Shown here piece by piece: positions 1 to 64,000 of a stretch of 64,000 nt of DNA. Position numbers and translations under genes: made by a program. Numbering within the stretch: position 1 is the first letter of the stretch; each line of letters starts with the position of its first letter. The notes below the pieces were generated by a model that did not search any database, had not been told where the DNA came from, and was given only the letters and a program-made list of their open reading frames with translations. Origin of the DNA: Quadrisphaera setariae. Its GTDB lineage: Bacteria > Actinomycetota > Actinomycetes > Actinomycetales > Quadrisphaeraceae. The DNA lies in assembly GCF_008041935.1 (NCBI RefSeq), contig NZ_VKAC01000002.1, positions 372,001-436,000 of the forward strand, in the 5' to 3' direction.

Positions 1-324
1 GCTCTCGGTCTGCGGCGCGATCGACGAGCGACAGTCGCGGTCGCTGTTGCTGTCGCCGCGATGACCACGATGCTGACCGCTTGCTCACAGGGCGAGTCTC
101 AGGCGCCTGCCGCAGCGGCGGTGGAGGCCTGTGAGAACGCCGCGATGCAGCAGTTCGACGTGGACAGCGCCGGCGATGTTGCTGACCCGCGCGCACTGCC
201 TGTCCAAGACGGTGACTCGTTCGAGGTGACGGGTAGTGCTGAGGGAGTGGATCGGGCTTGTACCTGGCTGCGCACTCAGTCGGCCGGTGGTGTCACGGTC
301 AAGACCTCGATCGTCGAACGCTGA
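1..324 (+). CDS. Small secreted lipoprotein, 5' end cut by the window edge
   Basis: The frame is open from base 1. It encodes an arginine-rich n-region (RRDRR), an Ala/Val hydrophobic stretch and the lipobox LTAC, whose Cys would be lipidated and anchor the protein to the outer face of the membrane. The ATG at 61 falls inside this signal peptide, so the true start lies upstream of the window. The mature part is about 80 residues with two further Cys (in EACEN and RACTW) that could form a disulfide. I do not recognise a family. The gene ends about 50 bp before the IS256 element, and that element leaves it uncut. Confidence 0.7.
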   Translation, partial: ALGLRRDRRATVAVAVAVAAMTTMLTACSQGESQAPAAAAVEACENAAMQQFDVDSAGDVADPRALPVQDGDSFEVTGSAEGVDRACTWLRTQSAGGVTVKTSIVER

Positions 325-372
325 GCCGCCGCACTGGCTGACGTCAGCCAGGCCGAGCACGCCCGGATGCCG

Positions 373-399
373 GTCACGTCCCCTGCAGTGGTGCAGATC
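373..399 (+). repeat. Left terminal inverted repeat of the IS256 element
   Basis: Imperfect inverted match to 1846-1872. Shared blocks in order are GTCA, GTCCC, TG, AGTGGTG and AGATC. It lies about 30 bp beyond the transposase stop codon. Confidence 0.7.
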
Positions 400-430
400 G
401 TTCTCACCGTGCGGGGTCAGCCGGTGGGGA

Positions 431-1714
431 TCATGCCGTCATAGCGGCTCCGGTGTCGATCCCGCTGACGCTGTCCGTGACGGTGCTGGGGATGGCCGGC
501 AAGGACGTGACGTTCTCCCCGGTCAACGCCGCCATCGACGCCTCGGACAGGTAGCGCCGCTCACCGGCGGCCCACTCATCGTGGGCCTCCATCAGCACAC
601 AGCTGGTCAGCCGCAGCAGGGCGGCGTCGTTGGGGAAGACCCCCACCACGTCGGTACGCCGCTTGACCTCCTTGTTCAGCCGCTCCAACGGGTTGGTCGA
701 CCAGATCTTCTGCCAGTGGCTGGTCGGGAAGCCGGTGAAGGCCAGCACGTCCTCGCGGGCGCCGTCCATGACCGCGGCGACCTTGGGGTGGGTGGCCTGG
801 AACGTGCTCGCGACGGAGTCCCACTGGCTCATCACGCCCGCAGCGGACGGCTGGGCGAACACCGTGCGGTAGTCCCCCGCAAGCGGGAGGTGCCCCCAGG
901 CGGTGACGACTTCACCGTCGGCCTTGGCCACATGGGCCAGCAGGTCGCGCGCGAAGTGCACCCGGCACCTTTGCCAGCTCGCGCCGGACATCGACTTCGC
1001 GATCGCCTTCTTCAGCCCCTTGTGGGCGTCACTGATGACCAGCTGCACCCCGCCCGGCCCGCGGCGCTCCAGACCCGTCAGGAACGCCTTCCAGAACGTC
1101 TCGTCCTCACTGTCACCGACATCGACACCGAGGACCTCACGATGACCTGCGGCGGTCACCCCGGTGGCGATAGCCACCGCCCGGGACACCACGCGGTGGT
1201 TCACCCGGGCCTTGCAGTAGGTGGCGTCCAAGAAGACGTACCGGTAGGTCTGCTCGCCCAGGGGCCGGTCCCGGAAGGCGGCGACCTCGGTGTCCAGGTC
1301 GGTTCAAATCCGGGAGACCTCGGACTTGCCGATCCCGGATGCCACGCCCAGCGCCGCGACGAGGTCGTCGACCTTCCTAGTGCTGACGCCGTGCACGTAG
1401 GCCTCGGCCACCACCGCGAACAGCGCGACGTCGATGCGGCGCCGACGCTCGAGCAGGCTCGGGTAGAAGGAGCCGGTGCGCAGCTTGGGGATGCGCAGGT
1501 TCAGGTCCCCGGCGGTCGTGGCCAAGGTCTTGGGGCGGGTGCCGTTGCGGTGGCCCAGGCGGTCCTCGGTGCGCTCGTAGCGGGCGGCGCCGATGGCGTG
1601 AGCGGCCTCGGGGTCCACGAGCTCTTGCAGGGCGTCTTCGGTGATGCGCCAGATCCGGTCGTTCTCGCTCGTGTCGTGCAGTTCCGCGAGCAGGGCAGAG
1701 TGGTCCTCGGTCAT
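431..1714 (-). pseudogene. IS256-family transposase interrupted by an in-frame TGA
   Basis: DDE (RNase H-fold) transposase for cut-and-paste movement. Both halves lie in one frame. The N-terminal half starts MTEDHSALL at 1714 and reads to SEVSRI, where TGA at 1304-1306 replaces the codon usually encoding Cys in this conserved stretch. The next codons continue the same frame with TDLDTEVAAFRDR, then the second half follows. The acidic triad is visible: Asp in FLDATYCKARV, Asp in VISDAHKG and Glu in NPLERLNKEVKRR. The total of about 427 codons is normal for IS256. A single nonsense change therefore appears to be the only lesson of decay in the gene. The C-terminal part has its own internal ATG at 1231 but lacks the N-terminal DNA-binding region. 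Confidence 0.85.
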
Positions 1715-1845
1715 CGCGCGCTTGTGTCCTATCCGTGAGTTCCCTAGTCCGGTCTCACTGACCATCGCGCGGTGACCGCTCAACTTGATCGCTACGTCGT
1801 CGTCAACGAAGACGACCACGTGTGGATCACCGGGAGCGGCTCCGG

Positions 1846-1872
1846 GATCTACACCACTTCACGGGACATGAC
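1846..1872 (-). repeat. Right terminal inverted repeat of the IS256 element
   Basis: Reverse-complement partner of 373-399. It lies about 130 bp upstream of the transposase start and would contain its promoter side. Confidence 0.7.
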
Positions 1873-2038
1873 TTCACCGCTTCACCAAACGTCTCGAGGC
1901 GTCCCACAGCACCGACCGCGGCGTTCCGTCTCGTCTCGGAGCGGAACGGTCACAGGACGCCGCGAAGCTCCTTGCGGGTGCTGATGGCGCGCCGTCACCC
2001 GCCGTAGTTGGGGTGTTCGACGCGGCAGGTGGTTGCTG

Positions 2039-4078
2039 TCAGGTGAGGACCTGGTAGCCAGCCGACGGGGTGGTGCGTGCTGCGGTGCGTAGCAGCTCCA
2101 CGGGGAAGCGGTCGGCTGGGACGGGCGGGGAGTAGAGGTAGCCCTGCACGCTGTCGCAGCCCAGTCCCGCCAGGACAGCGAGCTCGTCGCGGCGCTCGAC
2201 ACCCTCGGCGACCACGTGCATCCCCAGTCGATGGCCCATGTCCACGATCGTGGCCACCAGCGCGTCATCAGCTGGCTCGTCCGAACCGTGGGGGAAGAGT
2301 GCTAGCACGAACGAGCGGTCGATCTTGAGCTCGTCCACAGGCAGCTGGCGCAGGTAGGACAGCGAGGAGTAGCCCGTCCCGAAGTCGTCGATCGAGGTGC
2401 GGACCCCGGTCGCCCTGAGAGCGGCCAGCACCTGCGCTGCTGCTGTCGGGTCAGCCACCAGGGTGTCTTCAGTGATCTCCAGGCACAGCAGGTCTGCCGG
2501 GACGCGCTGGCGGGCCAGCAGGTCAGCGACCTCGAAGGCGAACGACGGACGCACCAGGCAGTGCGCGGTGATGTTGACTGAGACCGGTACCCGGTAGCCG
2601 CGGCGCAGCCACGACCGGCAGGCGAAGAGCGCCTCGGTGAGCACCTTGGTCGTGAACGGCGCGGACAGCTCCGCGCTGGTGGCCATCGCGATGAACTCCG
2701 ACGGCGCCAGCAGTCCGCGCACGGGGTGGTTCCACCTCGCCAGAGCCTCCACTCCCAGCAGCTGGCCGTTGGTGATGGCGACCTTGGGCTGCAGGTGCAC
2801 CACGATCTGGTCGTCGGCGTCCAGGGCGCGGCGGAAGTCGGTCAGCGTCGCCAGGTGGCAGGCGGTGTAGGAGTCGGTGGCGGCCTCGTACAGCGCGGTG
2901 CCCGACCCGGAGCGCTTGGCGGTGTACATGGCTACATCGGCTTCGCGCAGCAGCTCATCGGCGACTTGAGCCCGCTGAGCAGGGCCCAGGGCTCCGCTGG
3001 CACCGGTAGGGAGGGCGGGGCGGTGGGCGATGCCGATGCTGACGTCGATGCTGACCGCAATCGTGCGGGCCGGAAGGGACGCCTCTCCAGGTGAGGTGCC
3101 AGCCGAGCTGTTCCGCTCCACGTTCTGCAGCGAGGTGGTCCGCGCGATGGTCATCCGGAGCCGCTGGGCGACGGCCAGGGCCTCTTGGGCGTCCAGGCCC
3201 GGCAGCAGCACCGCGAACTCATCCCCGCCCAGGCGCACCAGCAGCCCGGGCCGCTCAACCCCGGTGGCGGCGCGCGCGGAGACCGCGCGCAGCAGCTCAT
3301 CGCCGGCGGAGTGGCCCAGGGTGTCGTTGACCTCCTTGAAGCGGTCCAGATCCAGGGCCAGGACGGCCACCGAGGCGCCGCTGGCCAGAACGGAGTCCAT
3401 GGTCTGGGCCAGGTGGGCGCGGTTGGCCAGGCCGGTGAGGTCGTCGTGCAGCGTCTGGTGGCGCAGCTGCTCGACCAGGTCGGCTTGGACGGCGCGGGCG
3501 CGCTCCGCCAGTGTCCAGGCGGTCAGGGACCCGGTGCAGGCGGCGGCGAAGAAGGCGGCGTGCACCCCAGCGAAGCGCCAGGGGTGGGCCATGTGCTCGT
3601 GGTTGTGCCCGTAGACGTGGTGTGGCCACAGGGTCCCGACCAGGCCGTGCTCGAGCAGCACCCAGGCGATGGCGATGCTGAACGGTGCCCAGGCCTCGTA
3701 CAGAGCGACGACGGGGACCATGACGAAGAAGTGGAAGTGGGCCTCGATGTACCCCCCGGAGACCGAGACCAGGTAGGAGGAGCAGGCCATGAGCCCGGCA
3801 GCGGCGGCGCAGGAGGCCAGCGCTCGATGCACGCGGAGGCGGCCCCGGGTGAGCTGCTCGGCGGTGGCGAGCAGGTACAGCGCGGCGGGGATCGCCAGCG
3901 GCGCGGCGGCCAGCAGCGGGGTGTGCCGGTAGAGGGTCCAGCCCGCGAGCAGGGGCAGGTGGGCGAGCAGGACGGTGGTGACCCAGCGGTGGCGGGTGCG
4001 CCAGACGTCCTCAGGCAGCGACAGCAGACCCGGGAGCCGCCAGCTCTGATGGCCGGTGCCCCGGCCGGTGGATGACAC
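2039..4078 (-). CDS. Membrane-bound GGDEF-EAL cyclic di-GMP protein
   Basis: Bifunctional cyclic di-GMP enzyme of 679 residues. An N-terminal sensor region (about 30-200) has several membrane helices and the His-rich stretch EAHFHFFVM, as in MASE-like sensors. The GGDEF domain (about 210-385) has the intact signature LGGDEF, predicting diguanylate cyclase activity. It carries an unusual Ser/Thr-rich insertion (ERNSSAGTSPGE) before its last strands. The EAL domain (about 400-660) keeps GVEALARW, the Asn of NITAHC, the Glu of EITEDTL, DDFGTGYSS, LKIDRSF and AEGVE, so phosphodiesterase activity is also plausible. It stands alone between two insertion elements. Which activity dominates cannot be told from sequence. 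Confidence 0.92.
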   Translation of the reverse strand: MSSTGRGTGHQSWRLPGLLSLPEDVWRTRHRWVTTVLLAHLPLLAGWTLYRHTPLLAAAPLAIPAALYLLATAEQLTRGRLRVHRALASCAAAAGLMACSSYLVSVSGGYIEAHFHFFVMVPVVALYEAWAPFSIAIAWVLLEHGLVGTLWPHHVYGHNHEHMAHPWRFAGVHAAFFAAACTGSLTAWTLAERARAVQADLVEQLRHQTLHDDLTGLANRAHLAQTMDSVLASGASVAVLALDLDRFKEVNDTLGHSAGDELLRAVSARAATGVERPGLLVRLGGDEFAVLLPGLDAQEALAVAQRLRMTIARTTSLQNVERNSSAGTSPGEASLPARTIAVSIDVSIGIAHRPALPTGASGALGPAQRAQVADELLREADVAMYTAKRSGSGTALYEAATDSYTACHLATLTDFRRALDADDQIVVHLQPKVAITNGQLLGVEALARWNHPVRGLLAPSEFIAMATSAELSAPFTTKVLTEALFACRSWLRRGYRVPVSVNITAHCLVRPSFAFEVADLLARQRVPADLLCLEITEDTLVADPTAAAQVLAALRATGVRTSIDDFGTGYSSLSYLRQLPVDELKIDRSFVLALFPHGSDEPADDALVATIVDMGHRLGMHVVAEGVERRDELAVLAGLGCDSVQGYLYSPPVPADRFPVELLRTAARTTPSAGYQVLT

Positions 4079-4453
4079 GCCCGATCATCGGCGGGCGTGC
4101 ACCGGCACTTGAGTCCCGCATCAGGCGCTGCTCCCAGACGGCGCTCGGGTGCACCGGCACGCCAAGGCAAGCAGTCGCACGAAGGGACCATCGACCGGGC
4201 GGTTGGAGCCGTCCTGAGGGGCCCAGTCGAGCCCCAGCGACCCGCCGCACTCGGGGATCCCCGACCGGTCAGCAGCACGCTGACCATCGCTGTCCGCCCG
4301 CGGGAACTCCCCGCGTATGCCAGCAACCAGGCCGCCATCTCTATGGAGAAGACCGTGAAGTGCAGTGAGCGAGCGCGGTCGGCTCCAAGCCTCGTTGGCC
4401 TCGTCGGCCTCGGCGCCTGAGATTCTTCGTAGTGGTGCACCCCGAACACCTAC
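4079..4453. other. Gene-free stretch upstream of the GGDEF-EAL gene
   Basis: About 375 bases between the GGDEF-EAL start and the IS5 left end. The open frames here continue from the IS5 transposase or shadow the neighbour and look non-coding. It presumably holds the GGDEF-EAL promoter, which I cannot pinpoint. Confidence 0.5.
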
Positions 4454-4459
4454 GGGGCT

Positions 4460-5372
4460 GTACCCGGGGTGCACCAGGTCAAAGCCATGCGGCGGCGACG
4501 GGCACCCGAGCCGCATCACCGCGAGGGCTCGGTAGAGGCTGGCGCGCTTGGCGTAGCGGGTGGCCAGTGCCCGGCGCTGGTTGAGGCGGTTGAAGCAGCG
4601 CTCTACCACGTTGCGGTCGCGGTACCTGGCCGGGTCGAAGTTCGGCGGGCGCCCACCGCGGCTGCCCTTGGCGGCCCGGCGGGCGGTCTGGTCGGACTTC
4701 TCCGGGATGGTGTGGGCGATGCCCCGCCGGCGCAGCGCCCTGCGGGTGACGGGGTGGGCGTAGGCGCGGTCGGCGACGACGTGCTCGGGTCTCTTGCGGG
4801 GCCGTCCGGGGCGGCCGGTCTTGAGGGCGATCGCGTCCAGCAGCGGCATCAGCTGGGGGTTGTCCCCGGCCTGTCCCTCGGTGATCGTCAGTGACAGCGG
4901 TCGGCCCTTGTTGTCCACAGCGAGGTGGACCTTGCTGGTCAGCCCGCCGCGGGAGCGCCCGAGGGCTTCACCCTCAACGAGCGTGACCGCGCAGGCGCGC
5001 TGCCCTGCACGCCAGTAGGGCACCGCGGCCGCCCCCTTTTTCGCGCTCCGGCGGAGTGCTGGTGGGCGCGGACGCTGGTGGAGTCCACGTGGACGACCAG
5101 CTCGACGGGTTCGCCGTCGTTGTGGGTCTGCACGTGGGAGAAGATCTTGTCCCAGGTGCCGTCGGCTTCCCAGCGGCGCAGGCGTTCGTGGGCGGTCTTC
5201 CAGGGGCCGTAGCGCTCGGGGATGTCGCGCCAGGGGGCGCCGGTGGTCAGCTTCCAGATGATGGCGTTCAGGACCTGGCGGTGGTCTCTCCAGCGTCCGT
5301 TGCGTCGTCCGGCGGCGGGCATGAGGGGTTCGATGGCTGCTCAGGCCTGGTCGGTGACTTCATGGCGTCGGA
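4460..5372 (-). pseudogene. IS5-family transposase, two frames, degraded at both ends
   Basis: DDE transposase split in two frames. Frame A (down from 5322) has GRWRDHRQVLNAI, APWRDIPERYGPW and the first catalytic Asp in VHVDSTSVRAH. Frame B has EALGRSRGGLTSKVHL, the second Asp in VVADRAYAHP and the Glu in DRNVVERCFNRL. The frames meet at AAAAAGGGGG (5032-5041), a likely -1 slip site. Upstream of the first ATG the conserved start still reads VRRHEVTDQA, then TGA at 5341-5343 where Trp is expected, then AAIEPLMP. At the 3' end frame B runs through the terminal repeat without the usual stop. The gene is probably dead. Confidence 0.75.
5032..5041 (-). other. Putative programmed -1 ribosomal frameshift site
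   Basis: On the coding (minus) strand the zero frame reads CGA AAA AGG GGG. Slipping back one base gives AAA AAG GGG and opens the second transposase frame. Homopolymer A-then-G slip sites at this place are known from IS5/IS427-group elements. Confidence 0.6.
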
Positions 5373-5404
5373 CATCACTCCAGGGTGAACTACACCCGGG
5401 GAAG

Positions 5405-5812
5405 ATCGCCAGGACAAGCTAGAAGGAGTCCATCACGGGGTCGGCTCGGGTAGCTCGGTGGTGAGGCTCGCGAAGTCAATGAACCCGTTCATGGCCACGA
5501 TCTCGGTGCCGTCGCACCATGGCTGGAGGCGCGCTGCTAGCCACGCGGTAGACGCCGCCCTAGATCGGCCTTCGCCCATGTCGAGCAGGCGTACGGGGCC
5601 GGTTCCGTCGCGAACGGGGGTCAGGTCGATAACAACTATGACGTCGCGGTCACCGCGGCGGGTGTGGCGTCGTCATGCGCGAGGCAGCAGGCCAGGACGT
5701 CCCGACCCGGTTCGAGGCGCTGGACGGTGATGCGCAGGCCGGAGGCGTCGCTACCGGTGAACGTGGTCAAGTTGGGGTCGTCGAAGCTAGCGTCAAGCAG
5801 GTCGAGGTCCTT
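5405..5812 (-). pseudogene. ISL3-family transposase fragment with internal deletion
   Basis: Recognisable only across three frames on the minus strand. First comes the N-terminal stretch FDDPNLTTFTGSDASGLRI with QRLEPGRDVLACCL. Then, after loss of the zinc-ribbon/HTH part and a frame change, comes RRHTRRGDRDVIVVIDL, followed by RDGTGPVRLLDMGEGRS and EIVAMNGFIDFASLTTELP. A further shift gives ADPVMDSF followed by a stop, matching the family's VMDPF region. The family consensus here is TRRGDKYVTVIIDLTP with RDGTGPARLLDMVEGRS. The copy stops at the IS5 right end and cannot be functional. Confidence 0.75.
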
Positions 5813-6137
5813 TAGATGGCTGGCATGAAAATTGCCATCCCTTGAGGGCCTCGACATGCATTCTCGGGTGCGCTGAGGCAGCAAGGGCAGTCTGCAGGGC
5901 TCCGTACGGTATTGCTGACGTCCTCCACATCCATCCACAGTATGACGGCGCGGGGCGATGCCCAGTTCCAAGAGTGATCACCTGCAGTCCTAAGGATGAT
6001 CTTCAGTAATGGCATAGTAAAGCCGCTGGTCTTAGCGAGCCTCCACGGTGAGGCTTGCGGACAGCCGGGAGCTTTTCGGTGCGCAAGCACGTTCTCCCCC
6101 GGTTTACTTGGCATCCCTTGTCTAAACTGGAGGAATT
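5813..6137. other. Gene-free, lower-GC stretch upstream of the secreted-protein gene
   Basis: About 325 bases with less GC than the flanks. The frames here look random. It probably contains the promoter of the gene at 6138, but no confident -35/-10 pair stands out. Confidence 0.45.
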
Positions 6138-7412
6138 GTGACGGATGCGCGCTCGCCCATGCGAAACGCGAAGGGAAATACGCTGGTTGCGACACTTCCA
6201 TCTCGGCCAAGGCGAAGGGTCGCTCGCAGCTCGACGATTGCAGTTGTTCTGGCGACATGTGCAGCGCTGAGCATTCCGATGCAAGCAGTTGCTGCGGCCC
6301 CTCAGAGCTCGTCCACAGCCGCCGATTTTACACTCGCTGATCTCGCGGCCGGCAAATACGCACAGCCGGCCCCGAATGCTTCAACGCTAGATACTTCGGC
6401 CCGCACTTCGGCGCCGAAAGTTGATGTGAGACTGATTGAAAATTCAGCTGGACAGAAGGCGGTCGCTGACTTGACCGCAACAGGAGGCGATGCCAGCTCG
6501 CAGTTCTTGACTGCTGCCACTCCGACCGCGGTGAATCTGTCTTGGGCTTCCGTAGTCGGCATTACGCAATATCGAGTTGTTCGGGATGACAAGCAGATTG
6601 GAATTACCTCTTCCACGAGCTACAAAGACGTCGCCGTCAAGCCGGGGGAGGTGCACGAGTACCGGGTCGAATCCATTCTACCCTCTGCGGACAGCACCAT
6701 CGATGCGCGCACTTGGGGCGCGTCCGTTGCTGTGCCCGGCAAGAGCGGCACCTCCACGTCAAGCTTGCAGGCGGATGCTAGTGCACGGGCATCGGCACTC
6801 GCCGCAATCTCAACGACCAATATCCAGTATCAGACCTTCATTGAACAAGATAAGATTCCTGGTCCGCCCGCAGGGTGCGGCCAGTACAATAATCCCGTTC
6901 CTCTGACCGGGCCCGCCAAGTACTACTTCGGTGGAGACAATCGTGGTTTTGGTCCCAGCGCTTACCCGTATCGGACTCGAGAGGGGGCGGTGATTAACTG
7001 GAACTCGGGCGGATCTGTCTCAAAGAACATCAGCATGGGAACGACGCACGTCTACGACTCGGCAGGGAAGCTGCTCGCTGAGAAGACCGCCTCTGCGAGT
7101 GGCATGTCGGTTGAGAGGCTGACGGCGAGTACCGCGAGTGCAGTGGACATCCGCTTCATCGCGCGCGCCACCGATCCGTTTTGCACGGGGATCCCGAACG
7201 GGATCAATTCTTCTTTCGTCATTCATGTGACTAATTCTGGGACCTGGTCGATCCAGACCGGAAGTCACCGTCAGATGCCCGATCATGAGGTGTACATCTC
7301 AAGGGGATCTTCGTGGGCGACAGTCTACCAGCGGCGTTATGCTTCCCTCGCTTGCTTGGTTGCCTCGGCCTGTGAAAGCGCCAACATGACCGGGATTTAC
7401 GGAAAGTACTGA
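6138..7412 (+). CDS. Secreted protein of unknown function, possibly DUF3238-like
   Basis: A 424-residue exported protein. It starts at GTG 6138 after GGAGGA, or more likely at ATG 6159, which gives a better signal peptide: RPRRRVARS, a hydrophobic core, then PMQAVAAA as a likely signal-peptidase site. Residues about 125-190 look like a fibronectin type III fold (PTAVNLSWASVVGITQYRVV). The C-terminal half contains FGGDNRGFGP and YRTREGAVINW, which resemble DUF3238 from memory only. Four Cys in the C-terminal half could form disulfides. Codon use and GC are clearly lower than in the chromosome around it, a sign of recent transfer. A hairpin terminator follows, and a small membrane protein lies next downstream. 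Confidence 0.8.
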   Translation: MTDARSPMRNAKGNTLVATLPSRPRRRVARSSTIAVVLATCAALSIPMQAVAAAPQSSSTAADFTLADLAAGKYAQPAPNASTLDTSARTSAPKVDVRLIENSAGQKAVADLTATGGDASSQFLTAATPTAVNLSWASVVGITQYRVVRDDKQIGITSSTSYKDVAVKPGEVHEYRVESILPSADSTIDARTWGASVAVPGKSGTSTSSLQADASARASALAAISTTNIQYQTFIEQDKIPGPPAGCGQYNNPVPLTGPAKYYFGGDNRGFGPSAYPYRTREGAVINWNSGGSVSKNISMGTTHVYDSAGKLLAEKTASASGMSVERLTASTASAVDIRFIARATDPFCTGIPNGINSSFVIHVTNSGTWSIQTGSHRQMPDHEVYISRGSSWATVYQRRYASLACLVASACESANMTGIYGKY

Positions 7413-7424
7413 CCGGCGTGAGGG

Positions 7425-7451
7425 CTGGCTCACTCAATGCGAGTGAGCCAG
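7425..7451 (+). terminator. Hairpin after the secreted-protein gene
   Basis: Perfect 11-bp stem CTGGCTCACTC / GAGTGAGCCAG with loop AATGC, starting 13 bases after the stop codon. There is no T-run, as is common for actinobacterial terminators. Confidence 0.7.
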
Positions 7452-7462
7452 GCCACCTCCGA

Positions 7463-7468
7463 TAGGAT
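7463..7468 (+). promoter_or_regulatory. -10 box of a likely leaderless promoter (TAGGAT)
   Basis: TAGGAT ends 6 bases before ATG 7475, so transcription would begin at or next to the start codon. A weak ribosome-site reading (AGGATGG) of the same bases is the alternative. Confidence 0.5.
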
Positions 7469-7474
7469 GGAAAC

Positions 7475-7915
7475 ATGCAGCGAATCGTCGATTTCCGCGC
7501 CATCGCCCGGCTCCTCGCTGCGGGCCCTGCCATTGGATGCTTGGGTGGCCTCATGCTCGCTGGTGTCCTGGTTTCGGGTTCTCCGACTAATCAAGCGTAT
7601 ACCGGCTGGATTCTATTCTTTGCCGCTGGTCTTGGCGCTGTCGGTGGCTTGGTCAACATTGTCGCGTGCTTACTGATAACTCGAGGATCTGCCAGATTGT
7701 TTCAGGGACGTCGGAGACTTGTGTGGTTCGTTCTGCTGCCCGGAGCTTTAGCCGCCCTAGAAACCCTTTTCGTCGTGAGCCGCTTTGTGCCGTCGCCGCT
7801 TTGGGTAACGCTGTCAGCACTGATTGCCTTCTTGAGTCAATCTGGTGGCCTGATGGCTGTGTATCGGTCGAGTATTGATCGACCTAAAATTCAGGACGCC
7901 TCCAGTCGACCGTGA
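7475..7915 (+). CDS. Four-helix integral membrane protein, unknown function
   Basis: A 146-residue protein with four predicted membrane segments: about 10-32 (LLAAGPAIGCLGGLMLAGVL), 43-68, 82-104 and 108-130. A short charged tail follows. I recognise no family. It follows the secreted-protein gene on the same strand, but a hairpin separates them and it has its own promoter-like hexamer. It shares that gene's lower GC. The pairing of an exported protein with a small membrane protein would fit an effector with its immunity factor, but no sequence motif proves this. Confidence 0.7.
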   Translation: MQRIVDFRAIARLLAAGPAIGCLGGLMLAGVLVSGSPTNQAYTGWILFFAAGLGAVGGLVNIVACLLITRGSARLFQGRRRLVWFVLLPGALAALETLFVVSRFVPSPLWVTLSALIAFLSQSGGLMAVYRSSIDRPKIQDASSRP

Positions 7916-8029
7916 CGAAATTGTGGCACGCCCGGGTCAAGGCAGAGGCAGCCAAGGTCGCAACGGTGCGAGCTCCTAGAGATGCCGCTCGTCCCAGATG
8001 GCCGTCGACAAGGCGGCGTCTTGTCTGGC

Positions 8030-8211
8030 CCGACGGCGAAGGAGACTCTCTACCGGCCTGGCACGAGCAGCGGGCCGATCGAGGCGGTCGACGGCTGGCT
8101 GGACTTCCGTGGAACTCAGCATACGGATTTCGAAACCTGGAGAACTCCATCGCCCACTCCCTGCAGGAGGTGGGCAGGTTCAGGCCGCTCCCGCTCCCTG
8201 AAACGCGATGA
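8030..8211 (+). pseudogene. ISL3-family transposase C-terminal fragment, frameshifted
   Basis: In one plus-strand frame the sequence reads LYRPGTSSGPIEAVDGWLDF. After a frame change it continues SAYGFRNLENSIAHSL, then QEVGRFRPLPLPETR and a stop. The ISL3 family ends with RPGTSNGPTEAINGRLEHL, then SALGFRNL, IARSLLE and GGFRP. This fragment points away from the other ISL3 fragment at 5405-5812, and the two bracket the lower-GC genes between them. Confidence 0.65.
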
Positions 8212-8290
8212 GCCAGCCCATGACATCGTCATGGCAGCGAACACGACGCCGCACAGCTGGTCCCACTTCTCCTGCGGGGGTGTCCTTCGG

Positions 8291-8971
8291 TCACTTGGAG
8301 CGCATGTCGATCTCCAGGACTCGACCCATCATCAGACCCAGCCGCCGCAAGGGCTCAAGGCGCGCGACGCCGTCAACCCACTGGAGTTTCCGCACGGCAG
8401 CGCGAAGGTAGTGCCAGTCGCCCCCGATCTTGTAGCGCTTTTCTGCTGCCACCTCCCCGGACTTTGCATCCTTCACCTGGAGCCACACGGTGCTTCCACG
8501 CCATTCCACCGTGCCGCCGGCTTCGGCGATCCACCGCCGGTTGCGGGACTGCTTCGGCGCAAGAGCGTAGGTAGCGGGCCACCCGGCGCTCTGCAGATCT
8601 CTCAGGAGCGATGTCCACGTACCTGGCTCCAGTGACAGGTGCTGCTCCGCCATCTCATGGGCGTCGATGAACTGGTCCCCCAGGAACTGGATCAGCTCAT
8701 CATCGGAGGCCAGCGGGAAGTCCTCCCGGTCGGTGAACAGCCGCACGTGCACGAAGCCGTCGCACTCAGTCACCCGCCGCATGCTCACGTGGTCGAACGT
8801 CGTGTGCTGCGTCCGCCACAGAGACACGTTGATCTTCTTGATAGGGGAATCCAAGTACCACGCCACAGCCCCCCAGGAGCTGAGAATTCGGCCGCAGTAC
8901 TCCTGGACTCGTCCGTGGATGGGTTCATCTACGGTGTGCAGCTCGTACCGGTATCCGACTTCGAGTCTCAC
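8291..8971 (-). CDS. Hypothetical protein, 226 residues
   Basis: I do not recognise a family. The protein is soluble and rich in aromatic residues (WTSLLRDLQSAGWPATYAL, RYKIGGDWHYL) with no signal peptide or membrane segment. Composition and third-position GC are compatible with a real gene, and no better frame overlaps it. It stands alone in an accessory stretch between an ISL3 fragment and a gene-poor region, so it may be a cargo gene. Confidence 0.5.
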   Translation of the reverse strand: MRLEVGYRYELHTVDEPIHGRVQEYCGRILSSWGAVAWYLDSPIKKINVSLWRTQHTTFDHVSMRRVTECDGFVHVRLFTDREDFPLASDDELIQFLGDQFIDAHEMAEQHLSLEPGTWTSLLRDLQSAGWPATYALAPKQSRNRRWIAEAGGTVEWRGSTVWLQVKDAKSGEVAAEKRYKIGGDWHYLRAAVRKLQWVDGVARLEPLRRLGLMMGRVLEIDMRSK

Positions 8972-9524
8972 CAGCGGTTCCTGTTCTTCGGAAGCAGTCT
9001 GCCGTTCCGTCTCGTGGGCGTCGATCAGGGGATGACCATGCCCGTGGAGGAGGTCGTCCGGGTAGGTACCGCTGGGCCGATCACGTGATGCGGTGAGCCG
9101 GTGCTGTGCGAACTGGTGGCAACTGCTTCGTGACGTCTCAGAAGCTGGCTTCCCAGCCGTCGTGGTCGCCTCCGCGCACGCCAGCGGTCATCACCGTTGC
9201 TGCGTCCACGCCACGCCATGCTCCTCGGCGATCAGGACCCGCGCCGATCCGTCCGCGGATGGCTCGGGCCTGGCCTGGCGAGCCGGCGCGCAGATGGTGC
9301 GCTCGGACGGCTGGCGCACGGCTCATCGTGGCGTGCGAGGCCCGTGGCGGCGACGAGCCTGTCGTCATGTCGCCCAGACGCTGGAGCAGGATTCATGTCG
9401 GACGAGGACCGCTGACCGTCCGCCTCGAAGCACGTCACGACGCCCCGATGCTCGGGCCGCCGTCCGTCGCAGAAGGGATCGCTCAGCGAACGCCGTGGCC
9501 GTCGGGAGTTTGGGAATGGGCGGC
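8972..9524. other. Gene-free stretch
   Basis: About 550 bases with only short, overlapping, arginine/proline-rich frames typical of random GC-rich DNA. I found no RNA gene, repeat or insertion-sequence end. Confidence 0.5.
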
Positions 9525-9734
9525 TCACATACGTGGATCGGGCAACTCAAGCGCTTCAGCAGCGGTCCGACCAGCGTTGCCCGTCCTGCTTTCGCGCCGA
9601 CTGTCTCGCATCCCGTGCTTGACTCCGAACCGCACCGCGGCGTAGAGGCCGAGGAGGACGATGGCGAGCGGTACGAGGAAAGCGACCGCCTCGCGGATGA
9701 GCAGGACCCATCCATCGGCGCTGATGCTCGGCAT
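9525..9734 (-). CDS. Small single-pass membrane protein
   Basis: About 69 residues from ATG 9734. One strongly hydrophobic segment (about residues 13-33: AVAFLVPLAIVLLGLYAAV) is followed by a basic cytoplasmic tail (KHGMRDSRRESR). An upstream ATG at 9815 would add 27 unremarkable residues. Neither start has a clear ribosome site. No family is recognised. Confidence 0.4.
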   Translation of the reverse strand: MPSISADGWVLLIREAVAFLVPLAIVLLGLYAAVRFGVKHGMRDSRRESRTGNAGRTAAEALELPDPRM

Positions 9735-9852
9735 CCCACGACCGTATGCGCTTGTTGATGTTGGCTTGGCGGAGACGCGCTGCTGCTTCGCGATCCGGTC
9801 GCCGGCTAGCGCCATGACTCACTCAGGATGGTCAGCCGGACGAGGCAACAGT

Positions 9853-9865
9853 CTGTCTCGCCCCG
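9853..9865 (+). repeat. Left terminal inverted repeat of the IS3 element
   Basis: CTGTCTCGCCCCG, identical to the inverted copy at 11171-11183. Confidence 0.85.
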
Positions 9866-9871
9866 TGTCTG

Positions 9872-10813
9872 TCAGAGACTCGGAACTAACGCCTCGACGG
9901 TAGCTGGGACGCTGATGCCAGCGGTGCTGGCGTAGTAGCCGGCCTCGAACTCCACCGGCGGGACCAGGCCCAGCTCGCCGTGCAGGCGCCGGTGGTTGAA
10001 CCAGTCCACGTACTCCGCCACCGCGATCTCCAGATCCTCGATGCCCTTCCACAGGCCCCGGTGACGGACCAGCTCGGCCTTGAACAGGGAGTTGAACGCC
10101 TCGGCCAGAGCGTTGTCATACGAGTCGCCGGTGCTCCCCACCGACGCGACAGCGCCGGCCTCGGCCAGACGCTGGGTGTAGCGAATCGCGACGTACTGCA
10201 CGCCCTTGTCCGAGTGCGCCACGACGCCGGCGACGTCGCGGCCGGCGTGCTGGCGGGTCCACAGACCCATCTCCAGGGCGTCCAGGGCCAGGTCGGTGCG
10301 CAGGCTCGTGGACACCTGCCACCCGACGACTCGCCGGCTGAAGACGTCGATGACGAACGCCGCGTACACCCACCCGGTGAACGTCCGGCAGTAGGTGATG
10401 TCAGCGACCCACAGCCGGTCCGGGGCCGGCGCTGTGAACTTCCGCTCCACCAGGTCCGCGCGGGTCTCAGGCCCCGTGCCCGGGATCGTGGTGCGGGGGC
10501 CCTTGGCCCTGCTCACACCCCGAAGCCCCGCGGCGCGCATCAAGCGTTCCACGCTGCAGCGGGCCATCGGCTGCCCGCGCCGGAGGAGTTCGGCGTGAAC
10601 CTTGCGGGAGCCGTACACGCCGTAGTTCTCCTCGTGCACCGCGCGGATCGCCGCGGTGCGAGCGGCATCGATGACCGACCTCATCGAGGGGCGCCGGGAA
10701 CGGGCGGCGTAGTAGGTGCTCGGGGCGACCTGCGTGCCAGCAGCGCTGAGCACCGTGCAGATCGGCTCGACCCCGAAGCGGTCCTTGTGGGCGTCGATGT
10801 AGGCGACGATCAC
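9872..10813 (-). CDS. IS3-family transposase OrfB (integrase catalytic subunit)
   Basis: A 313-residue DDE recombinase. The N-terminal part carries an HTH_21-like region (ENYGVYGSRKVHAELLRRG). The rve integrase core has the triad Asp in WVADITYCRTF, Asp in AHSDKGVQYV and Glu in DNALAEAFNSLFKAEL, all intact. The end WFNHRRLHGELG with PPVEFE is typical. It starts at GTG 10813, overlapping the orfA stop as GTGA. In this family OrfB is made by coupling or as an OrfAB frameshift fusion. Together with intact ends this predicts a mobile element. Confidence 0.93.
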   Translation of the reverse strand: MIVAYIDAHKDRFGVEPICTVLSAAGTQVAPSTYYAARSRRPSMRSVIDAARTAAIRAVHEENYGVYGSRKVHAELLRRGQPMARCSVERLMRAAGLRGVSRAKGPRTTIPGTGPETRADLVERKFTAPAPDRLWVADITYCRTFTGWVYAAFVIDVFSRRVVGWQVSTSLRTDLALDALEMGLWTRQHAGRDVAGVVAHSDKGVQYVAIRYTQRLAEAGAVASVGSTGDSYDNALAEAFNSLFKAELVRHRGLWKGIEDLEIAVAEYVDWFNHRRLHGELGLVPPVEFEAGYYASTAGISVPATVEALVPSL

Positions 10814-11130
10814 TTCAGTCGGCGGTCGAGCTCCGCCGCGGCGAAAAACGCTGAGGCGGTCTTGAGGATCTCGTTGGCCCGGCGCAGCTCGCGGTTCTCC
10901 CGCTCCAGCTCAGCGATCCGGCGGGCTTCGTCGGTGGTGGTGCCCGAACGCAGGCCCTCGTCGACCTCGGCCTGGGAGACCCAGTTCCTCAGCGTCTCGG
11001 CGTTGATGCCCAGCTGTCCACCGATGCGAGCCAGGGCGCCTGGGCGGGTGGCTGGGTCACGGCGGGCTTCGACCGCCATCCGGATCGCTCGCTCGCGCAG
11101 CTCATCGGGGTACTTCCTCGGTGCCGCCAT
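10810..11130 (-). CDS. IS3-family transposase OrfA (HTH, leucine zipper)
   Basis: About 106 residues starting MAAPRKYPDELRERAIRM. I chose ATG 11130 because GGAGG lies 9 bases upstream; an ATG three codons earlier would sit directly on that site. An HTH_Tnp_1-type helix-turn-helix (LARIGGQLGINAETLRNWV) is followed by a coiled coil (RIAELERENRELRRANEILK) that pairs OrfA with OrfB. It overlaps orfB by GTGA. Confidence 0.92.
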   Translation of the reverse strand: MAAPRKYPDELRERAIRMAVEARRDPATRPGALARIGGQLGINAETLRNWVSQAEVDEGLRSGTTTDEARRIAELERENRELRRANEILKTASAFFAAAELDRRLK

Positions 11131-11170
11131 GACTCTCATCCTCCAGTGGGTTGAGAGCCTCCGTCAGAGT

Positions 11171-11183
11171 CGGGGCGAGACAG
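11171..11183 (-). repeat. Right terminal inverted repeat of the IS3 element
   Basis: Inverted identical copy of 9853-9865. Confidence 0.85.
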
Positions 11184-11392
11184 GTGGTGCTGACTGCTGC
11201 GGCGACCACGATCCAAACCAAGATTGGGAGTGCGGCACCGAGGTCGTTGCGCAGCACGAGTACGAGTAGCCAGATGGTCGCAGCTGCCAGCACGGTCCTG
11301 TTCCACCAGCGCAGGACGCGTCGCTGGGTGGGGGTGGTCTGTTGGGTGGGGCGGTACGTCCCGAAGGTGTCGGCGACGGTGGTGGGATCCAC
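11184..11392 (-). pseudogene. Small membrane-protein gene cut by the IS3 element
   Basis: From GTG 11392 the frame reads DPTTVADTFGTYRP and a basic stretch, then two hydrophobic helices (TVLAAATIWLLVLVL and ALPILVWIVVAAAV), and enters the IS3 right end at Ser-Thr-Thr. On the far side of the element the same strand continues with only a few codons before a stop, so perhaps just the last residues were displaced. The original function is unknown. Confidence 0.55.
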
Positions 11393-11874
11393 GTGGGAAG
11401 TGTGTCGTTGTCTTGGCACATCGTCAGCGCAGCCGGGGCTACTCGATGCTGTTGAAAGCCTGAGAACAATGGATGCGCCTTGGAGGACCGCTTTGCGGTC
11501 AGCGTCTCGCTGACGACCGTCCACCGGGCACCCTGTGACGGTGCGTCACGAGACTCGGACCTCCGACCTGCGGGTGCACGGATACCCCGCCCGGTGGTCC
11601 GTCTCACCCAGCGGGCGCCCTACGAAGATCCGATGCTGGCTCCCGATGGGCCATGGCTTCGGCGCGCGGTCCAGTGCGAGGCGACTCGGCCCCGAACAGC
11701 TGGATCCTCAGCTGGGTCTGGCCAGCGTGGCGACGGCTCGTGCAGGTCGGCCAGCCGTCGCGTCCACTGCCGTCGCCGCGGCAGGTCGTCGCCGTGCTGC
11801 CGCGACTCGAGGTCACCGGCTCGTGGGCGTGGCTCGACCCGTCCTCGCGCCCGGTCGAGCCCGGCGGTGCCGGC
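11393..11874. other. Gene-free stretch between IS3-cut gene and methyltransferase
   Basis: About 480 bases. All frames are arginine/serine-rich shadows with no recognisable product, hairpin or repeat. Confidence 0.5.
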
Positions 11875-12702
11875 CTATGCCGGTGGGGGAGTGGTGGCGT
11901 CAGTGCCGAGGGCCCAGAAGGCGACGGCGCTGGCGGCGGCGACGTTGAGGGAGTCGACACCGCCGTGCATGGGGATGCGCACCACGGTGTCGGCGGCGGC
12001 GACGCTGGCAGGGGTCAGCCCGTCTCCCTCGGTGCCGAGCATCAGCGCCAGCTTGTCCGGGCGACGCGCGGCGAAGTCCTGCAGGGGCACGGAGTCGTCG
12101 GACAGGGCGAGGGCCGCCACGTAGAAGCCGGCGTCCTTGAGCTGGTCGATGCCGGCTGGCCACGGCTCGATGCGGGTCCAGGGCACCTGGAAGACGGTGC
12201 CCATGCTCACCCTGACGCTGCGGCGGTAGAGGGGGTCGGCGCACCGCGGTGTCACGAGGACAGCGTCCACGCCGAGACCGGCCGCTGACCTGAAGATCGC
12301 TCCGGTGTTCGTGTGGTCGACGATGTCCTCCAGGACGACGACGGTTCGCGCGTCGCGCAGGAGGTCAGCCACGGCCACGAGTGCCGGGCGGTGCATGGAG
12401 GCGATGGCGCCGCGGTGCACGTGGAAGCCGGTGATGGCCTCCAGGACGGGCTCCTCCGCCACGAACACCTGAGCGCCGGCCTCCTCGCAGGCGGTGAGGA
12501 CGTCGGTGAGGTCGGGCAGCCAGCGCGGGGCCGTGAGCAGGGAGCGCGGGCGGTGCCCGGCGCGCAGAGCGCGGCGGATGACCTGGCTCGACTCGGCGAT
12601 GAACAGGCCCTCGGCGGGCTCGCGGACGCGGCGGAGGGCGACGTCGGTGAGTCCGGTGTAGTCGACCAGGCGCGGGTCGTCGGGGCTGTCGAGGTGGATC
12701 AC
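11875..12702 (-). CDS. TrmH/SpoU-family RNA 2'-O-methyltransferase
   Basis: A 275-residue SAM-dependent enzyme that methylates ribose of rRNA or tRNA. An N-terminal substrate-binding domain (FIAESSQVIRRAL) precedes the SPOUT knot. The three knot motifs are visible: NTGAIFRSAAGLGVDAV (about 132), LMLGTEGDGL (about 224) and IPMHGGVDSLNVAAASAV (about 243). Start GTG 12702 has CAGGAG about 9 bases upstream. The target nucleotide cannot be assigned. It is transcribed alone. Confidence 0.92.
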   Translation of the reverse strand: MIHLDSPDDPRLVDYTGLTDVALRRVREPAEGLFIAESSQVIRRALRAGHRPRSLLTAPRWLPDLTDVLTACEEAGAQVFVAEEPVLEAITGFHVHRGAIASMHRPALVAVADLLRDARTVVVLEDIVDHTNTGAIFRSAAGLGVDAVLVTPRCADPLYRRSVRVSMGTVFQVPWTRIEPWPAGIDQLKDAGFYVAALALSDDSVPLQDFAARRPDKLALMLGTEGDGLTPASVAAADTVVRIPMHGGVDSLNVAAASAVAFWALGTDATTPPPA

Positions 12703-12823
12703 GGGAGGGGCTCCTGGCCGCTGGACGCGGTGCGACGGGGTGGGGCTCGCCGGGGCGGGCGGTCACCGCGACGCTACCCAGCCCGTGCTGCTGACCCACC
12801 CCGCCGCCCTCAGGCCGCCACTG

Positions 12824-13966
12824 TCAGGCCGCCTCCCGCAGCGCCGCGAACCCGTCTCGGACGGCGCCGACGAGCGCCTCCCGCTCCGCCTGGGGCGCGA
12901 ACACCGCACGAGCCGCCGTGACCTGGAACGCCTCGAGGTCGGACAGGTCGTAGCCGAAGGCGTCCACCAGCGCGGCCAGGTCCGCCGTGAGCGTGGTGGC
13001 GCTCATGAGCCGGTTGTCGGTGTTGACCGTCACGGCCAGGCCGGCGCGCCGGAGCAGGTCGAAGGGGTGGTGGGCCATCTCGGTGCCCCACCCGGCCACG
13101 GCTCCGGTGTGCAGGTTCGAGGTGGGGCTGGTCTCCAGGGCGATCCCGCGGTCGCGCACCCACGCCGCCGTCGGTCCGAGCACCGGACCATCGGGGGAGT
13201 CCGTGACGTCCAGCGCGAGGCGCACGCCGTGGCCCAGCCGCAGCGCCCGGCCGTCCAGCAGCGCCGAGTCGATGCTGGCCAGGTCGTCGGCCTCTCCGGC
13301 GTGCACGGTCACCGGCAGGTGGTGGGCCGCGAGCAGCTCGAAGGCCTCGCGGTGGTCGCTCGGCGGGAAGCCCGCCTCCGGACCGGCGATGTCGAACCCG
13401 ACCACCCCGTGGTCGCGGTGGCGCAGCGCCAGCTGCGCGATCTCCACCGAGCGGGTGTTCTGGCGCATCGCGCACAGCAGCTGGGTCACCGTGGTGCGCC
13501 CGCCAGCGCGACGCACTTCCTCGGCACCCGCCCGCAGCCCGGCGTGGACGGCCTCGACCGCCTCGTCGAGGCTGAGGTCGGCGGTCGCCATGAGCTCCGG
13601 CGCCCAGCGGACCTCGCCGTGGACGACGCCGTCCGCTGCCACGTCGAGGACGTACTCGCGGGCGACCCGCTCGAGGTTCTCCGCGGTGTGCAGCACCGCG
13701 GTGCTGACGTCGAAGGAGCGCAGGTAGTCCACCAGGGAGCCGGTGGTGGACTGCGCGAGGAACCAGGCGGCGAGATCGTCCGCGTCGGTGGTCGGCAGGT
13801 CCAGGCCCGCGCCCGGCGCGAGGTCGATGATCGTCTGGGGCCTCAGGGCGCCGTCCAGGTGGTCGTGGAGGCTGACCTTCGGCAGGGCGCGCAGCACGTC
13901 GAGGCTCGGGGGCGCGGCCACCGCCGGGGCCGCAGCACCAGCCGCGGCCGGCGTCGTCGTCCTCAT
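12824..13966 (-). CDS. add: Adenosine deaminase
   Basis: Zinc-dependent TIM-barrel hydrolase converting adenosine to inosine in purine salvage; 380 residues. Metal and catalytic motifs are present: SLHDHLDGALR (HxH zinc ligands), a Gly-Glu segment in VTVHAGEADD (catalytic Glu and zinc His), LGHGVRL (catalytic His) and VTVNTDNRLMS (zinc Asp region). The usual DDP is DNR here, slightly off consensus. A short Ala/Pro-rich tail precedes residue 20. Its ATG overlaps the stop of the upstream epimerase gene as ATGA, so the two are translationally coupled. Confidence 0.9.
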   Translation of the reverse strand: MRTTTPAAAGAAAPAVAAPPSLDVLRALPKVSLHDHLDGALRPQTIIDLAPGAGLDLPTTDADDLAAWFLAQSTTGSLVDYLRSFDVSTAVLHTAENLERVAREYVLDVAADGVVHGEVRWAPELMATADLSLDEAVEAVHAGLRAGAEEVRRAGGRTTVTQLLCAMRQNTRSVEIAQLALRHRDHGVVGFDIAGPEAGFPPSDHREAFELLAAHHLPVTVHAGEADDLASIDSALLDGRALRLGHGVRLALDVTDSPDGPVLGPTAAWVRDRGIALETSPTSNLHTGAVAGWGTEMAHHPFDLLRRAGLAVTVNTDNRLMSATTLTADLAALVDAFGYDLSDLEAFQVTAARAVFAPQAEREALVGAVRDGFAALREAA

Positions 13967-14874
13967 CGGCGGGGGTCCGCCAGCACGTCGCGCCAGGAGT
14001 GCTCCGGGGAGTACCCGAGCAGCTCGCGGGCCTTGTCGATGCTGTAGAGCGTCTCGTGAGCGCCCAGCTCGCGGCGCACCTCGACGCCGTCGTAGAAGCG
14101 CTCGACGAGCTCCTGCGTGGTGACGGCCACGGAGGTGTCGGCGTTGGCGACGTTGAACACCTGGAAGCCCAGGCCGTCGGTCTGCAGCGCCCGCAGCGTC
14201 AGCTGGCCCAGGTCGCGGGTGTCGATGTAGGCGAAGACGTTGCGCCGCCGCAGCGACGGGTCGGCCAGGAACGCGGGGAACTCCTCCTCGTACTCGTGCG
14301 GCTCGATGACGTTGTTGATCCGCAGGCCGTACACGTCGGCGCCGGAGCGGGCCTGGAAGGACCGGGCCGTCACCTCGCCGGCCACCTTGGACATCGCGTA
14401 GGAGTCCTCCGGGACCACCGGGTGCTCCTCGTCCACCGGCACGTACAACGGCTTGCGCTCGCCCTGGGCGAAGCAGATGCCGTAGGTGGTCTCCGAGGAG
14501 GCGAAGACCACCTTGCGGATGCCGAGCCGCGTCGCCGCCTCGAGCACGTTGTAGGTGCTGACGATGTTGGTGGAGAAGGTCGTCGCGTCCGGGGCGAGGA
14601 ACTCGCTGGGGATGGCGGCGTAGTGGACGACGGCGTCGTAGGCCGATGCGGTCCCGGCGTCGCGGCGAGGACCGTCGAGGTCAGCGCCGGTGGGGGTGCC
14701 CGCCATCGCCGAGTAGACCTGGCCGGCGTCGGTGAGGTCGACCCGCAGGTCCTGGACGTCCGCGTGGCGCAGGGGGGCGAGGTCGGCGTTGGTGACCCGG
14801 TGGCCCTGCGAGGCCAGGTAGGGCGCCACGTGGTGCCCGGCCTTGCCGCTGCCGCCGGTGAAGAAGATGCGCAT
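13963..14874 (-). CDS. NAD-dependent epimerase/dehydratase (extended SDR)
   Basis: About 303 residues from ATG 14874, chosen because the Rossmann motif follows at once: MRIFFTGGSGKAGHHV with TGGSGKAG (GxxGxxG). The catalytic Tyr-Lys pair is in DSYAMSKVAGE, with Ser in VVFASSETTYG. It probably oxidises, reduces or epimerises a nucleotide sugar or related substrate in the cytosol; the substrate is unknown. It is coupled to adenosine deaminase by ATGA, though no shared pathway is obvious. Confidence 0.88.
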   Translation of the reverse strand: MRIFFTGGSGKAGHHVAPYLASQGHRVTNADLAPLRHADVQDLRVDLTDAGQVYSAMAGTPTGADLDGPRRDAGTASAYDAVVHYAAIPSEFLAPDATTFSTNIVSTYNVLEAATRLGIRKVVFASSETTYGICFAQGERKPLYVPVDEEHPVVPEDSYAMSKVAGEVTARSFQARSGADVYGLRINNVIEPHEYEEEFPAFLADPSLRRRNVFAYIDTRDLGQLTLRALQTDGLGFQVFNVANADTSVAVTTQELVERFYDGVEVRRELGAHETLYSIDKARELLGYSPEHSWRDVLADPRR

Positions 14875-15106
14875 CCGTCGAGCCAACCACCGCGCCCCCG
14901 CCAGCGCCTCGCGAGCGGCTGCCGCTCTCGGCGGAGATCGACCGTTAGCATGGGCACCGGCGTGCGGACCCGGCTCGCGGAGAGCTGGCGGGCCGCACCC
15001 CCTCCGTTGATCGTCCGGCCGCGTCGTGCCGGAGTGGTCGCCCTCCGGGGCGGTCCGGGCTGGAAACCCCGCCGACGGCACCCTCGATCTTCGAAGGAGC
15101 GCCGCT

Positions 15107-16585
15107 GTGCCCACCTCCGCCGACCCTCGGGTCGAACCTCCCGCTCACCCCGCGCCGCCCGCGGGCGGCCGTCGGGGCCCCGCCCGCGGCCACGCGACGT
15201 GGGTGCTCGTCATCACCTCCGTCACCCAGCTGCTCGTGGTCCTCGACGGCACGATCGTCGGGGTGGCGCTGCCGCACGCCCAGGCCGACCTGGGCCTGTC
15301 GGACTCCGCGCGCCAGTGGGTGGTGACGGCGTACGCCCTCGCGTTCGGCGCGCTGCTGCTGCTCGGCGGCCGCATCGCGGACTACGCCGGGCGCAAGCGC
15401 ACCTTCCTCGCGGGGCTCGTCGGGTTCGGTGCGGCCTCGGTGTGGGGCGGCCTCGCCGGCACCGGCGTCGAGCTGGTCCTCGCCCGCGCCGGGCAGGGCG
15501 TCTTCGCCGCGCTCATGGCGCCCGCGGCGCTGGCCATCCTCACCGTCACCTTCCCCAGCGGCCCCGAGCGCACCCGCGCCTTCGCCGTCTTCGGCGCCGT
15601 CTCGGGAGCGGGTGCCGCGGTGGGCCTGGTCGGCGGCGGTGTGCTCACCGACCTGCTGTCCTGGCGGTGGTGCCTGCTGGTCAACGTGCCGTTCGTCATC
15701 GCCGGGGTCGTGGCCGGAGCGCTGCTGCTGCAGGAGAGCCGCGCCGCGGGGGAGCGCCGCTACGACGTCCCCGGCGCGGTGACCGTCACCGCCGGCTTCG
15801 GGCTGCTCGTCTACGGGCTGACGGCGTTCGAGGACTCCTCCCGGACCGCGCTCGCCGTGGTCCTGGTGGTCGCGGGGACGGCGCTCCTGGCGCTGTTCGT
15901 CCTGGTCGAGCACCGCAGCACCAACCCGCTGCTGCCGCTGCGCGTGGTCACCGACCGGGTGCGCGCAGGAGCCCTCACCGTCCAGGCGCTCGTGGGGGCC
16001 GTGATGGTCGGCGCGCTGCTGTACCTCACCTTCCACCTGCAGGTGGTGCTCCAGCTCAGCCCGCTGCTGGCGGGCCTGGGCACCCTGCCCATCACCATCG
16101 CCATCTCCGCGACCGTCCCGCAGGCCGCCCGCATGCTCGACCGGCTCGGCCCCCGCCGGCAGCTCGTCGTGGGTCCCCTCGTCGGCGCGCTCGGCGTCGG
16201 GCTGCTCACCCAGGTCAGCGTCGGCGGCAGCTACTGGACGCAGGTTCTGCCCGGCCTGCTCGTCTTCGGCGTGGGCATGGGCCTCACGCTCGTGCCGCTG
16301 CAGAACGTGGCCCTGCTCGGTGTGGACGCCCGCGACTCCGGCGCCGCCTCAGCGGCGGTCACGGCGGCCAACCAGCTCGGGGGTTCGGTGGGGCTGGCTG
16401 TGCTCACCACCGTCTACGTAGCGGTCGCCGGGACCACCGGGGCCCCGGAGCGCCTCGTGGACGGCTACGCCGTGGTGTTCTGGGGCGGGGCGGGCCTGCT
16501 CGTGCTGGCGGCGGTCGCCGCAGCGGTCGCCGTGCCGAAGGGCACGAGGGTCTCCGGCGCTGACGCGCCCGTCGTCCACGTCTGA
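15107..16585 (+). CDS. MFS multidrug efflux transporter, DHA2 (EmrB/QacA) type
   Basis: About 492 residues with 14 predicted membrane helices. Start GTG 15107 is preceded by AAGGAG at 8 bases; an upstream in-frame ATG at 15026 lies in the leader. Motifs: VLDGTIVGVALP in helix 1 (motif D1), GGRIADYAGRKR in loop 2-3 (motif A) and GAVSGAGAAVGLVGGG in helix 5 (antiporter motif C). It is likely a proton-drug antiporter. It is divergent from the epimerase gene and has a GC-rich leader of up to 150 bases. Confidence 0.92.
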   Translation: MPTSADPRVEPPAHPAPPAGGRRGPARGHATWVLVITSVTQLLVVLDGTIVGVALPHAQADLGLSDSARQWVVTAYALAFGALLLLGGRIADYAGRKRTFLAGLVGFGAASVWGGLAGTGVELVLARAGQGVFAALMAPAALAILTVTFPSGPERTRAFAVFGAVSGAGAAVGLVGGGVLTDLLSWRWCLLVNVPFVIAGVVAGALLLQESRAAGERRYDVPGAVTVTAGFGLLVYGLTAFEDSSRTALAVVLVVAGTALLALFVLVEHRSTNPLLPLRVVTDRVRAGALTVQALVGAVMVGALLYLTFHLQVVLQLSPLLAGLGTLPITIAISATVPQAARMLDRLGPRRQLVVGPLVGALGVGLLTQVSVGGSYWTQVLPGLLVFGVGMGLTLVPLQNVALLGVDARDSGAASAAVTAANQLGGSVGLAVLTTVYVAVAGTTGAPERLVDGYAVVFWGGAGLLVLAAVAAAVAVPKGTRVSGADAPVVHV

Positions 16586-16609
16586 CAGGGGAGCCCGGGG
16601 CTCGTGGTG

Positions 16610-17065
16610 TCAGCCGAGCCCGAGGTCAGACGCCGGCGGGCAGCCGACACCGGTGATGCCGATGTACCCGTGGACCGTCGCGGGGTCCGTCGCCCGCGCC
16701 GCGGCTACCGCTGCGTCGCCGGGCGGCGGCAGCGCGGCGGGGTCCGCCGACGCGTCCGGCCCCCCGAAGGAGACCTGCCCGCTCGGCACCTCGTCCACGA
16801 ACACGGCGGTCGGTGCTGACGGCACGAGCACGGCCACCAGCGCGCCGTAGGAGGTGCTGGCGCTCGCCACCTCGCGCCCGCCCTGGCGAAGGCTGATGAC
16901 CACCGGCGAGCCTGAGGGGTGCTGCTCGGTCGGCCCGGCGCACACCACCACCCGGTCCACCACCGTGCCGCCGGAACGGCAGCCCGCCAGCCCGGTGACG
17001 GCGGCGAGGGCCACGAGGACGACGACGGCGCGGACGGGCCCGCGACGGACTGCGGCACGAGGCAC
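16610..17065 (-). CDS. Small lipoprotein, unknown function
   Basis: A 151-residue protein from GTG 17065 with a basic start (RRGPVR), a hydrophobic stretch and the lipobox LAGC at about residue 29, predicting attachment to the outside of the membrane. The mature part has two further Cys (VVCAGPTE, GVGCPPAS) that could bond. No family is recognised. It lies at the end of the padR strand, 68 bases after the membrane-protein gene. Confidence 0.7.
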   Translation of the reverse strand: MPRAAVRRGPVRAVVVLVALAAVTGLAGCRSGGTVVDRVVVCAGPTEQHPSGSPVVISLRQGGREVASASTSYGALVAVLVPSAPTAVFVDEVPSGQVSFGGPDASADPAALPPPGDAAVAAARATDPATVHGYIGITGVGCPPASDLGLG

Positions 17066-17132
17066 GGCTGATCACAGCACGGGAGCGGCCCCCGCGACCA
17101 GGGGCACGGGGTGGCTCAGGGGACCGGCGAGC

Positions 17133-18608
17133 TCAGGCGGAAGCGGACCTCCTGGAGGGCGCCGGCCCGGTGTCGGCACTCTGGACCGACCGGCGCGCGC
17201 GGGCCGCCGACACGAACAGAGCCCCGAGCACGACGGCCGCCCCGAGCGGTGCCAGCAGCGGGCCCACGGCCAGCGCACCCGTGCCGGCGCCCACACCGAC
17301 CCCCACCCCGAGCGCACCTGCGGTCGTCCACCGCAGCGCCGGTCGCCCCGGCAGCACGCGCGCCAGCACCACAGCGCCCACCAGCCCGAGCAGCGCCCCG
17401 CCGGCGAACAGGAGCTCGGCCCCCGACTCCGGCCCTCGGAGCGCGTCGACGCCTCTCAGCAGGACGGCGACGACGACGCCCGCGGTCACCCACCGCGCCG
17501 CACGGCTGCGCTGACGGGCGAGCAGCAGCGCCACCGCGACCACCACGAGCGCCGTCGCGCCGCTGCCCACCGCCAGGCCGAGGTTCATGGGCCGCATCCC
17601 GGCGAGCGGGAGCCCCGCGTCGAGCAGGGCGTCCTGCCAGACGAAGCCCCCCAGGGCGTGAGCGGTGGCCGCCGACCCGACCACCAGCGCCGCCACCGCG
17701 AGCTGGCCGGCCGCGGCGGCTCGGCGTCCGTCGGCCACGAGAGGTGGACGACGACGGCGGGGGAGCGGCGGCTGAGGTGGCGCCGGTTGCACCGAACGAG
17801 GTGCTGGGTCTCGCCGTCGCACCAGGCAGGCAGCGGCGAGGGCGGCGCCCGCCACGAACGCGGACCCGGGCGCGACCGCCCCGAGCCCCAGGAACAGGGC
17901 GGTCGGCGCGGCGAGCACGACGGCGAGCGCGCGCCGCGCCAGCACGCGAGGGCCGCGGCGCCTCCGGGCGTCGCGCAGGGTCGGGACCACCGACAGCACG
18001 CCGTCCCACACCGCAGCGGCCGTGACGGTCCCCACCGCGGTGGCGGCCAGGAACAGCGGCCACGTGGCGTCCCCGAAGGCGGTCTGGGCCAGTCCCGCGT
18101 CGGCCCGTTCGAAGCCCACGCCCCACGACGCCGAGGTCAGTGCCGCGAGGCACCAGGCCGCAACGGCGCTGGCGCCTGCGAGCACGGCGCTGTGGTCTCC
18201 CAGGAGGTGCACGCTCCGCAGGAGGGCCACGGCGGCGAGGCTGATGAGGGCCGGCGCTGCCGCGGTCGCGAGCAGCTGGGCCAGTGCGGTGGGCGTGGTC
18301 AGCACCTCCCACCCCGTCGACGGCGGCTCACCGCCGCCATCACCGCCGAGCTGGGCGAAGACGAGGACCAGGGAGACCAGTGAGGCGGCGGCACCGGCGG
18401 TGGCCAGCACCCACCCGGCGGTGGGCGTGAGGTGCTCGGCGGTGCCGTGCACACGGGCCGACCACGCGTCGGCCCGAGAGGGTCGGGTGCGACCGGCGGC
18501 GTCGTCGTCGTCCTGCAGCAGGGCGAGGAAGACCTCGCCGTGGGTCTCGCGCCAGTCGCGCGGGTACCAGCGCAGCAGCCGCTCGTACGGGCGGCGGGAC
18601 GAGGTCAC
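17133..18608 (-). CDS. Large polytopic membrane protein encoded with PadR
   Basis: A 491-residue protein. The N-terminal cytosolic segment RLLRWYPRDWRETHGEVFLALL is typical of membrane proteins found beside PadR regulators. About ten hydrophobic helices and a basic Pro-rich loop near the middle follow. It starts at GTG 18608, overlapping the padR stop as GTGA, so it is co-translated with the repressor and probably autoregulated with it. The function is unknown; a role in sensing or resisting membrane stress is an inference from context. Confidence 0.8.
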   Translation of the reverse strand: MTSSRRPYERLLRWYPRDWRETHGEVFLALLQDDDDAAGRTRPSRADAWSARVHGTAEHLTPTAGWVLATAGAAASLVSLVLVFAQLGGDGGGEPPSTGWEVLTTPTALAQLLATAAAPALISLAAVALLRSVHLLGDHSAVLAGASAVAAWCLAALTSASWGVGFERADAGLAQTAFGDATWPLFLAATAVGTVTAAAVWDGVLSVVPTLRDARRRRGPRVLARRALAVVLAAPTALFLGLGAVAPGSAFVAGAALAAACLVRRRDPAPRSVQPAPPQPPLPRRRRPPLVADGRRAAAAGQLAVAALVVGSAATAHALGGFVWQDALLDAGLPLAGMRPMNLGLAVGSGATALVVVAVALLLARQRSRAARWVTAGVVVAVLLRGVDALRGPESGAELLFAGGALLGLVGAVVLARVLPGRPALRWTTAGALGVGVGVGAGTGALAVGPLLAPLGAAVVLGALFVSAARARRSVQSADTGPAPSRRSASA

Positions 18609-18952
18609 GAGGTGGTGCCCAGGGCGCGTCCGAGCTGCGGCCCCGGCTGCAGCTGGCGCTGGGCTGCGCGGGCCCTCGCGAGGAGGCGCTCGGCCTCGGC
18701 GGTGAGCAGGCCGCGCCCCTCGGGGGTGATCTCGTAGGTGCGACGGGCGCGCCCGTCGACCACCTCCTCGGACACGACCCCGATGAGCTGCTGCTGCTCG
18801 AGGCGTTCGAGGGTGGCGTACAGCGTGGTCACGCGGAGGCTGGTCTCGCCGCCGGAGAGGTCTCCGACCCGCTTGAGCACGGCGTAGCCGTGGTGGGGTC
18901 CCTCGGCGAGCGCGGTGAGGACCCAGAACGCGGGTTCGGTCAGTGACGGCAC
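18605..18952 (-). CDS. PadR-family transcriptional regulator
   Basis: A 115-residue winged-helix repressor. The PadR core is clear: FWVLTALAEGPHHGYAVLKR, the recognition region TTLYATLERLEQQQLI, the wing GRARRTYEITPEGRGLL and a C-terminal dimer helix. Start GTG 18952 was chosen over longer upstream frames because family homology starts there (VPSLTEPAF). A promoter and a dyad lie immediately before it: TTGCCT, 18 bases, AATACT, 6 bases, then GTG, which makes a leaderless autoregulated transcript likely. Confidence 0.92.
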   Translation of the reverse strand: MPSLTEPAFWVLTALAEGPHHGYAVLKRVGDLSGGETSLRVTTLYATLERLEQQQLIGVVSEEVVDGRARRTYEITPEGRGLLTAEAERLLARARAAQRQLQPGPQLGRALGTTS

Positions 18953-18957
18953 AGTCG

Positions 18958-18982
18958 GAGTATTCCCGTGGTGGGAATATTC
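18958..18982 (-). promoter_or_regulatory. Dyad operator overlapping the padR promoter
   Basis: On the plus strand GAGTATTCCC, GTGGT, GGGAATATTC: 10-base arms with one mismatch, strikingly AT-rich for this genome. It fills the spacer and -10 box of the padR promoter, so bound PadR would block its own transcription. Confidence 0.75.
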
Positions 18983-19101
18983 AGGCAAGATCGGCGCGCC
19001 GGTGGTCGCCCTGCGAGCCGTGGCGGTCCGTGACACGGTGGCGCGCGGACCCGCCCCGCTGACACCCGCGTCCCTCGGACCGGGGGCGCCGGAAGAGGAC
19101 C

Positions 19102-19950
19102 ATGAGCACCCCTGACGCGCCACCCCCCACCGACCGCGCCGCCGCCGCGCTGCTCGACGAGGGCCGTCCCACCGACAGCATCGGTGGACGTGACCTCACG
19201 CTCTGGCCCAGCGCCGGCGGGCGGCTCCTCCTCGGGATCGCTCAGCACGCCGCTCACCGGCTGGCGCCGCACCAGCTGTGGGCGCTCGTGCTGGGGGTCG
19301 GGCTGCTGCTCGACGGGCTCGTCGTCGTCCTCGGCGCCGGGCTCTACCGGGCGGTGGTGGACGGGGACGGCGTCGACGCGGTCGACCACCCCGTGCTGCA
19401 GCTCACCGTCGAGCACCGCACCGCCGACCTCACCACCACCGCCCAGGTGGTCAGCGACGTCGCCGGCGTGGTGGGCATGACGGTCGTGGCCGCCGTCACG
19501 GCGGTGGTCTTCGCACTCGTGAGGCGCCGCTGGACGCCGCTGGGCCTGGTGGTGTCCGCGATGCTCGGGTCGTTGGCGCTCACCGTGGTCGGGAAGCTGG
19601 TGGTGGGCCGGAGCCGTCCGCCCCTGGTGGACGCCGTGCCCCCGTACGAGCACAGCCCCTCCTTCCCGAGCGGACACACCCTCAACGCGACGGCCTTCGC
19701 GGGCGTGGTCGCCTACGTGCTGCTCCGCCAGCTCGCCGCGCGGTGGGCACGGGTGCTCGTGGTGGTGGCCGCGGTGGCGATCGCTCTGGTGGTGGGTGCC
19801 AGCCGGGTCTACCTGGGCCACCACTGGCTCACCGACGTGCTCGTCGCGTACCTGCTCGGAGCGCTGTGGGTGGCGGTGGTGGTGACCGGCCACCGGTTGT
19901 ACCTGACCCTGCGTCGCCAGCCTGGGGGGAGGGAGAGGATGGCCGGGTGA
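19102..19950 (+). CDS. PAP2-superfamily membrane phosphatase
   Basis: A 282-residue protein with about six helices. The three acid-phosphatase signatures are intact: KLVVGRSRP (KxxxxxxRP), FPSGHTLN (PSGH) and SRVYLGHHWLTDVL (SRxxxxxHxxxD). Such enzymes dephosphorylate lipid phosphates, such as undecaprenyl pyrophosphate or phosphatidate, on the outer face of the membrane. ATG 19102 has GGAAGAGG just upstream. It is divergent from padR, and its stop overlaps the MOSC start as GTGA, putting both in one operon. Confidence 0.9.
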   Translation: MSTPDAPPPTDRAAAALLDEGRPTDSIGGRDLTLWPSAGGRLLLGIAQHAAHRLAPHQLWALVLGVGLLLDGLVVVLGAGLYRAVVDGDGVDAVDHPVLQLTVEHRTADLTTTAQVVSDVAGVVGMTVVAAVTAVVFALVRRRWTPLGLVVSAMLGSLALTVVGKLVVGRSRPPLVDAVPPYEHSPSFPSGHTLNATAFAGVVAYVLLRQLAARWARVLVVVAAVAIALVVGASRVYLGHHWLTDVLVAYLLGALWVAVVVTGHRLYLTLRRQPGGRERMAG

Positions 19951-20747
19951 GCGGAGGCAGCGGTGGACGGGTCGACGGGTTGTTCGTCTACCCGGTGAAG
20001 GGGCTCAGCCCGCAGCCGCTGAGCGGCGTGGAGCTGAAGCCGCGGCGGGCGTTCCCCTTCGACAGGCTGTTCGCGCTCGCCCGGCCCGACGGCGCCTACG
20101 AGCCCGGCCTGGGCCACGGCATCGCCAAGACGAACTACTACGTGCTGGTCGACCAGGCACGCCTCGCCGGGTTGGAGACCCACCTCGACGGCGAGAGCGG
20201 CGTGCTCGCCGCGTCCGTGCGCGGCCGCCGGGTGCTCAGTGCGGACCTCACCACCGACGCCGGCCGCGGTGACGCCGCCGCCTTCTTCGCCCGCGTGCTC
20301 GACCTGCCCGACGGAGTCGCCCCCGTGGTCGCCCGCGAGGAGGGTCGCCGCTTCACCGACATGGCGCCCGACTCCGACCGGGCCATGGAGTTCGTCTCCC
20401 TCATCAACCTGGCCTCCGTCGGGGACCTGGCCCGCCGCGCCGGGACCGACGTCGACCCGCTGCGCTTCCGCGGCAACGTCCACCTCGCGGGCCTGTCGCC
20501 CTGGGAGGAGCTGGTCCTGGTCGGGCGCGAGTTCACCCTGGGCGGCGTGCGGCTGCGCGGCACGTCCGTCACCGACAGGTGCGCCGCCACCGAGGTGCGG
20601 CCCGGCACGGGCGCCCGGGACCTCCCGGTGCCGAGGCTGCTCGCCACCCACTACGGCCACACCTTCATGGGCGTCTACGCCGAGGTCCTCGACGGCGGGC
20701 ACCTGCAGCCCGGCGACGCGCTCGAGGTGGGTGAGATCGCTGCCTGA
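19947..20747 (+). CDS. MOSC-domain molybdenum-cofactor protein (YcbX/mARC-like)
   Basis: About 266 residues from GTG 19947, which overlaps the previous stop. An N-terminal MOSC_N beta-barrel (GLFVYPVKGLSPQPLSGVEL) precedes the MOSC domain with the conserved SVTDRCAATEVRPGTGARD, whose Cys should bind the molybdenum cofactor. YcbX and mARC relatives reduce N-hydroxylated bases and other N-oxygenated compounds using electrons from a 2Fe-2S protein. The next gene overlaps by 17 bases and supplies both a reductase and a ferredoxin domain. Confidence 0.88.
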   Translation: MSGGSGGRVDGLFVYPVKGLSPQPLSGVELKPRRAFPFDRLFALARPDGAYEPGLGHGIAKTNYYVLVDQARLAGLETHLDGESGVLAASVRGRRVLSADLTTDAGRGDAAAFFARVLDLPDGVAPVVAREEGRRFTDMAPDSDRAMEFVSLINLASVGDLARRAGTDVDPLRFRGNVHLAGLSPWEELVLVGREFTLGGVRLRGTSVTDRCAATEVRPGTGARDLPVPRLLATHYGHTFMGVYAEVLDGGHLQPGDALEVGEIAA

Positions 20748-21693
20748 CGTCCGCGCCCCGCTGCGCCTGCGGGTGGCAGCCCGCGAGGAGCTGACCCCCG
20801 TCGTCGTCCTGCTCACCCTCGTGGCACCGGACGGCTCGGCCCTGCCGGGCTACGCGGCGGGGGCGCACGTCACCGTCACCGCGCCGAACGGGCACCGTCG
20901 CAGCTACAGCCTCGCCGAGGCAGGAGGTCCCGCGCCGACGCGGTACGTCATCGGGGTGCTGCGCGAGGAGGGTGGACGCGGCGGGTCGGTGAGCCTGCAC
21001 GACGACGTGCGCGTGGGCGACGAGCTGGACGTCGCACCGCCCCGCAACGCCTTCCCGCTGCTGCCCGCACGCCGCTACGTGCTCATCGCCGGCGGCATCG
21101 GCATCACCCCGGTGCGGGCCATGGCGGCCGAGCTGCGCGCTCGCGGGGACGCCGAGGTGACCGTGCTGTTCCTGACGCGGAGCCCCGAGCTGACGCCGTG
21201 GCTGGAGGAGCTGCGCGAGCAGGGGGCGGTGGTGCACCACAGCGCCGAGCGCGGACGGCTCGACCTCTGGCCGTGGCTGGCCGAGCCCGACGACGACGCC
21301 CGCGTCTACTGCTGCGGCCCCACCTCCCTGCTGGAGGAGGTCCGCGCGCTCACGGTGCACTGGCGCCCGAGCCGCGTGCACACCGAGGACTTCGCCGGGG
21401 TCTCCGCCGACGACGTCGGCGGTGCCCCGTTCACCGCGGTGTGGCAGCCGACGGGCGAGCGCGTCGAGGTGCCGGCGGGCACGTCGGCGCTGACGGCGCT
21501 GCGACGGGCTGGCCTGCCCGTCGACGGCGACTGCGAGGCCGGGACCTGCGGCACGTGCAGGCTGCGGCTCGTGGCCGGACGGGCCCACCACCGCGACCTC
21601 GTGCTCGACGACGACGAGTGCGCCGGTGGGTTCATGCCCTGCGTGTCGCGGGCGGTCAGCGAGGAGCTGGTGCTCGCCCCTCCGACTGGCTGA
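20731..21693 (+). CDS. PDR-type reductase with C-terminal 2Fe-2S ferredoxin
   Basis: About 320 residues. A flavin-binding beta-barrel (about 5-105, RRSYSLAEA) is followed by an NAD(P)-binding domain (YVLIAGGIGITPVRAMA, VYCCGPTSLLEEV) and a plant-type ferredoxin domain with Cys cluster DCEAGTCGTC plus a fourth Cys in GFMPCVSRA. This layout matches phthalate dioxygenase reductase. GTG 20731 lies inside the MOSC gene. It probably passes electrons from NAD(P)H to the MOSC protein, the split form of what E. coli YcbX carries partly fused. Confidence 0.9.
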   Translation: MRSLPDVRAPLRLRVAAREELTPVVVLLTLVAPDGSALPGYAAGAHVTVTAPNGHRRSYSLAEAGGPAPTRYVIGVLREEGGRGGSVSLHDDVRVGDELDVAPPRNAFPLLPARRYVLIAGGIGITPVRAMAAELRARGDAEVTVLFLTRSPELTPWLEELREQGAVVHHSAERGRLDLWPWLAEPDDDARVYCCGPTSLLEEVRALTVHWRPSRVHTEDFAGVSADDVGGAPFTAVWQPTGERVEVPAGTSALTALRRAGLPVDGDCEAGTCGTCRLRLVAGRAHHRDLVLDDDECAGGFMPCVSRAVSEELVLAPPTG

Positions 21694-21973
21694 TCCGCTC
21701 GTGGTGGTGGATGACCTCCTCGATGACCAGGGTGAGGAACTTCTCCGCGAAGTCGGCGTCGAGCCCCGACTCGGTGGCGAGCTCGCGCAGCCTGGCGACC
21801 TGCCGCTTCTCGCGGGCGGGGTCGGCCGCGGGCAGCTCCAGGCGCGCCTTGAGCTCACCGACGGCCTTGGTGCACCGGAACCTCTCAGCGAGGGTGTGCA
21901 CGAGCGCCGCGTCGAGGTTGTCGATGCTGCGGCGCAGGTCCGCCAGCTCGGGCGGCACGGGGGAGCTGGTCAT
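21656..21973 (-). CDS. Chorismate mutase, AroQ type
   Basis: A 105-residue all-helical enzyme converting chorismate to prephenate for phenylalanine and tyrosine synthesis. Conserved positions: LADLRRSIDNLDAALVHTLA, the active-site Lys in VGELKARL, AREKRQVARLREL and EKFLTLVIEEVIHHH. It is convergent with the reductase gene and overlaps its 3' end by 38 bases. Confidence 0.9.
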   Translation of the reverse strand: MTSSPVPPELADLRRSIDNLDAALVHTLAERFRCTKAVGELKARLELPAADPAREKRQVARLRELATESGLDADFAEKFLTLVIEEVIHHHERISQSEGRAPAPR

Positions 21974-22752
21974 GGGGCTGCCTCGATCACGGGTGGGTCG
22001 GCGGAGGGCGGGGGAGCGGGGCCTCGGCACGGCATCCTGCCGCACCTGCCTCCGCGCCCTCTCCCTCGGAGGCGACCACGTCCGTGTCAGCGACCGGCGG
22101 GCCCGGACGCCCGCTCCACCCCGCAGGCGACCACGGCGGCGGGAAGAGGGACGGGCCGGGCCCGACGGACGTCCCGGGTGTGCCCGGCCAGGGCGCGGCG
22201 GTCTCCGCTGTGCCAGCGGAGGAGGGCCAACCTGCGGATGCCGACCGCGACGGGCGCGCTCGGCGCGAGGTCGCAGCTCCCGCCTCTCTGGCTCTCCACG
22301 ACGCGTACGCCGCCTACCAGCTGGCCAGGAGCTGGCGGACGCCGGTGGCCAGCAGGCGGTGGACGGCACCGCCGCCGGGCGCCACTCGCGAGAGGCGGTC
22401 ACGCGCTTCGACGTCGGTGCGGCGGCGCGCAGCCGGTCCTCGGGCGCTGACGACGACGGCCTCGACGTCCGCGCGTGACCGTGCCAGCAGTTCCCACGGG
22501 TGGCTCACACCTCGCGACGCGGCGGGCACGGACACCAGCTGGGCCACCGTGACGGGGTCCGGGCCCAGCAGATCGCCTGCCTGCGACGGTGTCGCCTGGT
22601 GACGCGACCGGCCGCGCTTCACCCGCCTGGACCACCCGGCGCCGGGACGGGCGAGCACTCCAGCCGTCCAGCCTTGTCGAGCCACGGGCGCACCCTCCAC
22701 GATCCGGGGGCCTCGGTGTGGATCTCCTGCGCCGCTGTCTTCGGAGGTCGGC
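21974..22752. other. Long stretch without a confident gene
   Basis: About 780 bases. The least random frame is on the minus strand, 22314 up to about 22600 (VTVAQLVSVPAASRGVSHPW, then HRLLATGVRQLLASW, a TAG, then AAYASWRARE). It reads like a decayed protein whose Gln codon became TAG. I cannot name it. Confidence 0.35.
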
Positions 22753-23223
22753 GTGAGCGATTCCCTCTTCTTCGTGCTGGTCCTGGTCGGACTGCCGGCC
22801 TTCTGCATCTCCGTCTGGGTCTTCCGCTACCGCATGAACCAGGCGGGTCGGCGCCGAGGCACGGCTGGCGCGGAGCGGTGGGCCCTCGACGGCGGGCTGC
22901 GCCTGGTGTCGGGCGAGGCGCCCGGTGTCACGCGACGGTGGCGCTTCGGCCGCCTCGTGGTCGAGCCCGGCCAGCTCACGCTGCGCCCCTGCCTCGTCGG
23001 ACTGCGGTTCCTGCCGGGGCGACCGGTGACGGTGACCATCGCCGACGTCGACCTCGCCGGTGAGCGGGAGGCCGGTTTCAAGGACGTGCTCGGGGTGAAG
23101 CCGGGCACGCGCCTGGTGCCGCTGACGACGACGACGGGGGCCGGCCTCGAGATGGCGCTGGTCGCCTCGAAGACGGACCAGCTCTTCGCCACCCTCGCGG
23201 CTCGTCCTGCCGCCGCTGCCTGA
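22753..23223 (+). CDS. Small membrane-anchored protein, unknown function
   Basis: A 156-residue protein from GTG 22753 with GGAGG 7 bases upstream. One N-terminal helix (FFVLVLVGLPAFCISVWVF) is followed by a soluble beta-rich domain (RWRFGRLVVEPGQLTLRP and VTVTIADVDLAGE) reminiscent of a PH-like fold. Size and layout recall DUF2550 proteins, but I cannot confirm this. Monocistronic. Confidence 0.7.
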   Translation: MSDSLFFVLVLVGLPAFCISVWVFRYRMNQAGRRRGTAGAERWALDGGLRLVSGEAPGVTRRWRFGRLVVEPGQLTLRPCLVGLRFLPGRPVTVTIADVDLAGEREAGFKDVLGVKPGTRLVPLTTTTGAGLEMALVASKTDQLFATLAARPAAAA

Positions 23224-23326
23224 CACCCCTCGTCCCACGTCCCCCGCGGCGTCGCGACACCGCGCCGGGACGAGGCGCGGACGTGCATGATCGTGCGGGA
23301 GTTGTGGAGGTCTGCTCGAAGGGCGC

Positions 23327-23353
23327 TTGACCGGCTGGGGTGGTCCGTAGCGT
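23327..23353 (+). promoter_or_regulatory. Promoter of the MFS gene, leaderless type
   Basis: TTGACC (23327-23332), a 15-base spacer, then TAGCGT (23348-23353), exactly 7 bases before GTG 23361. The spacing places the transcript start on the start codon. No ribosome site is present. Confidence 0.6.
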
Positions 23354-23360
23354 CGCTGAG

Positions 23361-24719
23361 GTGAGCGACGCCGCCGCACCCTCGACCACCGCAGCCGCCC
23401 GACGCGCGGCGCGGAGCCGGCGGGCGCTGCTCGTGGCGCTCGGGGTCGACAACCTCGGCTCGGGGCTGGTGCTGCCACTGGTGCTCGTCTACACCACCAC
23501 CGTCGTCGGTGTGCCGCTGGGCACAGCCGGCCTGCTCGTCACCGCCGGCACGGTGGTGGGGCTGCTCGCGCCACCTCTGGCCGGAGGCCTCGTGGACCGC
23601 GTCGGGCCGAAGGTCGTCGTCGTCGCCAGCCAGGCCCTGCAGGCCGCGGGCGTGCTGGTGTACCTGCTGGCCGACGGCCCCGGCGCCGTGCTGCTGGCCG
23701 CCGCGCTCGTGGCCGCAGGGACGCAGACCTTCTACTCCTCGGTCTTCGCCCTCATCGCCGACGTCGCGCCCGAGGGGCCCAAGGACCGGACCTTCGCGGG
23801 GGTGGAGGTGGTGAGGTCGACGGCGTTCGGGGTCGGGGCGCTCGTCGCCGCGGTGCTCCTCTCGCGGTTCGACGGGGCCGACGCGCCCGTGCTGCGCGGG
23901 GCGCTCGCGCTGGACGCCGCCTCGTTCGTGCTCTGCGCGGGGCTCCTGCTGGCGTTCGTGCACCCGGTCCGTCACCACGCTGCCGCCACGGCCGCCGCCA
24001 CGACCGCCGCCACGACCGCCGCCACCGACGACGCCCAGCCGGGAGCGGGGCCGGAGACCGGAGCCCTGTCCGACAGCGCTCCGGTCTCGCGGACACCGCC
24101 CTCGGTGCTGACCAACCGGCCCTACCTCGCGCTCATCGCGGTGACCGCCCTGCTGGCACTGCCCAGCGACTTCCTGCTGGTGGGCATGGCCGTGTACCTG
24201 CGCGAGCTCGCCCCCGGCTCGGAGTGGGCGGCCGGCGCCGGCATCACCGCGCTCACCGCCACGTCGCTGCTCACGGTCACGGTGGTCCGCCTCACCGGGC
24301 ACTGGCCGCGCACCACCTCCATGGCCCTCGGCGGCTCCTGCCTGACGGCCTGGGCGGCTCTCTCCGCAGTGTCGATCTGGCTGCCCGCCAGCTGGGTGGG
24401 CCCGTGGGTGCTGGCGTCGATGGTGCTGCTGGCCGGCGGGAGCCTGCTGTTCGGCTCGCGCGTCAACGCGCTCGCGGAGGCCGCGGCCCCGCAGGCCTCC
24501 CGCGGGCGGCACCTGGCGGCGTTCCAGTACGCCTTCACGGCGGCGGGGCTGCTCGCGCCGCTGCTGGTCTCGGCGATGGCGGTCGGCCTGTGGCTGCCGT
24601 GGCTGGTGGTCGGTGCGGCCGCAGCGCTGGGCGCCGCGGTCATCCCGCTCGTGGGGCGCCGGCTGCCGCAGCACGCGGTCCGTCCGGGGGGACTCGTCGA
24701 GGCGCCACCGCAGGAGTAG
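23361..24719 (+). CDS. MFS transporter
   Basis: About 452 residues with 12 predicted helices. Motif A-like GGLVDRVGPKVVV lies after helix 2. A long central cytoplasmic loop contains a repeat built from AAATTAATTAAT, encoded by tandem copies of GCCGCCACGACC near 23995-24025. The substrate is unknown. Start GTG 23361 is supported by the promoter hexamer 7 bases upstream. The next gene begins 11 bases after the stop, so the two probably form an operon. Confidence 0.88.
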   Translation: MSDAAAPSTTAAARRAARSRRALLVALGVDNLGSGLVLPLVLVYTTTVVGVPLGTAGLLVTAGTVVGLLAPPLAGGLVDRVGPKVVVVASQALQAAGVLVYLLADGPGAVLLAAALVAAGTQTFYSSVFALIADVAPEGPKDRTFAGVEVVRSTAFGVGALVAAVLLSRFDGADAPVLRGALALDAASFVLCAGLLLAFVHPVRHHAAATAAATTAATTAATDDAQPGAGPETGALSDSAPVSRTPPSVLTNRPYLALIAVTALLALPSDFLLVGMAVYLRELAPGSEWAAGAGITALTATSLLTVTVVRLTGHWPRTTSMALGGSCLTAWAALSAVSIWLPASWVGPWVLASMVLLAGGSLLFGSRVNALAEAAAPQASRGRHLAAFQYAFTAAGLLAPLLVSAMAVGLWLPWLVVGAAAALGAAVIPLVGRRLPQHAVRPGGLVEAPPQE

Positions 24720-24729
24720 ACCGGTTCCC

Positions 24730-27459
24730 GTGAACGGGTCCTCCTCGTCGGCGCGCTCGGCAGCAGCAGCGGCGGCGGCCCGGGTGGTGCCGCTGCGCGA
24801 CCTGCGTCGCACGGGCGTCGACACCGCCGCTGCTGGTGGCAAGGCGGCCACGCTCGGCGACCTGCTCGCGGCGGGCTTCCCCGTGCCGCCCGGCTTCGTG
24901 GTGCTGACCGACGCCTACGAGGAGCTCGTGGCCGGAGCGGGCATCGAGGCGCAGATCAGCCGGCTCGTCGCAGCGCGCGGTCCAGCAGCCTCCGACGACG
25001 TCCGCGCCCTCTTCACCACCGCGCCCGTTCCCGCCGACCTGGCCTACGCCGTCGTGGGCGCCTGGCGCGACCTGGGCTCGCCACCGGTCGCCGTGCGCTC
25101 CTCGGCGACCTCGGAGGACCTCGCCGCTGCCAGCTCCGCGGGTCAGCAGGACACCTACCTCGACGTCCGCACGGAGGAGGCGCTGCTCGCGGCCGTCCGC
25201 GACTGCTGGGCGTCGCTGTGGACCTCCCGCGCCATCGACTACCGCGCCCACCACCAGCAGAGCGGGCGTCTCGCGCTCGCGGTGCTGGTGCAGCACATGG
25301 TCGGCGCCGACGCCGCCGGCGTCCTCTTCACCGCGGACCCGAGCACCGGCCAGCGCCACCGCGCGGTCATCAGCGCGGCGTGGGGGCTGGGCGAGGCCGT
25401 GGTGTCGGGGACGGTGAGCACTGACGTCGTCGTCGTCGACACCGCCCGCAGAGCGGTGGTGAGCAGGACGACGGCGGACAAGCAGGTCCTCACGCGCGCC
25501 CGCGGCTCCGGGGACGGCGGGACGACCGAGGACCCCGTGCCCGACCACCTGCGCCACCGCGCCGTGCTGACCGACGCCGAGGCGCTGGCCCTGGCCGAGC
25601 TGGGCCGGCGGGTGCAGGAGCACGTCGGCGTCCCGGTCGACGTCGAGTGGGCGCGCGACACCGCTGGGGCGCTCGTGCTGCTGCAGGCCCGCCCGATCAC
25701 GGCGCTGCCCGCGCCGACGGGGGACGTGCCCACCGACTGGGCCGTGCCGGTCCGCGGGGGCACGTACTGGCGGGCGAGCATCGTCGAGCAGCTGCCCGAC
25801 CCGCTGACGCCCCTGTTCGCCGACCTCGCCGGGGTGGCCGTGCCGCGGTCGCTGCGGGCGCTGGTCGACCAGGCCCTCGGCGGCAGCCCCTTCGACGACG
25901 ACATCCGCTTCCTGACGGTGAACGGCTACGCCTACTACTTCTTCGCCAACGGGGCCTTCGCGCGGATGCTGGCCGCGACGCCGCGGGCCCTCGTGTGGCT
26001 GGCGCGCGGGGAGGCGCACACCGGGGTGCGCGGCTGGCGCGAGCGCGGCCACCCGCTCTACGCCGCGCAGGTGGCGGCCTGGGCGGCCCGCCGCGAGGAC
26101 GAGATGACGCACGCGGAGCTGCTGGCCGCTGCGGCCGCGCTGCTCGAGGCGGGCACCACGTACTACACGGCCGTGCAGTCGGTGGTGCCCGCGGCGGTGC
26201 TGTCCGAGGCGGTGTTCCGCGCCGTCTACGACCGGCTGGTCCGGCGCGACGGCGACCCGCCGTCGCTCGACCTGCTGCTCGGGCTGGACAGCGCCCCGAT
26301 CCGCGCGGAGCAGTCGCTGTGGGACCTCGCGGAGTGGGCGCACCGGCACCCGGCGGTCGCGGTGGCCCTGCGCGCGGGACGGGTCCCGGACGACCCGGCC
26401 TGGCAGCAGCTGCTCCACGACCACCTGCGCCGGCACGGTCACGTGCTCTACAGCCTCGACGTCGCAGTCCCGGTGCCCGCCGACCACCCCGAGCCGCTGC
26501 TCGCCGCCCTGCGCCAGTACCTCCAGGGCCACGGCGCCGACCCCCACGAGCGCCAGCGGCGGGCAGCCGAGCACCGGGAGGCGGCGACGGCGGCCGTGCT
26601 GGGACGGCTCGACCCGCTGCGCCGTGAGGTGCTCGTGCGGATGCTGCGGACCGCCCAGGAGGCGGGCGCCGCGCGCGAGGACGCGCTCGCCGACATCGGC
26701 CTGGCCTGGCCGACCATCCGGCGCTTCCTGCGCGCGTCGGGCCGGCGGCTCGAGGCCGCCGGGGTGCTCGACGACGTCGAGGACGTCTTCTGGCTGCGGC
26801 TCGCCGAGCTCGAGGCCGCTGGTGCGGGCGACCGCACACCGCTGGGCGACCGCGTCGCGGCGCGCAAGGAGGTCTGGCGCGGCCAGCGGCTCGCCACGCC
26901 GCCGCAGCTGCTGCCGCAACCCCCAGCGTGGCTGCGGCGGTCGCTGGTGCGGGCGATGCCGGGCGGCGACGAGGCGCAGACCGGGCCGGTGGTCCGCGGC
27001 GTCGGGGCGAGCGGCGGACGCGTCACGGCGGTGGCGCGCGTGCTCAGCGGTCCGGAGGACTCCGCGCGGCTCCAGCCCGGCGACGTGCTCGTGGCGCGGA
27101 TGACGACGCCCGCGTGGACGTCGCTGTTCGGACTGGCCTCCGCCGTCGTCACCGACGTGGGAGGGCCGCTCTCGCACAGCTCGATCGTGGCGCGGGAGTA
27201 CGGCATCCCCGCCGTGCTCGGCACGGGCGTGGCCACGCAGCGCCTGACCGACGGCGCGCTGGTCACCGTGGACGGCGACGCCGGCACCGTCACCCTGCTG
27301 CCCTCCGACGGCGGGCAGGACGGGGACGACGACGAACGCGTCGCCCCCGGGGAGGCGCGCCGCGGTGCCACGTGGTCGCGGTCGCGTGCGCTGCTGCTCG
27401 CGGGCGCGGCGGCGGTGGTCGTCGTCGCGCTCTGCACGAGGCGGCGGGTTCGCCGCTGA
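24730..27459 (+). CDS. PEP synthase-like, rifampicin phosphotransferase-type protein with C-terminal anchor
   Basis: About 909 residues with the three-part layout of rifampicin phosphotransferases: an ATP-grasp domain (about 20-330, GGKAATLGDLLAAGFPVPPG, PVAVRSSATSEDL and DVEWARD), a middle helical domain (from about 345, EQLPDPLTPLF) and a swivelling phosphohistidine domain with VGGPLSHSSIVAREYGIPAV, whose His carries phosphate. Related enzymes use ATP to phosphorylate rifampicin or pyruvate. The C-terminus is unusual: after an acidic linker comes a hydrophobic helix (ALLLAGAAAVVVVALC) and basic residues, predicting a tail-anchored protein. AGGAG lies 13 bases before GTG, longer than ideal. 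The drug substrate is not proven. Confidence 0.85.
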   Translation: MNGSSSSARSAAAAAAARVVPLRDLRRTGVDTAAAGGKAATLGDLLAAGFPVPPGFVVLTDAYEELVAGAGIEAQISRLVAARGPAASDDVRALFTTAPVPADLAYAVVGAWRDLGSPPVAVRSSATSEDLAAASSAGQQDTYLDVRTEEALLAAVRDCWASLWTSRAIDYRAHHQQSGRLALAVLVQHMVGADAAGVLFTADPSTGQRHRAVISAAWGLGEAVVSGTVSTDVVVVDTARRAVVSRTTADKQVLTRARGSGDGGTTEDPVPDHLRHRAVLTDAEALALAELGRRVQEHVGVPVDVEWARDTAGALVLLQARPITALPAPTGDVPTDWAVPVRGGTYWRASIVEQLPDPLTPLFADLAGVAVPRSLRALVDQALGGSPFDDDIRFLTVNGYAYYFFANGAFARMLAATPRALVWLARGEAHTGVRGWRERGHPLYAAQVAAWAARREDEMTHAELLAAAAALLEAGTTYYTAVQSVVPAAVLSEAVFRAVYDRLVRRDGDPPSLDLLLGLDSAPIRAEQSLWDLAEWAHRHPAVAVALRAGRVPDDPAWQQLLHDHLRRHGHVLYSLDVAVPVPADHPEPLLAALRQYLQGHGADPHERQRRAAEHREAATAAVLGRLDPLRREVLVRMLRTAQEAGAAREDALADIGLAWPTIRRFLRASGRRLEAAGVLDDVEDVFWLRLAELEAAGAGDRTPLGDRVAARKEVWRGQRLATPPQLLPQPPAWLRRSLVRAMPGGDEAQTGPVVRGVGASGGRVTAVARVLSGPEDSARLQPGDVLVARMTTPAWTSLFGLASAVVTDVGGPLSHSSIVAREYGIPAVLGTGVATQRLTDGALVTVDGDAGTVTLLPSDGGQDGDDDERVAPGEARRGATWSRSRALLLAGAAAVVVVALCTRRRVRR

Positions 27460-27461
27460 GG

Positions 27462-28061
27462 TCAGCGGCCGCTCCGCCGGTCCCGCAGGCCGCGGTTGCG
27501 GAGCTCGCTGACGATGCGGGCGGCGTTGTCCGCGGGCGTCGTCGTCGTGGTGTCGATCGTGAGGAGGTCCCCCGCCGGAGGCTGGAAGAGCCTCGTGGTG
27601 AGGCGGTGCCCTCGGTAGCCCTCGGGGTCGGAGCCCTTGCGCAGGGCGATCCGGTCGGGGGTGTCGATGCGGCTGACCTGAGCGTCGACATCGCACTCGA
27701 TCATCACGGCCAGGAACAGCGAGCCGCGGCGGTGGGCGAGCGAGCGGATGCGCTCGTAGGCCGGCGCGGCGCTGGGCTCGTCCTCGAGGACGTTGGTGAA
27801 CACGAAGCTCGTGGACGGCGGCGCAAGGTCCTCGACGGCTCCGAGCACGGCGTCGCGGATGGGGACGACGCGGTCCCAGACGCCCTCCGGCAGGGGAGCG
27901 ACGCCGTCCCACTGGAGCACCTCGAGCACCGGCCGGTTGATGAGGGCGTTGTCGACGAGCACTCCGCCGAGCTGCGCGGCGACGTGCCCGCCGACGGTCC
28001 GCGTGCCCGTGCCGGGGTAGCCGAGCATGAAGACGACGGCGGCATCGGCGCTCACGCGCAC
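27462..28061 (-). CDS. P-loop kinase-like protein with altered Walker A
   Basis: A 199-residue protein of the AAA/kinase-like group whose members read GFPGTGK, DNHLINNP, then FxFTN. Here these are GYPGTGTRTVGG, VDNALINRPVLEVLQW and SFVFTNVLEDEP. The Walker A lysine is Thr (ACG in place of AAG), which should weaken or abolish nucleotide hydrolysis. Start is GTG 28061 or GTG 28055. It converges with the PEP synthase-like gene with only two bases between stops. The substrate is unknown. Confidence 0.75.
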   Translation of the reverse strand: MRVSADAAVVFMLGYPGTGTRTVGGHVAAQLGGVLVDNALINRPVLEVLQWDGVAPLPEGVWDRVVPIRDAVLGAVEDLAPPSTSFVFTNVLEDEPSAAPAYERIRSLAHRRGSLFLAVMIECDVDAQVSRIDTPDRIALRKGSDPEGYRGHRLTTRLFQPPAGDLLTIDTTTTTPADNAARIVSELRNRGLRDRRSGR

Positions 28062-28135
28062 CAGGGTGGGCGGCGCTCGCTGCGCGGCGCCAGCGGGTTT
28101 CCGACGTCCTTCCCCCCTGTTAGAGGGTGGACGCC

Positions 28136-29356
28136 GTGAGCAGCCCCCTCCCGACCGCCGAGCGCTCCCTCGCGCCCGACCTCGCCCGCGGGCTGGCGCT
28201 GCTGGGCATCGCCCTGGCCAACGCCCCCGTCCACCTGTCCGGGCTGGCGCTCGGGCCCGGCGGACGCCCCGTCGAGGCGGGGCCTGCGGATCGCGCGGTG
28301 GACGCCGTGATCGGCCTCTTCGTGGACAACCGCGCGTTCCCGATGTTCACCGCGCTGTTCGCGTTCGGGCTGGCGGTCATGGCACGGCGGGCCTGGACGC
28401 GCGGTGCGCCGTGGCCGCAGACCCGCGGGGTGCTGCTGCGCCGGTGCTCGTGGCTGGCGGTGTTCGGGCTGGTGCACGCGCTGCTGCTCTTCGACGGTGA
28501 CATCCTGCTGACGTACGGCCTGCTGGGGCTGGCGGTGGTGGCCCTGTGGCTGCGGGCGTCTCTCCGGGCGCTGCTGTGGTGGGGCGGTGCGTCGCTGCTG
28601 GTCTTCGCCGCCTTCTCCGCCCTGGACGGCACCTCGGTGGCCGGCGGCGACGACGCCCTCTTCGGCCTCTCGGCGCAGACCTACCTCGGTGGGCTGGGGA
28701 TGCGGGCCGTCTCCGTGGGCGGCCTGGTGGTGATGGCCCCGCTGCTCGTCCTCTACCTGCTGCCGCCGGCGGTGCTGGGGCTGCTCGCGGAGCGCCGCGG
28801 GGTGCTCACCCACCCCGGGCAGCACCTGCCGCTGCTGCGCCGGGTGGCGGTGGTCGGGTTCGCCGTGAGCGTGGCCGGTGCGCTGCCGCTGGTGGCGGCC
28901 TCGCTGCAGGTGGTCTCCTGGCCCGGCTGGGCCGACGCGCTCGCAGGGGCGCTGCACGGCCTGACCGGGCTGGCGGGCGCGATGGCGTTCCTCGCCGGGG
29001 TCGCGTGGATCGTCGCGGTGCGGCGCCCGTCCGGTGTGCTGGCCGGAGCGCTGGTGGCGGTCGGGCGCCGGTCGCTGACCTGCTACCTCCTCCAGAGCCT
29101 GGTCATGGCGCCGCTGCTGGCGCCGTGGGGCCTCGGGCTCGGTGCGGGCACGGGCACGGCCGTGGTGTCCGCCGTCGCCGTCGCGACCTACCTGCTCACG
29201 GTGGTGGTCGCGGTGGCCCTCGAACGCGCCGGGCGGCCCGGGCCGGCGGAGGCGCTGCTGCGCCGGCTCACTTACGGCCCGCGCCGAGAGCGCGTCGCGG
29301 ACACCGGCGCGGCCGTCCGCCCTGTCGGTCAGGACGCCGGGACCACCGGCTCCTGA
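28136..29356 (+). CDS. DUF418-family membrane protein
   Basis: About 406 residues with about ten helices. The family opening LAPDLARGLALLGIALAN and the C-terminal DUF418 domain (VGRRSLTCYLLQSLVMAPL) are clear. GTG 28136 was chosen because AGAGGG sits 8 bases upstream; an in-frame GTG lies three codons earlier. DUF418 proteins are related to acyltransferase-3-like membrane proteins, but their reaction is unproven. The 3' end overlaps the TPR gene on the other strand by 28 bases. Confidence 0.88.
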   Translation: MSSPLPTAERSLAPDLARGLALLGIALANAPVHLSGLALGPGGRPVEAGPADRAVDAVIGLFVDNRAFPMFTALFAFGLAVMARRAWTRGAPWPQTRGVLLRRCSWLAVFGLVHALLLFDGDILLTYGLLGLAVVALWLRASLRALLWWGGASLLVFAAFSALDGTSVAGGDDALFGLSAQTYLGGLGMRAVSVGGLVVMAPLLVLYLLPPAVLGLLAERRGVLTHPGQHLPLLRRVAVVGFAVSVAGALPLVAASLQVVSWPGWADALAGALHGLTGLAGAMAFLAGVAWIVAVRRPSGVLAGALVAVGRRSLTCYLLQSLVMAPLLAPWGLGLGAGTGTAVVSAVAVATYLLTVVVAVALERAGRPGPAEALLRRLTYGPRRERVADTGAAVRPVGQDAGTTGS

Positions 29357-30279
29357 ACGCGGCGCCGCGCACGGCGGTGGGCGCGGCCGAGCTGCCGGCG
29401 GTGGTCGCGGCGGAGCTCCCGCAGGTTCTCCGCCGCCAGCGCGTCGCCGCCCCGCACCCCGCGCCGGAGCGCGTCTTCCGCCTCCAGCAGCCGCCCCTGG
29501 TCGCGCAGGAGCAGAGCGAGGTTGTTCCAGGCGGACAGCTCGTCGGCGTCGGCCGCCGCGCGCAGCACCTGCTCGGCCCCGGCGACGTCGCCGCGGTCCT
29601 CCTCGAGGAGGAGGGCCAGCGTGATCGAGCAGTCGGTGTGGCCGTCGGCGTGGCCGGTGCGCAGCAGCGACTCCGCCTCGTCCAGCTCACCCCGGTGTCG
29701 CAGGACCCTGGCGAGGTCGGCGCGGGCGTCGCCGTCGACGTCCACGGCCTGCCGCAGCAGCGACTCGACCCGTCCGCCCACCTGGACGGCGCCGAGGTCG
29801 TGGTCGAGGTCCTGGAGCATCCACACCGCCAGCTCACCGGCCGACCAGGCGTCGCCAGCCGCCGCTGAACCCTCCAGCAGAGCCCGCGCGCCGTCGGCGT
29901 CGCCGAGGCTGCGCCACACGTCCGCCAGGCACATCGCCGCCCGCGGGTCACCAGCCTCGCGGGCGCGCTGGTACGCCTCAGCTGCACCGGCGAGGTCGTC
30001 CAGCTGCCGGAGGGCGTGACCGAGGTTCAGGACCGACTCGGTGACCCCGGCCGCTTCCGCGTCGGTGAAGGCGCGGACCGCCTCCTCGGTGCGTCCGAGC
30101 TCCCGCAGGGAGTTGCCCAGCGCGTGCAGCGCATCGGCGTACCCGAGCTCAGCGGAGCGGGTGAAGACGACGACGGCGCGTCCGTGCTCACCGGCCTCGG
30201 CGAGGTCGTAGCCCACGCAGTAGAGGTCGGAGCCCTCGTCGTCGTCCTCGTCCTGGTCGGCGGTGCTCTGGGTGATCAC
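29329..30279 (-). CDS. TPR/Sel1-type repeat protein
   Basis: A 316-residue soluble protein built of about eight helix-turn-helix repeats with TPR spacing (ADALHALGNSLRELGRTEEA, SVLNLGHALRQLDDLAGAAE, SAWNNLALLLRDQGRLLEAE). Such repeats bind other proteins. It has a very acidic start (DQDEDDDEGSD) and an Arg-rich tail. GTG 30279 lies inside the next upstream gene (92-base overlap), so translation is probably coupled. Confidence 0.85.
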   Translation of the reverse strand: MITQSTADQDEDDDEGSDLYCVGYDLAEAGEHGRAVVVFTRSAELGYADALHALGNSLRELGRTEEAVRAFTDAEAAGVTESVLNLGHALRQLDDLAGAAEAYQRAREAGDPRAAMCLADVWRSLGDADGARALLEGSAAAGDAWSAGELAVWMLQDLDHDLGAVQVGGRVESLLRQAVDVDGDARADLARVLRHRGELDEAESLLRTGHADGHTDCSITLALLLEEDRGDVAGAEQVLRAAADADELSAWNNLALLLRDQGRLLEAEDALRRGVRGGDALAAENLRELRRDHRRQLGRAHRRARRRVQEPVVPAS

Positions 30280-30787
30280 GGCCGGCCATGTTGTCCGGCC
30301 GACCGGCTCCCGTCCACCAGTTTCCGTTGCGGCTCCCGACGGCGGCCAAGGTGGGGAAGGCCCAGTGCTCCGGGCCGCGCGGCGACCACAGCGCCTTGTC
30401 GAGCTGCAGCACGGACCGCAGCTCCTGCAGCTCGGTCTCCTCGACAGGGGTGTGCGTGAGCTGCTCGACTCCCAGCTCGAGCAACCGCGCCTCGTTGAGC
30501 TGGCCGGTGGCGTGGAGGCCGGTCAGCAGCTCGCCGGTGTCCAGCCGCCACAGCCCCCACTGGATCCCGACGCGTGAGGCCAGGTGGACGACGACGGACT
30601 GCGCACCGTCGACGGCCGTGATGCGCCTGGCGGACAGGAGCGTCCACGCGTCAGGGGTGTCGACCACCACCGAGGGAGGCAGCTCGACCGCGATGCGCCG
30701 CAGGCGGCGATCGACGAGGGGGTGCTCGAGCACCATCCGGACCAGCCGAGCGCCGACATCTGCTGGACTCCTCCGCCGACGGGCCAC
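30188..30787 (-). CDS. Hypothetical protein, about 199 residues
   Basis: No family recognised. The core is well formed (RRLRRIAVELPPSVVVDTPD, VGIQWGLWRLDTGELLTGLH, GPEHWAFPTLAAVGSRNGNW), while the last 35 residues are Arg/Gly-rich and overlap the TPR gene. I chose GTG 30787 because CATGAT ends 6 bases upstream (leaderless-like); ATG 30736 is the alternative. The 92-base overlap with the TPR gene is long for this genome and may mean that gene starts further in. Confidence 0.55.
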   Translation of the reverse strand: MARRRRSPADVGARLVRMVLEHPLVDRRLRRIAVELPPSVVVDTPDAWTLLSARRITAVDGAQSVVVHLASRVGIQWGLWRLDTGELLTGLHATGQLNEARLLELGVEQLTHTPVEETELQELRSVLQLDKALWSPRGPEHWAFPTLAAVGSRNGNWWTGAGRPDNMAGRDHPEHRRPGRGRRRGLRPLLRGLRPRRGR

Positions 30788-30992
30788 CCTCCGATCATGG
30801 CCCGCGCCGGGCCTTCGTGAGCGCGCTCTGACAGGCGCCGAGGGAGGCCAGGACGTGCCGGGCGACCAGCAGGTCGGTGGCCGACCCGCCTCCGAGGTCG
30901 TGCCGTGTCGTGAGGGTCGGCAGCGGTGGGGCTCCACGGCTGAGGACTCCTCAGCCGTTGACACGGCGCGCACGCCGCGCCGAAGGTGGCGC

Positions 30993-31877
30993 GTGCTGCC
31001 GCTCGAGCGCTTCGCCGTCCACAGCGCCTACAGCGACCCGGGCGCGTTCGCGCACCGGTTGCGGGAGCTTCCCGACGACGTCGACGCCGTGTGCGCTGCC
31101 GCTCGCGGCGCCATCGCGCACTACCGCGCCGAGCTGCCGGACCTCCCCGAGGAGCGACGGCACGAGGTCGACCTGCGCTGGCTCGCCCGCACGCTCGCCC
31201 TCGACGCCCAGCGGCACCCGGAACCCCTGACCGTCGCTCGCCCTCTCGAGCAGCGCGTCGCGGGGTGCTGCCGGGACCACGCGCTCTTCGTGGTCGGGGC
31301 GCTGCGGGAGAAGGGCGTGCCCGCGCGCTCGCGGGTGGGGTTCGTCGACTACTTCTCACCCGTGTACCACCACGACCACGTGGTGGTCGAGCACCACGAC
31401 GGCGAACGGTGGGTGCGGACCGACCCGGAGCTCGACGGCGACGCCTGGCCCTTCGACCCCCGAGACCTGCCCACCGGTGCTGGCGCCCCCTTCGTCACCG
31501 CGGCCGAGGTGTGGAGCGGCTACCGAGCGGGTCAGGTCGACGCCTCGCTGTTCGGAGTCTTCCCGGGCTCGCCGTTCGCCGGGCCCGAGTTCGTCCGCGG
31601 CTACGTCGTGTTCGAGGTGGCGCACCGCTTCGGTGACGAGCTGCTGCTGTGGGACGACTGGGGTGCGGCGGGCGACACCGTCCGGCCCGGTGAGGCGCAC
31701 GCGCTGGTCGACGAGGTGGCGGAGCTGCTGCTGCGCAGCGACGGCGGCGACGCGGGCGCTGAGGAGGAGCTGGCCGCGCGGTACCGGCAGGACGAGCGGC
31801 TCCACCCAGGACGGTGGGTGGTGCAGCACTCCCCGTACGGAGGCGACGACGTCCGGGTGGACCTCCAGGCCCGCTGA
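30993..31877 (+). CDS. Transglutaminase-like superfamily protein
   Basis: About 294 residues from GTG 30993. The papain-like fold signature is visible: nucleophile Cys in VAGCCRDHALFVVGALR, His in HHDHVVVEHHDGERWVRTD, with the third polar residue in the following TDPELD. Bacterial members act as proteases or cross-linking enzymes or only bind peptides. There is no signal peptide, so it is cytosolic. It is transcribed alone and ends at a structured intergenic region. Confidence 0.8.
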   Translation: MLPLERFAVHSAYSDPGAFAHRLRELPDDVDAVCAAARGAIAHYRAELPDLPEERRHEVDLRWLARTLALDAQRHPEPLTVARPLEQRVAGCCRDHALFVVGALREKGVPARSRVGFVDYFSPVYHHDHVVVEHHDGERWVRTDPELDGDAWPFDPRDLPTGAGAPFVTAAEVWSGYRAGQVDASLFGVFPGSPFAGPEFVRGYVVFEVAHRFGDELLLWDDWGAAGDTVRPGEAHALVDEVAELLLRSDGGDAGAEEELAARYRQDERLHPGRWVVQHSPYGGDDVRVDLQAR

Positions 31878-31934
31878 CTGACGGTCCGAGATCGCACCGA
31901 CCGGCCGGGGTCTGCCCACTGGGCAGGCTCAGGT

Positions 31935-31994
31935 CCGGTGGGCAGGCTGGAGCCCGCTTCCGGCGCCGGAAGCGGACCTGTGGCTCCCCACCGG
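31935..31994. repeat. Nested hairpin with a perfect 20-bp palindrome
   Basis: The core CGCTTCCGGCGCCGGAAGCG (31955-31974) is self-complementary. Outside it GGAGCC pairs with GGCTCC and CCGGTGGG with CCCACCGG, giving a three-tier stem. A partial direct repeat (GGCTCCCCAC then CCGG) follows at about 32002. It lies between convergent genes and may act as a two-way terminator. Confidence 0.6.
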
Positions 31995-32056
31995 CACTGA
32001 GGCTCCCCACTCCGGTGCGACCCCGCCTCGCTGGTGGGGCACGTACCAGCGGCGGG

Positions 32057-32080
32057 GGAGGTCGTACGCGCGCGACTTCC
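32057..32080 (-). terminator. Hairpin between convergent genes
   Basis: Stem GGAGGTCG / CGACTTCC, loop of 8, followed by TTGATCGTGC. Its right half resembles the right arm of the terminator at 40984-41027 (GCGCGAC, any base, TCCTTGATCG). Confidence 0.5.
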
Positions 32081-32126
32081 TTGATCGTGCAGGGCGGGGG
32101 GCGGGGCGGCGGCGCAGCCCAGCGGG

Positions 32127-32561
32127 TCAGGGGAGGGCGACGAGGCGGCGCAGAGCCAGAGCGGCCGCGGGGGCGTACGCCAGCACCACGGGCGCCGAGC
32201 CCTCGATGGCGAGCGTCGTGGTGGAGCCGCCGTCCACGCGGCCGCTCAGCGAGACGCCGTGCTCGAGGCGGAGCCGACCGAACCGCCGCAGTGCGCCCGG
32301 CAGGTGCGCGAACAGCGCGTGCGTGGGGGTGACGCGCCAGGTCCAGCGGCGGGCGTCGTCGTCGACGTCCTCAGCGGTGAAGTCCAGCCGCAGGCCTCCG
32401 TGGCCGCGCACGACGCCCGTCGTCCCGGTGGTCAGCCGGGTGGTGCTCGCGGTCACGGACGCGATCTGCGGAGACCACGTCGGCCACAGCGAGGGGTCGG
32501 CGTACCGCTCCCACGCCAGCGGCGGGGGAGCGGCACCGGTGACCGCGAGCTCGCGCCTCAT
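32127..32561 (-). CDS. SRPBCC-family (START-like) small protein
   Basis: About 144 residues with the typical opening of polyketide-cyclase/START-like proteins: PPLAWERYADPSLWPTWSPQ, a beta-sheet middle (WTWRVTPTHALFAHLPG) and a C-terminal helix. It probably binds a hydrophobic ligand. ATG 32561 lies 7 bases after the YbaK-like stop, so it is the last gene of a three-gene operon. Confidence 0.75.
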   Translation of the reverse strand: MRRELAVTGAAPPPLAWERYADPSLWPTWSPQIASVTASTTRLTTGTTGVVRGHGGLRLDFTAEDVDDDARRWTWRVTPTHALFAHLPGALRRFGRLRLEHGVSLSGRVDGGSTTTLAIEGSAPVVLAYAPAAALALRRLVALP

Positions 32562-32568
32562 GCCGACA

Positions 32569-33147
32569 TCACGAGGGGAGGGTGACTCCGAGGCCCTCGA
32601 CGACCTCGACACCGGGCAGCTGCGCCAGCAGCGCCCCGGGCAGGGCGATCTTGGACCGGCGCACGCCGGAGCCGATGACGGCGACGTCGACCTCCAGCAC
32701 GCCCGCGTCGACGAGCACCTGCCACTCGGACGGCAGCCCGACCGGCGTGATGCCGCCGAACTCCATGCCCGATCCGGCGACCGCGCGGTCGTGGTCGAGG
32801 AAGGACGCCTTGCGCGCGTCGAGGCGCTTGCGGACCAGGCCGTTGACGTCGGCGCGGGTGGTCGCCAGCACCACGCAGGCGGCGATCCGCTCGGTCTCGC
32901 CGCGGCGCCCGGCCACCACCACGCAGTTGGCCATGATGGACGCCGGGGCGCCCGTGGCCTCGACGAGGGCGGCGGTGTCGGCGAGGTCGGGGTCGATCTC
33001 GGCCACCAGCACCTGCTGCGCCGCCCCGCCCCAGGCCTCCAGCGCTGCCGCGACGGGCGGGGCGAGGAGGTCGGTGCGGGTCAGCGCGGGCACCCACGCA
33101 AGCCCACCGGGACCGGTCACCGGCTGGTCGGACACCGCAGCGCTCAC
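32569..33147 (-). CDS. YbaK/EbsC-type aminoacyl-tRNA editing protein
   Basis: About 192 residues from GTG 33147, which overlaps the upstream stop as GTGA. The YbaK fold is recognisable: [58 protein letters not shown] and [16 protein letters not shown]. Family members hydrolyse mischarged tRNAs such as Cys- or Ala-tRNA(Pro). Exact specificity cannot be read from sequence. Confidence 0.85.
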
Positions 33148-33677
33148 CCGGCCACCTGGTACGTCGGCGTGAGCGTGGCCCGCGCGATGGTGTGGAACAG
33201 GGCGGTGAAGTGCACCACGGTGGGAGAGGCGGAGGCGTCCAGGCCCAGGTCGTCGGTGTCGAGCGCGTGCACCGCGAAGACGTAGCGGTGCGGCCGGTCG
33301 CCCGGGGGAGGAGCGGCACCCGTGAAGGCGGCCCCGCCCACGTCGTTGCGGACGGCCGTGCCGCCGCCGAGCTGCACGCTGCCCTCGTCGCCGGCGCCGG
33401 TGGGCAGCTCGGTCACGGAGGCGGGGACCCCGAACACGGTCCAGTGCCAGAAGCCGGCCGGGGTGGGGGCGTCGGGGTCGAAGCAGCTCACCACGAACGA
33501 CTTCGTCTCCGCGGGGAACCCGCTCCACGCCAGCTGCGGGGAGGTGCTGCCGCCCTCGGCGGAGTGGCGGTCGGCCATGGGCTCACCGTCGGCGACGTCG
33601 GTGCTGGTCAGGGTGAACGACGGCACCTGCGGCAGCTGGCCGTAGGGCTCCGGGGCGAGCGGGCGGTCGAGGTCCAC
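33144..33677 (-). CDS. YbhB/YbcL-family (PEBP) protein
   Basis: A 177-residue phosphatidylethanolamine-binding-protein fold. The ligand-site signature is intact: [19 protein letters not shown], with [12 protein letters not shown] upstream and [15 protein letters not shown] downstream. The bacterial role is unclear. GTG 33677 has GGAGGAG about 7 bases upstream. First gene of an operon with the YbaK-like and SRPBCC genes. Confidence 0.9.
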
Positions 33678-33752
33678 GGGTGGTCTCCTCCGGGCTTCTT
33701 CGGGGGTCTCGAGGCTGTCAGGACGATCGTGCGACGCGTCCGGTGGCGGTTC

Positions 33753-33959
33753 TCAGCGGGGGTGGTCCTGCGACGGGGAGCCGATGCGCGGCTCCTGCGC
33801 CGGACCGTGGTGGCCCTCGGCGTCGTCCACCACCTCGTCGGCGCCGTGGCCGGGCAGGGCCGCGGTGGCGTCCGCGGAGGGGTCCTCCTCGGAGGCGTCG
33901 AGCTGGCTGGCCACGCCGAGCGGGTCCTGCTCGGCGAGCTGGTCGGGGTCGCTGGTCAC
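33753..33959 (-). CDS. Small acidic hypothetical protein
   Basis: About 68 residues from GTG 33959. Hydrophilic, rich in Asp, Glu, Ala and Pro (ASEEDPSADATAAL, GADEVVDDAEGHHG), probably disordered. No family recognised. It lies divergent to the DedA gene with 77 bases between start codons. Coding composition is fair, but no ribosome site is visible. Confidence 0.45.
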   Translation of the reverse strand: MTSDPDQLAEQDPLGVASQLDASEEDPSADATAALPGHGADEVVDDAEGHHGPAQEPRIGSPSQDHPR

Positions 33960-34023
33960 GCCGACACTGTGCCGCGCGGGTGCTCGGGTCGCACTCCAGC
34001 GGGTCCGCGAGGCCGACCTCACC

Positions 34024-34029
34024 TACCGT
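34024..34029 (+). promoter_or_regulatory. -10 box of the dedA promoter (TACCGT)
   Basis: TACCGT ends exactly 7 bases before GTG 34037 and no ribosome site is present, so the transcript is probably leaderless. Confidence 0.6.
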
Positions 34030-34036
34030 GGGTGCG

Positions 34037-34723
34037 GTGATCACCGTTCTCGCCACCGCCTCCGCCGACAGCGCCTCCGCTGCCAACGGGCTGACGGGAC
34101 TGTCGGGGTGGGTCGCCGACGTCATGGACGCCCTCGGGTGGCCCGGCGTCTTCCTCCTCACCCTCCTGGAGACGGTGTTCCCGCCCATCCCCAGCGAGGT
34201 GGTGCTGCCGCTGGGCGGCTTCCTCGCCTACGACGGGCGCATGAACCTCGTGGCGGTGTTCGTCGCGGCCACCGCCGGCGGCGTGCTGGGGGCGTACCTG
34301 CTGTACGAGCTCGCCCGGCGCATCGGGCAGCGCCGCGCCATCGCGCTGCTGGCCAAGATGCCGCTGGTCGACGAGGACGACGCCGACGCCGCCAACCGGT
34401 GGTTCCGCCGCCACGGCCGCTCGGCCGTGTTCTTCGGGCGCCTCATCCCCGGGGTGCGCAGCCTCATCTCGCTGCCGGCGGGTGCGGCGGAGATGCCGCT
34501 GGGGCAGTTCCTCATCTACACGAGCGCCGGCACCGCCCTGTGGAACGCGCTGCTCATCGGCGGCGGGTACGCCCTGGGCTCCCAGTGGGACCGCGTCTCC
34601 GGCTACGCCGACGTCTTCGACAAGGTGGTGATCGGTGCCGTCGTCGTGGCCGTGGCGCTGCTCGTGGTGCGCCAGGTGCGCAAGCACCGCGCCAAGCGGA
34701 CGGCGGCAGCGGGCACTCGCTGA
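34037..34723 (+). CDS. DedA-family membrane protein
   Basis: A 228-residue protein, now regarded as a lipid scramblase or flippase-like family. Signature regions: LLETVFPPIPSEVVLPLGGF (re-entrant loop with the conserved Glu and Pro), GAYLLYELARRIGQRRA and FFGRLIPGVRSLISLPAGAAEM. About five membrane segments, the last followed by a basic tail. Start GTG 34037 is fixed by the TACCGT box 7 bases upstream. Confidence 0.92.
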   Translation: MITVLATASADSASAANGLTGLSGWVADVMDALGWPGVFLLTLLETVFPPIPSEVVLPLGGFLAYDGRMNLVAVFVAATAGGVLGAYLLYELARRIGQRRAIALLAKMPLVDEDDADAANRWFRRHGRSAVFFGRLIPGVRSLISLPAGAAEMPLGQFLIYTSAGTALWNALLIGGGYALGSQWDRVSGYADVFDKVVIGAVVVAVALLVVRQVRKHRAKRTAAAGTR

Positions 34724-34788
34724 GGTGAAGACCGCCGCCGTCGCGGCGGAGGCGTTCAAGGTGGCGCCGCTGGTGCCGATGGGCGGGA

Positions 34789-35688
34789 GTGACCTGCCAC
34801 CGCGACGGCGCCCGCCACTGCGCCTGCACTCCCGAGCTCGCCGCCCTCGAGCCGCGGCTGGAGCTGCACACCCTCGACGCCCGGGCCCACGCCGCCCTGA
34901 AGATCCTCGCGTCCCCGCTGGCCGTGGAGGTGCTGCGCGTGGCGCAGACCACCTCCGTGGTCCGCGGTGACGTCGGTGCGCTCCTCGAGGCCGCTGCTCG
35001 CTCTCTGCCGGCGGCGCCCCTGCTGGACCGCAGGACCGGCGGGGCCGGCCGCTCGGCGGTGCCCGGCGAGCACGTCGACCCCACCGCGACCCTCCCGCAC
35101 CGCGCTGAGCTCATCGGCTCGCTCCAGCGCTCGCTCGACCACCAGCGCCCCGGCACCGCCACGGCGCTGGTCTTCTGCGGCGTCGGAGCCGGCGACGGCG
35201 ACCTGCCCCCGTCCGTGACGGCGGCCGTGGCCGCGCGCATCCGCAGCCACCTGCGTCGCAGCGACCTGCTGGCCCACTGCGGGCGCGGGCGATTCGTGGT
35301 GCTGCTGCCCGACGTCCCCGCCCACAGCGGTGAGGTCGCGGCGGCGCGCATCGTCGGTGCGGTGCGCGGCTCGCTGAGCGAACCCGTGGCCACGCAGGAG
35401 GGGCTCTACCCGCTGCAGGCCGTGGTCGGCTCCCTCGTGCACGCCCCCGCCGAGGCCGAGGCCGGTGCCGGTGACGACCACGCCGTCGACCTCACAGCCG
35501 TCGACGGTGGTCAGGTCGACGCCGTCGCAGAGTTCGAGGCCGAGTTCGACGTCGAGTTCGCCGCCGAGTCCTCGCAGGGCTCGCCCGAGGCGCCGACGGA
35601 CGGCGGCTGGGCCGAGCGCGTGAGCGCCGCCGACCTGCTCGCCGCCGTGGAGAGGGCGATGGACAGGGCCTTCGCTCCGCGCACCTGA
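34789..35688 (+). CDS. Degenerate GGDEF-domain protein with N-terminal Cys/His motif
   Basis: About 299 residues from GTG 34789. The C-terminal two thirds align with a diguanylate-cyclase fold: LPHRAELIGSLQRSL, RIRSHLRRSDLLAHCGRGRF and VVLLPDVPAHSGEVAAARIV. The catalytic GGDEF is CGRGRF, so it should not make cyclic di-GMP and may only sense a ligand or protein. The N-terminus has TCHRDGARHCACTPEL, a possible metal-binding set. A Glu/Ala/Val-rich acidic linker (EFEAEFDVEFAAE) precedes the last helix. Confidence 0.65.
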   Translation: MTCHRDGARHCACTPELAALEPRLELHTLDARAHAALKILASPLAVEVLRVAQTTSVVRGDVGALLEAAARSLPAAPLLDRRTGGAGRSAVPGEHVDPTATLPHRAELIGSLQRSLDHQRPGTATALVFCGVGAGDGDLPPSVTAAVAARIRSHLRRSDLLAHCGRGRFVVLLPDVPAHSGEVAAARIVGAVRGSLSEPVATQEGLYPLQAVVGSLVHAPAEAEAGAGDDHAVDLTAVDGGQVDAVAEFEAEFDVEFAAESSQGSPEAPTDGGWAERVSAADLLAAVERAMDRAFAPRT

Positions 35689-35731
35689 GGCGGCGGACGG
35701 GAGCGGCCGCGACCTGCGAGAGGATGGGGGC

Positions 35732-37546
35732 GTGAGCTCTGCCCCCACTGGTACGTCGCCTGACCACTCCTCAACTCCCTCGTCGGACCGTTCAGCGGAC
35801 CGCTCCGTCGACGAGGCGCCAGCGTCGTCCACGCGCTTCGCCGACCTCGGGCTCGGCCCCGAGCTGCTCGCGGCGCTGAACGACCTCGGGTACGAGGAGC
35901 CGACGCCCGTGCAGGCCGAGGCCGTGCCGTACCTGCTCGCCGGCCGGGACCTGCTCGGCCAGGCCGCCACGGGCACCGGCAAGACGGCGGCGTTCGCCCT
36001 GCCGCTGCTGCAGCGCCTCGCCGACGCCAGCCGCTCCGGTGAGCCGGCCGGCAAGGGCCCCTCGGCGCTGGTGCTCGCCCCCACGCGAGAGCTGGCGCTG
36101 CAGGTGGCCTCCGCCACCGAGTCCTACGGCACCGGGCTGGGCGTGCGGGTGCTCGCCGTGTACGGCGGCGCGCCCATCGGCGGGCAGCTGCGCGAGCTGC
36201 AGCGGGGGGTCGACGTCGTCGTCGGGACCCCCGGCCGCGTGCTCGACCACCTCTCCCGCGGCAGCCTCGACCTGTCCGGCGTGAAGACCGTGGTGCTCGA
36301 CGAGGCCGACGAGATGCTCGACGCCGGCTTCCAGGAGGACATCGAGGGCATCCTCGAGCGGGCCCCGCGCGACCGGCAGACGGTGCTGTTCAGCGCCACG
36401 ATGGCCGGGCGCATCGAGCGGATCGCCCGCACCCACCAGACCGACCCCGTGCGCGTGGTGCTCCAGCGGGAGGTGCCCGAGGGCGGTGCGCCGCTCGTCG
36501 AGCAGCGCGCGCACGTGGTGCAGCGGGCGTGGAAGCTGCCGGCGCTGCGCCGCGTGCTCGACGTCGAGGCACCCGCCGCCGCCATCATCTTCTGCCGCAG
36601 CCGCGGCGAGGTCGACGAGCTCACCGAGTCCCTCAACGGCCGCGGCATGCGCGCCGAGGCGCTGCACGGCGGCATGAGCCAGGACCAGCGCGACCGGGTC
36701 ATGGGGCGCCTGCGCGCCGGGGTCGCGCAGCTGCTGGTGGCCACCGACGTCGCCGCCCGCGGCCTCGACGTGGAGCAGCTCACCCACGTCATCAACTACG
36801 ACGTGCCCGCCTCCTCCGAGGCGTACGTGCACCGCATCGGCCGCGTGGGCCGCGGTGGCCGCTCCGGCGTGGCCATCACCATCGCCGAGCCGCGCGAGGC
36901 CCGGTACATCGGCGGGCTGGAGCGCGCCTCGCGCGGGTCCATCGCCGTGGTGCCGGTGCCGACGGCGGAGACGCTGCGGGAGCGCCGCGCGGAGCGCACG
37001 GCCGCCGCGCTGGAGGCCGCCGACGTCGACGGCGCGGCGCGCGAGCTGGCCGCCAAGCTCACCGCCGAGCGCGACCCCTCCGAGGTGCTGGCGGCCGCGC
37101 TGGTGCTGCTGGCGCAGGCCAGGGGCGAGAAGGCGGACGAGCCCGACGTGCCCGACGCGTCCTCGGGCCGTCCGCTGCGCTCCGGTCCTCGTGCCGGGGC
37201 CGAGCGCTCCGCGCGCCCGATCGGCGGCGCCCGCGGTGAGGGGCGCCGCGCGCCCCACGGCCGGCCCGCGGGCCCGGCCGGCGCCGGCCGCAAGCCGCGC
37301 ATCGGCGGGGAGGTCTCCCGTGTGTGGGTGGGCCTGGGCCGCCAGGCGGGCGTGCGCCCGCAGGACCTCGTCGGCGCCGTGACGGGCGAGACCCGCCTGG
37401 ACGGCGGCGAGGTCGGCGCCATCGAGGTGCACGAGCGCTACAGCATCGTCGAGGTGCCCTCGGGTGCCGTCGACGACGTGGTGACCGGTCTGCAGAGCGG
37501 CCTCATCCGCGGTCGCAAGGTGCGCGTGCGCCCTGAGCGGTTCTGA
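35732..37546 (+). CDS. DEAD-box ATP-dependent RNA helicase, DeaD/CsdA type
   Basis: A 604-residue helicase for RNA unwinding in ribosome assembly and cold growth. Motifs in order: Q motif (GYEEPTPVQAEAVPYLL), I (ATGTGKTAAF), Ia (APTRELALQV), II (LDEADEMLD), III (FSATM), V (LVATDVAARGLDV) and VI (YVHRIGRVGRGG). A basic Gly/Arg/Pro-rich linker leads to a DbpA-type RNA-binding domain (SRVWVGLGRQAGVRPQDLVG). GTG 35732 follows GAGGAT at 6 bases, readable either as a -10 box or as part of a ribosome site. Confidence 0.93.
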   Translation: MSSAPTGTSPDHSSTPSSDRSADRSVDEAPASSTRFADLGLGPELLAALNDLGYEEPTPVQAEAVPYLLAGRDLLGQAATGTGKTAAFALPLLQRLADASRSGEPAGKGPSALVLAPTRELALQVASATESYGTGLGVRVLAVYGGAPIGGQLRELQRGVDVVVGTPGRVLDHLSRGSLDLSGVKTVVLDEADEMLDAGFQEDIEGILERAPRDRQTVLFSATMAGRIERIARTHQTDPVRVVLQREVPEGGAPLVEQRAHVVQRAWKLPALRRVLDVEAPAAAIIFCRSRGEVDELTESLNGRGMRAEALHGGMSQDQRDRVMGRLRAGVAQLLVATDVAARGLDVEQLTHVINYDVPASSEAYVHRIGRVGRGGRSGVAITIAEPREARYIGGLERASRGSIAVVPVPTAETLRERRAERTAAALEAADVDGAARELAAKLTAERDPSEVLAAALVLLAQARGEKADEPDVPDASSGRPLRSGPRAGAERSARPIGGARGEGRRAPHGRPAGPAGAGRKPRIGGEVSRVWVGLGRQAGVRPQDLVGAVTGETRLDGGEVGAIEVHERYSIVEVPSGAVDDVVTGLQSGLIRGRKVRVRPERF

Positions 37547-37601
37547 CGGAGTGCGCTTCTGACGGGGCGCGCTGCTGACGTCGGCGCTCCGCCACGCACG
37601 G

Positions 37602-37638
37602 GGGCCCCGCTCCGGTCGATGTGACCGGGCGGGGCCCT
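37602..37638 (+). terminator. Strong hairpin between deaD-like and convergent hydrolase gene
   Basis: GGGCCCCGC and CCGGTC pair with GACCGG and CGGGGCCC around loop GATGT, with a one-base bulge. It lies 55 bases after the helicase stop and before the end of the minus-strand gene, so it may serve both. Confidence 0.7.
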
Positions 37639-37672
37639 CGTCGTCGTCCTGGTCCGCTGCGCGGAGAAGGGG

Positions 37673-38446
37673 TTACGGAGACGTGTGCGCGCTGGTCAGC
37701 ACGGGCTGTATCACCGGCACCACGTAGCCCTGCAGCGGCGAGAACACCACCACGAGCACGATCGCGGCGATGCCGAACATCGTGGCCAGGACGTGCTCCG
37801 GCTTGGCGCCCGTCTTGAACAGGCTGGCCGAGAGGCGCACGGAGTGCCCGCCCACCCACGTCAGCGGCACGGGCACGCCGCCGACGGTGAGCCAGTCACC
37901 GAGGATGTGGACGACGACGCCGCCGGCCACCGCGTACGGCAGCCACTCCAGCGCGTGGTTGGCGGTGCCGGTGACCCACCAGGCCCCGGCCACGGAGATG
38001 ACCAGGTTGCCGATGACCGTCTGCTCGACCTTGCCGGGGATCACCACGTGCAGCGCCTGCAGCGCGAGCCCGATGCCGAGGGCGATGACCGCCATCGACG
38101 CCCAGGGGTCGTGCGACGCGAGCACCGTGAGCAGGCCGAAGATGGCGGGCGCCAGCAGGAGGTCGTGGGTGCCCTGCCGGTGTCCGCCGGCGATCTTGCC
38201 GACCACGCTGGCGAGGGTCGTGGTGATCGGCCCCCACATGCGCGCGACGGTCGAGCCGGTGGCGCTGGGCATGACACCGCGCCAGTGGATGCCGCCCTGG
38301 TCGAGGTCGGGCAGCATCGCGAAGCCGCCCCAGGCGGCCACCCACGCGATCTGCTCGACGGGCCCGGTGACCCCCACCTGCCCGGCCCACGGCAGCGTCG
38401 CCGCGCCGGCGGCCAGCCCTGACATCGCGTGCGAGTGACCCAGCAC
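37673..38446 (-). CDS. YdjM-like membrane-bound metal-dependent hydrolase
   Basis: A 257-residue protein with about seven helices. It has the family's His/Asp-rich pattern: LGHSHAMSGLAAGAA at the start, FAMLPDLDQGGIHWRG, and HRQGTHDLLLAPAIFG with HILGDWLT later, which would bind metal near the membrane face. The substrate is unknown. GTG 38446 has GGGGAGG 8 bases upstream. Confidence 0.85.
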   Translation of the reverse strand: MLGHSHAMSGLAAGAATLPWAGQVGVTGPVEQIAWVAAWGGFAMLPDLDQGGIHWRGVMPSATGSTVARMWGPITTTLASVVGKIAGGHRQGTHDLLLAPAIFGLLTVLASHDPWASMAVIALGIGLALQALHVVIPGKVEQTVIGNLVISVAGAWWVTGTANHALEWLPYAVAGGVVVHILGDWLTVGGVPVPLTWVGGHSVRLSASLFKTGAKPEHVLATMFGIAAIVLVVVFSPLQGYVVPVIQPVLTSAHTSP

Positions 38447-38677
38447 CCGTCTCGCCTCCCCGCTGTTCGGTCGTGCCGCCGGTCGAGCGACCGGACGGCA
38501 CCCGGCGTCACACGCTAGTCACGGACGGTCGTCGGTGTGTCGGCGGCGCGCCGCGGTGGTCGCGGGCGGGTGCTGCCTGCGGGGTCGGGTGGGGGAGAGC
38601 GGCGGAAGGGCGGGTACGCAGCGCGGCGTACGGGCGGCTGCGCTCCCAGGACGACGACGGCGGGCGCCCGCGCTGGC

Positions 38678-38683
38678 TAGCGT
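38678..38683 (+). promoter_or_regulatory. -10 box of the sensor-kinase operon (TAGCGT)
   Basis: TAGCGT ends 6 bases before GTG 38690. The same hexamer and spacing occur at other genes in this window. Confidence 0.6.
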
Positions 38684-38689
38684 CGAGCG

Positions 38690-39925
38690 GTGACCCCCGC
38701 GACCCCGCGCCAGGAGCTGCGCCGGGCGCGGCTGCGGCTCGTGGCGCCGGCGTTCGCGACCGCCGTCGTGCAGGTGGTCGGGTCGCGGTTCGCGGCGCTG
38801 GCGAGCGGCGCTGACCTCCTCCACGGCGCGGCGCTGCTGCCCCTCCTGCCGCTGCTCCTGGCCGGGCCCGCCGCGCTGCTGGTCCGGCGGCGCCACCCGC
38901 ACGCGGCCCAGGGCGTCGCGGCGGCGGCGATGATCGGGTGGGTCGCGGTGACGCAGGTCAACGGTCCCGTGTGGCTGGCGCTGGCGGTGGCCACGGTCAG
39001 CGCGGTGGCCGGGTCGCCGCCGGGCCCGGCGGGTGCCCGGCAGCGCGTCACCGCGTACGCCCTGCTCAGCGGGGCGTGGGCCCTGGTGTGGCTCGGGCTG
39101 CCGGTCTGGGGGCGGCTGTCCGTGCCGTGGCAGGCGGTGGCCGGGTCGCTGGCGTGGCTGCTCGTCGTCGTCGCGGTGGGCGAGGGCGTGCGCGCCCGGA
39201 GGGCAGCGGCTGCCGACCGCCGCCGCCAGGCCCAGCAGGAGGCGCTGGCCCGCGAGGAGGAGCGGCGTCGCCGCGCCAGCGACGAGCGCCTCGCCGTCGC
39301 CCGCGAGCTCCACGACGTCATCGGCCACAGCCTCTCGATGATCACCGTGCAGTCCGGGGTGGCGCTGGAGCTCATGGACGGCCGCCCCGAGGTCGCGCGC
39401 GAGGCGCTCACCGCCATCCGCGCGGCCAGCCGCGACGCGCTCGTGGAGGTGCACGGCGTGCTCGCCTCCCTGCGCGGGGACGGCGCCGACGGTGAGCGCC
39501 AGCCCCGCGGGCCCGCCCCCACCGTCACCGACCTCGAGGCGCTGCTCGCCCGCCCCCGCGCCGCTGGCCTGCGGGTCGAGGCACAGGTGGCGGGGGACCT
39601 CGACGGGCTGCCCGTCGCGGTGGACCTGGCCGCGGCCCGCATCGTGCAGGAGGCGCTGACCAACGTCGCCCGGCACGCCGGCGGGTCGGCGGCGCGGGTG
39701 GTGCTGCGCCGCGAGCCGGACCGGCTGGTCGTCGTCGTCGACGACGACGGACCGGCGGCCCCCGTGGCCCCGCCGACCGGAGGCAGCGGGCTGCCCGGCA
39801 TGCGCGAGCGGGCCGCGGCGCTCGGCGGGCGGCTGAGCGCCGGACCGCGCGAACCGGTCCGCGGGGCGGGAGGCTGGCGGGTGGAGGCCGAGCTGCCCAC
39901 GGCCCGTGAGGAGGTGGGGTCGTGA
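38690..39925 (+). CDS. Sensor histidine kinase, NarL-partner (HisKA_3) type
   Basis: A 411-residue membrane kinase. Five or six helices occupy residues 15-165, with no large external domain, as in sensors that detect membrane state or small molecules. The dimerisation/phosphoacceptor box is [18 protein letters not shown] (His near residue 206), followed by a HATPase domain with [15 protein letters not shown] (N box) and [11 protein letters not shown] with [16 protein letters not shown] (G boxes). The stop overlaps the regulator start as GTGA, so kinase and regulator are a coupled pair. Confidence 0.93.
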
Positions 39926-40605
39926 CCGTCCAGGTGCTCGTCGCCGACGACCAGCAGCTGGTCCGCGCCGGCTTCGCCGCCCTCCTCGACGCGCAGGACG
40001 GCATCGAGGTGGTGGGCCAGGCCGACGACGGCGAGCAGGCCCTCGCCCTGGCCCGCGAGCTGCGCCCCGACGTCGTCCTCATGGACGTCCGCATGCCGCG
40101 CCTGGACGGGATCGAGGCCACCCGGCGCATCACCGCGGACGCCGCGCTGGACGGGGTGCGCGTCGTCGTCCTGACGACGTTCGAGCTGGACGAGTACGTC
40201 TTCGACGCGCTGCGCGCCGGGGCCACGGGCTTCCTGGTCAAGCACACGGAACCGGCGGAGCTGGTGCGGGCCGTGCGCGTGGCCGCCGCGGGCGACGCGC
40301 TGCTGAGCCCCGGCGCGACGCGGCGGCTGGTGGCGGAGTTCGCGGCCCGCTCCGCGGCGCCGCCCACCGGCGCCGGGCCGCGCGCCGCCGCGCTGGACGT
40401 GCTCACGGCCCGTGAGCGCGAGGTGATGGCGCTGGTGGCTGAGGGGCTGTCGAACGAGGAGCTCGCTCAGCGGCTCGTGCTGAGCCCTGCGACCGCCCGC
40501 ACCCACGTGGGCCGGGTGCTGGCCAAGCTCGGGGCCCGCGACAGGACGCAGCTGGTGGTGCTCGCGTACGAGACCGGGCTGGTGCGCCCCGGCTGGCAGG
40601 GCTGA
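39922..40605 (+). CDS. NarL/LuxR-type response regulator
   Basis: A 227-residue partner of the kinase. The receiver domain (1-120) has acidic DDQ near the start, the phospho-accepting Asp in [13 protein letters not shown], Thr in [11 protein letters not shown] and Lys in [12 protein letters not shown]. The C-terminal GerE helix-turn-helix ([20 protein letters not shown], then [16 protein letters not shown]) binds DNA. Targets are unknown; the next gene downstream, encoding a SHOCT protein, is a candidate. Confidence 0.94.
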
Positions 40606-40685
40606 CGCGTACGCGCGCAGGCGCACCCGAGGTGACGCGTCCCGGCTGACGCGGCAGCAGGCCCAGGCGACGCACGGTTGGTGGC

Positions 40686-40964
40686 ATGGACGCACTCCTG
40701 ATCAGCCCGATCACCACCACTCTGACGAGCGCGGCGACCGACCCGCGCTGGGGCCCCGGCCCGTGGCACGGCGGCGGGCCCGGTCCGTGGCTGCTCGTGC
40801 CCCTGGTCTTCTGGGTGCTCGTCATCGGCGCCGTCGTCTTCACCGTCCGGCGGCGCCGGTCCCGCAGCGCCGAGCACGTGCTGCGGGAGGCCTTCGCGCG
40901 CGGCGAGGTGGACGAGGAGGGCTACCGCGCCCGCCTCGCCGTCCTCCGCAGCACCCGGAAGTAG
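40686..40964 (+). CDS. SHOCT-domain small membrane protein
   Basis: A 92-residue protein. A Pro/Gly/Trp-rich external stretch (RWGPGPWHGGGPGPW), one membrane helix (LLVPLVFWVLVIGAVVF), a basic stop-transfer RRRRS and a C-terminal SHOCT motif (VLREAFARGEVDEEGYRARL). SHOCT modules are short oligomerisation elements. It follows the two-component system on the same strand by 80 bases and may be controlled by it. Confidence 0.85.
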   Translation: MDALLISPITTTLTSAATDPRWGPGPWHGGGPGPWLLVPLVFWVLVIGAVVFTVRRRRSRSAEHVLREAFARGEVDEEGYRARLAVLRSTRK

Positions 40965-40983
40965 CCGCACCCGGGCCCGCACG

Positions 40984-41027
40984 ACCAAGGACGTCGCGCA
41001 CACCGAGGTGTGCGCGACGTCCTTGAT
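40984..41027. terminator. Bidirectional terminator, 20-bp stem
   Basis: Arms ACCAAGGACGTCGCGCACAC and GTGTGCGCGACGTCCTTGAT, loop CGAG, one mismatch. It lies between convergent stops at 40964 and 41039. Confidence 0.75.
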
Positions 41028-41038
41028 CGGGGGGGCGG

Positions 41039-42334
41039 TCAGCGGCGGGCGGGCGGGGCCTCCTCGGCCAGGCGGTCCAGGTCGAGGCCCTCGCCGGCGG
41101 GCTCGGGCACGGCCAGCTCTTCCTCGGGGGTGTCGCCGTGGGCTGCCGGGGCCTCGGCCTCGGCGCGGGCGAGCATCCGGTGACCCGTGGCGAGGATCGC
41201 GATGGCGACCAGGAAGGACGCCGCACCCACCCAGAAGGGCAGCCCGAAGCCGTTGGCGGCGGCGAGCTTGCCAGCCACGAACGGGGCCAGGCCGCCGCCG
41301 ATGAAGCGCAGGAAGCCGTACGCGGAGGACGCGACGGGGCGCTCGACGGGGGAGACGAGCATGACGGCCTGCGTCATGAGGGTGTTGTTGATGCCGATGA
41401 ACGCGCCGGTGGCGATGGTGGCGACGATGACGACGGCGGGGCGCGCCACCCCAGCGGCGATCACGCCCATGAGCACGGCCAGACCGGCGAAGACGGCGTA
41501 CATCGTGGGCGCGGTGCCGAAGCGGGCCTGGAGCCGGGGAGCCACCCAGACGCTGAAGGCCGCGACGAGCAGACCCCAGCCGAAGAAGACCCAGCCGAGC
41601 TGGTGCACGCCCAGCTCCATCGGGTAGGGCGCGTAGCCGAGGAGGGTGAAGAAGCCCCAGTTGTAGGCGAGCGCGGCCAGCGCCATGGTCAGCAGCGAGC
41701 GGTGGCGCAGCGCCTTGAGCGAGGCGAGGACCGGGGTCGGGTGCGCGGGCTTGGGCGTGGACGGCACGAGCAGCGCCGTCGCGACGAGGGCGATGAGCAT
41801 GAGCACGGAGACGCCGAAGAACGGGCCGCGCCAGGAGATGCCGCCCAGCAGGCCGCCGACCAGCGGGCCCACCGCGATCCCCAGGCCGAGGGCCGCCTCG
41901 TAGAGGATGATCGCGCCGGCGAAGCCGCCGGTGGCGCTGGCGACGATCACGGCCAGCGACGTGGCGATGAACAGGGCGTTGCCCAGGCCCCAGCCGGCGC
42001 GGAAGCCGACGATGCCGTCCACGCCGCCGCTCGCCCCGGCCAGGCCGGCGAAGACCACGATCACCGCGAGCCCGGCGATGAGGGTCTTCTTGGCGCCGAT
42101 GCGGCTGGAGACCGCGCCGACGAAGAGCATCGCGACGGCGGTGACCACGAGGTAGCTGGTGAACAGCAGCGAGACCTGGCTGGGCGTGGCGTGCAGCTCG
42201 TCCTTGATGACCGGCAGGATCGGGTCGACCAGGCCGATGCCCATGAACGAGATGACGCAGGCGAAGGCGACGGCCCAGACGGCGCGCGGTTGCTTGAGCA
42301 TGTCGCGCATCGACGTGGGGGCGTGGGAGCTCAC
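41039..42334 (-). CDS. MFS transporter, DHA1 type
   Basis: A 431-residue transporter with 12 helices. Family opening: FACVISFMGIGLVDPILPVI, motif A-like SSRIGAKKTLIAG after helix 2 and GGLLGGISWRGPFFG at helix 5. The acidic C-terminal tail is cytosolic. It resembles drug or metabolite exporters. GTG 42334 has GGAAGGA upstream. It lies 43 bases after the MarR gene on the same strand, so MarR probably controls it. Confidence 0.9.
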   Translation of the reverse strand: MSSHAPTSMRDMLKQPRAVWAVAFACVISFMGIGLVDPILPVIKDELHATPSQVSLLFTSYLVVTAVAMLFVGAVSSRIGAKKTLIAGLAVIVVFAGLAGASGGVDGIVGFRAGWGLGNALFIATSLAVIVASATGGFAGAIILYEAALGLGIAVGPLVGGLLGGISWRGPFFGVSVLMLIALVATALLVPSTPKPAHPTPVLASLKALRHRSLLTMALAALAYNWGFFTLLGYAPYPMELGVHQLGWVFFGWGLLVAAFSVWVAPRLQARFGTAPTMYAVFAGLAVLMGVIAAGVARPAVVIVATIATGAFIGINNTLMTQAVMLVSPVERPVASSAYGFLRFIGGGLAPFVAGKLAAANGFGLPFWVGAASFLVAIAILATGHRMLARAEAEAPAAHGDTPEEELAVPEPAGEGLDLDRLAEEAPPARR

Positions 42335-42377
42335 GGGAGCGGGTCCTTCCGGGGGTGTTCTGGTGTTCGGGGGTGGG

Positions 42378-42833
42378 TCAGGCGTGCGCGAGCTCGCGTC
42401 GCCGGGAGGTCGCCGCCTGCGCCAGGCGCAGCAGCGCGGGCGTGGCGGCTGCCAGGGCCTCCGCGTCGCCGACGGGGGAGGCGTCGAGGAGGTCCGCCAG
42501 GGCCGCGGCGCGGGCGGCGCGGCGTGCGCCCACGAGCTCCCGGCCCGCGTCGGTGAGGACGACGACGAGGGCGCGCCCGTCCTGCGGGTGGGCCGTGCGC
42601 GCCACGAGGCCGTCGCGCTCGAGGCGGGCGACCATCTGGCTCATGGCGGGCTGGCTGACGCCCTCGGCGGCGGCCAGGGCGGAGACGCCGGAGCCGCCGT
42701 CACGGGCGAGCCGCGCCAGGAGCGTGGTGGAGGCCAGGCTCAGGTCACCGGGAGGTGCGAGGCGGCGGGCCCAGCTGAGGAGGTCCTCCAGTGCGGCGGA
42801 GAAGTCCGCAGAGAACTCGGTTGCTGCAGGCAC
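42378..42833 (-). CDS. MarR-family transcriptional regulator
   Basis: A 151-residue winged-helix repressor: helices ALAAAEGVSQPAMSQMVARL (HTH), the wing RTAHPQDGRALVVVLTDAG with the conserved Asp-Gly-Arg, and dimer helices at both ends. GTG 42833 has no ribosome site; TACAAA lies 6 bases upstream inside an AT-rich dyad. It likely represses itself and the MFS exporter downstream until a small phenolic or drug ligand binds. Confidence 0.92.
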   Translation of the reverse strand: MPAATEFSADFSAALEDLLSWARRLAPPGDLSLASTTLLARLARDGGSGVSALAAAEGVSQPAMSQMVARLERDGLVARTAHPQDGRALVVVLTDAGRELVGARRAARAAALADLLDASPVGDAEALAAATPALLRLAQAATSRRRELAHA

Positions 42834-42834
42834 C

Positions 42835-42848
42835 TGATATTTGTATCA
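42835..42848 (-). promoter_or_regulatory. Dyad operator at the marR start (TGATA-TTTG-TATCA)
   Basis: A perfect 5-base inverted repeat with a 4-base centre, starting one base upstream of the GTG. It covers the -10 box of a leaderless transcript. AT-rich sequence like this is rare in the window. Confidence 0.7.
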
Positions 42849-42964
42849 CTCGCTTATGCACCTGTCGAGCCGGGCGACGGGTGCGCGCTCGGGCGGGTGC
42901 GGTCCGTGACCGATTCGTCACGACGAGTTCGGCGAGCCTCCCGCGCAGGCGGGGGTCGGAGCCC

Positions 42965-42970
42965 TAGCGT
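42965..42970 (+). promoter_or_regulatory. -10 box (TAGCGT) of the zinc-ribbon protein gene
   Basis: TAGCGT sits 34 bases before GTG 43005. Here the transcript has a short leader with GAGGAGG 5 bases before the start, so this gene uses normal initiation. Confidence 0.45.
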
Positions 42971-43004
42971 CTGAGGACGGACCGCAGGACCCGAGGAGGC
43001 CACC

Positions 43005-43367
43005 GTGCCCGACCCGATCACTCCCGCCCCCCGAGCCGGTGAGCCGGCACGGATCACGTGCTCCTGTCCTGTCTGCGGGGCCATGACCCTGCCGGCCGAC
43101 AGCTTCGAGCTGGTGGTGTGCGCCTCCGACGCGGGGCGCAGCTTCTACCAGTTCACCTGCCCGAAGTGCTCGGGCCTGGTCACCAAGCAGGCGTCCGAGC
43201 GCGTGGTCACGGGCCTGTCGGCCCGCGGCGTGCGCGTGGCGAGCCTGCCCATGGAGGCGCTCGAGGACCACGCCGGTCCCGCGCTCACCATGGACGACCT
43301 GCTGGACCTCTCCATCGCGCTGTCCAAGGCCGACGTCGTCGCGGCGGCCCTGTCCGCCACCAGCTGA
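43005..43367 (+). CDS. Small zinc-ribbon-like protein
   Basis: A 120-residue cytosolic protein from GTG 43005 (GAGGAGG upstream). Two Cys pairs, ITCSCPVCGAM and FTCPKCSGLV, spaced as in a four-Cys zinc ribbon, followed by a helical tail ending LDLSIALSKADVVAAAL. Family and role unknown; regulatory or protein-binding roles are common for such ribbons. It ends at a long bidirectional terminator. Confidence 0.75.
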   Translation: MPDPITPAPRAGEPARITCSCPVCGAMTLPADSFELVVCASDAGRSFYQFTCPKCSGLVTKQASERVVTGLSARGVRVASLPMEALEDHAGPALTMDDLLDLSIALSKADVVAAALSATS

Positions 43368-43404
43368 CGGGACCCGCCCTCGGCGCCGCGGTCACCCGGC
43401 CACC

Positions 43405-43459
43405 GATCATGCGGAAGGCCCGCACCTGACGCCCTCAGGTGCGGGTCTTCTGCATGATC
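43405..43459. terminator. Bidirectional terminator, 25-bp stem
   Basis: The left arm starts GATCATGCGGAAGG and ends GCACCTGA; the right arm starts TCAGGTGCGGGTC and ends GCATGATC. Two mismatches in 25, loop CGCCC. It separates convergent genes ending at 43367 and 43472. Confidence 0.8.
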
Positions 43460-43471
43460 ACCGATGAGCGA

Positions 43472-44206
43472 TCAGCGCCACAGGTCGAGCAGCTGCCCCA
43501 CCAGCTCCGGCGCGGAGCCCCAGTCGAGGCCGCCGGAGGCGCCCGGCGCCGCCACGGCCCGCGCCAGCTGCAGCGCTCCCGGCCACCCCCGGTCCTGCGG
43601 GCGGCGCCCGGGGACGAACCAGGCCGGCCCGTCCTCGTCCGCTGCAGGGGTGCCGGACCGCGAGGCGCCGGCGTCCTCGGGGGGCAGCGCGTCCAGCGCC
43701 GTCGCCAGGGCCAGCAGTGGCGACGTCCACGGCGCGCCACCGGCCAGCAGGCGCTCACGGGTCTCGAGGGCCAGCGGCCGCAGCGCCCGCGCCGACGCCG
43801 TGGGCCCGCGGCGCGGGGGAGCGCTGAGCCAGCCGCGCTCCGCCGCGTCCCGCCGCAGAGCCCGCTCGACGTGCGCGGCCCCGCTGGAGCCCCGCAGCTC
43901 GTCGACGTCGTCGAGGTCCCGCACCTCGCGACGCGTGCCGGTGCGCCTCGACACCAGGCGCCGCACCGCCTCCAGCAGCCGCTCCTCGTGCGACCGCAGG
44001 GTCGGACCGTCACCGCCGTGGTCGTCGGCGACCTCCAGGTGCCACGACGGCTCCACCTGGAACCGGTTCGGAGAGGTGCACTCCACGCGCAGGAGTCCGC
44101 GACCGGCGAGGCCGATCAGCGCCGCTCCCACCAGCCGCGGGTGCGACCTGCGCTGCAGCAGCAGGCCCACCTCCGCGGGTGGCACGGTCAGCAGCGGGCT
44201 CTCCAC
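43472..44206 (-). CDS. Hypothetical soluble protein, possibly DUF2207-tail-like
   Basis: A 244-residue protein from GTG 44206 with GGAGG 8 bases upstream. The opening PPAEVGLLLQRRSHPRLVGA, then ALIGLAGRGLLRVE and LRSHEERLLEAVRRLV, resembles the winged-helix-like cytosolic part of DUF2207 proteins, but no membrane segment is present. The rest is Ala/Arg/Pro-rich. Function unknown. Its 5' end is close to, and divergent from, the DUF6328 gene. Confidence 0.65.
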   Translation of the reverse strand: MESPLLTVPPAEVGLLLQRRSHPRLVGAALIGLAGRGLLRVECTSPNRFQVEPSWHLEVADDHGGDGPTLRSHEERLLEAVRRLVSRRTGTRREVRDLDDVDELRGSSGAAHVERALRRDAAERGWLSAPPRRGPTASARALRPLALETRERLLAGGAPWTSPLLALATALDALPPEDAGASRSGTPAADEDGPAWFVPGRRPQDRGWPGALQLARAVAAPGASGGLDWGSAPELVGQLLDLWR

Positions 44207-44247
44207 CGGCGCATCCTCCCGTGCGGTCTGCGCGGCGACCCGCGACC

Positions 44248-44769
44248 ATGGCGGGCGTGGACCCGACGACGAGCGCCGGGTGGCGCGACGAGCGCGGTGA
44301 GACCACCCTCGCCCAGCTCGACAGGCACTGGGCGGAGCTGCTGCAGGAGCTCCGCGTGGTGCAGACCGGCGTCCAGGTGCTCACCGGCTTCCTCCTGACG
44401 CTCCCGTTCCAGCCCCGCTTCGAGCAGGCGCCGACCTGGCAGGTGGTGGTCTACCTCGTGGGCGTGGGCCTGGCGGTGCTCGCGACGGCCTTGTTCGCCG
44501 CGCCCGTGAGCGTGCACCGGGCGGTCTTCCGGCGCCGGGCCCGAGCGGAGCTGGTCCTGGTGGGCCACCGCTGCGCGGTGGCGGGGCTCGCGTGCCTGGC
44601 GGGGGCGCTCGTCGCCGTCGTCCTGCTGGTGGTGTCCGTGCTGCTCGGAGGTGGCCCGGGCCTCGTGGCCGGTGGCGTCGCCGTCGTCGTCTTCACCGGG
44701 CTGTGGGGCGTGCTGCCGCTCACCCTGCGCCGCCGCGCCCTGCGCGCCACCCGCCAGCCCTCCGCGTGA
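44248..44769 (+). CDS. DUF6328-family membrane protein
   Basis: About 173 residues from ATG 44248. The family signature ELLQELRVVQTGVQVLTGFL and LTLPFQPRFEQ is clear, followed by four membrane helices. Function unknown; the family is largely actinobacterial. It ends shortly before the HelD stop on the other strand. Confidence 0.82.
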   Translation: MAGVDPTTSAGWRDERGETTLAQLDRHWAELLQELRVVQTGVQVLTGFLLTLPFQPRFEQAPTWQVVVYLVGVGLAVLATALFAAPVSVHRAVFRRRARAELVLVGHRCAVAGLACLAGALVAVVLLVVSVLLGGGPGLVAGGVAVVVFTGLWGVLPLTLRRRALRATRQPSA

Positions 44770-44790
44770 TCACGCTCGGGAGGGGGCGGG

Positions 44791-46866
44791 TCAGGTCAGC
44801 TCGGCGGGGAGGCCCTCGGCGCCGACCACCGTCAGGCTCGTGACGGCGCGGGTGAGCACCACGTAGAGGCGCTGCAGCCCCCGGGGCTCGGCCGCGAGGA
44901 TGGCGGCGGGGTCGACGACGACGACGTGGTCGTGCTCGAGGCCCTTCGCCAGGCCGGCAGGCACCACCACCACGTGACCGGAGAGCTGGTCACCGGTGCC
45001 GCTGTCTCCCAGCACGGCGACGTCCAGACCGGCTGACCGCAGGGCCGCGGCGGTGGGCTCGACGGCGGCGTCGGCGCAGATGACGGCCGTCGACCCCTCC
45101 TGCGCGGCGCGGTCGGCGGCCACCTCCACCAGGTCGGCGGCCTGGCGCATCCGCAACGACCCGGGAGCGCGCCGGGCCGCGCGCGGACCGGGCAGGTCGG
45201 GGGCGATCGAGGGCAGCAGCCGGGCGGCGAAGTCGAGCACCTCACCCGGCACGCGGTAGCCGACGGTGAGGGGCCGCACGGTCGCCTGCGGCCGGCCCAG
45301 GTGGGCCATCACCGCGGACCACCGCCCCAGGGAGGCGTGGTGGGTGGCCTGGGCGAGGTCGCCGAGCACGGTGAGCGACCCGGTGGCCAGCCGCCGCCCG
45401 ATCGCGCGGCACTGCATGGCGGTGAGGTCCTGGGCCTCGTCGACGACGATGTGCTCGAAGGTGTCCGGGCGCTCCAGCAGCCCCTCGACCTCGTCGAGGA
45501 GGACGACGTCGGCGGCCGTCCACGGAGCGCGGGCCAGTGAGCGCGGGCGGGTCTCCCAGCGCAGGGCGGCCTGCTCGTCGGCGTCGAGGACCCCGTCGGC
45601 GGCCCTGGCGAGCAGCGCCGGGTCGCTGTAGAGGTCCGCGAGCAGGTCGACGGCGCGGCGCGCCGGCCAGGCGGCGTCGACTGCTGCCTTCACCGGCCTG
45701 CTGCGCGCGGCGCGGGCCGTCTCGCCGTCGGTGGGGGCGAAGCCGGCGGCCTCGCCCTGGCGGCGGGCGTCCTCGGCGACCGCCCGCGCCAGCCGGGCGC
45801 GCGCTGCGGAGTAGTAGACCTCGCGCCGCTCCGCCGGGGCGGCGACCTTCTCCGCCAGGGTGCGCACCACGGACGCCACCCGGCTCGCCCGCACCCGGTA
45901 GCGCCGGGCGGCCAGCTCCAGCACGACGTCCTCGAGGGGCTCGCGCACGGCGTCCAGCAGCGCCCGCTGGAGCACCTGCGCCATGCGCGGGTCGGCCTTG
46001 ACGGCCTCGACCTCGGGGGCGTCGGCGGCGCGCACCGCCACCGCCGGGCCGAGGTCGGCGACGGTGCACTGGGTGACGTCCACCTCGCCCAGGGCGGGCA
46101 GCACCTGGTCGATGTAGTGCAGGAACGCCCGGTTCGGGCCCACCACCAGCACGCCGCTGCGGCGCAGCCGATCCGCGTGGCTGTAGAGGAGGAACGCCGC
46201 GCGGTGCAGCCCGACGGCGGTCTTGCCGGTGCCCGGGGCGCCCTGGATGCAGACGGACTCCTCGATCGGGGCGCGGACGATGTCGTCCTGGTCGGGCTGG
46301 ATGGTGGCGACGATGTCGCGCATCGGTCCGCTGCGCGGGCGCTCGATCTCCGCGACCACCAGCTGCCCCAGGGCCGGTCCGCCGTCACCGCCGCGCTCGT
46401 CGTCGTCCTGGTGTCCTCTGGAGGCCGTGCGGGTGAGGTCCTCGTCCTCGTAGCTGGTGAGCTCCCCGCGGGAGAACCCGAAGCGACGGCGCAGCAGCAG
46501 GCCCTGGGGGTCGGCGGCGCTGGCCTGGTAGTAGGTGCGGCTGACCGGCGCGCGCCAGTCGATGACCTGCGGGTCGCCCGCAGGGTCCGTGACGTGGCGG
46601 CGCCCGATGTGCAGCTCTCGGTCGGGCTGGTCGATGCGTCCGAAGAACGCCGGGACGTCGGGCAGGTCGGCCAGCGACCGCAGCCGCTCGGCGCGCTGGG
46701 CGCCGAGGCGCTCGGAGGCGTAGGCGTCACCGCCGACGTCGACGAGCGCCTCGGCGGTGCTGCGCATGTGCGCCAGGCACTCGCCGACGTGGTCGAGGAA
46801 GGCCCTCTCGCCCTCCAGGACGAGGTCGCCGGGTGGGGGTGGGAGGTCTGCGCCGGATCGAGCCAC
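44791..46866 (-). CDS. helD: HelD-like RNA polymerase-associated helicase
   Basis: A 691-residue superfamily-1 (UvrD-like) ATPase. The N-terminal coiled-coil/secondary-channel arm (1-190) is followed by Walker A GAPGTGKTAVGLHRAAFL (about 215), Walker B HIVVDEAQDLTAMQ, motif III-like GDLAQATHHAS, motif IV-V region VGYRVPGEVLDFA and a C-terminal VLTRAV. The order and the arm match HelD, which pries stalled RNA polymerase off DNA and, in mycobacteria and streptomycetes, lowers rifampicin sensitivity. GTG 46866 has TAGGGT 9 bases upstream, a near-leaderless layout. Confidence 0.9.
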   Translation of the reverse strand: MARSGADLPPPPGDLVLEGERAFLDHVGECLAHMRSTAEALVDVGGDAYASERLGAQRAERLRSLADLPDVPAFFGRIDQPDRELHIGRRHVTDPAGDPQVIDWRAPVSRTYYQASAADPQGLLLRRRFGFSRGELTSYEDEDLTRTASRGHQDDDERGGDGGPALGQLVVAEIERPRSGPMRDIVATIQPDQDDIVRAPIEESVCIQGAPGTGKTAVGLHRAAFLLYSHADRLRRSGVLVVGPNRAFLHYIDQVLPALGEVDVTQCTVADLGPAVAVRAADAPEVEAVKADPRMAQVLQRALLDAVREPLEDVVLELAARRYRVRASRVASVVRTLAEKVAAPAERREVYYSAARARLARAVAEDARRQGEAAGFAPTDGETARAARSRPVKAAVDAAWPARRAVDLLADLYSDPALLARAADGVLDADEQAALRWETRPRSLARAPWTAADVVLLDEVEGLLERPDTFEHIVVDEAQDLTAMQCRAIGRRLATGSLTVLGDLAQATHHASLGRWSAVMAHLGRPQATVRPLTVGYRVPGEVLDFAARLLPSIAPDLPGPRAARRAPGSLRMRQAADLVEVAADRAAQEGSTAVICADAAVEPTAAALRSAGLDVAVLGDSGTGDQLSGHVVVVPAGLAKGLEHDHVVVVDPAAILAAEPRGLQRLYVVLTRAVTSLTVVGAEGLPAELT

Positions 46867-46940
46867 GAGCCGAAGACCCTACTGCTCTCCGCCGTGTCCT
46901 CGGTGTCACCGAGCCTGCGTGCTCATGGTCGGGGCGCGCG

Positions 46941-47885
46941 TCAGTCCTCGCTGTGGACCACGGCCACCGGGCCGTGCGCGTGGTGGATGACCGCACGGCT
47001 GACCGAGCCGAGCAGCAGCCCGCGGAAGCCGCCGGAGCCGCGCGTGCCCACCACGAGCAGCTCCGCGCCGCGCGCCGCCTCGAGCAGGGCGGTCGCGGGG
47101 TGGTCGCGCACCACCCGCTCGTGGACCACCACGTCGGGCACGGTCTGCCGGGCGTCGGCGACCACCTGCGCCAGCAGGTCGGCCTGGGCCCGCTCCAGGG
47201 CCACGAGCTGCGCGTGCGCGGGCCCGTGCTGCGTGGACCCCCACAGCGACGGCGGCTGCCACGCCCGCACGGCCGTGACCTCCGAGCCGCGGGCCGCGGC
47301 GGCCCGGAGCGCGAAGACCAGGGCCCGGCACGCCGCAGGGGAGCTGTCCGCACCGACCACCACGCCGCGCCCCGTCGCCGCCGGTGCCTCAGACGCGTCC
47401 GGTGGCCTGACGACGACGACGGGGCAGTGCGCGTGCACAGCGACCTGCGCGCTCGTGGACCCGAGCATGAGATCGGCGAAGGCGCCGTGACCGCGCGAGC
47501 CGAGCACCACCAGGCGCGCGGCCGCGCTCTCCTCCAGGAGGGCGGGGACGGCGGCGGCCCAGTCGTGGACAGCGCTGCCCACCTCGAGGCCGGAGTGGTC
47601 GCCGCGGAGGCGCGTCAGGGCCTGGTCGGCCAGCTGCTCACCGAGCCGGCGGAGGTCCGGCGGCGCCAGCAGCGCACCCGCGGCCTCCGGGCTCGCCACC
47701 GGGTGCCAGTCGACGCAGACCACCACGCGCAGCGGTGCGCCGAGGCGTTCGGCCTCCTCGCCCGCCCAGGCCAGGGCGCGCACGGACCCGTCCGAGCCGT
47801 CGTACCCGACCACCACGTGGTGCCTGCCCGGCGGCGGTGGGTCGGGCCGCCGGCGGACGTCGTGCTCCTGCTCCGAGGTGGACAC
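46941..47885 (-). CDS. Universal stress protein with two Usp domains
   Basis: A 314-residue tandem Usp. Each half has the ATP-binding signature: VLGSRGHGAFADLMLGSTS in domain 1 (about 120-150) and VVGTRGSGGFRGLLLGSVS in domain 2. Domain 1 opens with VVVGYDGSDGSVRALAWA. Actinobacterial tandem Usps respond to hypoxia and other stress. GTG 47885 has a GGAGGGAGG ribosome site. Confidence 0.93.
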   Translation of the reverse strand: MSTSEQEHDVRRRPDPPPPGRHHVVVGYDGSDGSVRALAWAGEEAERLGAPLRVVVCVDWHPVASPEAAGALLAPPDLRRLGEQLADQALTRLRGDHSGLEVGSAVHDWAAAVPALLEESAAARLVVLGSRGHGAFADLMLGSTSAQVAVHAHCPVVVVRPPDASEAPAATGRGVVVGADSSPAACRALVFALRAAAARGSEVTAVRAWQPPSLWGSTQHGPAHAQLVALERAQADLLAQVVADARQTVPDVVVHERVVRDHPATALLEAARGAELLVVGTRGSGGFRGLLLGSVSRAVIHHAHGPVAVVHSED

Positions 47886-48197
47886 GTCAGGCCTCCCTCC
47901 TGCGCCGACCGGGCTCCGTCGCCCGATCGGGAGACCGCAGGTTACGGCGGTGGCAGCCGCTGGGGAAGGGCCTGACGGGTGGCGGTCCGGACGACGGGAG
48001 CGCCTCCCTCCAGGTCTCCGGCGCCGGCGGCAGCTGACGTCGATGGCGGCCCGGCGCTCGTCACGGCGGCGCTGGCGGCCACCGCCCTGCGGCGCACCAC
48101 CTGCAGAGCGCCTGCGCCGAGCTGGACACCACCGAACGCGACCAGGCGCTGGGCCGACCCGTCAGCGTCCGAACCTGGCGATGAGCAGGAACGACGA
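47886..48197. other. Gene-free stretch between usp and the tRNA terminator
   Basis: About 310 bases with only random GC-rich frames. It should contain the usp promoter; no clear box is visible. Confidence 0.5.
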
Positions 48198-48227
48198 AGC
48201 CCCTGCCAGCTGTGCTGGTCAGGGGCT
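48198..48227 (-). terminator. Terminator of the tRNA-Leu gene
   Basis: On the minus strand AGCCCCTGACCAGC, loop ACA, GCTGGCAGGGGCT, a 13-bp stem with one bulge, starting 8 bases after the tRNA end. Confidence 0.7.
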
Positions 48228-48235
48228 CTTCGCGG

Positions 48236-48320
48236 TGTCCGAGGGGGGACTTGAACCCCCACGCCCTATACGGGCACTAGCACCTCAAGCTAGCGCGTCT
48301 GCCTATTCCGCCACCCGGAC
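48236..48320 (-). tRNA. tRNA-Leu (anticodon GAG)
   Basis: 85 nt. Acceptor stem GTCCGGG / CTCGGAC with one G-U pair, anticodon stem CTAGC / GCTAG around loop TTGAGGT (anticodon GAG), a long class II variable arm (GCCCGTATAGGGC) and T-arm GGGGGTTCAAGTCCCC. Discriminator A73; CCA is not encoded. It reads CUC/CUU leucine codons. Confidence 0.97.
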
Positions 48321-48333
48321 GAGTGCGTGGATG

Positions 48334-48339
48334 ACACTA
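48334..48339 (-). promoter_or_regulatory. -10 box of the tRNA-Leu promoter (TAGTGT)
   Basis: On the minus strand TAGTGT, 13 bases before the mature tRNA 5' end. No convincing -35 is seen. Confidence 0.5.
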
Positions 48340-48764
48340 GCACCAGGCCGACCCGGACCCGACGCCGCCTCCGCGTGACGCGCCGGGGTCCCGGCCGCGC
48401 ACGGCCGGCGTCCAGCGGGTGAGGCGGATGCTCGTCGTCAGACGTCGACGTGAGCGCCGCAGACGAGTGGTGCTCGCCGACCTGGTCCGTGACCGGCGGG
48501 CGCTGCGCTCCTTCCGACACCCGGCGCGCGCGCCAGGTCTCCTTGCAGGCTGCGCGCGCCCCCAGGGGCTGACCCTGCACGGTGGAGGCCTGACGGCGGC
48601 GGCTCCGCGCTGCCGCACCCCGCCGCGCGCGCCCGCCTGCCGGTGCAGGCGGTGGACGCGCTGTGCGCTGCGAGCGAGGCGCGCGCGGAGGCGCCGCCCC
48701 AGCACGCCCGGGCGGTGCGGCCAGGCCTGGTGAGCCGCTCGCCGCGGCTGGCTGGCCCTGAGCG
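48340..48764. other. Gene-free stretch between tRNA-Leu and the PBP gene
   Basis: About 425 bases. Frames are Arg/Ala-rich and random. I see no gene, RNA or clear hairpin. Confidence 0.5.
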
Positions 48765-50951
48765 TCAGCGCCAGGTGAGCGGCACCAGCGACGGCGGCTG
48801 ACCGCTGGGGGCGATGCCCTGCTGGGCGAGGGCGTAGCTCATGACGTCGGAGAACACCGGCGCCGCGGCCACGCCGCCGTAGTGGTGCGCGAGGTCGGGG
48901 TGCTGGACGATCACGGCGACGACGATCTGTGGGTCCTCCGCGGGCGCCATCCCGATGAACGAGGCCGTGTACTGCGCGGTGCCCGTCTTCCGCGAGGCCT
49001 GGAGGTCTTGGGCGGTGCCTGTCTTGCCCGCCACGCGGAAGCCGGGGACGGCGGCGTTCATGCCGGTGCCCTCCGAGGAGACGACGCCCTCGAGCATCGA
49101 GGTGACCTGGGCGGCCGTCGTCGGGCTGACGATGCGCGTCCCGGTGGGAGCGGGGGTGGCGACGAAGGCGCCGGAGGCGTCGGTGGTGCCGGCGATGATG
49201 CGCGGCGGCACGCGCACCCCGCCGTTGGCGATGGTGGCGTAGACCTGCGCGGCCTGCAGGGCGTTGACCGCGTACCCCTGGCCGAAGAGCACGACGTAGG
49301 GCGTGCGCACGTCGTCGTCCCAGGTGTCCGGGGTGTCCAGCAGCCCTCGGGTCTCACCGGGAAGACCCAGCTGCTTCTGGCCCAGTCCGAAGGCGCGCAG
49401 GTAGTCGTAGCGCTGCTGCAGGGTGAGCTGCCGCCCCACCATGACGGTCCCCACGTTGGACGACTCCGCCAGCACCCCCGCGAACGTCAGCTTCTGCGGC
49501 GCGTGGTCGTGGGAGTCCCGGATGACCTCCCTGCCACCTGGCAGGACCATCCGGTCGGGCACCACCAGCTGGGTCTCCGGCGTGGCCAGCCCCTGCTCGA
49601 TGGCGGCGGCCGCGGTGATGACCTTGCCGGTGGAGCCCGGCTCGAAGACGTCCTCCAGCGACCGGTTGTGCCGCTGCGCCTCAGGTGTGGCTCCGGGGTC
49701 GGCCGGGTCGATGGAGCCTGACTCCGCCAGCGCCAGCACCTGCCCGTCCTTGGTCATCGCCACCACGGACACCCACGCCGCGCTGGTCGCCGCGGCCTGC
49801 GCGGTGGCGGCGCGCTGGGCGTAGAACTGCAGGTCGGCGTCGATGGTGAGGCGCACGTCGCGGCCGTCGACGGCGGGCACGTCCAGGGAGTCCGCCAGCG
49901 GGATCTTCTGGCCCTTCGCGCCCTTCTCGTACACGCGGTACCCGTCGGTCCCGCGCAGCACCTCGTCCTGCGACCTCTCGATCCCGGCCAGCGCCGCGCC
50001 GTCGGTGCTGACGTACCCGACGAGGTTGCCCGCCGTCGTACCGGCCGGGTAGGTGCGCAGGTCGGTCCGGGTGCTGCTCAGGCCGGGGATCGCCAGTGCC
50101 TGCACCTGCCGGCGCACCGCGGGGGTCACGCCGCTGGCGAGCTTCGTCCACAGCACCGGCGTGCCGTCGGCGTGGGTGCGCGGCGTGAGCAGCGCGGTGA
50201 GCTCAGCCTCGGGCACGCCGAGCACCGGCGACAGCAGCGCTGCCGCGTCCGCGGCGGTGCGCAGCGTCGGGTGCCGCTTGCTGGGCCCCTTGAACAGCTC
50301 GGGGTTGGCCTCGATGTCGCGCCGCTCGACGTCCTGCGCGAGCACGGCGCCGTCGCGGTCGGTGATGCTGCCACGCAGGGCGGGCAGCGGGTCCTTCGCG
50401 AGGCGCTGGCCGAGTGCCCTCTCGGCGAGGGGACCGGCGTCGGTGACCTGCAGCTGCACGAGCCGGCCGGTGAACACCCCCGCCACCAGGACCAGGACGA
50501 CGACGAGCGCCGCCGTGCGCCGCTGGGGCGAGCCCGCGCGCGGTGCCCACCGGGAGGTGGGGCGGCGAGCCGGCCGGGCGGCTCGAGCGGGGCGCGGGGT
50601 CCGCGCCGGGCGCACCGGGCGCGCGGGACGCCCCGGGGTGCTGCGCTGCACAGGACGAGCGGTGCGAGCGGGTCGGGCTGCTGTCGCGGACCCGCTCGTC
50701 GCACCTGCCGCCGTGCTGCTGGTGGAACGGGCGGACGACCTGCTGCTCTGCGCCGTGCGCGGCACGGGGACGGGCGCCGGACCCTTCCGCGGCGTCGCGG
50801 TGCCCCCGGTGCCCGGGGTGCGCGCGGGCGTCGGGCGTGCGGAGCCCGAGCGGGACACCGGGGAGCCGGGCGCAGCGGTGCGGGGTCCGGTGGTGCGGGG
50901 CGCAGCGGTGCCGCCCGGCTGGCGGGCTCCGGGCGTGCCGGACGGGCTCAC
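48765..50951 (-). CDS. ftsI: FtsI-type class B penicillin-binding protein
   Basis: About 728 residues; transpeptidase that cross-links septal peptidoglycan outside the membrane. A cytosolic tail of about 145 Pro/Arg/Ala/Thr-rich residues precedes one membrane helix (TAALVVVLVLVAGVFTG), a dimerisation domain (GSITDRDGAVLAQDVERRD) and the transpeptidase. The catalytic set is intact: Ser440 in EPGSTGKV (SxxK), SSN near 497-499 and Lys643 in GKTGTAQ. GTG 50951 is supported by CAGACT 7 bases upstream. The reading frame stays open far upstream but that part is antisense to other genes. A lone gene, not in a dcw cluster here, so it could be a second FtsI/PBP2 paralogue. Confidence 0.9.
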   Translation of the reverse strand: MSPSGTPGARQPGGTAAPRTTGPRTAAPGSPVSRSGSARPTPARTPGTGGTATPRKGPAPVPVPRTAQSSRSSARSTSSTAAGATSGSATAARPARTARPVQRSTPGRPARPVRPARTPRPARAARPARRPTSRWAPRAGSPQRRTAALVVVLVLVAGVFTGRLVQLQVTDAGPLAERALGQRLAKDPLPALRGSITDRDGAVLAQDVERRDIEANPELFKGPSKRHPTLRTAADAAALLSPVLGVPEAELTALLTPRTHADGTPVLWTKLASGVTPAVRRQVQALAIPGLSSTRTDLRTYPAGTTAGNLVGYVSTDGAALAGIERSQDEVLRGTDGYRVYEKGAKGQKIPLADSLDVPAVDGRDVRLTIDADLQFYAQRAATAQAAATSAAWVSVVAMTKDGQVLALAESGSIDPADPGATPEAQRHNRSLEDVFEPGSTGKVITAAAAIEQGLATPETQLVVPDRMVLPGGREVIRDSHDHAPQKLTFAGVLAESSNVGTVMVGRQLTLQQRYDYLRAFGLGQKQLGLPGETRGLLDTPDTWDDDVRTPYVVLFGQGYAVNALQAAQVYATIANGGVRVPPRIIAGTTDASGAFVATPAPTGTRIVSPTTAAQVTSMLEGVVSSEGTGMNAAVPGFRVAGKTGTAQDLQASRKTGTAQYTASFIGMAPAEDPQIVVAVIVQHPDLAHHYGGVAAAPVFSDVMSYALAQQGIAPSGQPPSLVPLTWR

Positions 50952-50958
50952 GCCGCAC

Positions 50959-50964
50959 AGTCTG
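50959..50964 (-). promoter_or_regulatory. -10 box of the PBP gene (CAGACT)
   Basis: CAGACT ends exactly 7 bases before GTG 50951 on the minus strand. The same hexamer and spacing precede the glycosyltransferase at 51543. Confidence 0.55.
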
Positions 50965-51112
50965 GTGGCGCAGAACCCCCGATCACCGGCATTTGCGCCG
51001 GTCGGCGCGCCCGCGCACCGCGGGTCCAGCGCTCGCCGTCCGGGATTGACGTCAGCGATGCGGCCCACGACGGTGGCGCGATGGTCGTGACGCCGTTCGA
51101 AGGGCCGGTCCG

Positions 51113-51484
51113 GTGAGAGTGCTGCACATGGCCTCGAGGTCGGTCTGGGAGCGCGCGCAGCGCGACGGTGCCTACCGCGGCTCGACGCTCGGCGCCGACC
51201 TCGAAGAGGTCGGCTTCGTGCACGCCTCCACGGCCGACCAGCTCCCCGGGGTCGTCGAGCGGTTCTACGCCGGAGAGGACCTCGCCGACCACGTGCTCCT
51301 CGTCGTCGACGTCGAGGCGTGCGAGGCCGCCGGCTCGCCCGTGCGGTGGGAGGGACCCGTCGAGCACGGCGGTCCGTTCCCGCACGTCTACGGCCCGGTG
51401 CCGCTGACCGCGGTGGTCTCGACCGGGTCCGTCGAGCGCGGCCCTGACGGTCGGCTGAGCCTGCCGGAGCTCGGCGGTGCGTGA
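51113..51484 (+). CDS. DUF952-family protein
   Basis: A 123-residue cytosolic protein from GTG 51113. The family pattern is clear: LHMASRSVWERAQRDGAYRG, GFVHASTADQLPGVVERFY, then HGGPFPHVYGPVPLTAV near the end. DUF952 proteins share a fold with small ADP-ribose or glutathione-related proteins, but the role is unknown. It stands between the PBP gene (divergent) and the glycan locus. Confidence 0.88.
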   Translation: MRVLHMASRSVWERAQRDGAYRGSTLGADLEEVGFVHASTADQLPGVVERFYAGEDLADHVLLVVDVEACEAAGSPVRWEGPVEHGGPFPHVYGPVPLTAVVSTGSVERGPDGRLSLPELGGA

Positions 51485-51529
51485 GACCCACCGGGTGCGC
51501 GACGGAGTGCCGGGTTCGAACAGGTGATG

Positions 51530-51535
51530 CAGACT
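51530..51535 (+). promoter_or_regulatory. -10 box of the first glycan module (CAGACT)
   Basis: CAGACT ends 7 bases before GTG 51543, with no ribosome site. Same layout as the PBP gene. Confidence 0.55.
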
Positions 51536-51542
51536 GCCCGTC

Positions 51543-52676
51543 GTGATCGGCGAGCCCTCCCCGCCGGCGGGCGCACCCGTCACCGTGCTGCACGTCCCGG
51601 GCGACCACGACTACGTCGCTCACACCGCCGACGAGCGCGTCCCCGGCGTCGTCCTGCTCGACGCCCCGCGGGCCCCGGGCCGCGGGTGGGCGCCGTCGCC
51701 GGCGCTGGAGGCCACCTGGGTCGCCGAGCACGCGCACCTGTTCGACGTGCTCCACCTGCACTTCGGGTTCGAGGGCCGCACGCCGCAGCAGCTGCGCGAC
51801 CTCGTCACCGCCCTGCACGGCGCGCGGAAGCTCCTCGTGCTCACCGCGCATGACCTGCAGAACCCGCACCTGGCCGACCAGCGGCCGTACGAGGCGCTGC
51901 TCGACGTGCTCGTGCCCGCAGCGGACGCTGCCCTGACGCTGACCGAGGGCGCGGCCGCCGAGATCAGCCGCCGGTGGGGCGTCGACGCGGTCGTCGTGCC
52001 CCACCCGCACATCGCGCCGCTGGACGAGGTCGGCCTGCCGCGCGCACCCCGGGCGCCGGATGGCGAGCGCGTGGTGGGCCTGCACCTCAAGAGCCTGCGC
52101 GCCAACCTCGTGGCGCTGCCGGTGCTGCGCAGCCTCGCCGCAGCGGTCGCGGCGCTGCCGGGCGTGCGGCTGCGCGTCGACGTCCACGACGAGGCCCTCG
52201 ACCCCGCCTTCGGCCGCCACGACGCGGAGCTGGTCGCCTGGCTGCGCCGGGCCCACGACGACGGCGACCTCGACCTGCGCGCCCACGGCCGCTTCGACGA
52301 CGCCGAGCTGCGCGACTACCTGCGATCCCTCGACGTCTCGGTGCTCGCCTACGGCCACGGCACGCACTCGGGGTGGCTGGAGCTCTGCCACGACCTCGGC
52401 ACCCCCGTGCTCGCCGGCCCGGTCGGGCACCTGCGCGAGCAGCAGCCGCTGGTGGAGGCCGACCTGCTCGACCCCGACGACGTCGCCCGCGGCCTGGCGC
52501 GCGCGCTCGCGGGGCCATCGGGCCTGCCCGGCGCCGCTGCCACCGCCGCCGACCGCCGCGAGCAGCGCCGCGAGGTCGCCCTGGCCCACCGCGACCTCTA
52601 CCGCCGCCTCGTCGGCGTCGCCCGCGCTGGCAGCACCACCAGCCCCAGCACCTCCAGCTCAGGGGCCACCGCGTGA
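51543..52676 (+). CDS. GT-B fold glycosyltransferase
   Basis: A 377-residue glycosyltransferase-like protein. The N-terminal half has an acceptor-side Rossmann fold (VTVLHVPGDHDYVAHTA, FDVLHLHFGFEGRTPQQLRD, LVLTAHDLQNPH). The C-terminal half has RFDDAELRDYLRSLDVSVL, GTHSGWLELCHDLGTPVLA and GPVGHLREQ, where group-4 enzymes bind the nucleotide sugar. The E-x7-E motif is not obvious, so the class is tentative. First gene of a GTGA-coupled set of three. Confidence 0.75.
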   Translation: MIGEPSPPAGAPVTVLHVPGDHDYVAHTADERVPGVVLLDAPRAPGRGWAPSPALEATWVAEHAHLFDVLHLHFGFEGRTPQQLRDLVTALHGARKLLVLTAHDLQNPHLADQRPYEALLDVLVPAADAALTLTEGAAAEISRRWGVDAVVVPHPHIAPLDEVGLPRAPRAPDGERVVGLHLKSLRANLVALPVLRSLAAAVAALPGVRLRVDVHDEALDPAFGRHDAELVAWLRRAHDDGDLDLRAHGRFDDAELRDYLRSLDVSVLAYGHGTHSGWLELCHDLGTPVLAGPVGHLREQQPLVEADLLDPDDVARGLARALAGPSGLPGAAATAADRREQRREVALAHRDLYRRLVGVARAGSTTSPSTSSSGATA

Positions 52677-53755
52677 TCGGCTGGTACGTGCACCACCAGG
52701 GGGTGGGGCACCTGCAGCGGCTCGTCGCCGTCTCGCGGTACCTGCGCACCCCCGTCACGGCGCTCAGCTCCGCGCCGCGACCCGCGGGCTTCGCGGGGGA
52801 GTGGGTGCAGCTGGACCGCGACGACGACGACCCCGTCGACAGGTCCTCGGCCACCGCCGGCGGCGCCCTGCACTGGGCTCCGCTGCACCACGCGGGTCTG
52901 CGCTCGCGCAGCGCCGCCGTGGTGGAGTGGGTGGCGCGGGAGCGGCCGGCCCTGTTCGTCACCGACGTCTCGGTGGAGATGACCGCGCTGGTGCGGCTGT
53001 GCGGCGTGCCCGTGGTGGTGGCCGCGATGCTCGGCGACCGCCACGACCCCGCCCACCTCCTCGGCCGCTCCCTCGCGCAGGCGCTGCTCGCGCCCTGGCC
53101 CGCTCCCGGCCGCGCTGGTGAGGAGGACGACGACGAGCGCCGCGACGCGCCTCCGGCTGCGCAGACCCCCGTGCTGCACGTCGGGGCGTTCTCCCGCTTC
53201 GACGGCCGCGACGCCCCGACGGACGCGTCCGAGCCCGGGCGGGTGCTGGTGCTGTGGGGCAGCGGCGGGCGCGACGTCACCGACGCCGACCTGCTCGCCG
53301 CGTGCGAGGCCACCCCCGGCTGGCGCTGGGAGCACCGCGTGCCCGGCTCGGCCCTGTTCCGGACGACCACCCGGGCCACCACGCCCGCGCCGGTCCAGGG
53401 CGCGTCTGCGGACCAGGGCGGCGACGACGTGTGGGAGGCGCTGCTGCGCGCGGAGGTCGTCGTCGTCCACGGCGGGCACAACGCGGTGGCGGAGGTGGCC
53501 GCGGCGCGGCGCGCGGCCGTGGTCGTGGCGCAGGAGCGCCCCTTCGGCGAGCAGGTGCGCCGGGCGGAGCTGCTGCGCGGCGAGGGGCTGGTGGCGCTCG
53601 ACGCCTGGCCGCAGGCCCGCGAGTGGCCGGCGCTGCTGGAGCGGGCGCGCGAAGTCGGCGCCGGGCCCTGGCAGCGGTGGGCCCCGGGAGACGGCGCGGA
53701 GCGCGCAGCGCGGCACCTCGACGCGATGGCCGCGAACGGCGGGAGGCTCGCGTGA
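52673..53755 (+). CDS. MurG-like glycosyltransferase
   Basis: About 360 residues. It opens IGWYVHHQGVGHLQRLVAVS, like the GxGxH start of MurG/GT28 enzymes, and carries the nucleotide-sugar half with RVLVLWGSGGRD, VVVVHGGHNAVAEVAAARRA (matching the family's GGxxT/N region) and ERPFGEQVRRAELL. It probably moves a sugar from a nucleotide donor at the membrane's inner face. Start GTG 52673 overlaps the previous stop and its own stop overlaps the next start (GTGA both times). Confidence 0.82.
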   Translation: MIGWYVHHQGVGHLQRLVAVSRYLRTPVTALSSAPRPAGFAGEWVQLDRDDDDPVDRSSATAGGALHWAPLHHAGLRSRSAAVVEWVARERPALFVTDVSVEMTALVRLCGVPVVVAAMLGDRHDPAHLLGRSLAQALLAPWPAPGRAGEEDDDERRDAPPAAQTPVLHVGAFSRFDGRDAPTDASEPGRVLVLWGSGGRDVTDADLLAACEATPGWRWEHRVPGSALFRTTTRATTPAPVQGASADQGGDDVWEALLRAEVVVVHGGHNAVAEVAAARRAAVVVAQERPFGEQVRRAELLRGEGLVALDAWPQAREWPALLERAREVGAGPWQRWAPGDGAERAARHLDAMAANGGRLA

Positions 53756-54693
53756 GCGCGACCGCTGCGACGGCTGTGCTCACGATCGTCGCCGGGCGCC
53801 ACGACCACCTGCGCGGCCAGCTGCACGGGCTCGCCGCCCAGACGTCTCCGCCCGCCCTGCACGTGGTCGCGTCCATGGGAGACCCGCGGGTGCGCTCCGT
53901 GCTCGACGAGGTGCCCGCAGCGGCTGCCACCCGGCGCGTCGTCGTCGACGTCGCGGTCCCCGAGCACGGGGAGGGAGCGGGTGAGCTGCCGCTGGCCCGC
54001 GCCCGCAACGCCGCGGCCGCTGAGGCCGCTGCGCACGGCGCTGAGCTGCTGGTGCTCCTCGACGTCGACTGCGTCCCCTCACCCGACCTCGTCGCCACCT
54101 ACCAGCGCGCTGCGGCGTCTCAGGAGGTCCGTGCGGCCGCCGGGCCGTCGCTGCTGTGCGGCCCCGTGGCGTACCTGCCGCCGCACGTGCGGGTCACGGG
54201 CCCGCGCGACCTCGCCGCGCTGCCCGGTGCTGCGCCTCCGCACGCCGCCCGGCCCGCCCCGGCCGACGGGCGGGTGGTGCTCGCCGGTGAGGACCAGTGG
54301 TGGCTGTTCTGGTCGCTGTCGTTCGCGGTCACCGCGCACGACTGGCAGCGCTTCGGCGGCTTCTGCGAGGAGTACCGCGGCTACGGCGGGGAGGACACCG
54401 ACGTCGCCGCGACCGTGCGCGACCTCGGCGGGGCGCTGTTCTGGGTCGGTGGCGCGCACGCCCACCACCAGCACCACCCCGTCTCGAGCCCGCCGGTGCA
54501 GCACCTGGCGGCGATCGTGCGCAACGGCGCGGTGTTCCGGCGCCGCTGGGGCTGGTGGCCGATGACGGGCTGGCTGGAGCGCTTCCAGGCCGACGGCCTG
54601 GTGGACTACGACGCCGCGACCGACACCTGGTCGCTCGCGGCGGAGCGCACACCGGAGCCCGTCGACGCGGCCCGCAGGAGCAGCGCCTCGTAG
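53752..54693 (+). CDS. Family 2 glycosyltransferase with GT7-like C-terminal motif
   Basis: About 313 residues. GT-A fold with the metal-binding DVD in LLVLLDVDCVPSPDLV and the acceptor-side motif FGGFCEEYRGYGGEDTDVA (GGED, as in galactosyltransferase-like GT2 enzymes), followed by HAHHQHHPVS, a His cluster. Inverting transfer is expected. Last gene of the first plus-strand trio. Its final 88 bases overlap the end of the opposite-strand GT4 gene. Confidence 0.88.
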   Translation: MSATAATAVLTIVAGRHDHLRGQLHGLAAQTSPPALHVVASMGDPRVRSVLDEVPAAAATRRVVVDVAVPEHGEGAGELPLARARNAAAAEAAAHGAELLVLLDVDCVPSPDLVATYQRAAASQEVRAAAGPSLLCGPVAYLPPHVRVTGPRDLAALPGAAPPHAARPAPADGRVVLAGEDQWWLFWSLSFAVTAHDWQRFGGFCEEYRGYGGEDTDVAATVRDLGGALFWVGGAHAHHQHHPVSSPPVQHLAAIVRNGAVFRRRWGWWPMTGWLERFQADGLVDYDAATDTWSLAAERTPEPVDAARRSSAS

Positions 54694-55796
54694 CGGTCGA
54701 CCATGGCGTCGGCGGACAGGTGCGAGAGCGCCGCCGCGCGCACCGCCCGACGGTCCAGGGCCAGGACGGGCTCGACCGCCGCGGCCATCGCCTCGACGTC
54801 GTCCGGGGCGACCACCGCACCGACCTGCTGGCCGACGCCGGGACGCAGCACCTCGGACAGCCCGCCGCGGCCGAAGGCCACCACGGGCGTGCCGCACATC
54901 GCCGCCTCGGCGGCCACGAGGCCGAACGGCTCGTCCCACGCGGGGGTGACGAGGACGGCGCTGGCCCGGCCGACGGCACGAGCGAGGTCGGTGCCGCCGA
55001 GGTGGCCGTGCCAGGTGGCGCCGGCGCCCAGGTGGGGCGCCACCTGCTCGGCGAAGTACTCCTCGTCCAGCACCGGCCCGACCAGGTGCAGGTGGTGCCC
55101 CGCGGCGGCCGCCGCGGCGAGGGCCAGGTGAGGTGCCTTCTCCGGCACGATGCGCCCGAACCACAGCAGCCCGCCCCCGCCCGGGCCGAGGGGCCAGCGC
55201 CGCGGGTCGACCCCGTTGTGCACCACGTCCGCCGAACCCACCCACGGCGCCCACTGCCGTGCGGTGAACCGGCTGACGGCGCTGAACGCGTGCGAGGAGC
55301 CGCCGGCGTCCAGAGCGGAGGTCAGCCACGGCGTCGGCGGGGTGTGCAGGGTGGTGAGCGTCGGGAACGGCAGGGTGTCGGCCATCGAGATCGGCAGGTG
55401 GTGCAGCGAGTTGTTGTGCACCACGTCCACCTCGCCGGCGTAGGTGGTGCGCAGCGCCGTGAGCACGTTCAGGTGGGCGTGGTGCTCGCGCAGGAAGGCC
55501 TCCGCTGGCATCGAGGCGTCCTGACGGGACAGCTCGTCGGGACGCCACCCCCCGCCGCAGAGGAGCTCGGGCTGCGCGGCGCTCGACCCGGCCGCAGCGA
55601 ACAGCAGCACCCGGTGCCCGCGCGCGCGCAGCCCGGTGACCAGGCCTCCCACGAAGGACTCGAGGCCGCCCGAGTACGGCTCGGCGATGGGGTAGCGGCT
55701 CGGACCGAGGACGGCGACCGTCAGCCGCCGTCCCGGCCCCGCCGGGGAGATCGGTCCGCCGAGGGTGCTGGTGCGGCTCGGCGGGCGGGGGATCAC
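54606..55796 (-). CDS. Family 4 glycosyltransferase
   Basis: About 396 residues. GT-B fold: VAVLGPSRYPIAEPYSGGLE at the start, HNNSLHHLPI and VVHNGVDPRRWPL mid-protein, then LLWFGRIVPEKAPHLALAA and the E-x7-E donor motif in DEPFGLVAAEAAMCGTPVVA. Retaining transfer from a nucleotide sugar is expected. GTG 55796 was preferred over TTG 55808. It is divergent from the WcbI-like gene and convergent with the GT2 gene, overlapping it. Confidence 0.9.
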   Translation of the reverse strand: MIPRPPSRTSTLGGPISPAGPGRRLTVAVLGPSRYPIAEPYSGGLESFVGGLVTGLRARGHRVLLFAAAGSSAAQPELLCGGGWRPDELSRQDASMPAEAFLREHHAHLNVLTALRTTYAGEVDVVHNNSLHHLPISMADTLPFPTLTTLHTPPTPWLTSALDAGGSSHAFSAVSRFTARQWAPWVGSADVVHNGVDPRRWPLGPGGGGLLWFGRIVPEKAPHLALAAAAAAGHHLHLVGPVLDEEYFAEQVAPHLGAGATWHGHLGGTDLARAVGRASAVLVTPAWDEPFGLVAAEAAMCGTPVVAFGRGGLSEVLRPGVGQQVGAVVAPDDVEAMAAAVEPVLALDRRAVRAAALSHLSADAMVDRYEALLLRAASTGSGVRSAASDQVSVAAS

Positions 55797-55869
55797 GGCC
55801 CGATGCAACCACCCCCGGGCCCCCTCCGCCCGCCGTGGTCGGCCGACTGGCCGGATCGGCGCACGCCCC

Positions 55870-55875
55870 TACTGT
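55870..55875 (+). promoter_or_regulatory. -10 box of the second glycan module (TACTGT)
   Basis: TACTGT ends exactly 7 bases before GTG 55883. No ribosome site. This supports GTG 55883 over earlier in-frame codons. Confidence 0.65.
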
Positions 55876-55882
55876 TCTCGAG

Positions 55883-56890
55883 GTGCTGAGCCCTGGACCT
55901 GCCCCGCTGACGGGCCCGCCGACCGGTGCGGTGACGGGCCGGCACCGGCACTACGGGACGTTCTACGGCCTGGAGCAGGTCGAACAGGACGACCGCCCGC
56001 TGCTGCTCGTGCACGGCAACTGCCAGGCGGAGTCGCTGCGGGTGCTGCTGTCGGGCGGTTCGCAGCAGGCGGGTCACCGCTCCCCGGTGCGCACGGTGCG
56101 CGTCCCGCCCGTTCACGAGCTGACCGCCGACGACTTCCCGCACCTGCACGCGCTGCTCGCCCGCGTCGACGTGGTGGTGTCCCAGCCCGTGGCCGACGGC
56201 TACCGCGGCCTGCCGCTGGGCACCGCCGAGGTCCTCGAGGCCGCCCAGCGGGCTCGGGGCGGCGGACGCCCGCCGCAGCTCGTGGTGGTGCCCGTCCTGC
56301 GCTGGGCCGCGCTGCACCCGTTCCAGGTCATCGTGAGGGCACCAGGGGCGGGCGAGCCCCCCCTGGTGCCCTACCACGACCTGCGGACCCTGGCCCTGGC
56401 CGCCGGAGCCGCTCCGCTGCCCGAGGTCCCCTCCGCTGCGGCCGTGCGCGCCGTGCGCGACCTGTCCGCCACCGAGCTGAGCTCGCGCCAGGAGCGCCAC
56501 GGGTCGCTGCCCGTGGTCGACCTGCTCACCGACGCCGGCGCGCACGCCACGCACACCGTGAACCACCCCGGCAACGGCGTGCTCATCGGGCTCGCCCGCC
56601 GCGTGCTGGCGGCGGTGGGCCTGCCCGACGGCGTCGCCGACCCCGGTCGCACCCTGCTGGACAGCGTCCACGCTCCCGTGCTCCCCGAGGTGCTCGACGC
56701 CCTCGGGCTCGTCGACCAGGCGGGCTCCGCCCGCCCCTCGTGGCGCGTGCACGGCCAGGACCTCGACGACGACGAGGTCCGAGACGCCCACCTGCGCTGG
56801 TACGCCGAGCACCCCGGTGTCGCCGAGGCGGGTCTGGCGCGCCACGCCGCTGCCGCTGCCGCGCTGGCCGGGACGGGGCGGACCGCGTGA
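55883..56890 (+). CDS. WcbI-like polysaccharide biosynthesis protein
   Basis: About 335 residues. The WcbI signature LLLVHGNCQAESLRVLL (GNCQ) is near residue 40, and THTVNHPGNGVLIGLARRVL lies further on. WcbI from Burkholderia capsule clusters is an acetyltransferase-like enzyme of capsular polysaccharide; family members often modify glycans. First gene of the second trio, coupled to the next by GTGA. Confidence 0.82.
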   Translation: MLSPGPAPLTGPPTGAVTGRHRHYGTFYGLEQVEQDDRPLLLVHGNCQAESLRVLLSGGSQQAGHRSPVRTVRVPPVHELTADDFPHLHALLARVDVVVSQPVADGYRGLPLGTAEVLEAAQRARGGGRPPQLVVVPVLRWAALHPFQVIVRAPGAGEPPLVPYHDLRTLALAAGAAPLPEVPSAAAVRAVRDLSATELSSRQERHGSLPVVDLLTDAGAHATHTVNHPGNGVLIGLARRVLAAVGLPDGVADPGRTLLDSVHAPVLPEVLDALGLVDQAGSARPSWRVHGQDLDDDEVRDAHLRWYAEHPGVAEAGLARHAAAAAALAGTGRTA

Positions 56891-57960
56891 GCGTCGTCTG
56901 CCTGGTGGTGGGTCCGACCGAGCACGGGGTGGTGGAGGTGGCCGTCCACCAGCACCACGCGCTCGCAGCCGCTGCCGACCGTGACGGCGACCCCCGGGCC
57001 GTGCACCTCGTGCGCCTCGACGAGCGGCCAGGAGCTGAGGCGCTGCTTCGGGCCGTGCGCGCCGCCCCGGAGGGGCCGGTGCTCGTGCACGTCACCGACA
57101 AGCTCTTCGGGCGCGGACCCGAGGAGGCGGCGGACGTGCTCGAGGCGGTCGCGGGGGAGCGGCAGCTGGTGGTGGCGCTGCACGACCTGCCGCAGGCCAG
57201 CGACGGGGCCGTCAACCACCCGCGGCGCGCCGCGGCCTACCGGCGGGTCGCCGGTGCCGCTGCCGCAGTGGTCGTCGCGAGCCGCCACGAGGAGCGCCTG
57301 CTGCGCGCCTGCTGGGGCGCCCCGGGCGACGGGCCGGACGGGCTCGACGTCGTCGTCGTCCCCCTGCCGGTGCCGGTGCTGGACCGCTCAGGTGGGGTGA
57401 CGGCCGCGGCGCCGACTGACCCGGGCGCCCCGCCGCAGGCGGTGGCGGTGCTCGGCTACCTCTACCCGGGCAAGGGGCACGACGCCGTGGTCGAGGCGCT
57501 CGACGCGCTGCCGCCCGGGGTGGGGCTGCTGGCGTGGGGCAGGCCGTCATCGGGCCACGAGGACCTGGTCCCCGCCCTGCAGGCGCAGGCGGGAGCGCTC
57601 GGGCGCACGGCGCACGTCAGCGGCTGGGTGGCCTCGGAAGACCTGCCGGGCCTGCTGCGCTCGCCCGTGGTGCCGGTGGCGCCGCACGCCCACCTGTCGG
57701 CGTCGGGGTCCATCAACGCCTGGATCGCCGCGGGTCGGCGTCCGCTCGTGCCGCGCAGCGACTACGCCGCCGAGCTGCTGGAGCGCACCCCCGGCTGCGT
57801 CACCGCCTACGACGACCTGCGCGTCGCCCTGGCGCGGGCGTGGGCCGACCCGGGCAGCACGTGGCTGGTCCCCGGTCCGCCGACCGGCCCGACCGTCGAG
57901 CAGACCGCGGCGCAGGTGCGCGCGGTGCTGGAGGCACTCCCCACCGAGGTCGACGCGTGA
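56887..57960 (+). CDS. GT-B fold glycosyltransferase
   Basis: About 357 residues from GTG 56887 (GTGA overlap). N-terminal half: VLVHVTDKLFGRGPEEAADV, VVALHDLPQAS. C-terminal half: AVAVLGYLYPGKGHDAVVEA (donor-side strand and Gly loop), HVSGWVASEDLPGLLRSPVV and LSASGSINAWIAAGRRPLV. The pattern is that of GT4-like enzymes with a weak E-x7-E. The substrate is unknown. Its layout resembles the gene at 51543, so the two modules may contain paralogues. Confidence 0.78.
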   Translation: MSVVCLVVGPTEHGVVEVAVHQHHALAAAADRDGDPRAVHLVRLDERPGAEALLRAVRAAPEGPVLVHVTDKLFGRGPEEAADVLEAVAGERQLVVALHDLPQASDGAVNHPRRAAAYRRVAGAAAAVVVASRHEERLLRACWGAPGDGPDGLDVVVVPLPVPVLDRSGGVTAAAPTDPGAPPQAVAVLGYLYPGKGHDAVVEALDALPPGVGLLAWGRPSSGHEDLVPALQAQAGALGRTAHVSGWVASEDLPGLLRSPVVPVAPHAHLSASGSINAWIAAGRRPLVPRSDYAAELLERTPGCVTAYDDLRVALARAWADPGSTWLVPGPPTGPTVEQTAAQVRAVLEALPTEVDA

Positions 57961-59297
57961 GCGGCGCCAGCACCACGACCGTGTCGGTGGTGGTGCCGCA
58001 CTACGAGGCGCCGCACGACCTGTCGCTGCTGCTCACCGCGCTGGAGCTGCAGGACCACCCGCTGCACCTGCTCGACGTGGTGGTCGCCGACGACGGCTCG
58101 GCGCAGGCCCCCGACCCCGGCGAGCGGCCCTACCGGGTGCGGGTGGTGGCCCAGGCCGACGAGGGCTTCCGCGCCGCCGCCGCACGCAACCTGGGCGCTG
58201 CCGCGGGCAGCGGGGAGGTGGTCTGCTTCCTCGACGCCGACACCGTCCCCGAGCCCGGGTACGTCTCCGCGGTGGTCCGCGCCGTCGAGGCGGGCGCCGA
58301 CCTCGTGGTCGGCCGGCGCCGCCACGGCGACCTCGCCTCGACCTCCCCGGACCAGCTGCGCCGCTGGTTCGGCGGTGACGCCGCGTCCGCGCCGGAGGAG
58401 TTCGAGGAACCGGCGTGGCTGCTCGAGGCGTACGAGCGCACCGACCACCTGCGCACCGCCGGCGACGACGCCTACCGCTTCGTCATCTCGGCGGTGCTCA
58501 GCACCACGCGCGCGCTGTTCGAGGAGGTGGGCGGCTTCGAGGAGACGTTCACCGCGTACGGCGGGGAGGACTGGGAGCTCGCGCACCGCTGCTGGCTGGC
58601 GGGCGCGACCTTCCACCACGAGCGGGACGCGGTGGCCTGGCACGACGGCGAGGACTTCGCCGGCCGCACCGACGACGACGACGCGCGCCGCTCCCGCAAC
58701 GTGGAGGGGCTCGCGCTGGCGCGGTTCGTCGCCGGGCCCGCCACGCGCGGGCAGCCGGGTGGCGGCCTGGTGTGGGACCACCCCGACGTCGTCGTCGTCC
58801 TCGACGACGCGGCAGGAGGCGGGCTCGCGGAGGACGCCGACGGCGCCGACGCGGTCGCCTGCGTGATGTCCCTGCTGGCGGGCAGCGACGCCGGGGTGTG
58901 GCTGCGCGACGGCCGGGTCGCGGCGCTGCTGGACGACCCGCGCGTGCACGTCGGCGAGCCGCCGCGCGCGGTGCTCGGTCGCTGCCGCTACCGCGTGGAC
59001 CTCGACCGGCCCGTGGTGCTGGTCGGCGCGACGCTCGCCGAGCTCGCCGAGGTCGCGCCGGTGCGGGTGGGGGAGCACCTCGTGGTGCGCCGCACCCGTG
59101 ACGACCACCGCGAGGACGGCGCTGAGGTGCTCGTGCTCGACGCCGACGGGGTCTCAGCCGACGTGCCGCGCGCGGTGGACCTCCAGCGGGCGTGGGGCCG
59201 GGCGGACCACCAGCACGAGCCGCGCTTCCAGCGGTCTGGTCACCTGTCCGAGCGCACGCCGTCGAGCGTCACCGAGCGGCCGATCGCCTCGGCGTAG
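57957..59297 (+). CDS. Family 2 glycosyltransferase with extra C-terminal domain
   Basis: About 446 residues from GTG 57957 (GTGA overlap). GT-A core: VSVVVPHYEAPHDLSLLL, DVVVADDGSA, ARNLGAAAGSGEVVCFLDAD (DxD) and VGGFEETFTAYGGEDWELAH (GGED). The last 150 residues are an Asp/Val-rich domain I do not recognise (VVVVLDDAAGGGLAEDADGA). Last gene of the second trio. Its 3' end overlaps the FkbM gene on the other strand by 58 bases. Confidence 0.9.
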   Translation: MSGASTTTVSVVVPHYEAPHDLSLLLTALELQDHPLHLLDVVVADDGSAQAPDPGERPYRVRVVAQADEGFRAAAARNLGAAAGSGEVVCFLDADTVPEPGYVSAVVRAVEAGADLVVGRRRHGDLASTSPDQLRRWFGGDAASAPEEFEEPAWLLEAYERTDHLRTAGDDAYRFVISAVLSTTRALFEEVGGFEETFTAYGGEDWELAHRCWLAGATFHHERDAVAWHDGEDFAGRTDDDDARRSRNVEGLALARFVAGPATRGQPGGGLVWDHPDVVVVLDDAAGGGLAEDADGADAVACVMSLLAGSDAGVWLRDGRVAALLDDPRVHVGEPPRAVLGRCRYRVDLDRPVVLVGATLAELAEVAPVRVGEHLVVRRTRDDHREDGAEVLVLDADGVSADVPRAVDLQRAWGRADHQHEPRFQRSGHLSERTPSSVTERPIASA

Positions 59298-60115
59298 GCG
59301 GGCACCACCGCGTCGTCGACGGCGCCGTCCGCCACGAGCTGCGCCAGGCAGCGGACCGCGAGGTCGGGTGAGGCGTAGACGTGGTGCGCCAGCAGCGCCA
59401 GGTGCTTGAGCTGCTCGGCGGTGAGCTCCTCGAGGCGGCCGAAGTCCTTGACGTAGGCGACGTCGGCCTCGATGACCTGCTGGTGGTTGGTGAAGATGTA
59501 CCCGTCGATGACGGCCGGGGCGATCGGCCACTTCTTGAGGGTGGCGAACGTGTGCAGCACGAAGCCCTGGGCGCGCAGCTCGGCGTCGACCTCGCCGAAC
59601 AGCGGCTGGCCCTCGTACAGCGGCGCGAACGACATCTCCGTGTGCACGGCCACCGCGCCCGCCAGGGTGGTCCGGCCGTTCTGGAAGACCGGCAGCTCGG
59701 AGCCCTGGACGTCGATCTTCAGCAGGTCCATCGGACCGAGGTCGGTGATGTCGTCCAGGCGCGTGGTCGCCAGGCTCGTGCGGCTGAGCACCTCGCCGTA
59801 CCGGGCGAACTCGTTGAGCGTCGACAGCCGGGCGACGTCGGGCTCCAGCAGGCTGGTCATGCCGTTCATCCACGTGACCCTGAGCTCGTGCTCGCCGCCG
59901 TCGCCGACGGCGTGCGGCAGGTACCGCTCGTTCGGGCCCGCCGCGTCGAGCAGCAGCTGCAGCGCCTCCGGCTGCGGCTCGAAGCCCGTCACCGTGCACA
60001 GGCCCGCGCGGAGCATGTCGACGTAGGGCGGGTCGCCGTCGATGGGGTTGGCGCCGATGTCGACGACGGCGGTGAGCCGCTCGGGGGACAGCAGGTCGGT
60101 CCAGGTGCGCGCCAC
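59240..60115 (-). CDS. FkbM-family methyltransferase
   Basis: A 291-residue SAM-dependent O-methyltransferase. The SAM-site start TAVVDIGANPIDGDPPYVD and the acidic VTGFEPQPEALQLLL are followed by the FkbM core MDLLKIDVQGSELPVF. Such enzymes often methylate sugars in surface glycans or natural products, which fits its place at the end of the glycan locus. GTG 60115 follows GAGAGGGG. Confidence 0.9.
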   Translation of the reverse strand: MARTWTDLLSPERLTAVVDIGANPIDGDPPYVDMLRAGLCTVTGFEPQPEALQLLLDAAGPNERYLPHAVGDGGEHELRVTWMNGMTSLLEPDVARLSTLNEFARYGEVLSRTSLATTRLDDITDLGPMDLLKIDVQGSELPVFQNGRTTLAGAVAVHTEMSFAPLYEGQPLFGEVDAELRAQGFVLHTFATLKKWPIAPAVIDGYIFTNHQQVIEADVAYVKDFGRLEELTAEQLKHLALLAHHVYASPDLAVRCLAQLVADGAVDDAVVPAYAEAIGRSVTLDGVRSDR

Positions 60116-60229
60116 AGGGGCCCCTCTCGTCGGCGACCGGCGCCGACGGACCCCGGGCTCCGGAGGCTACGGCGCGTCGGCCAGCACCGCCCGGCGGACG
60201 GACGCCACGTGGACGAGCCGCGGGTGGGC

Positions 60230-60781
60230 TCAGGCGGGCGGCTGCTCAGGGGGTGCCACCGGCAGCCACGCCGGGTCCGCCACGGAGAGCCAGCGCTGGG
60301 CGGTCGTGCCGTCGAACGGCGCCTGACGGGCCCTCACGGCGGCGAGCACCGAAGCGCTCGCCGCCCGCGCGGCTGCCTGCAGCTGCGGCGGGTAGGCGTA
60401 GCGGACGCGGTGCAGCTCGAACTCGTCCTCGTCGTCGACGAACGGCTCCTCGCCGGTCCGCTGGACGACGTCGAGGTCGAGGTCGGACATCGTCACGCGC
60501 CCCGCCGACCAGGTCGCCGGGGTGGTGATGTCGACGTACGTCGTCACGTGCGACGTTCCACCGCCGTCGTAGAGCGTGGCGGCCCAGTGCTGACCCCGGG
60601 GGACGCAGAGGACGTTGGCGCGGTCGTAGGTGAACGCCAGGCCCGGCCGCCAGGTGGGCGTGCCCGCGGGGGAGTGCAGCCAGGTGCCGTGCTCGTCGTC
60701 ACCGAGCAGGCGGGTGCCGATGTGCCAGTGGGGCGAGCCGTCGTACTTGGTGAACGCCACCTGCACCTCGTCACCGGTCAC
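60230..60781 (-). CDS. DUF402-family protein (FomD-like)
   Basis: About 183 residues from GTG 60781. This start is chosen because TAGCGT ends 7 bases upstream and the family homology begins here (VTGDEVQVAFTKYDGSPHW). A longer frame from GTG 60856 would almost touch the divergent gene at 60865. Family pattern: GTRLLGDDEHGTWLHSPAG, YVDITTPATWSAG and VTMSDLDLDVVQ. FomD-type members hydrolyse nucleoside diphosphates or CMP-linked intermediates with a metal. Confidence 0.85.
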   Translation of the reverse strand: MTGDEVQVAFTKYDGSPHWHIGTRLLGDDEHGTWLHSPAGTPTWRPGLAFTYDRANVLCVPRGQHWAATLYDGGGTSHVTTYVDITTPATWSAGRVTMSDLDLDVVQRTGEEPFVDDEDEFELHRVRYAYPPQLQAAARAASASVLAAVRARQAPFDGTTAQRWLSVADPAWLPVAPPEQPPA

Positions 60782-60788
60782 GACGACG

Positions 60789-60794
60789 ACGCTA
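60789..60794 (-). promoter_or_regulatory. -10 box of the DUF402 gene (TAGCGT)
   Basis: On the minus strand TAGCGT ends exactly 7 bases before GTG 60781, leaderless type. Confidence 0.65.
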
Positions 60795-60864
60795 GACCCC
60801 GCCTCCCAGGGGCGGTGCTCGTCCAGTGCCTTGTGCTGGTGGAGCCCGTGTTCCACCCTGGGAC

Positions 60865-61137
60865 GTGCTCATCGTCGCCGTCGTCCGGTGGGGCTCCCGG
60901 CTGGCTGCTCGACTGGGTGCCTGGAGGGAGGCGAGCCGGAGGCAGCCGTGGCCTCCGGAGCTGCTGGACCTCGACCGCCGCGCCTCGGCGGCGATGACGA
61001 TGTGCACCTGCGGTCACATCTGGTACCAGCACGAGCGGCCCCACGTCCGCACCAGCTGCGGTGCCTGCGCCTGCCAGCGCTTCCGTCCCGCGGCCCCCGA
61101 CGCAGGCGCCGCCGCCGGAGGGCCCGACCGCGGCTGA
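60865..61137 (+). CDS. Small Cys/His-rich protein
   Basis: About 90 residues from GTG 60865. A possible amphipathic start (VLIVAVVRWGSRLAARLGAW) is followed by a compact metal-site candidate, MCTCGHIWYQHERPHVRTS and CGACACQRF, with five Cys and three His. No named family. An internal ATG at about 60993 would keep only the Cys/His part. It ends 15 bases before the convergent chemoreceptor gene's stop. Confidence 0.55.
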   Translation: MLIVAVVRWGSRLAARLGAWREASRRQPWPPELLDLDRRASAAMTMCTCGHIWYQHERPHVRTSCGACACQRFRPAAPDAGAAAGGPDRG

Positions 61138-61151
61138 CCGCGGCTCCCGCC

Positions 61152-62738
61152 TCAGACCGTGAAGCGGCCCGTCAGCTCCTGCAGGCGGCCGGCGGACGCC
61201 GCCAGGGACGACGCCATCCCCGCCGTGTCACCGGCGCTGCCGCGGTTCACGGCCGCTCCGGAGGCGATGTCGGTGACGTTGGCGGAGATCTGCGCGGAGC
61301 CCGTGGAGATCTCCGTGATGTTGCGGACCATCTCGGAGGTGGTGGCCGACTGCTCCTCCACGGCGGCGGCGATGGTGGCCTGCACGGCGTCGATCTGGGA
61401 GATGACCTCCCCGATCCCGGTGACGGCTGCAGCGGCCGCGGCGGCGTCGCCCTGGGTGGCGGTGACCTTGCTGATGATGTCGTCGGTGGCCTGGGCGGTC
61501 TGGCGGGCGAGCTCCTTGACCTCCCCGGCCACGACCGCGAAGCCCTTGCCGAGCTCACCGGCGCGTGCGGCTTCGATGGTGGCGTTCAGCGCGAGGAGGT
61601 TGGTCTGCTCGGCGATGGAGGTGATGAGCTTGACGACGTCGCCGATCTCCTGGCTGGAGGTGCCCAGGCGCTCGATGGCCTCACCGGCCTGGCCGGCAGC
61701 GCCCACGGCGGTGGCCGCCCTGGAGGAGGCCTCCGCGGTGGCGGTGGCGATCTGCGTGATGGCGGCGGTCATCTCCTCGCCGGCGGCGGCCACGGTGGTG
61801 ATGGAGCTGGTGACCTGCTCGGACGCCGCGGCGACCACCTGGGTCTGCGCGGAGGTCTGCTCCGCGCTCGCCGCCATCGCGGCGGAGACACCGGTCAGGG
61901 ACGCCGAGGACGTCGCCAGCGCCTGGGCCTCGGTGCTGATCTCCCGCATGGCGGAGGCCAGCGACTCCAGCGAGGTGTCGGTCGACCGGGCCAGCTGACC
62001 CAGCTCGTCGCGGCGCTCCAGGGCGACGCGTCGGTCCAGGCGACCCTGGGCCACCGCGCCCATGACGTCCACCACGCGCCCGAGCGGGCGGGTGACCGAG
62101 CGGGCCACCGCCACCGCCATCGCCACCGCGAGCAGGACGGCGACCACGGCGCACCCGACCAGGAGCGCGACCGCGGAGCGGTAGGTGGACTCGCCGTCGG
62201 CCGTCATCCTCGCGGCGGCCCCCACCTCGGCCTTGGTGATCTCCGCCAGCGCGGCCGAGGCGGCCGTGGAGTGCGGGGAGGTGGTGGTGGGCCGGATCGC
62301 GGCGTAGCCGGCGAAGTCCTTCGCCTGCAGCAGCGGGATCTGCAGCTGCGCCCCGGCGCGCCACTCCTCGACCGCCTGGTGGAAGGCGTCCTGCTGCGTC
62401 GTGCTGCTCGCGGGGGCGCTCGCCAGGTACGCCTTCCACCGCTCGTCGAGGTCCTTCGAGGCGGCCTGGTAGGCCTCGAGCGCCTTCTCGGTGGAGGCCT
62501 CGTCAGGAGCCATCCCGATGTTGCTCAGCTGGAAGCGCATGTCGAGGAACGCGGTGGCGGTCGTGTCCGCCTCCATGACCGACGTCAGGCCGCTCTGCGA
62601 CAGCGTCTTGAGGTCGGCCTGGGCCTGCCCCAGGCGGACCACGCCGACTGCGCTGACGAGGACCAGCAGGACGCTGATCACCCCGAAGCCGAGGTAGAGC
62701 TTGTAAGCGATCTTCATGTCCGCCAGGCGACCCAGCAC
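61152..62738 (-). CDS. Methyl-accepting chemotaxis protein
   Basis: About 528 residues. N-terminal helix ([20 protein letters not shown]), a four-helix-bundle external sensor (about 35-190), a second helix ([20 protein letters not shown]), a HAMP linker ([18 protein letters not shown]) and the long cytosolic signalling coil with the conserved hairpin tip [20 protein letters not shown]. It relays ligand signals to CheA/CheW. GTG 62738 has GGAGGG 5 bases upstream; ATG 62717 is a second possibility. No che or flagellar genes are in the window. Confidence 0.93.
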
Positions 62739-62886
62739 GACACCCTCCCCGGGGGTTCGACGGATGGTGCCCCAGGTATCGGCAGGGAGGTCCGCCGCTT
62801 GAACAGCAGGTGAACAGCACCTGACGTGACTGCTGTCACAGCTCCGTGGAGGGCCCGCGCGCAGGACCGCGCTGGGCGGACGGGAC

Positions 62887-63360
62887 TCAGGGCGCGGCGG
62901 GGTAGCCGTGGCAGGCGACGGGCATCCAGAACGTCGCTCGCCCGAGCGCTGCGAGCGCGTCATCGCGCCGGTCGCCGCGCTCGTCGTCGTCGCTGTGGAC
63001 GACCAGCGGGACGTCGAGGGCGCTGCGCACGGCCTCCTCGGTCGCGACGTCGTCCGGTCGGCCGGTGCCGAGCACGTGCACGTGAGTCGCCCCGGCAGCT
63101 CGGACGACGGGTGGGACGACGACGGCGGGGTCCCCGTGCTGGAAGAGCAGCTGCCCGTCGACCTTGTCGTCGAGGTCGCGCAGCACCGCCAGCCGCCGGG
63201 CCCGCTCCTGCGGTGGGAGGGACGCCCAGCGCTCGTCCTCGACCGGGACCAGGACCACCACGCGGCCGTCACCGTCCGCCACGGCCCCAGCGACCGCGGC
63301 ACCGACGGCGGCGTTCCCAGACAGGTGGAGGTCCTCCCGCAGCCACACGACCCTCGGCAC
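62887..63360 (-). CDS. Stand-alone photolyase N-terminal domain protein
   Basis: A 157-residue protein matching only the alpha/beta N-terminal domain of DNA photolyases and cryptochromes: [60 protein letters not shown] and [20 protein letters not shown]. The FAD-binding helical domain is absent and the gene ends with a normal stop. It may bind an antenna-type cofactor or nucleotide, or be a truncated remnant. GTG 63360 has TACGAT 7 bases upstream. Confidence 0.75.
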
Positions 63361-63367
63361 GCCCGCG

Positions 63368-63373
63368 ATCGTA
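63368..63373 (-). promoter_or_regulatory. -10 box of the photolyase-domain gene (TACGAT)
   Basis: On the minus strand TACGAT ends exactly 7 bases before GTG 63360, leaderless type. An active promoter argues against a dead gene. Confidence 0.6.
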
Positions 63374-63426
63374 GGTGCGGCCCCGAGCGCGCGCAGGGGA
63401 CTCCCGCTCCCACGCCGTGAGCCGCC

Positions 63427-63849
63427 ATCATCCGGCGCACGGACCGCACTGCTGTCGGCGCACTGGCTGCCACCTCGCTCCTCGTGCTGACCCTCGGGGG
63501 CTGCTCGAGCGACTCAGACCTGGCGAGCCGCAACCTGTCCACCGAGGCCGAGCGGTTCGAGGTGGACCGGCAGATCGTCTTCTCCAACGGCGTCACCGAC
63601 GCCTACGTGCTCGAGATCCAGGGGCGCTGCTCGGTGGACCCGGCCGAGTCGCTCGACGCGCTCGAGGTGACGTGCGAGGTGGGGGACGGCGAGTACGAGC
63701 AGCACCTGCTGGGGCTCAGCGACAAGACGACGTGCTTCGTGGAGCAGCTCGAGAGCCGGGACGTCTCCACCTACCACGACGAGGTCGCCTTCGAGCCGGA
63801 GTCGATCGTCCCGGACGACGACCTGTCCACCAGCTCCGACGGAGGCTGA
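63427..63849 (+). CDS. Lipoprotein without a canonical start codon
   Basis: The frame encodes a textbook lipoprotein signal: [18 protein letters not shown], then [10 protein letters not shown] with lipobox LGGC. Yet no ATG, GTG or TTG exists in frame between the TGA at 63418-63420 and GTG 63484, which lies inside the hydrophobic core. Options are initiation at ATC 63427 or 63430, or a one-base indel that detached GTG 63417, which is one base out of frame. The mature part is about 115 residues, acidic, with two Cys pairs candidate for disulfides (GRCSVD, VTCEVG, TTCFVE). No family. Confidence 0.6.
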
Positions 63850-63907
63850 GGGGGGCGGTGGCGGTTGTGCTGACGGGATGTCGGACCCCCGAGCCACCAT
63901 GCGGGGC

Positions 63908-64000
63908 ATGACGTTCGTGAACGCGGGGACCCTCGGCGCCGTCGCCGGAGCACGAGACGAGCTGGTGCGGCTCCTGACGCAGCGCAACGACGCGCTGCGC
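63908..64000 (+). CDS. Antibiotic biosynthesis monooxygenase-like protein, 3' end cut by the window
   Basis: Only 31 codons are visible: MTFVNAGTLGAVAGARDELV, then RLLTQRNDALR. The opening resembles YgiN-type ABM-domain quinol monooxygenases, small dimeric ferredoxin-like enzymes. ATG 63908 has no clear ribosome site; CACCAT ends 7 bases upstream. Confidence 0.5.
   Translation, partial: MTFVNAGTLGAVAGARDELVRLLTQRNDALR

Follow-up and report, generated by a model that had tools for sequence, protein, structure and literature searches.

The eight-gene block described here is a reshuffled variant of a widespread four-gene glycosyltransferase core combined with an optional extension module. In the window (the whole 64,000-nucleotide stretch of Quadrisphaera setariae DNA that was analyzed), the block comprises six plus-strand genes, arranged as two trios, and two convergent minus-strand genes. 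This layout had been predicted from the sequence alone, and its coordinates, the GTGA stop-start overlaps at all four within-trio junctions, and both convergent overlaps were confirmed. The features are as follows:

A1, 51543-52676, plus strand: GT-B glycosyltransferase without a Pfam or NCBIfam match; opens the core
A2, 52673-53755, plus strand: MurG/UDP-glycosyltransferase-like; core
A3, 53752-54693, plus strand: GT2/Glyco_transf_7C-like, GGED present; core
B, 54606-55808, minus strand: GT4; convergent with A3 here, second in the core operon elsewhere
C1, 55883-56890, plus strand: WcbI family, putative acyltransferase
C2, 56887-57960, plus strand: glycosyltransferase related to Alr3699/HepE; extension module
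C3, 57957-59297, plus strand: GT2 with GGED and a C-terminal part past the GT2 match; extension module
D, 59240-60115, minus strand: FkbM-family methyltransferase, seen mostly with the present arrangement
A3/B convergent overlap, 54606-54693: 88 bases
C3/D convergent overlap, 59240-59297: 58 bases
TACTGT with a 7-nucleotide spacer before the GTG of C1, 55870-55882, plus strand
CAGACT with a 7-nucleotide spacer before the GTG of A1, 51530-51542, plus strand: weaker promoter-like element

A four-gene core and a separable extension module

The usual core is a colinear operon of four glycosyltransferase genes in which B stands second. An even class sample showed the order A1-B-A2-A3 at 48 of its 60 places, and a second scan recovered it in 62 of the best 80 of 450 loci (57 exact and 5 containing it). 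Since B normally lies second in the A operon, the picture of two trios, each with a convergent gene, represents a rearrangement of a few lineages. B on the opposite strand with the C module behind it, which gives the block its look of parallel trios, was seen in the Quadrisphaera, Kineococcus, and Blastococcus lineages. The two parallel modules of the original prediction are thus mostly a local rearrangement. In a tree of 58 A1 sequences, from which short ones were left out, bootstrap values were unsettled and the window copy had no well-supported neighbors.

A1 was present in 58 of the 394 genomes of the class sample (about one in seven). C2 was present in 27 of the 394, and at the genus level all 12 C2-bearing genera fell within the 20 of 122 that carry A1 (P = 1e-11, a value that ignores kinship). 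In 6 of the 27 genomes C2 was unlinked to A1, being located either on another contig (4 genomes) or more than 380 kb away (2 genomes), and its dependence on A1 persisted there. Given that C2 is confined to A1 genomes even where the two are unlinked, these results support one pathway with an optional extension.

C2-C3, often accompanied by C1, is a separable module: the C1 cluster was represented in 14 loci and the C2 and C3 clusters in 26 each, with many C2-C3 loci lacking C1. Two loci (L237 and L240) carried C2-C3-C1 beside A1 without adjacent B, A2, and A3, and the genomes of both hold a second A1 place with a complete core. Single open frames joined A1 to A3 in L046 and both A2 to A1 and C2 to C3 in L047, which links these enzymes to one another. 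The unlinked C2-C3 pairs sit by unrelated genes, one of them adjoining TauD and ATP-grasp enzymes. Neighbors were annotated for 20 of the recurrent neighbor clusters with a home-made gene caller, by which genes can be missed or fused.

Within the genus, the block was carried by four of five congeners, in one of them split over two contigs. In the fifth (G002), the flanking genes, encoding DUF402, DUF952, and PBP, adjoin one another, and no block gene was found within that 20-kb stretch. Among the genomes examined, the block seems to have been gained or lost as one unit within the genus; the locus sets share some genomes (e.g., L037 and L053), so that within-genus counts are not independent. 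The proposal of a single pathway of the glycan type was supported, its genes being passed on jointly: the block is whole or absent in the genomes examined in the genus, and A1 accompanied C2 in 27 of 27 genomes.

Enzyme families and the relationship between the trios

Family searches agreed with the predicted assignments to WcbI, GT2 with GGED (A3 and C3), GT4, and FkbM. C1 matched Pfam PF18588 (WcbI) with an E value of 5e-59 (199.9 bits, relative to a curated cutoff of 29.2), and its Cys47 (in GNCQ) and His228 (in NHP) were invariant in 16 sequences. These residues correspond to Cys14 and His201 of the CoA site of WcbI, as given in the available portion of PMC4104973; the same portion describes WcbI itself as lacking acetyltransferase activity in vitro (PMC4104973). 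The C1 profile also matched the structure of WcbI from the Burkholderia pseudomallei capsule pathway (PDB 4bqn/4bqo) with an E value of 4e-13 for 4bqn, the CoA-site Cys and His being kept. WcbI nevertheless belongs to another phylum and has other neighbors, and the block is without capsule export genes.

A1 matched no Pfam family up to an E value of 0.5, no NCBIfam family up to 0.1, and no GT4 sequence model, and a search of its profile against PDB sequences yielded only two non-credible matches, both to DNA polymerase III tau (E values of 0.05 and 0.18). Its predicted structure is confidently of the GT-B fold, with structural neighbors that include the small-molecule GT4 enzymes BshA, MshA, SenB, and LmbT. 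Alr3699/HepE of Anabaena (PDB 4xso and others) is ~14% identical to A1, and the two need not have donor and acceptor in common; the C2 profile matches Alr3699/HepE with an E value of 1.3e-8, and the sole Pfam match of C2, Glyco_trans_4_4, lies below its cutoff. A2 likewise matched Glyco_tran_28_C alone, at 18.1 bits, under the 22-bit Pfam cutoff of that MurG/GT28-type model, and its family profile reaches MurG (7d1i; E value of 5e-8) and UDP-glycosyltransferases. By profile, the closest solved relative of both A3 and C3 is chondroitin synthase 2z86/2z87 (E values of 8e-13 and 4.5e-42, respectively), although this enzyme is larger (~625 residues), and A3 and C3 each have one GT2 match.

The trios had been proposed to be duplicates of one module, a reading that we now regard as improbable. 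Own-genome profile searches and hhalign led us to reject module duplication as stated, since A1-A2-A3 and WcbI-C2-C3 do not match gene for gene. A kinship between matching genes of the trios was nonetheless found by profile-profile comparison: hhalign, run on families from which fused open frames and three odd-length members had been left out, paired A3 with C3 at a probability of 99.5% (E value of 1.5e-22) and A1 with C2 at 97% (E value of 5e-11), far exceeding A1-B (19%) and B-C2 (15%). In contrast, hmmsearch with the A1 profile gave no match to C2 at an E value of 1. The next-best match of A3 in its own genome is C3 (52 bits), but the relationship is not reciprocal, as C3 finds two other places first (C5:100627 and C5:177647), its next-best match being another GT2, and A3 third among non-self matches. 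Moreover, hhalign found no partner in the opposite module for A2, B, C1, or D, and the usual core consists of four genes rather than a trio. The likeness of A1 to C2 and of A3 to C3 is compatible with remote kinship within a superfamily or with an ancient duplication of a single glycosyltransferase pair, from A1/A3 to C2/C3.

A proposed two-layer assembly pathway and its alternatives

We consider it somewhat probable that the eight genes encode one two-layer glycan-assembly pathway. The four cytosolic glycosyltransferases of the core would add sugars in turn to a common acceptor, for which a membrane or carrier lipid is the likeliest candidate. C2 and C3 would then extend the core product with further sugars, while C1 probably acylates and D probably methylates it, and the product would probably leave via a general flippase and end at the cell surface. 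In its favor stand the absence of the block from between its flanking genes in G002, the recurrent colinearity of the core, the dependence of C2 on A1, the joined open frames, the CoA-site residues kept by C1, and the GT-B fold of A1. Counted against this model were the missing polymerase, flippase, and ligase genes, the unlinked C2-C3 settings, the loci without C1, L237 and L240, and the inactivity of WcbI.

A scan of the eight block genes, the pair flanking the block, and ten more genes of the window detected no Wzx/Wzy flippase or polymerase, and neither the block nor the 20 annotated recurrent neighbor families included polymerase, flippase, ligase, or sugar-nucleotide genes. The suggestion that partners lie elsewhere is therefore reasonable. 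Sets of cytosolic glycosyltransferases without a polymerase also occur in glycoprotein pathways, which would suit a protein-linked glycan transferred by an oligosaccharyltransferase located elsewhere; we give this alternative little credence, as no oligosaccharyltransferase was present in those 20 families.

It is less improbable, albeit still unlikely, that the enzymes instead glycosylate a soluble small molecule or make a storage or osmolyte glycan, whether intracellular or secreted. The block genes matched no membrane protein family in Pfam, the unlinked C2-C3 pairs of two genomes (G167 and G219) adjoin oxidative tailoring or ligase genes, and the structural neighborhood of A1 includes small-molecule enzymes. 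However, a common fold proves no function, WcbI and FkbM proteins usually modify polysaccharides or glycolipids, and A3 and C3 resemble the GT2 domain of chondroitin synthase.

Among described systems, the imp cluster for the sporangium matrix polysaccharide of Actinoplanes missouriensis is similar in being actinobacterial and in having four glycosyltransferases (three GT4 and one GT2) and an extracellular polysaccharide product, according to the part of the report available (PMC12691653). Compared by description, the membrane proteins of imp number three: a Wzx-like protein, a second that bears an Alg6/Alg8 domain, and a third with no predicted domain (same part of PMC12691653). The block has none. 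A search of open-licence PMC literature, in which few subscription papers are covered, found no description of the present glycosyltransferase set. The set is conserved and apparently undescribed, with a first enzyme whose family is nameless in Pfam and NCBIfam. Its nested design of core plus extension makes the pathway order testable through single deletions.

Genomic context, junctions, and promoter-like elements

Some other copies of the core lie close to SigB/F-type sigma factors. Of 60 A1 places, 18 had a listed match to a SigB/F/G-type sigma factor no more than 20 kb away, relative to 1.2 expected under random placement with rounded genome sizes and with kinship ignored. These 18 places represent six genera and four families, with 13 of the 18 in two genera of one family; the best 130 matches (E ≤ 3.6e-43) were used, from a list that ended among the housekeeping sigma factors, so weaker members may escape. 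Seven Rhodococcus plasmids were hit, and on the three of them that were read the core sits among SigB/F-type stress genes. Unlike the copies in such actinobacterial stress islands, the window copy has no SigB/F/G-type factor nearby among the matches listed, the two listed hits of its genome being on other contigs (C1 and C10) and three weaker matches of that genome ranking below those listed. Of the 21 A1 places that have C2 no more than 30 kb away, only 2 showed such a sigma factor at up to 20 kb, again among the matches listed.

Judged by eye among the matches listed, 0 of 60 A1 places lay within 50 kb of a match to T2SSF, which served as a control, and 4 of 60 lay within 20 kb of a BrkB match, relative to a rough estimate of ~1.3, which is at most a mild enrichment. 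A SigB/F promoter before A1 was considered as evidence for a regulon and rejected because motif enrichment was too weak: GNNT-N14-17-GGGTA[CT] preceded A1 in 9 of 71 cases versus 47 of 743 other first genes (P = 0.05, Fisher test), GGGTA[ACT] alone in 23 of 71 versus 115 of 743 (P = 0.0008), and GTTT-N14-17-GGGTA in 3 of 71 versus 14 of 743.

We tentatively propose that the four-enzyme cassette may make an undescribed actinobacterial glycan in two forms: one decorated through C2-C3, WcbI, and sometimes FkbM, as in the window, the decoration being strictly core dependent, and one from the core alone, which would have entered SigB/F stress islands and Rhodococcus megaplasmids repeatedly to yield an envelope glycan induced by stress. 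The stress-island link of the other copies suggests a condition under which to seek the glycan.

In 12 related loci, all 44 trio junctions were NTGA, and A3 and B overlapped in all 11 of these loci that hold both genes, by 67 to 124 bases and always by 1 modulo 3. Both features exceed chance. The C3/D overlap was inconstant, measuring 58 bases in three of the six relatives with both genes and giving way to a gap of 19 to 109 bases in the other three. In L037, the tblastn match to C3 extends beyond its C3 stop.

The persistence and fixed phase of the A3/B overlap are what antisense regulatory elements, as suggested in the original prediction, might produce. We find such a role very doubtful, however, given that the C3/D overlap is lost in half of these relatives, that B is not antisense to A3 in colinear loci, and that two coding frames that exclude frameshifts likewise yield a constant phase; in addition, high-GC DNA of this kind usually has long open antisense frames.

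A simple scan of positions 51000 to 60500 found neither a sigma-70-type promoter nor an intrinsic terminator. A -10-like hexamer had been predicted 7 bases before each trio; this holds well for TACTGT at C1, whereas CAGACT at A1 is a weaker match to TANNNT. CAGACT was found 7 nucleotides before A1 in the window, L036, and L037, with CACACT in L038. TACTGT stood at the same place before C1 in all six congener sequences (the window and L036 to L040, the latter representing four genomes). With reading frames judged by eye, an in-frame GTG followed it by 7 nucleotides in four of the six (the window, L036, L037, and L039), while in L038 and L040 this GTG was not in frame, the next one that was lying 18 nucleotides away. 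TACTGT with its spacer is a possible leaderless promoter for C1.

Core operon and extension module

The block at 51543-60115 comprises, in window order:

A1, plus strand, GT-B glycosyltransferase
A2, plus strand, MurG/UDP-glycosyltransferase-like
A3, plus strand, GT2
B, minus strand, GT4 glycosyltransferase
C1, plus strand, WcbI-family putative acyltransferase
C2, plus strand, glycosyltransferase
C3, plus strand, GT2
D, minus strand, FkbM-family methyltransferase

The original prediction described this layout correctly, and all 44 trio junctions examined have the form NTGA. However, its reading of A1-A2-A3 and C1-C2-C3 as two parallel modules did not survive comparison with relatives, in which B usually belongs inside a four-gene core. 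When genome contigs with the A1 family were scanned (450 relatives, best 80 retained), single-sequence tblastn placed A1-B-A2-A3 in this order on a single strand in 62 of these best 80, C2 in 15, C1 and C3 in 14 each, and D in 3. Across 394 genomes sampled evenly from the class (A1 threshold, E of 1e-30), A1 occurred in 58 genomes at 60 places, and a profile search found A1-B-A2-A3 colinear and contiguous at 48 of the 60. Since the core is usually colinear and only in the window, among the 60 places, does B lie opposite A2-A3, the two-trio layout is a rearranged four-gene operon plus a C module (C2-C3, often with C1). Single open frames join A1 to A3 (locus L046, 9558-11552), A2 to A1 (L047, 9134-11278) and C2 to C3 (L047, 5764-8181), which supports a partnership of these enzymes; they are possibly fusion genes.

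Of these 394 genomes, 27 contained C2, and every one of the 27 belonged to the 58 bearing A1. The two genes lay within 10 kb of each other in 20 genomes, 28 kb apart in one, on different contigs in four and more than 380 kb apart in two. At the genus level, all 12 genera with C2 fell within the 20 with A1, out of 122 (P of 1e-11, kinship ignored). Because every C2 genome is A1 positive, even the 6 of 27 in which the genes are unlinked, this is our strongest evidence that the two halves act in one pathway, an idea of the original prediction that is thereby strengthened, and that the C module acts on the core product, extending or decorating it. The wider picture is that of a conserved core on which an extension module depends. 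Of 67 loci, 26 contained the C2 cluster, 26 the C3 cluster and 14 the C1 cluster.

The enzyme classes, gene linkage and co-occurrence were observed directly, and it is the donor sugars, acceptor, order of action, export and function of the glycan pathway that we infer. The four cytosolic core enzymes would assemble a short glycan on a common acceptor, which C2-C3 would then lengthen, C1 acylate and D methylate. C1 retains both residues, a Cys and a His, through which WcbI contacts CoA. The nearest analogue in kind among the described systems met is the imp cluster of Actinoplanes missouriensis, which has three membrane proteins (PMC12691653), whereas the window block lacks these. No description of the glycan core and extension was found in the open-licence PMC literature.

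Other arrangements were also seen. Kitasatospora arboriphila and Williamsia muralis share a near-identical layout, with C3-C2-C1 divergent from A1 and B, A2 and A3 not found beside it, which may reflect either transfer or record contamination. In genome G167 (5168-11321 of L254), C2-C3-C1 appear to share an operon, resembling a natural-product cluster, with upstream genes of the TauD-type dioxygenase and ATP-grasp ligase-like kinds.

Kinship between the modules

Profile comparison paired A3 with C3 and A1 with C2, the pairs singled out for a paralogy check, and gave every other pairing across the two modules a probability of at most 16%. Neither kinship, however, was reciprocal in searches of the window's own genome, and for four of the eight genes the other module offers no counterpart. 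The proposed module duplication is thus unsupported, and we read the likeness of these sequences as probable superfamily kinship; alternatively, one glycosyltransferase pair may have been duplicated in the distant past.

Conservation of the block in the genus and beyond

Gene order is shared by related genomes: all eight genes are colinear with the window in three of five congeners (G001, G003 and G004). In the draft congener G005, they are split over two contigs (L039 and L040), both carrying C1 and C2; C1/C2 identities to the window differ between these contigs, perhaps reflecting two strains in one assembly. In the search of the five congeners, A1 and C2 were absent from G002, where the DUF402, DUF952 and PBP genes that border the block in the window are adjacent and no block gene was detected within a 20-kb stretch. 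Since these flanks are joined without the block, it seems to have been gained or lost as a single unit. The G002 neighbors (L258, 11275-16315) include an MCP gene on the PBP side, versus the DUF402 side in the window. The position among flanking genes also varies, with DUF952 between DUF402 and D in G004. Outside these congeners, G057 shares the window arrangement, including D, and G050 has pieces of it; among the best 80 of 450 relatives (single-sequence tblastn), it occurs together with D in Kineococcus rubinsiae and also in four Blastococcus genomes, for which the search found no D. The whole block, at 77-92% identity, is also in a record labelled Streptomyces sp. NP160; this name is probably wrong, as the record seems to match congener G001, a genome placed in the window's genus.

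Of the two convergent overlaps noted, A3/B persisted, always in the same phase, in all 11 relatives with both genes in the window arrangement, whereas C3/D was kept in only 3 of 6. Coding constraint alone could explain the persistence of A3/B. The -10-like hexamer TACTGT lies upstream of C1 in the window and in all five sequences viewed from four congeners (L036-L040), but the spacing held in four of these six: frames read by eye put an in-frame GTG 7 nt after it in the window, L036, L037 and L039, while in L038 and L040 the GTG at that distance falls in another frame, and an in-frame one follows only at 18 nt. CAGACT, before A1 in the window, L036 and L037, is a weaker match to TANNNT, a motif associated with leaderless transcription. 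These elements are in part consistent with such transcription of C1 and A1.

Stress-type neighbors of other core copies

Recurrent A1 neighbors in the scanned loci included SigB/F-type sigma factors, GAF-ANTAR regulators, BrkB, catalase, a haem-oxygenase-like protein, FAD/Rieske oxidoreductases and Zn-alcohol dehydrogenases. On three Rhodococcus plasmids (L133, L134 and L135; seven gave a match and these three were inspected), the core quartet lies amid genes of this kind, with SigB/F/G-type sigma, ATP-binding (anti-sigma-like), YhjD/YihY/BrkB, FUSC and xanthine dehydrogenase genes around it. Among the matches listed, a SigB/F/G-type sigma factor lay within 20 kb of A1 at 18 of 60 places (1.2 expected) and within 5 kb at 11 (0.3 expected); none was within 20 kb at the other 42. 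The 18 places represent six genera, one holding half. Also among the matches listed, the control family T2SSF was seen by eye within 50 kb at none of the 60, and BrkB was at most mildly enriched. SigB-type promoter motifs upstream of A1 showed weak enrichment.

In the A1 tree, SigB/F-linked and C2-linked copies group separately (3 changes each versus 12 in shuffles; 22 rows belong to neither group). Genomes G303 and G351 have one copy of each kind, and in G294 and G167 a sigma factor and C2 both lie within 30 kb of A1. The window copy is C linked and has no well-supported neighbors in the tree; its genome's two listed sigma matches are on contigs other than the block's. The only stress-type gene noted nearby, ~4 kb from the block, encodes a universal stress protein with two Usp stretches (46941-47885). 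A small protein encoded at 63484-63849 matches Pfam Phage_VG64 (E of 3e-42).
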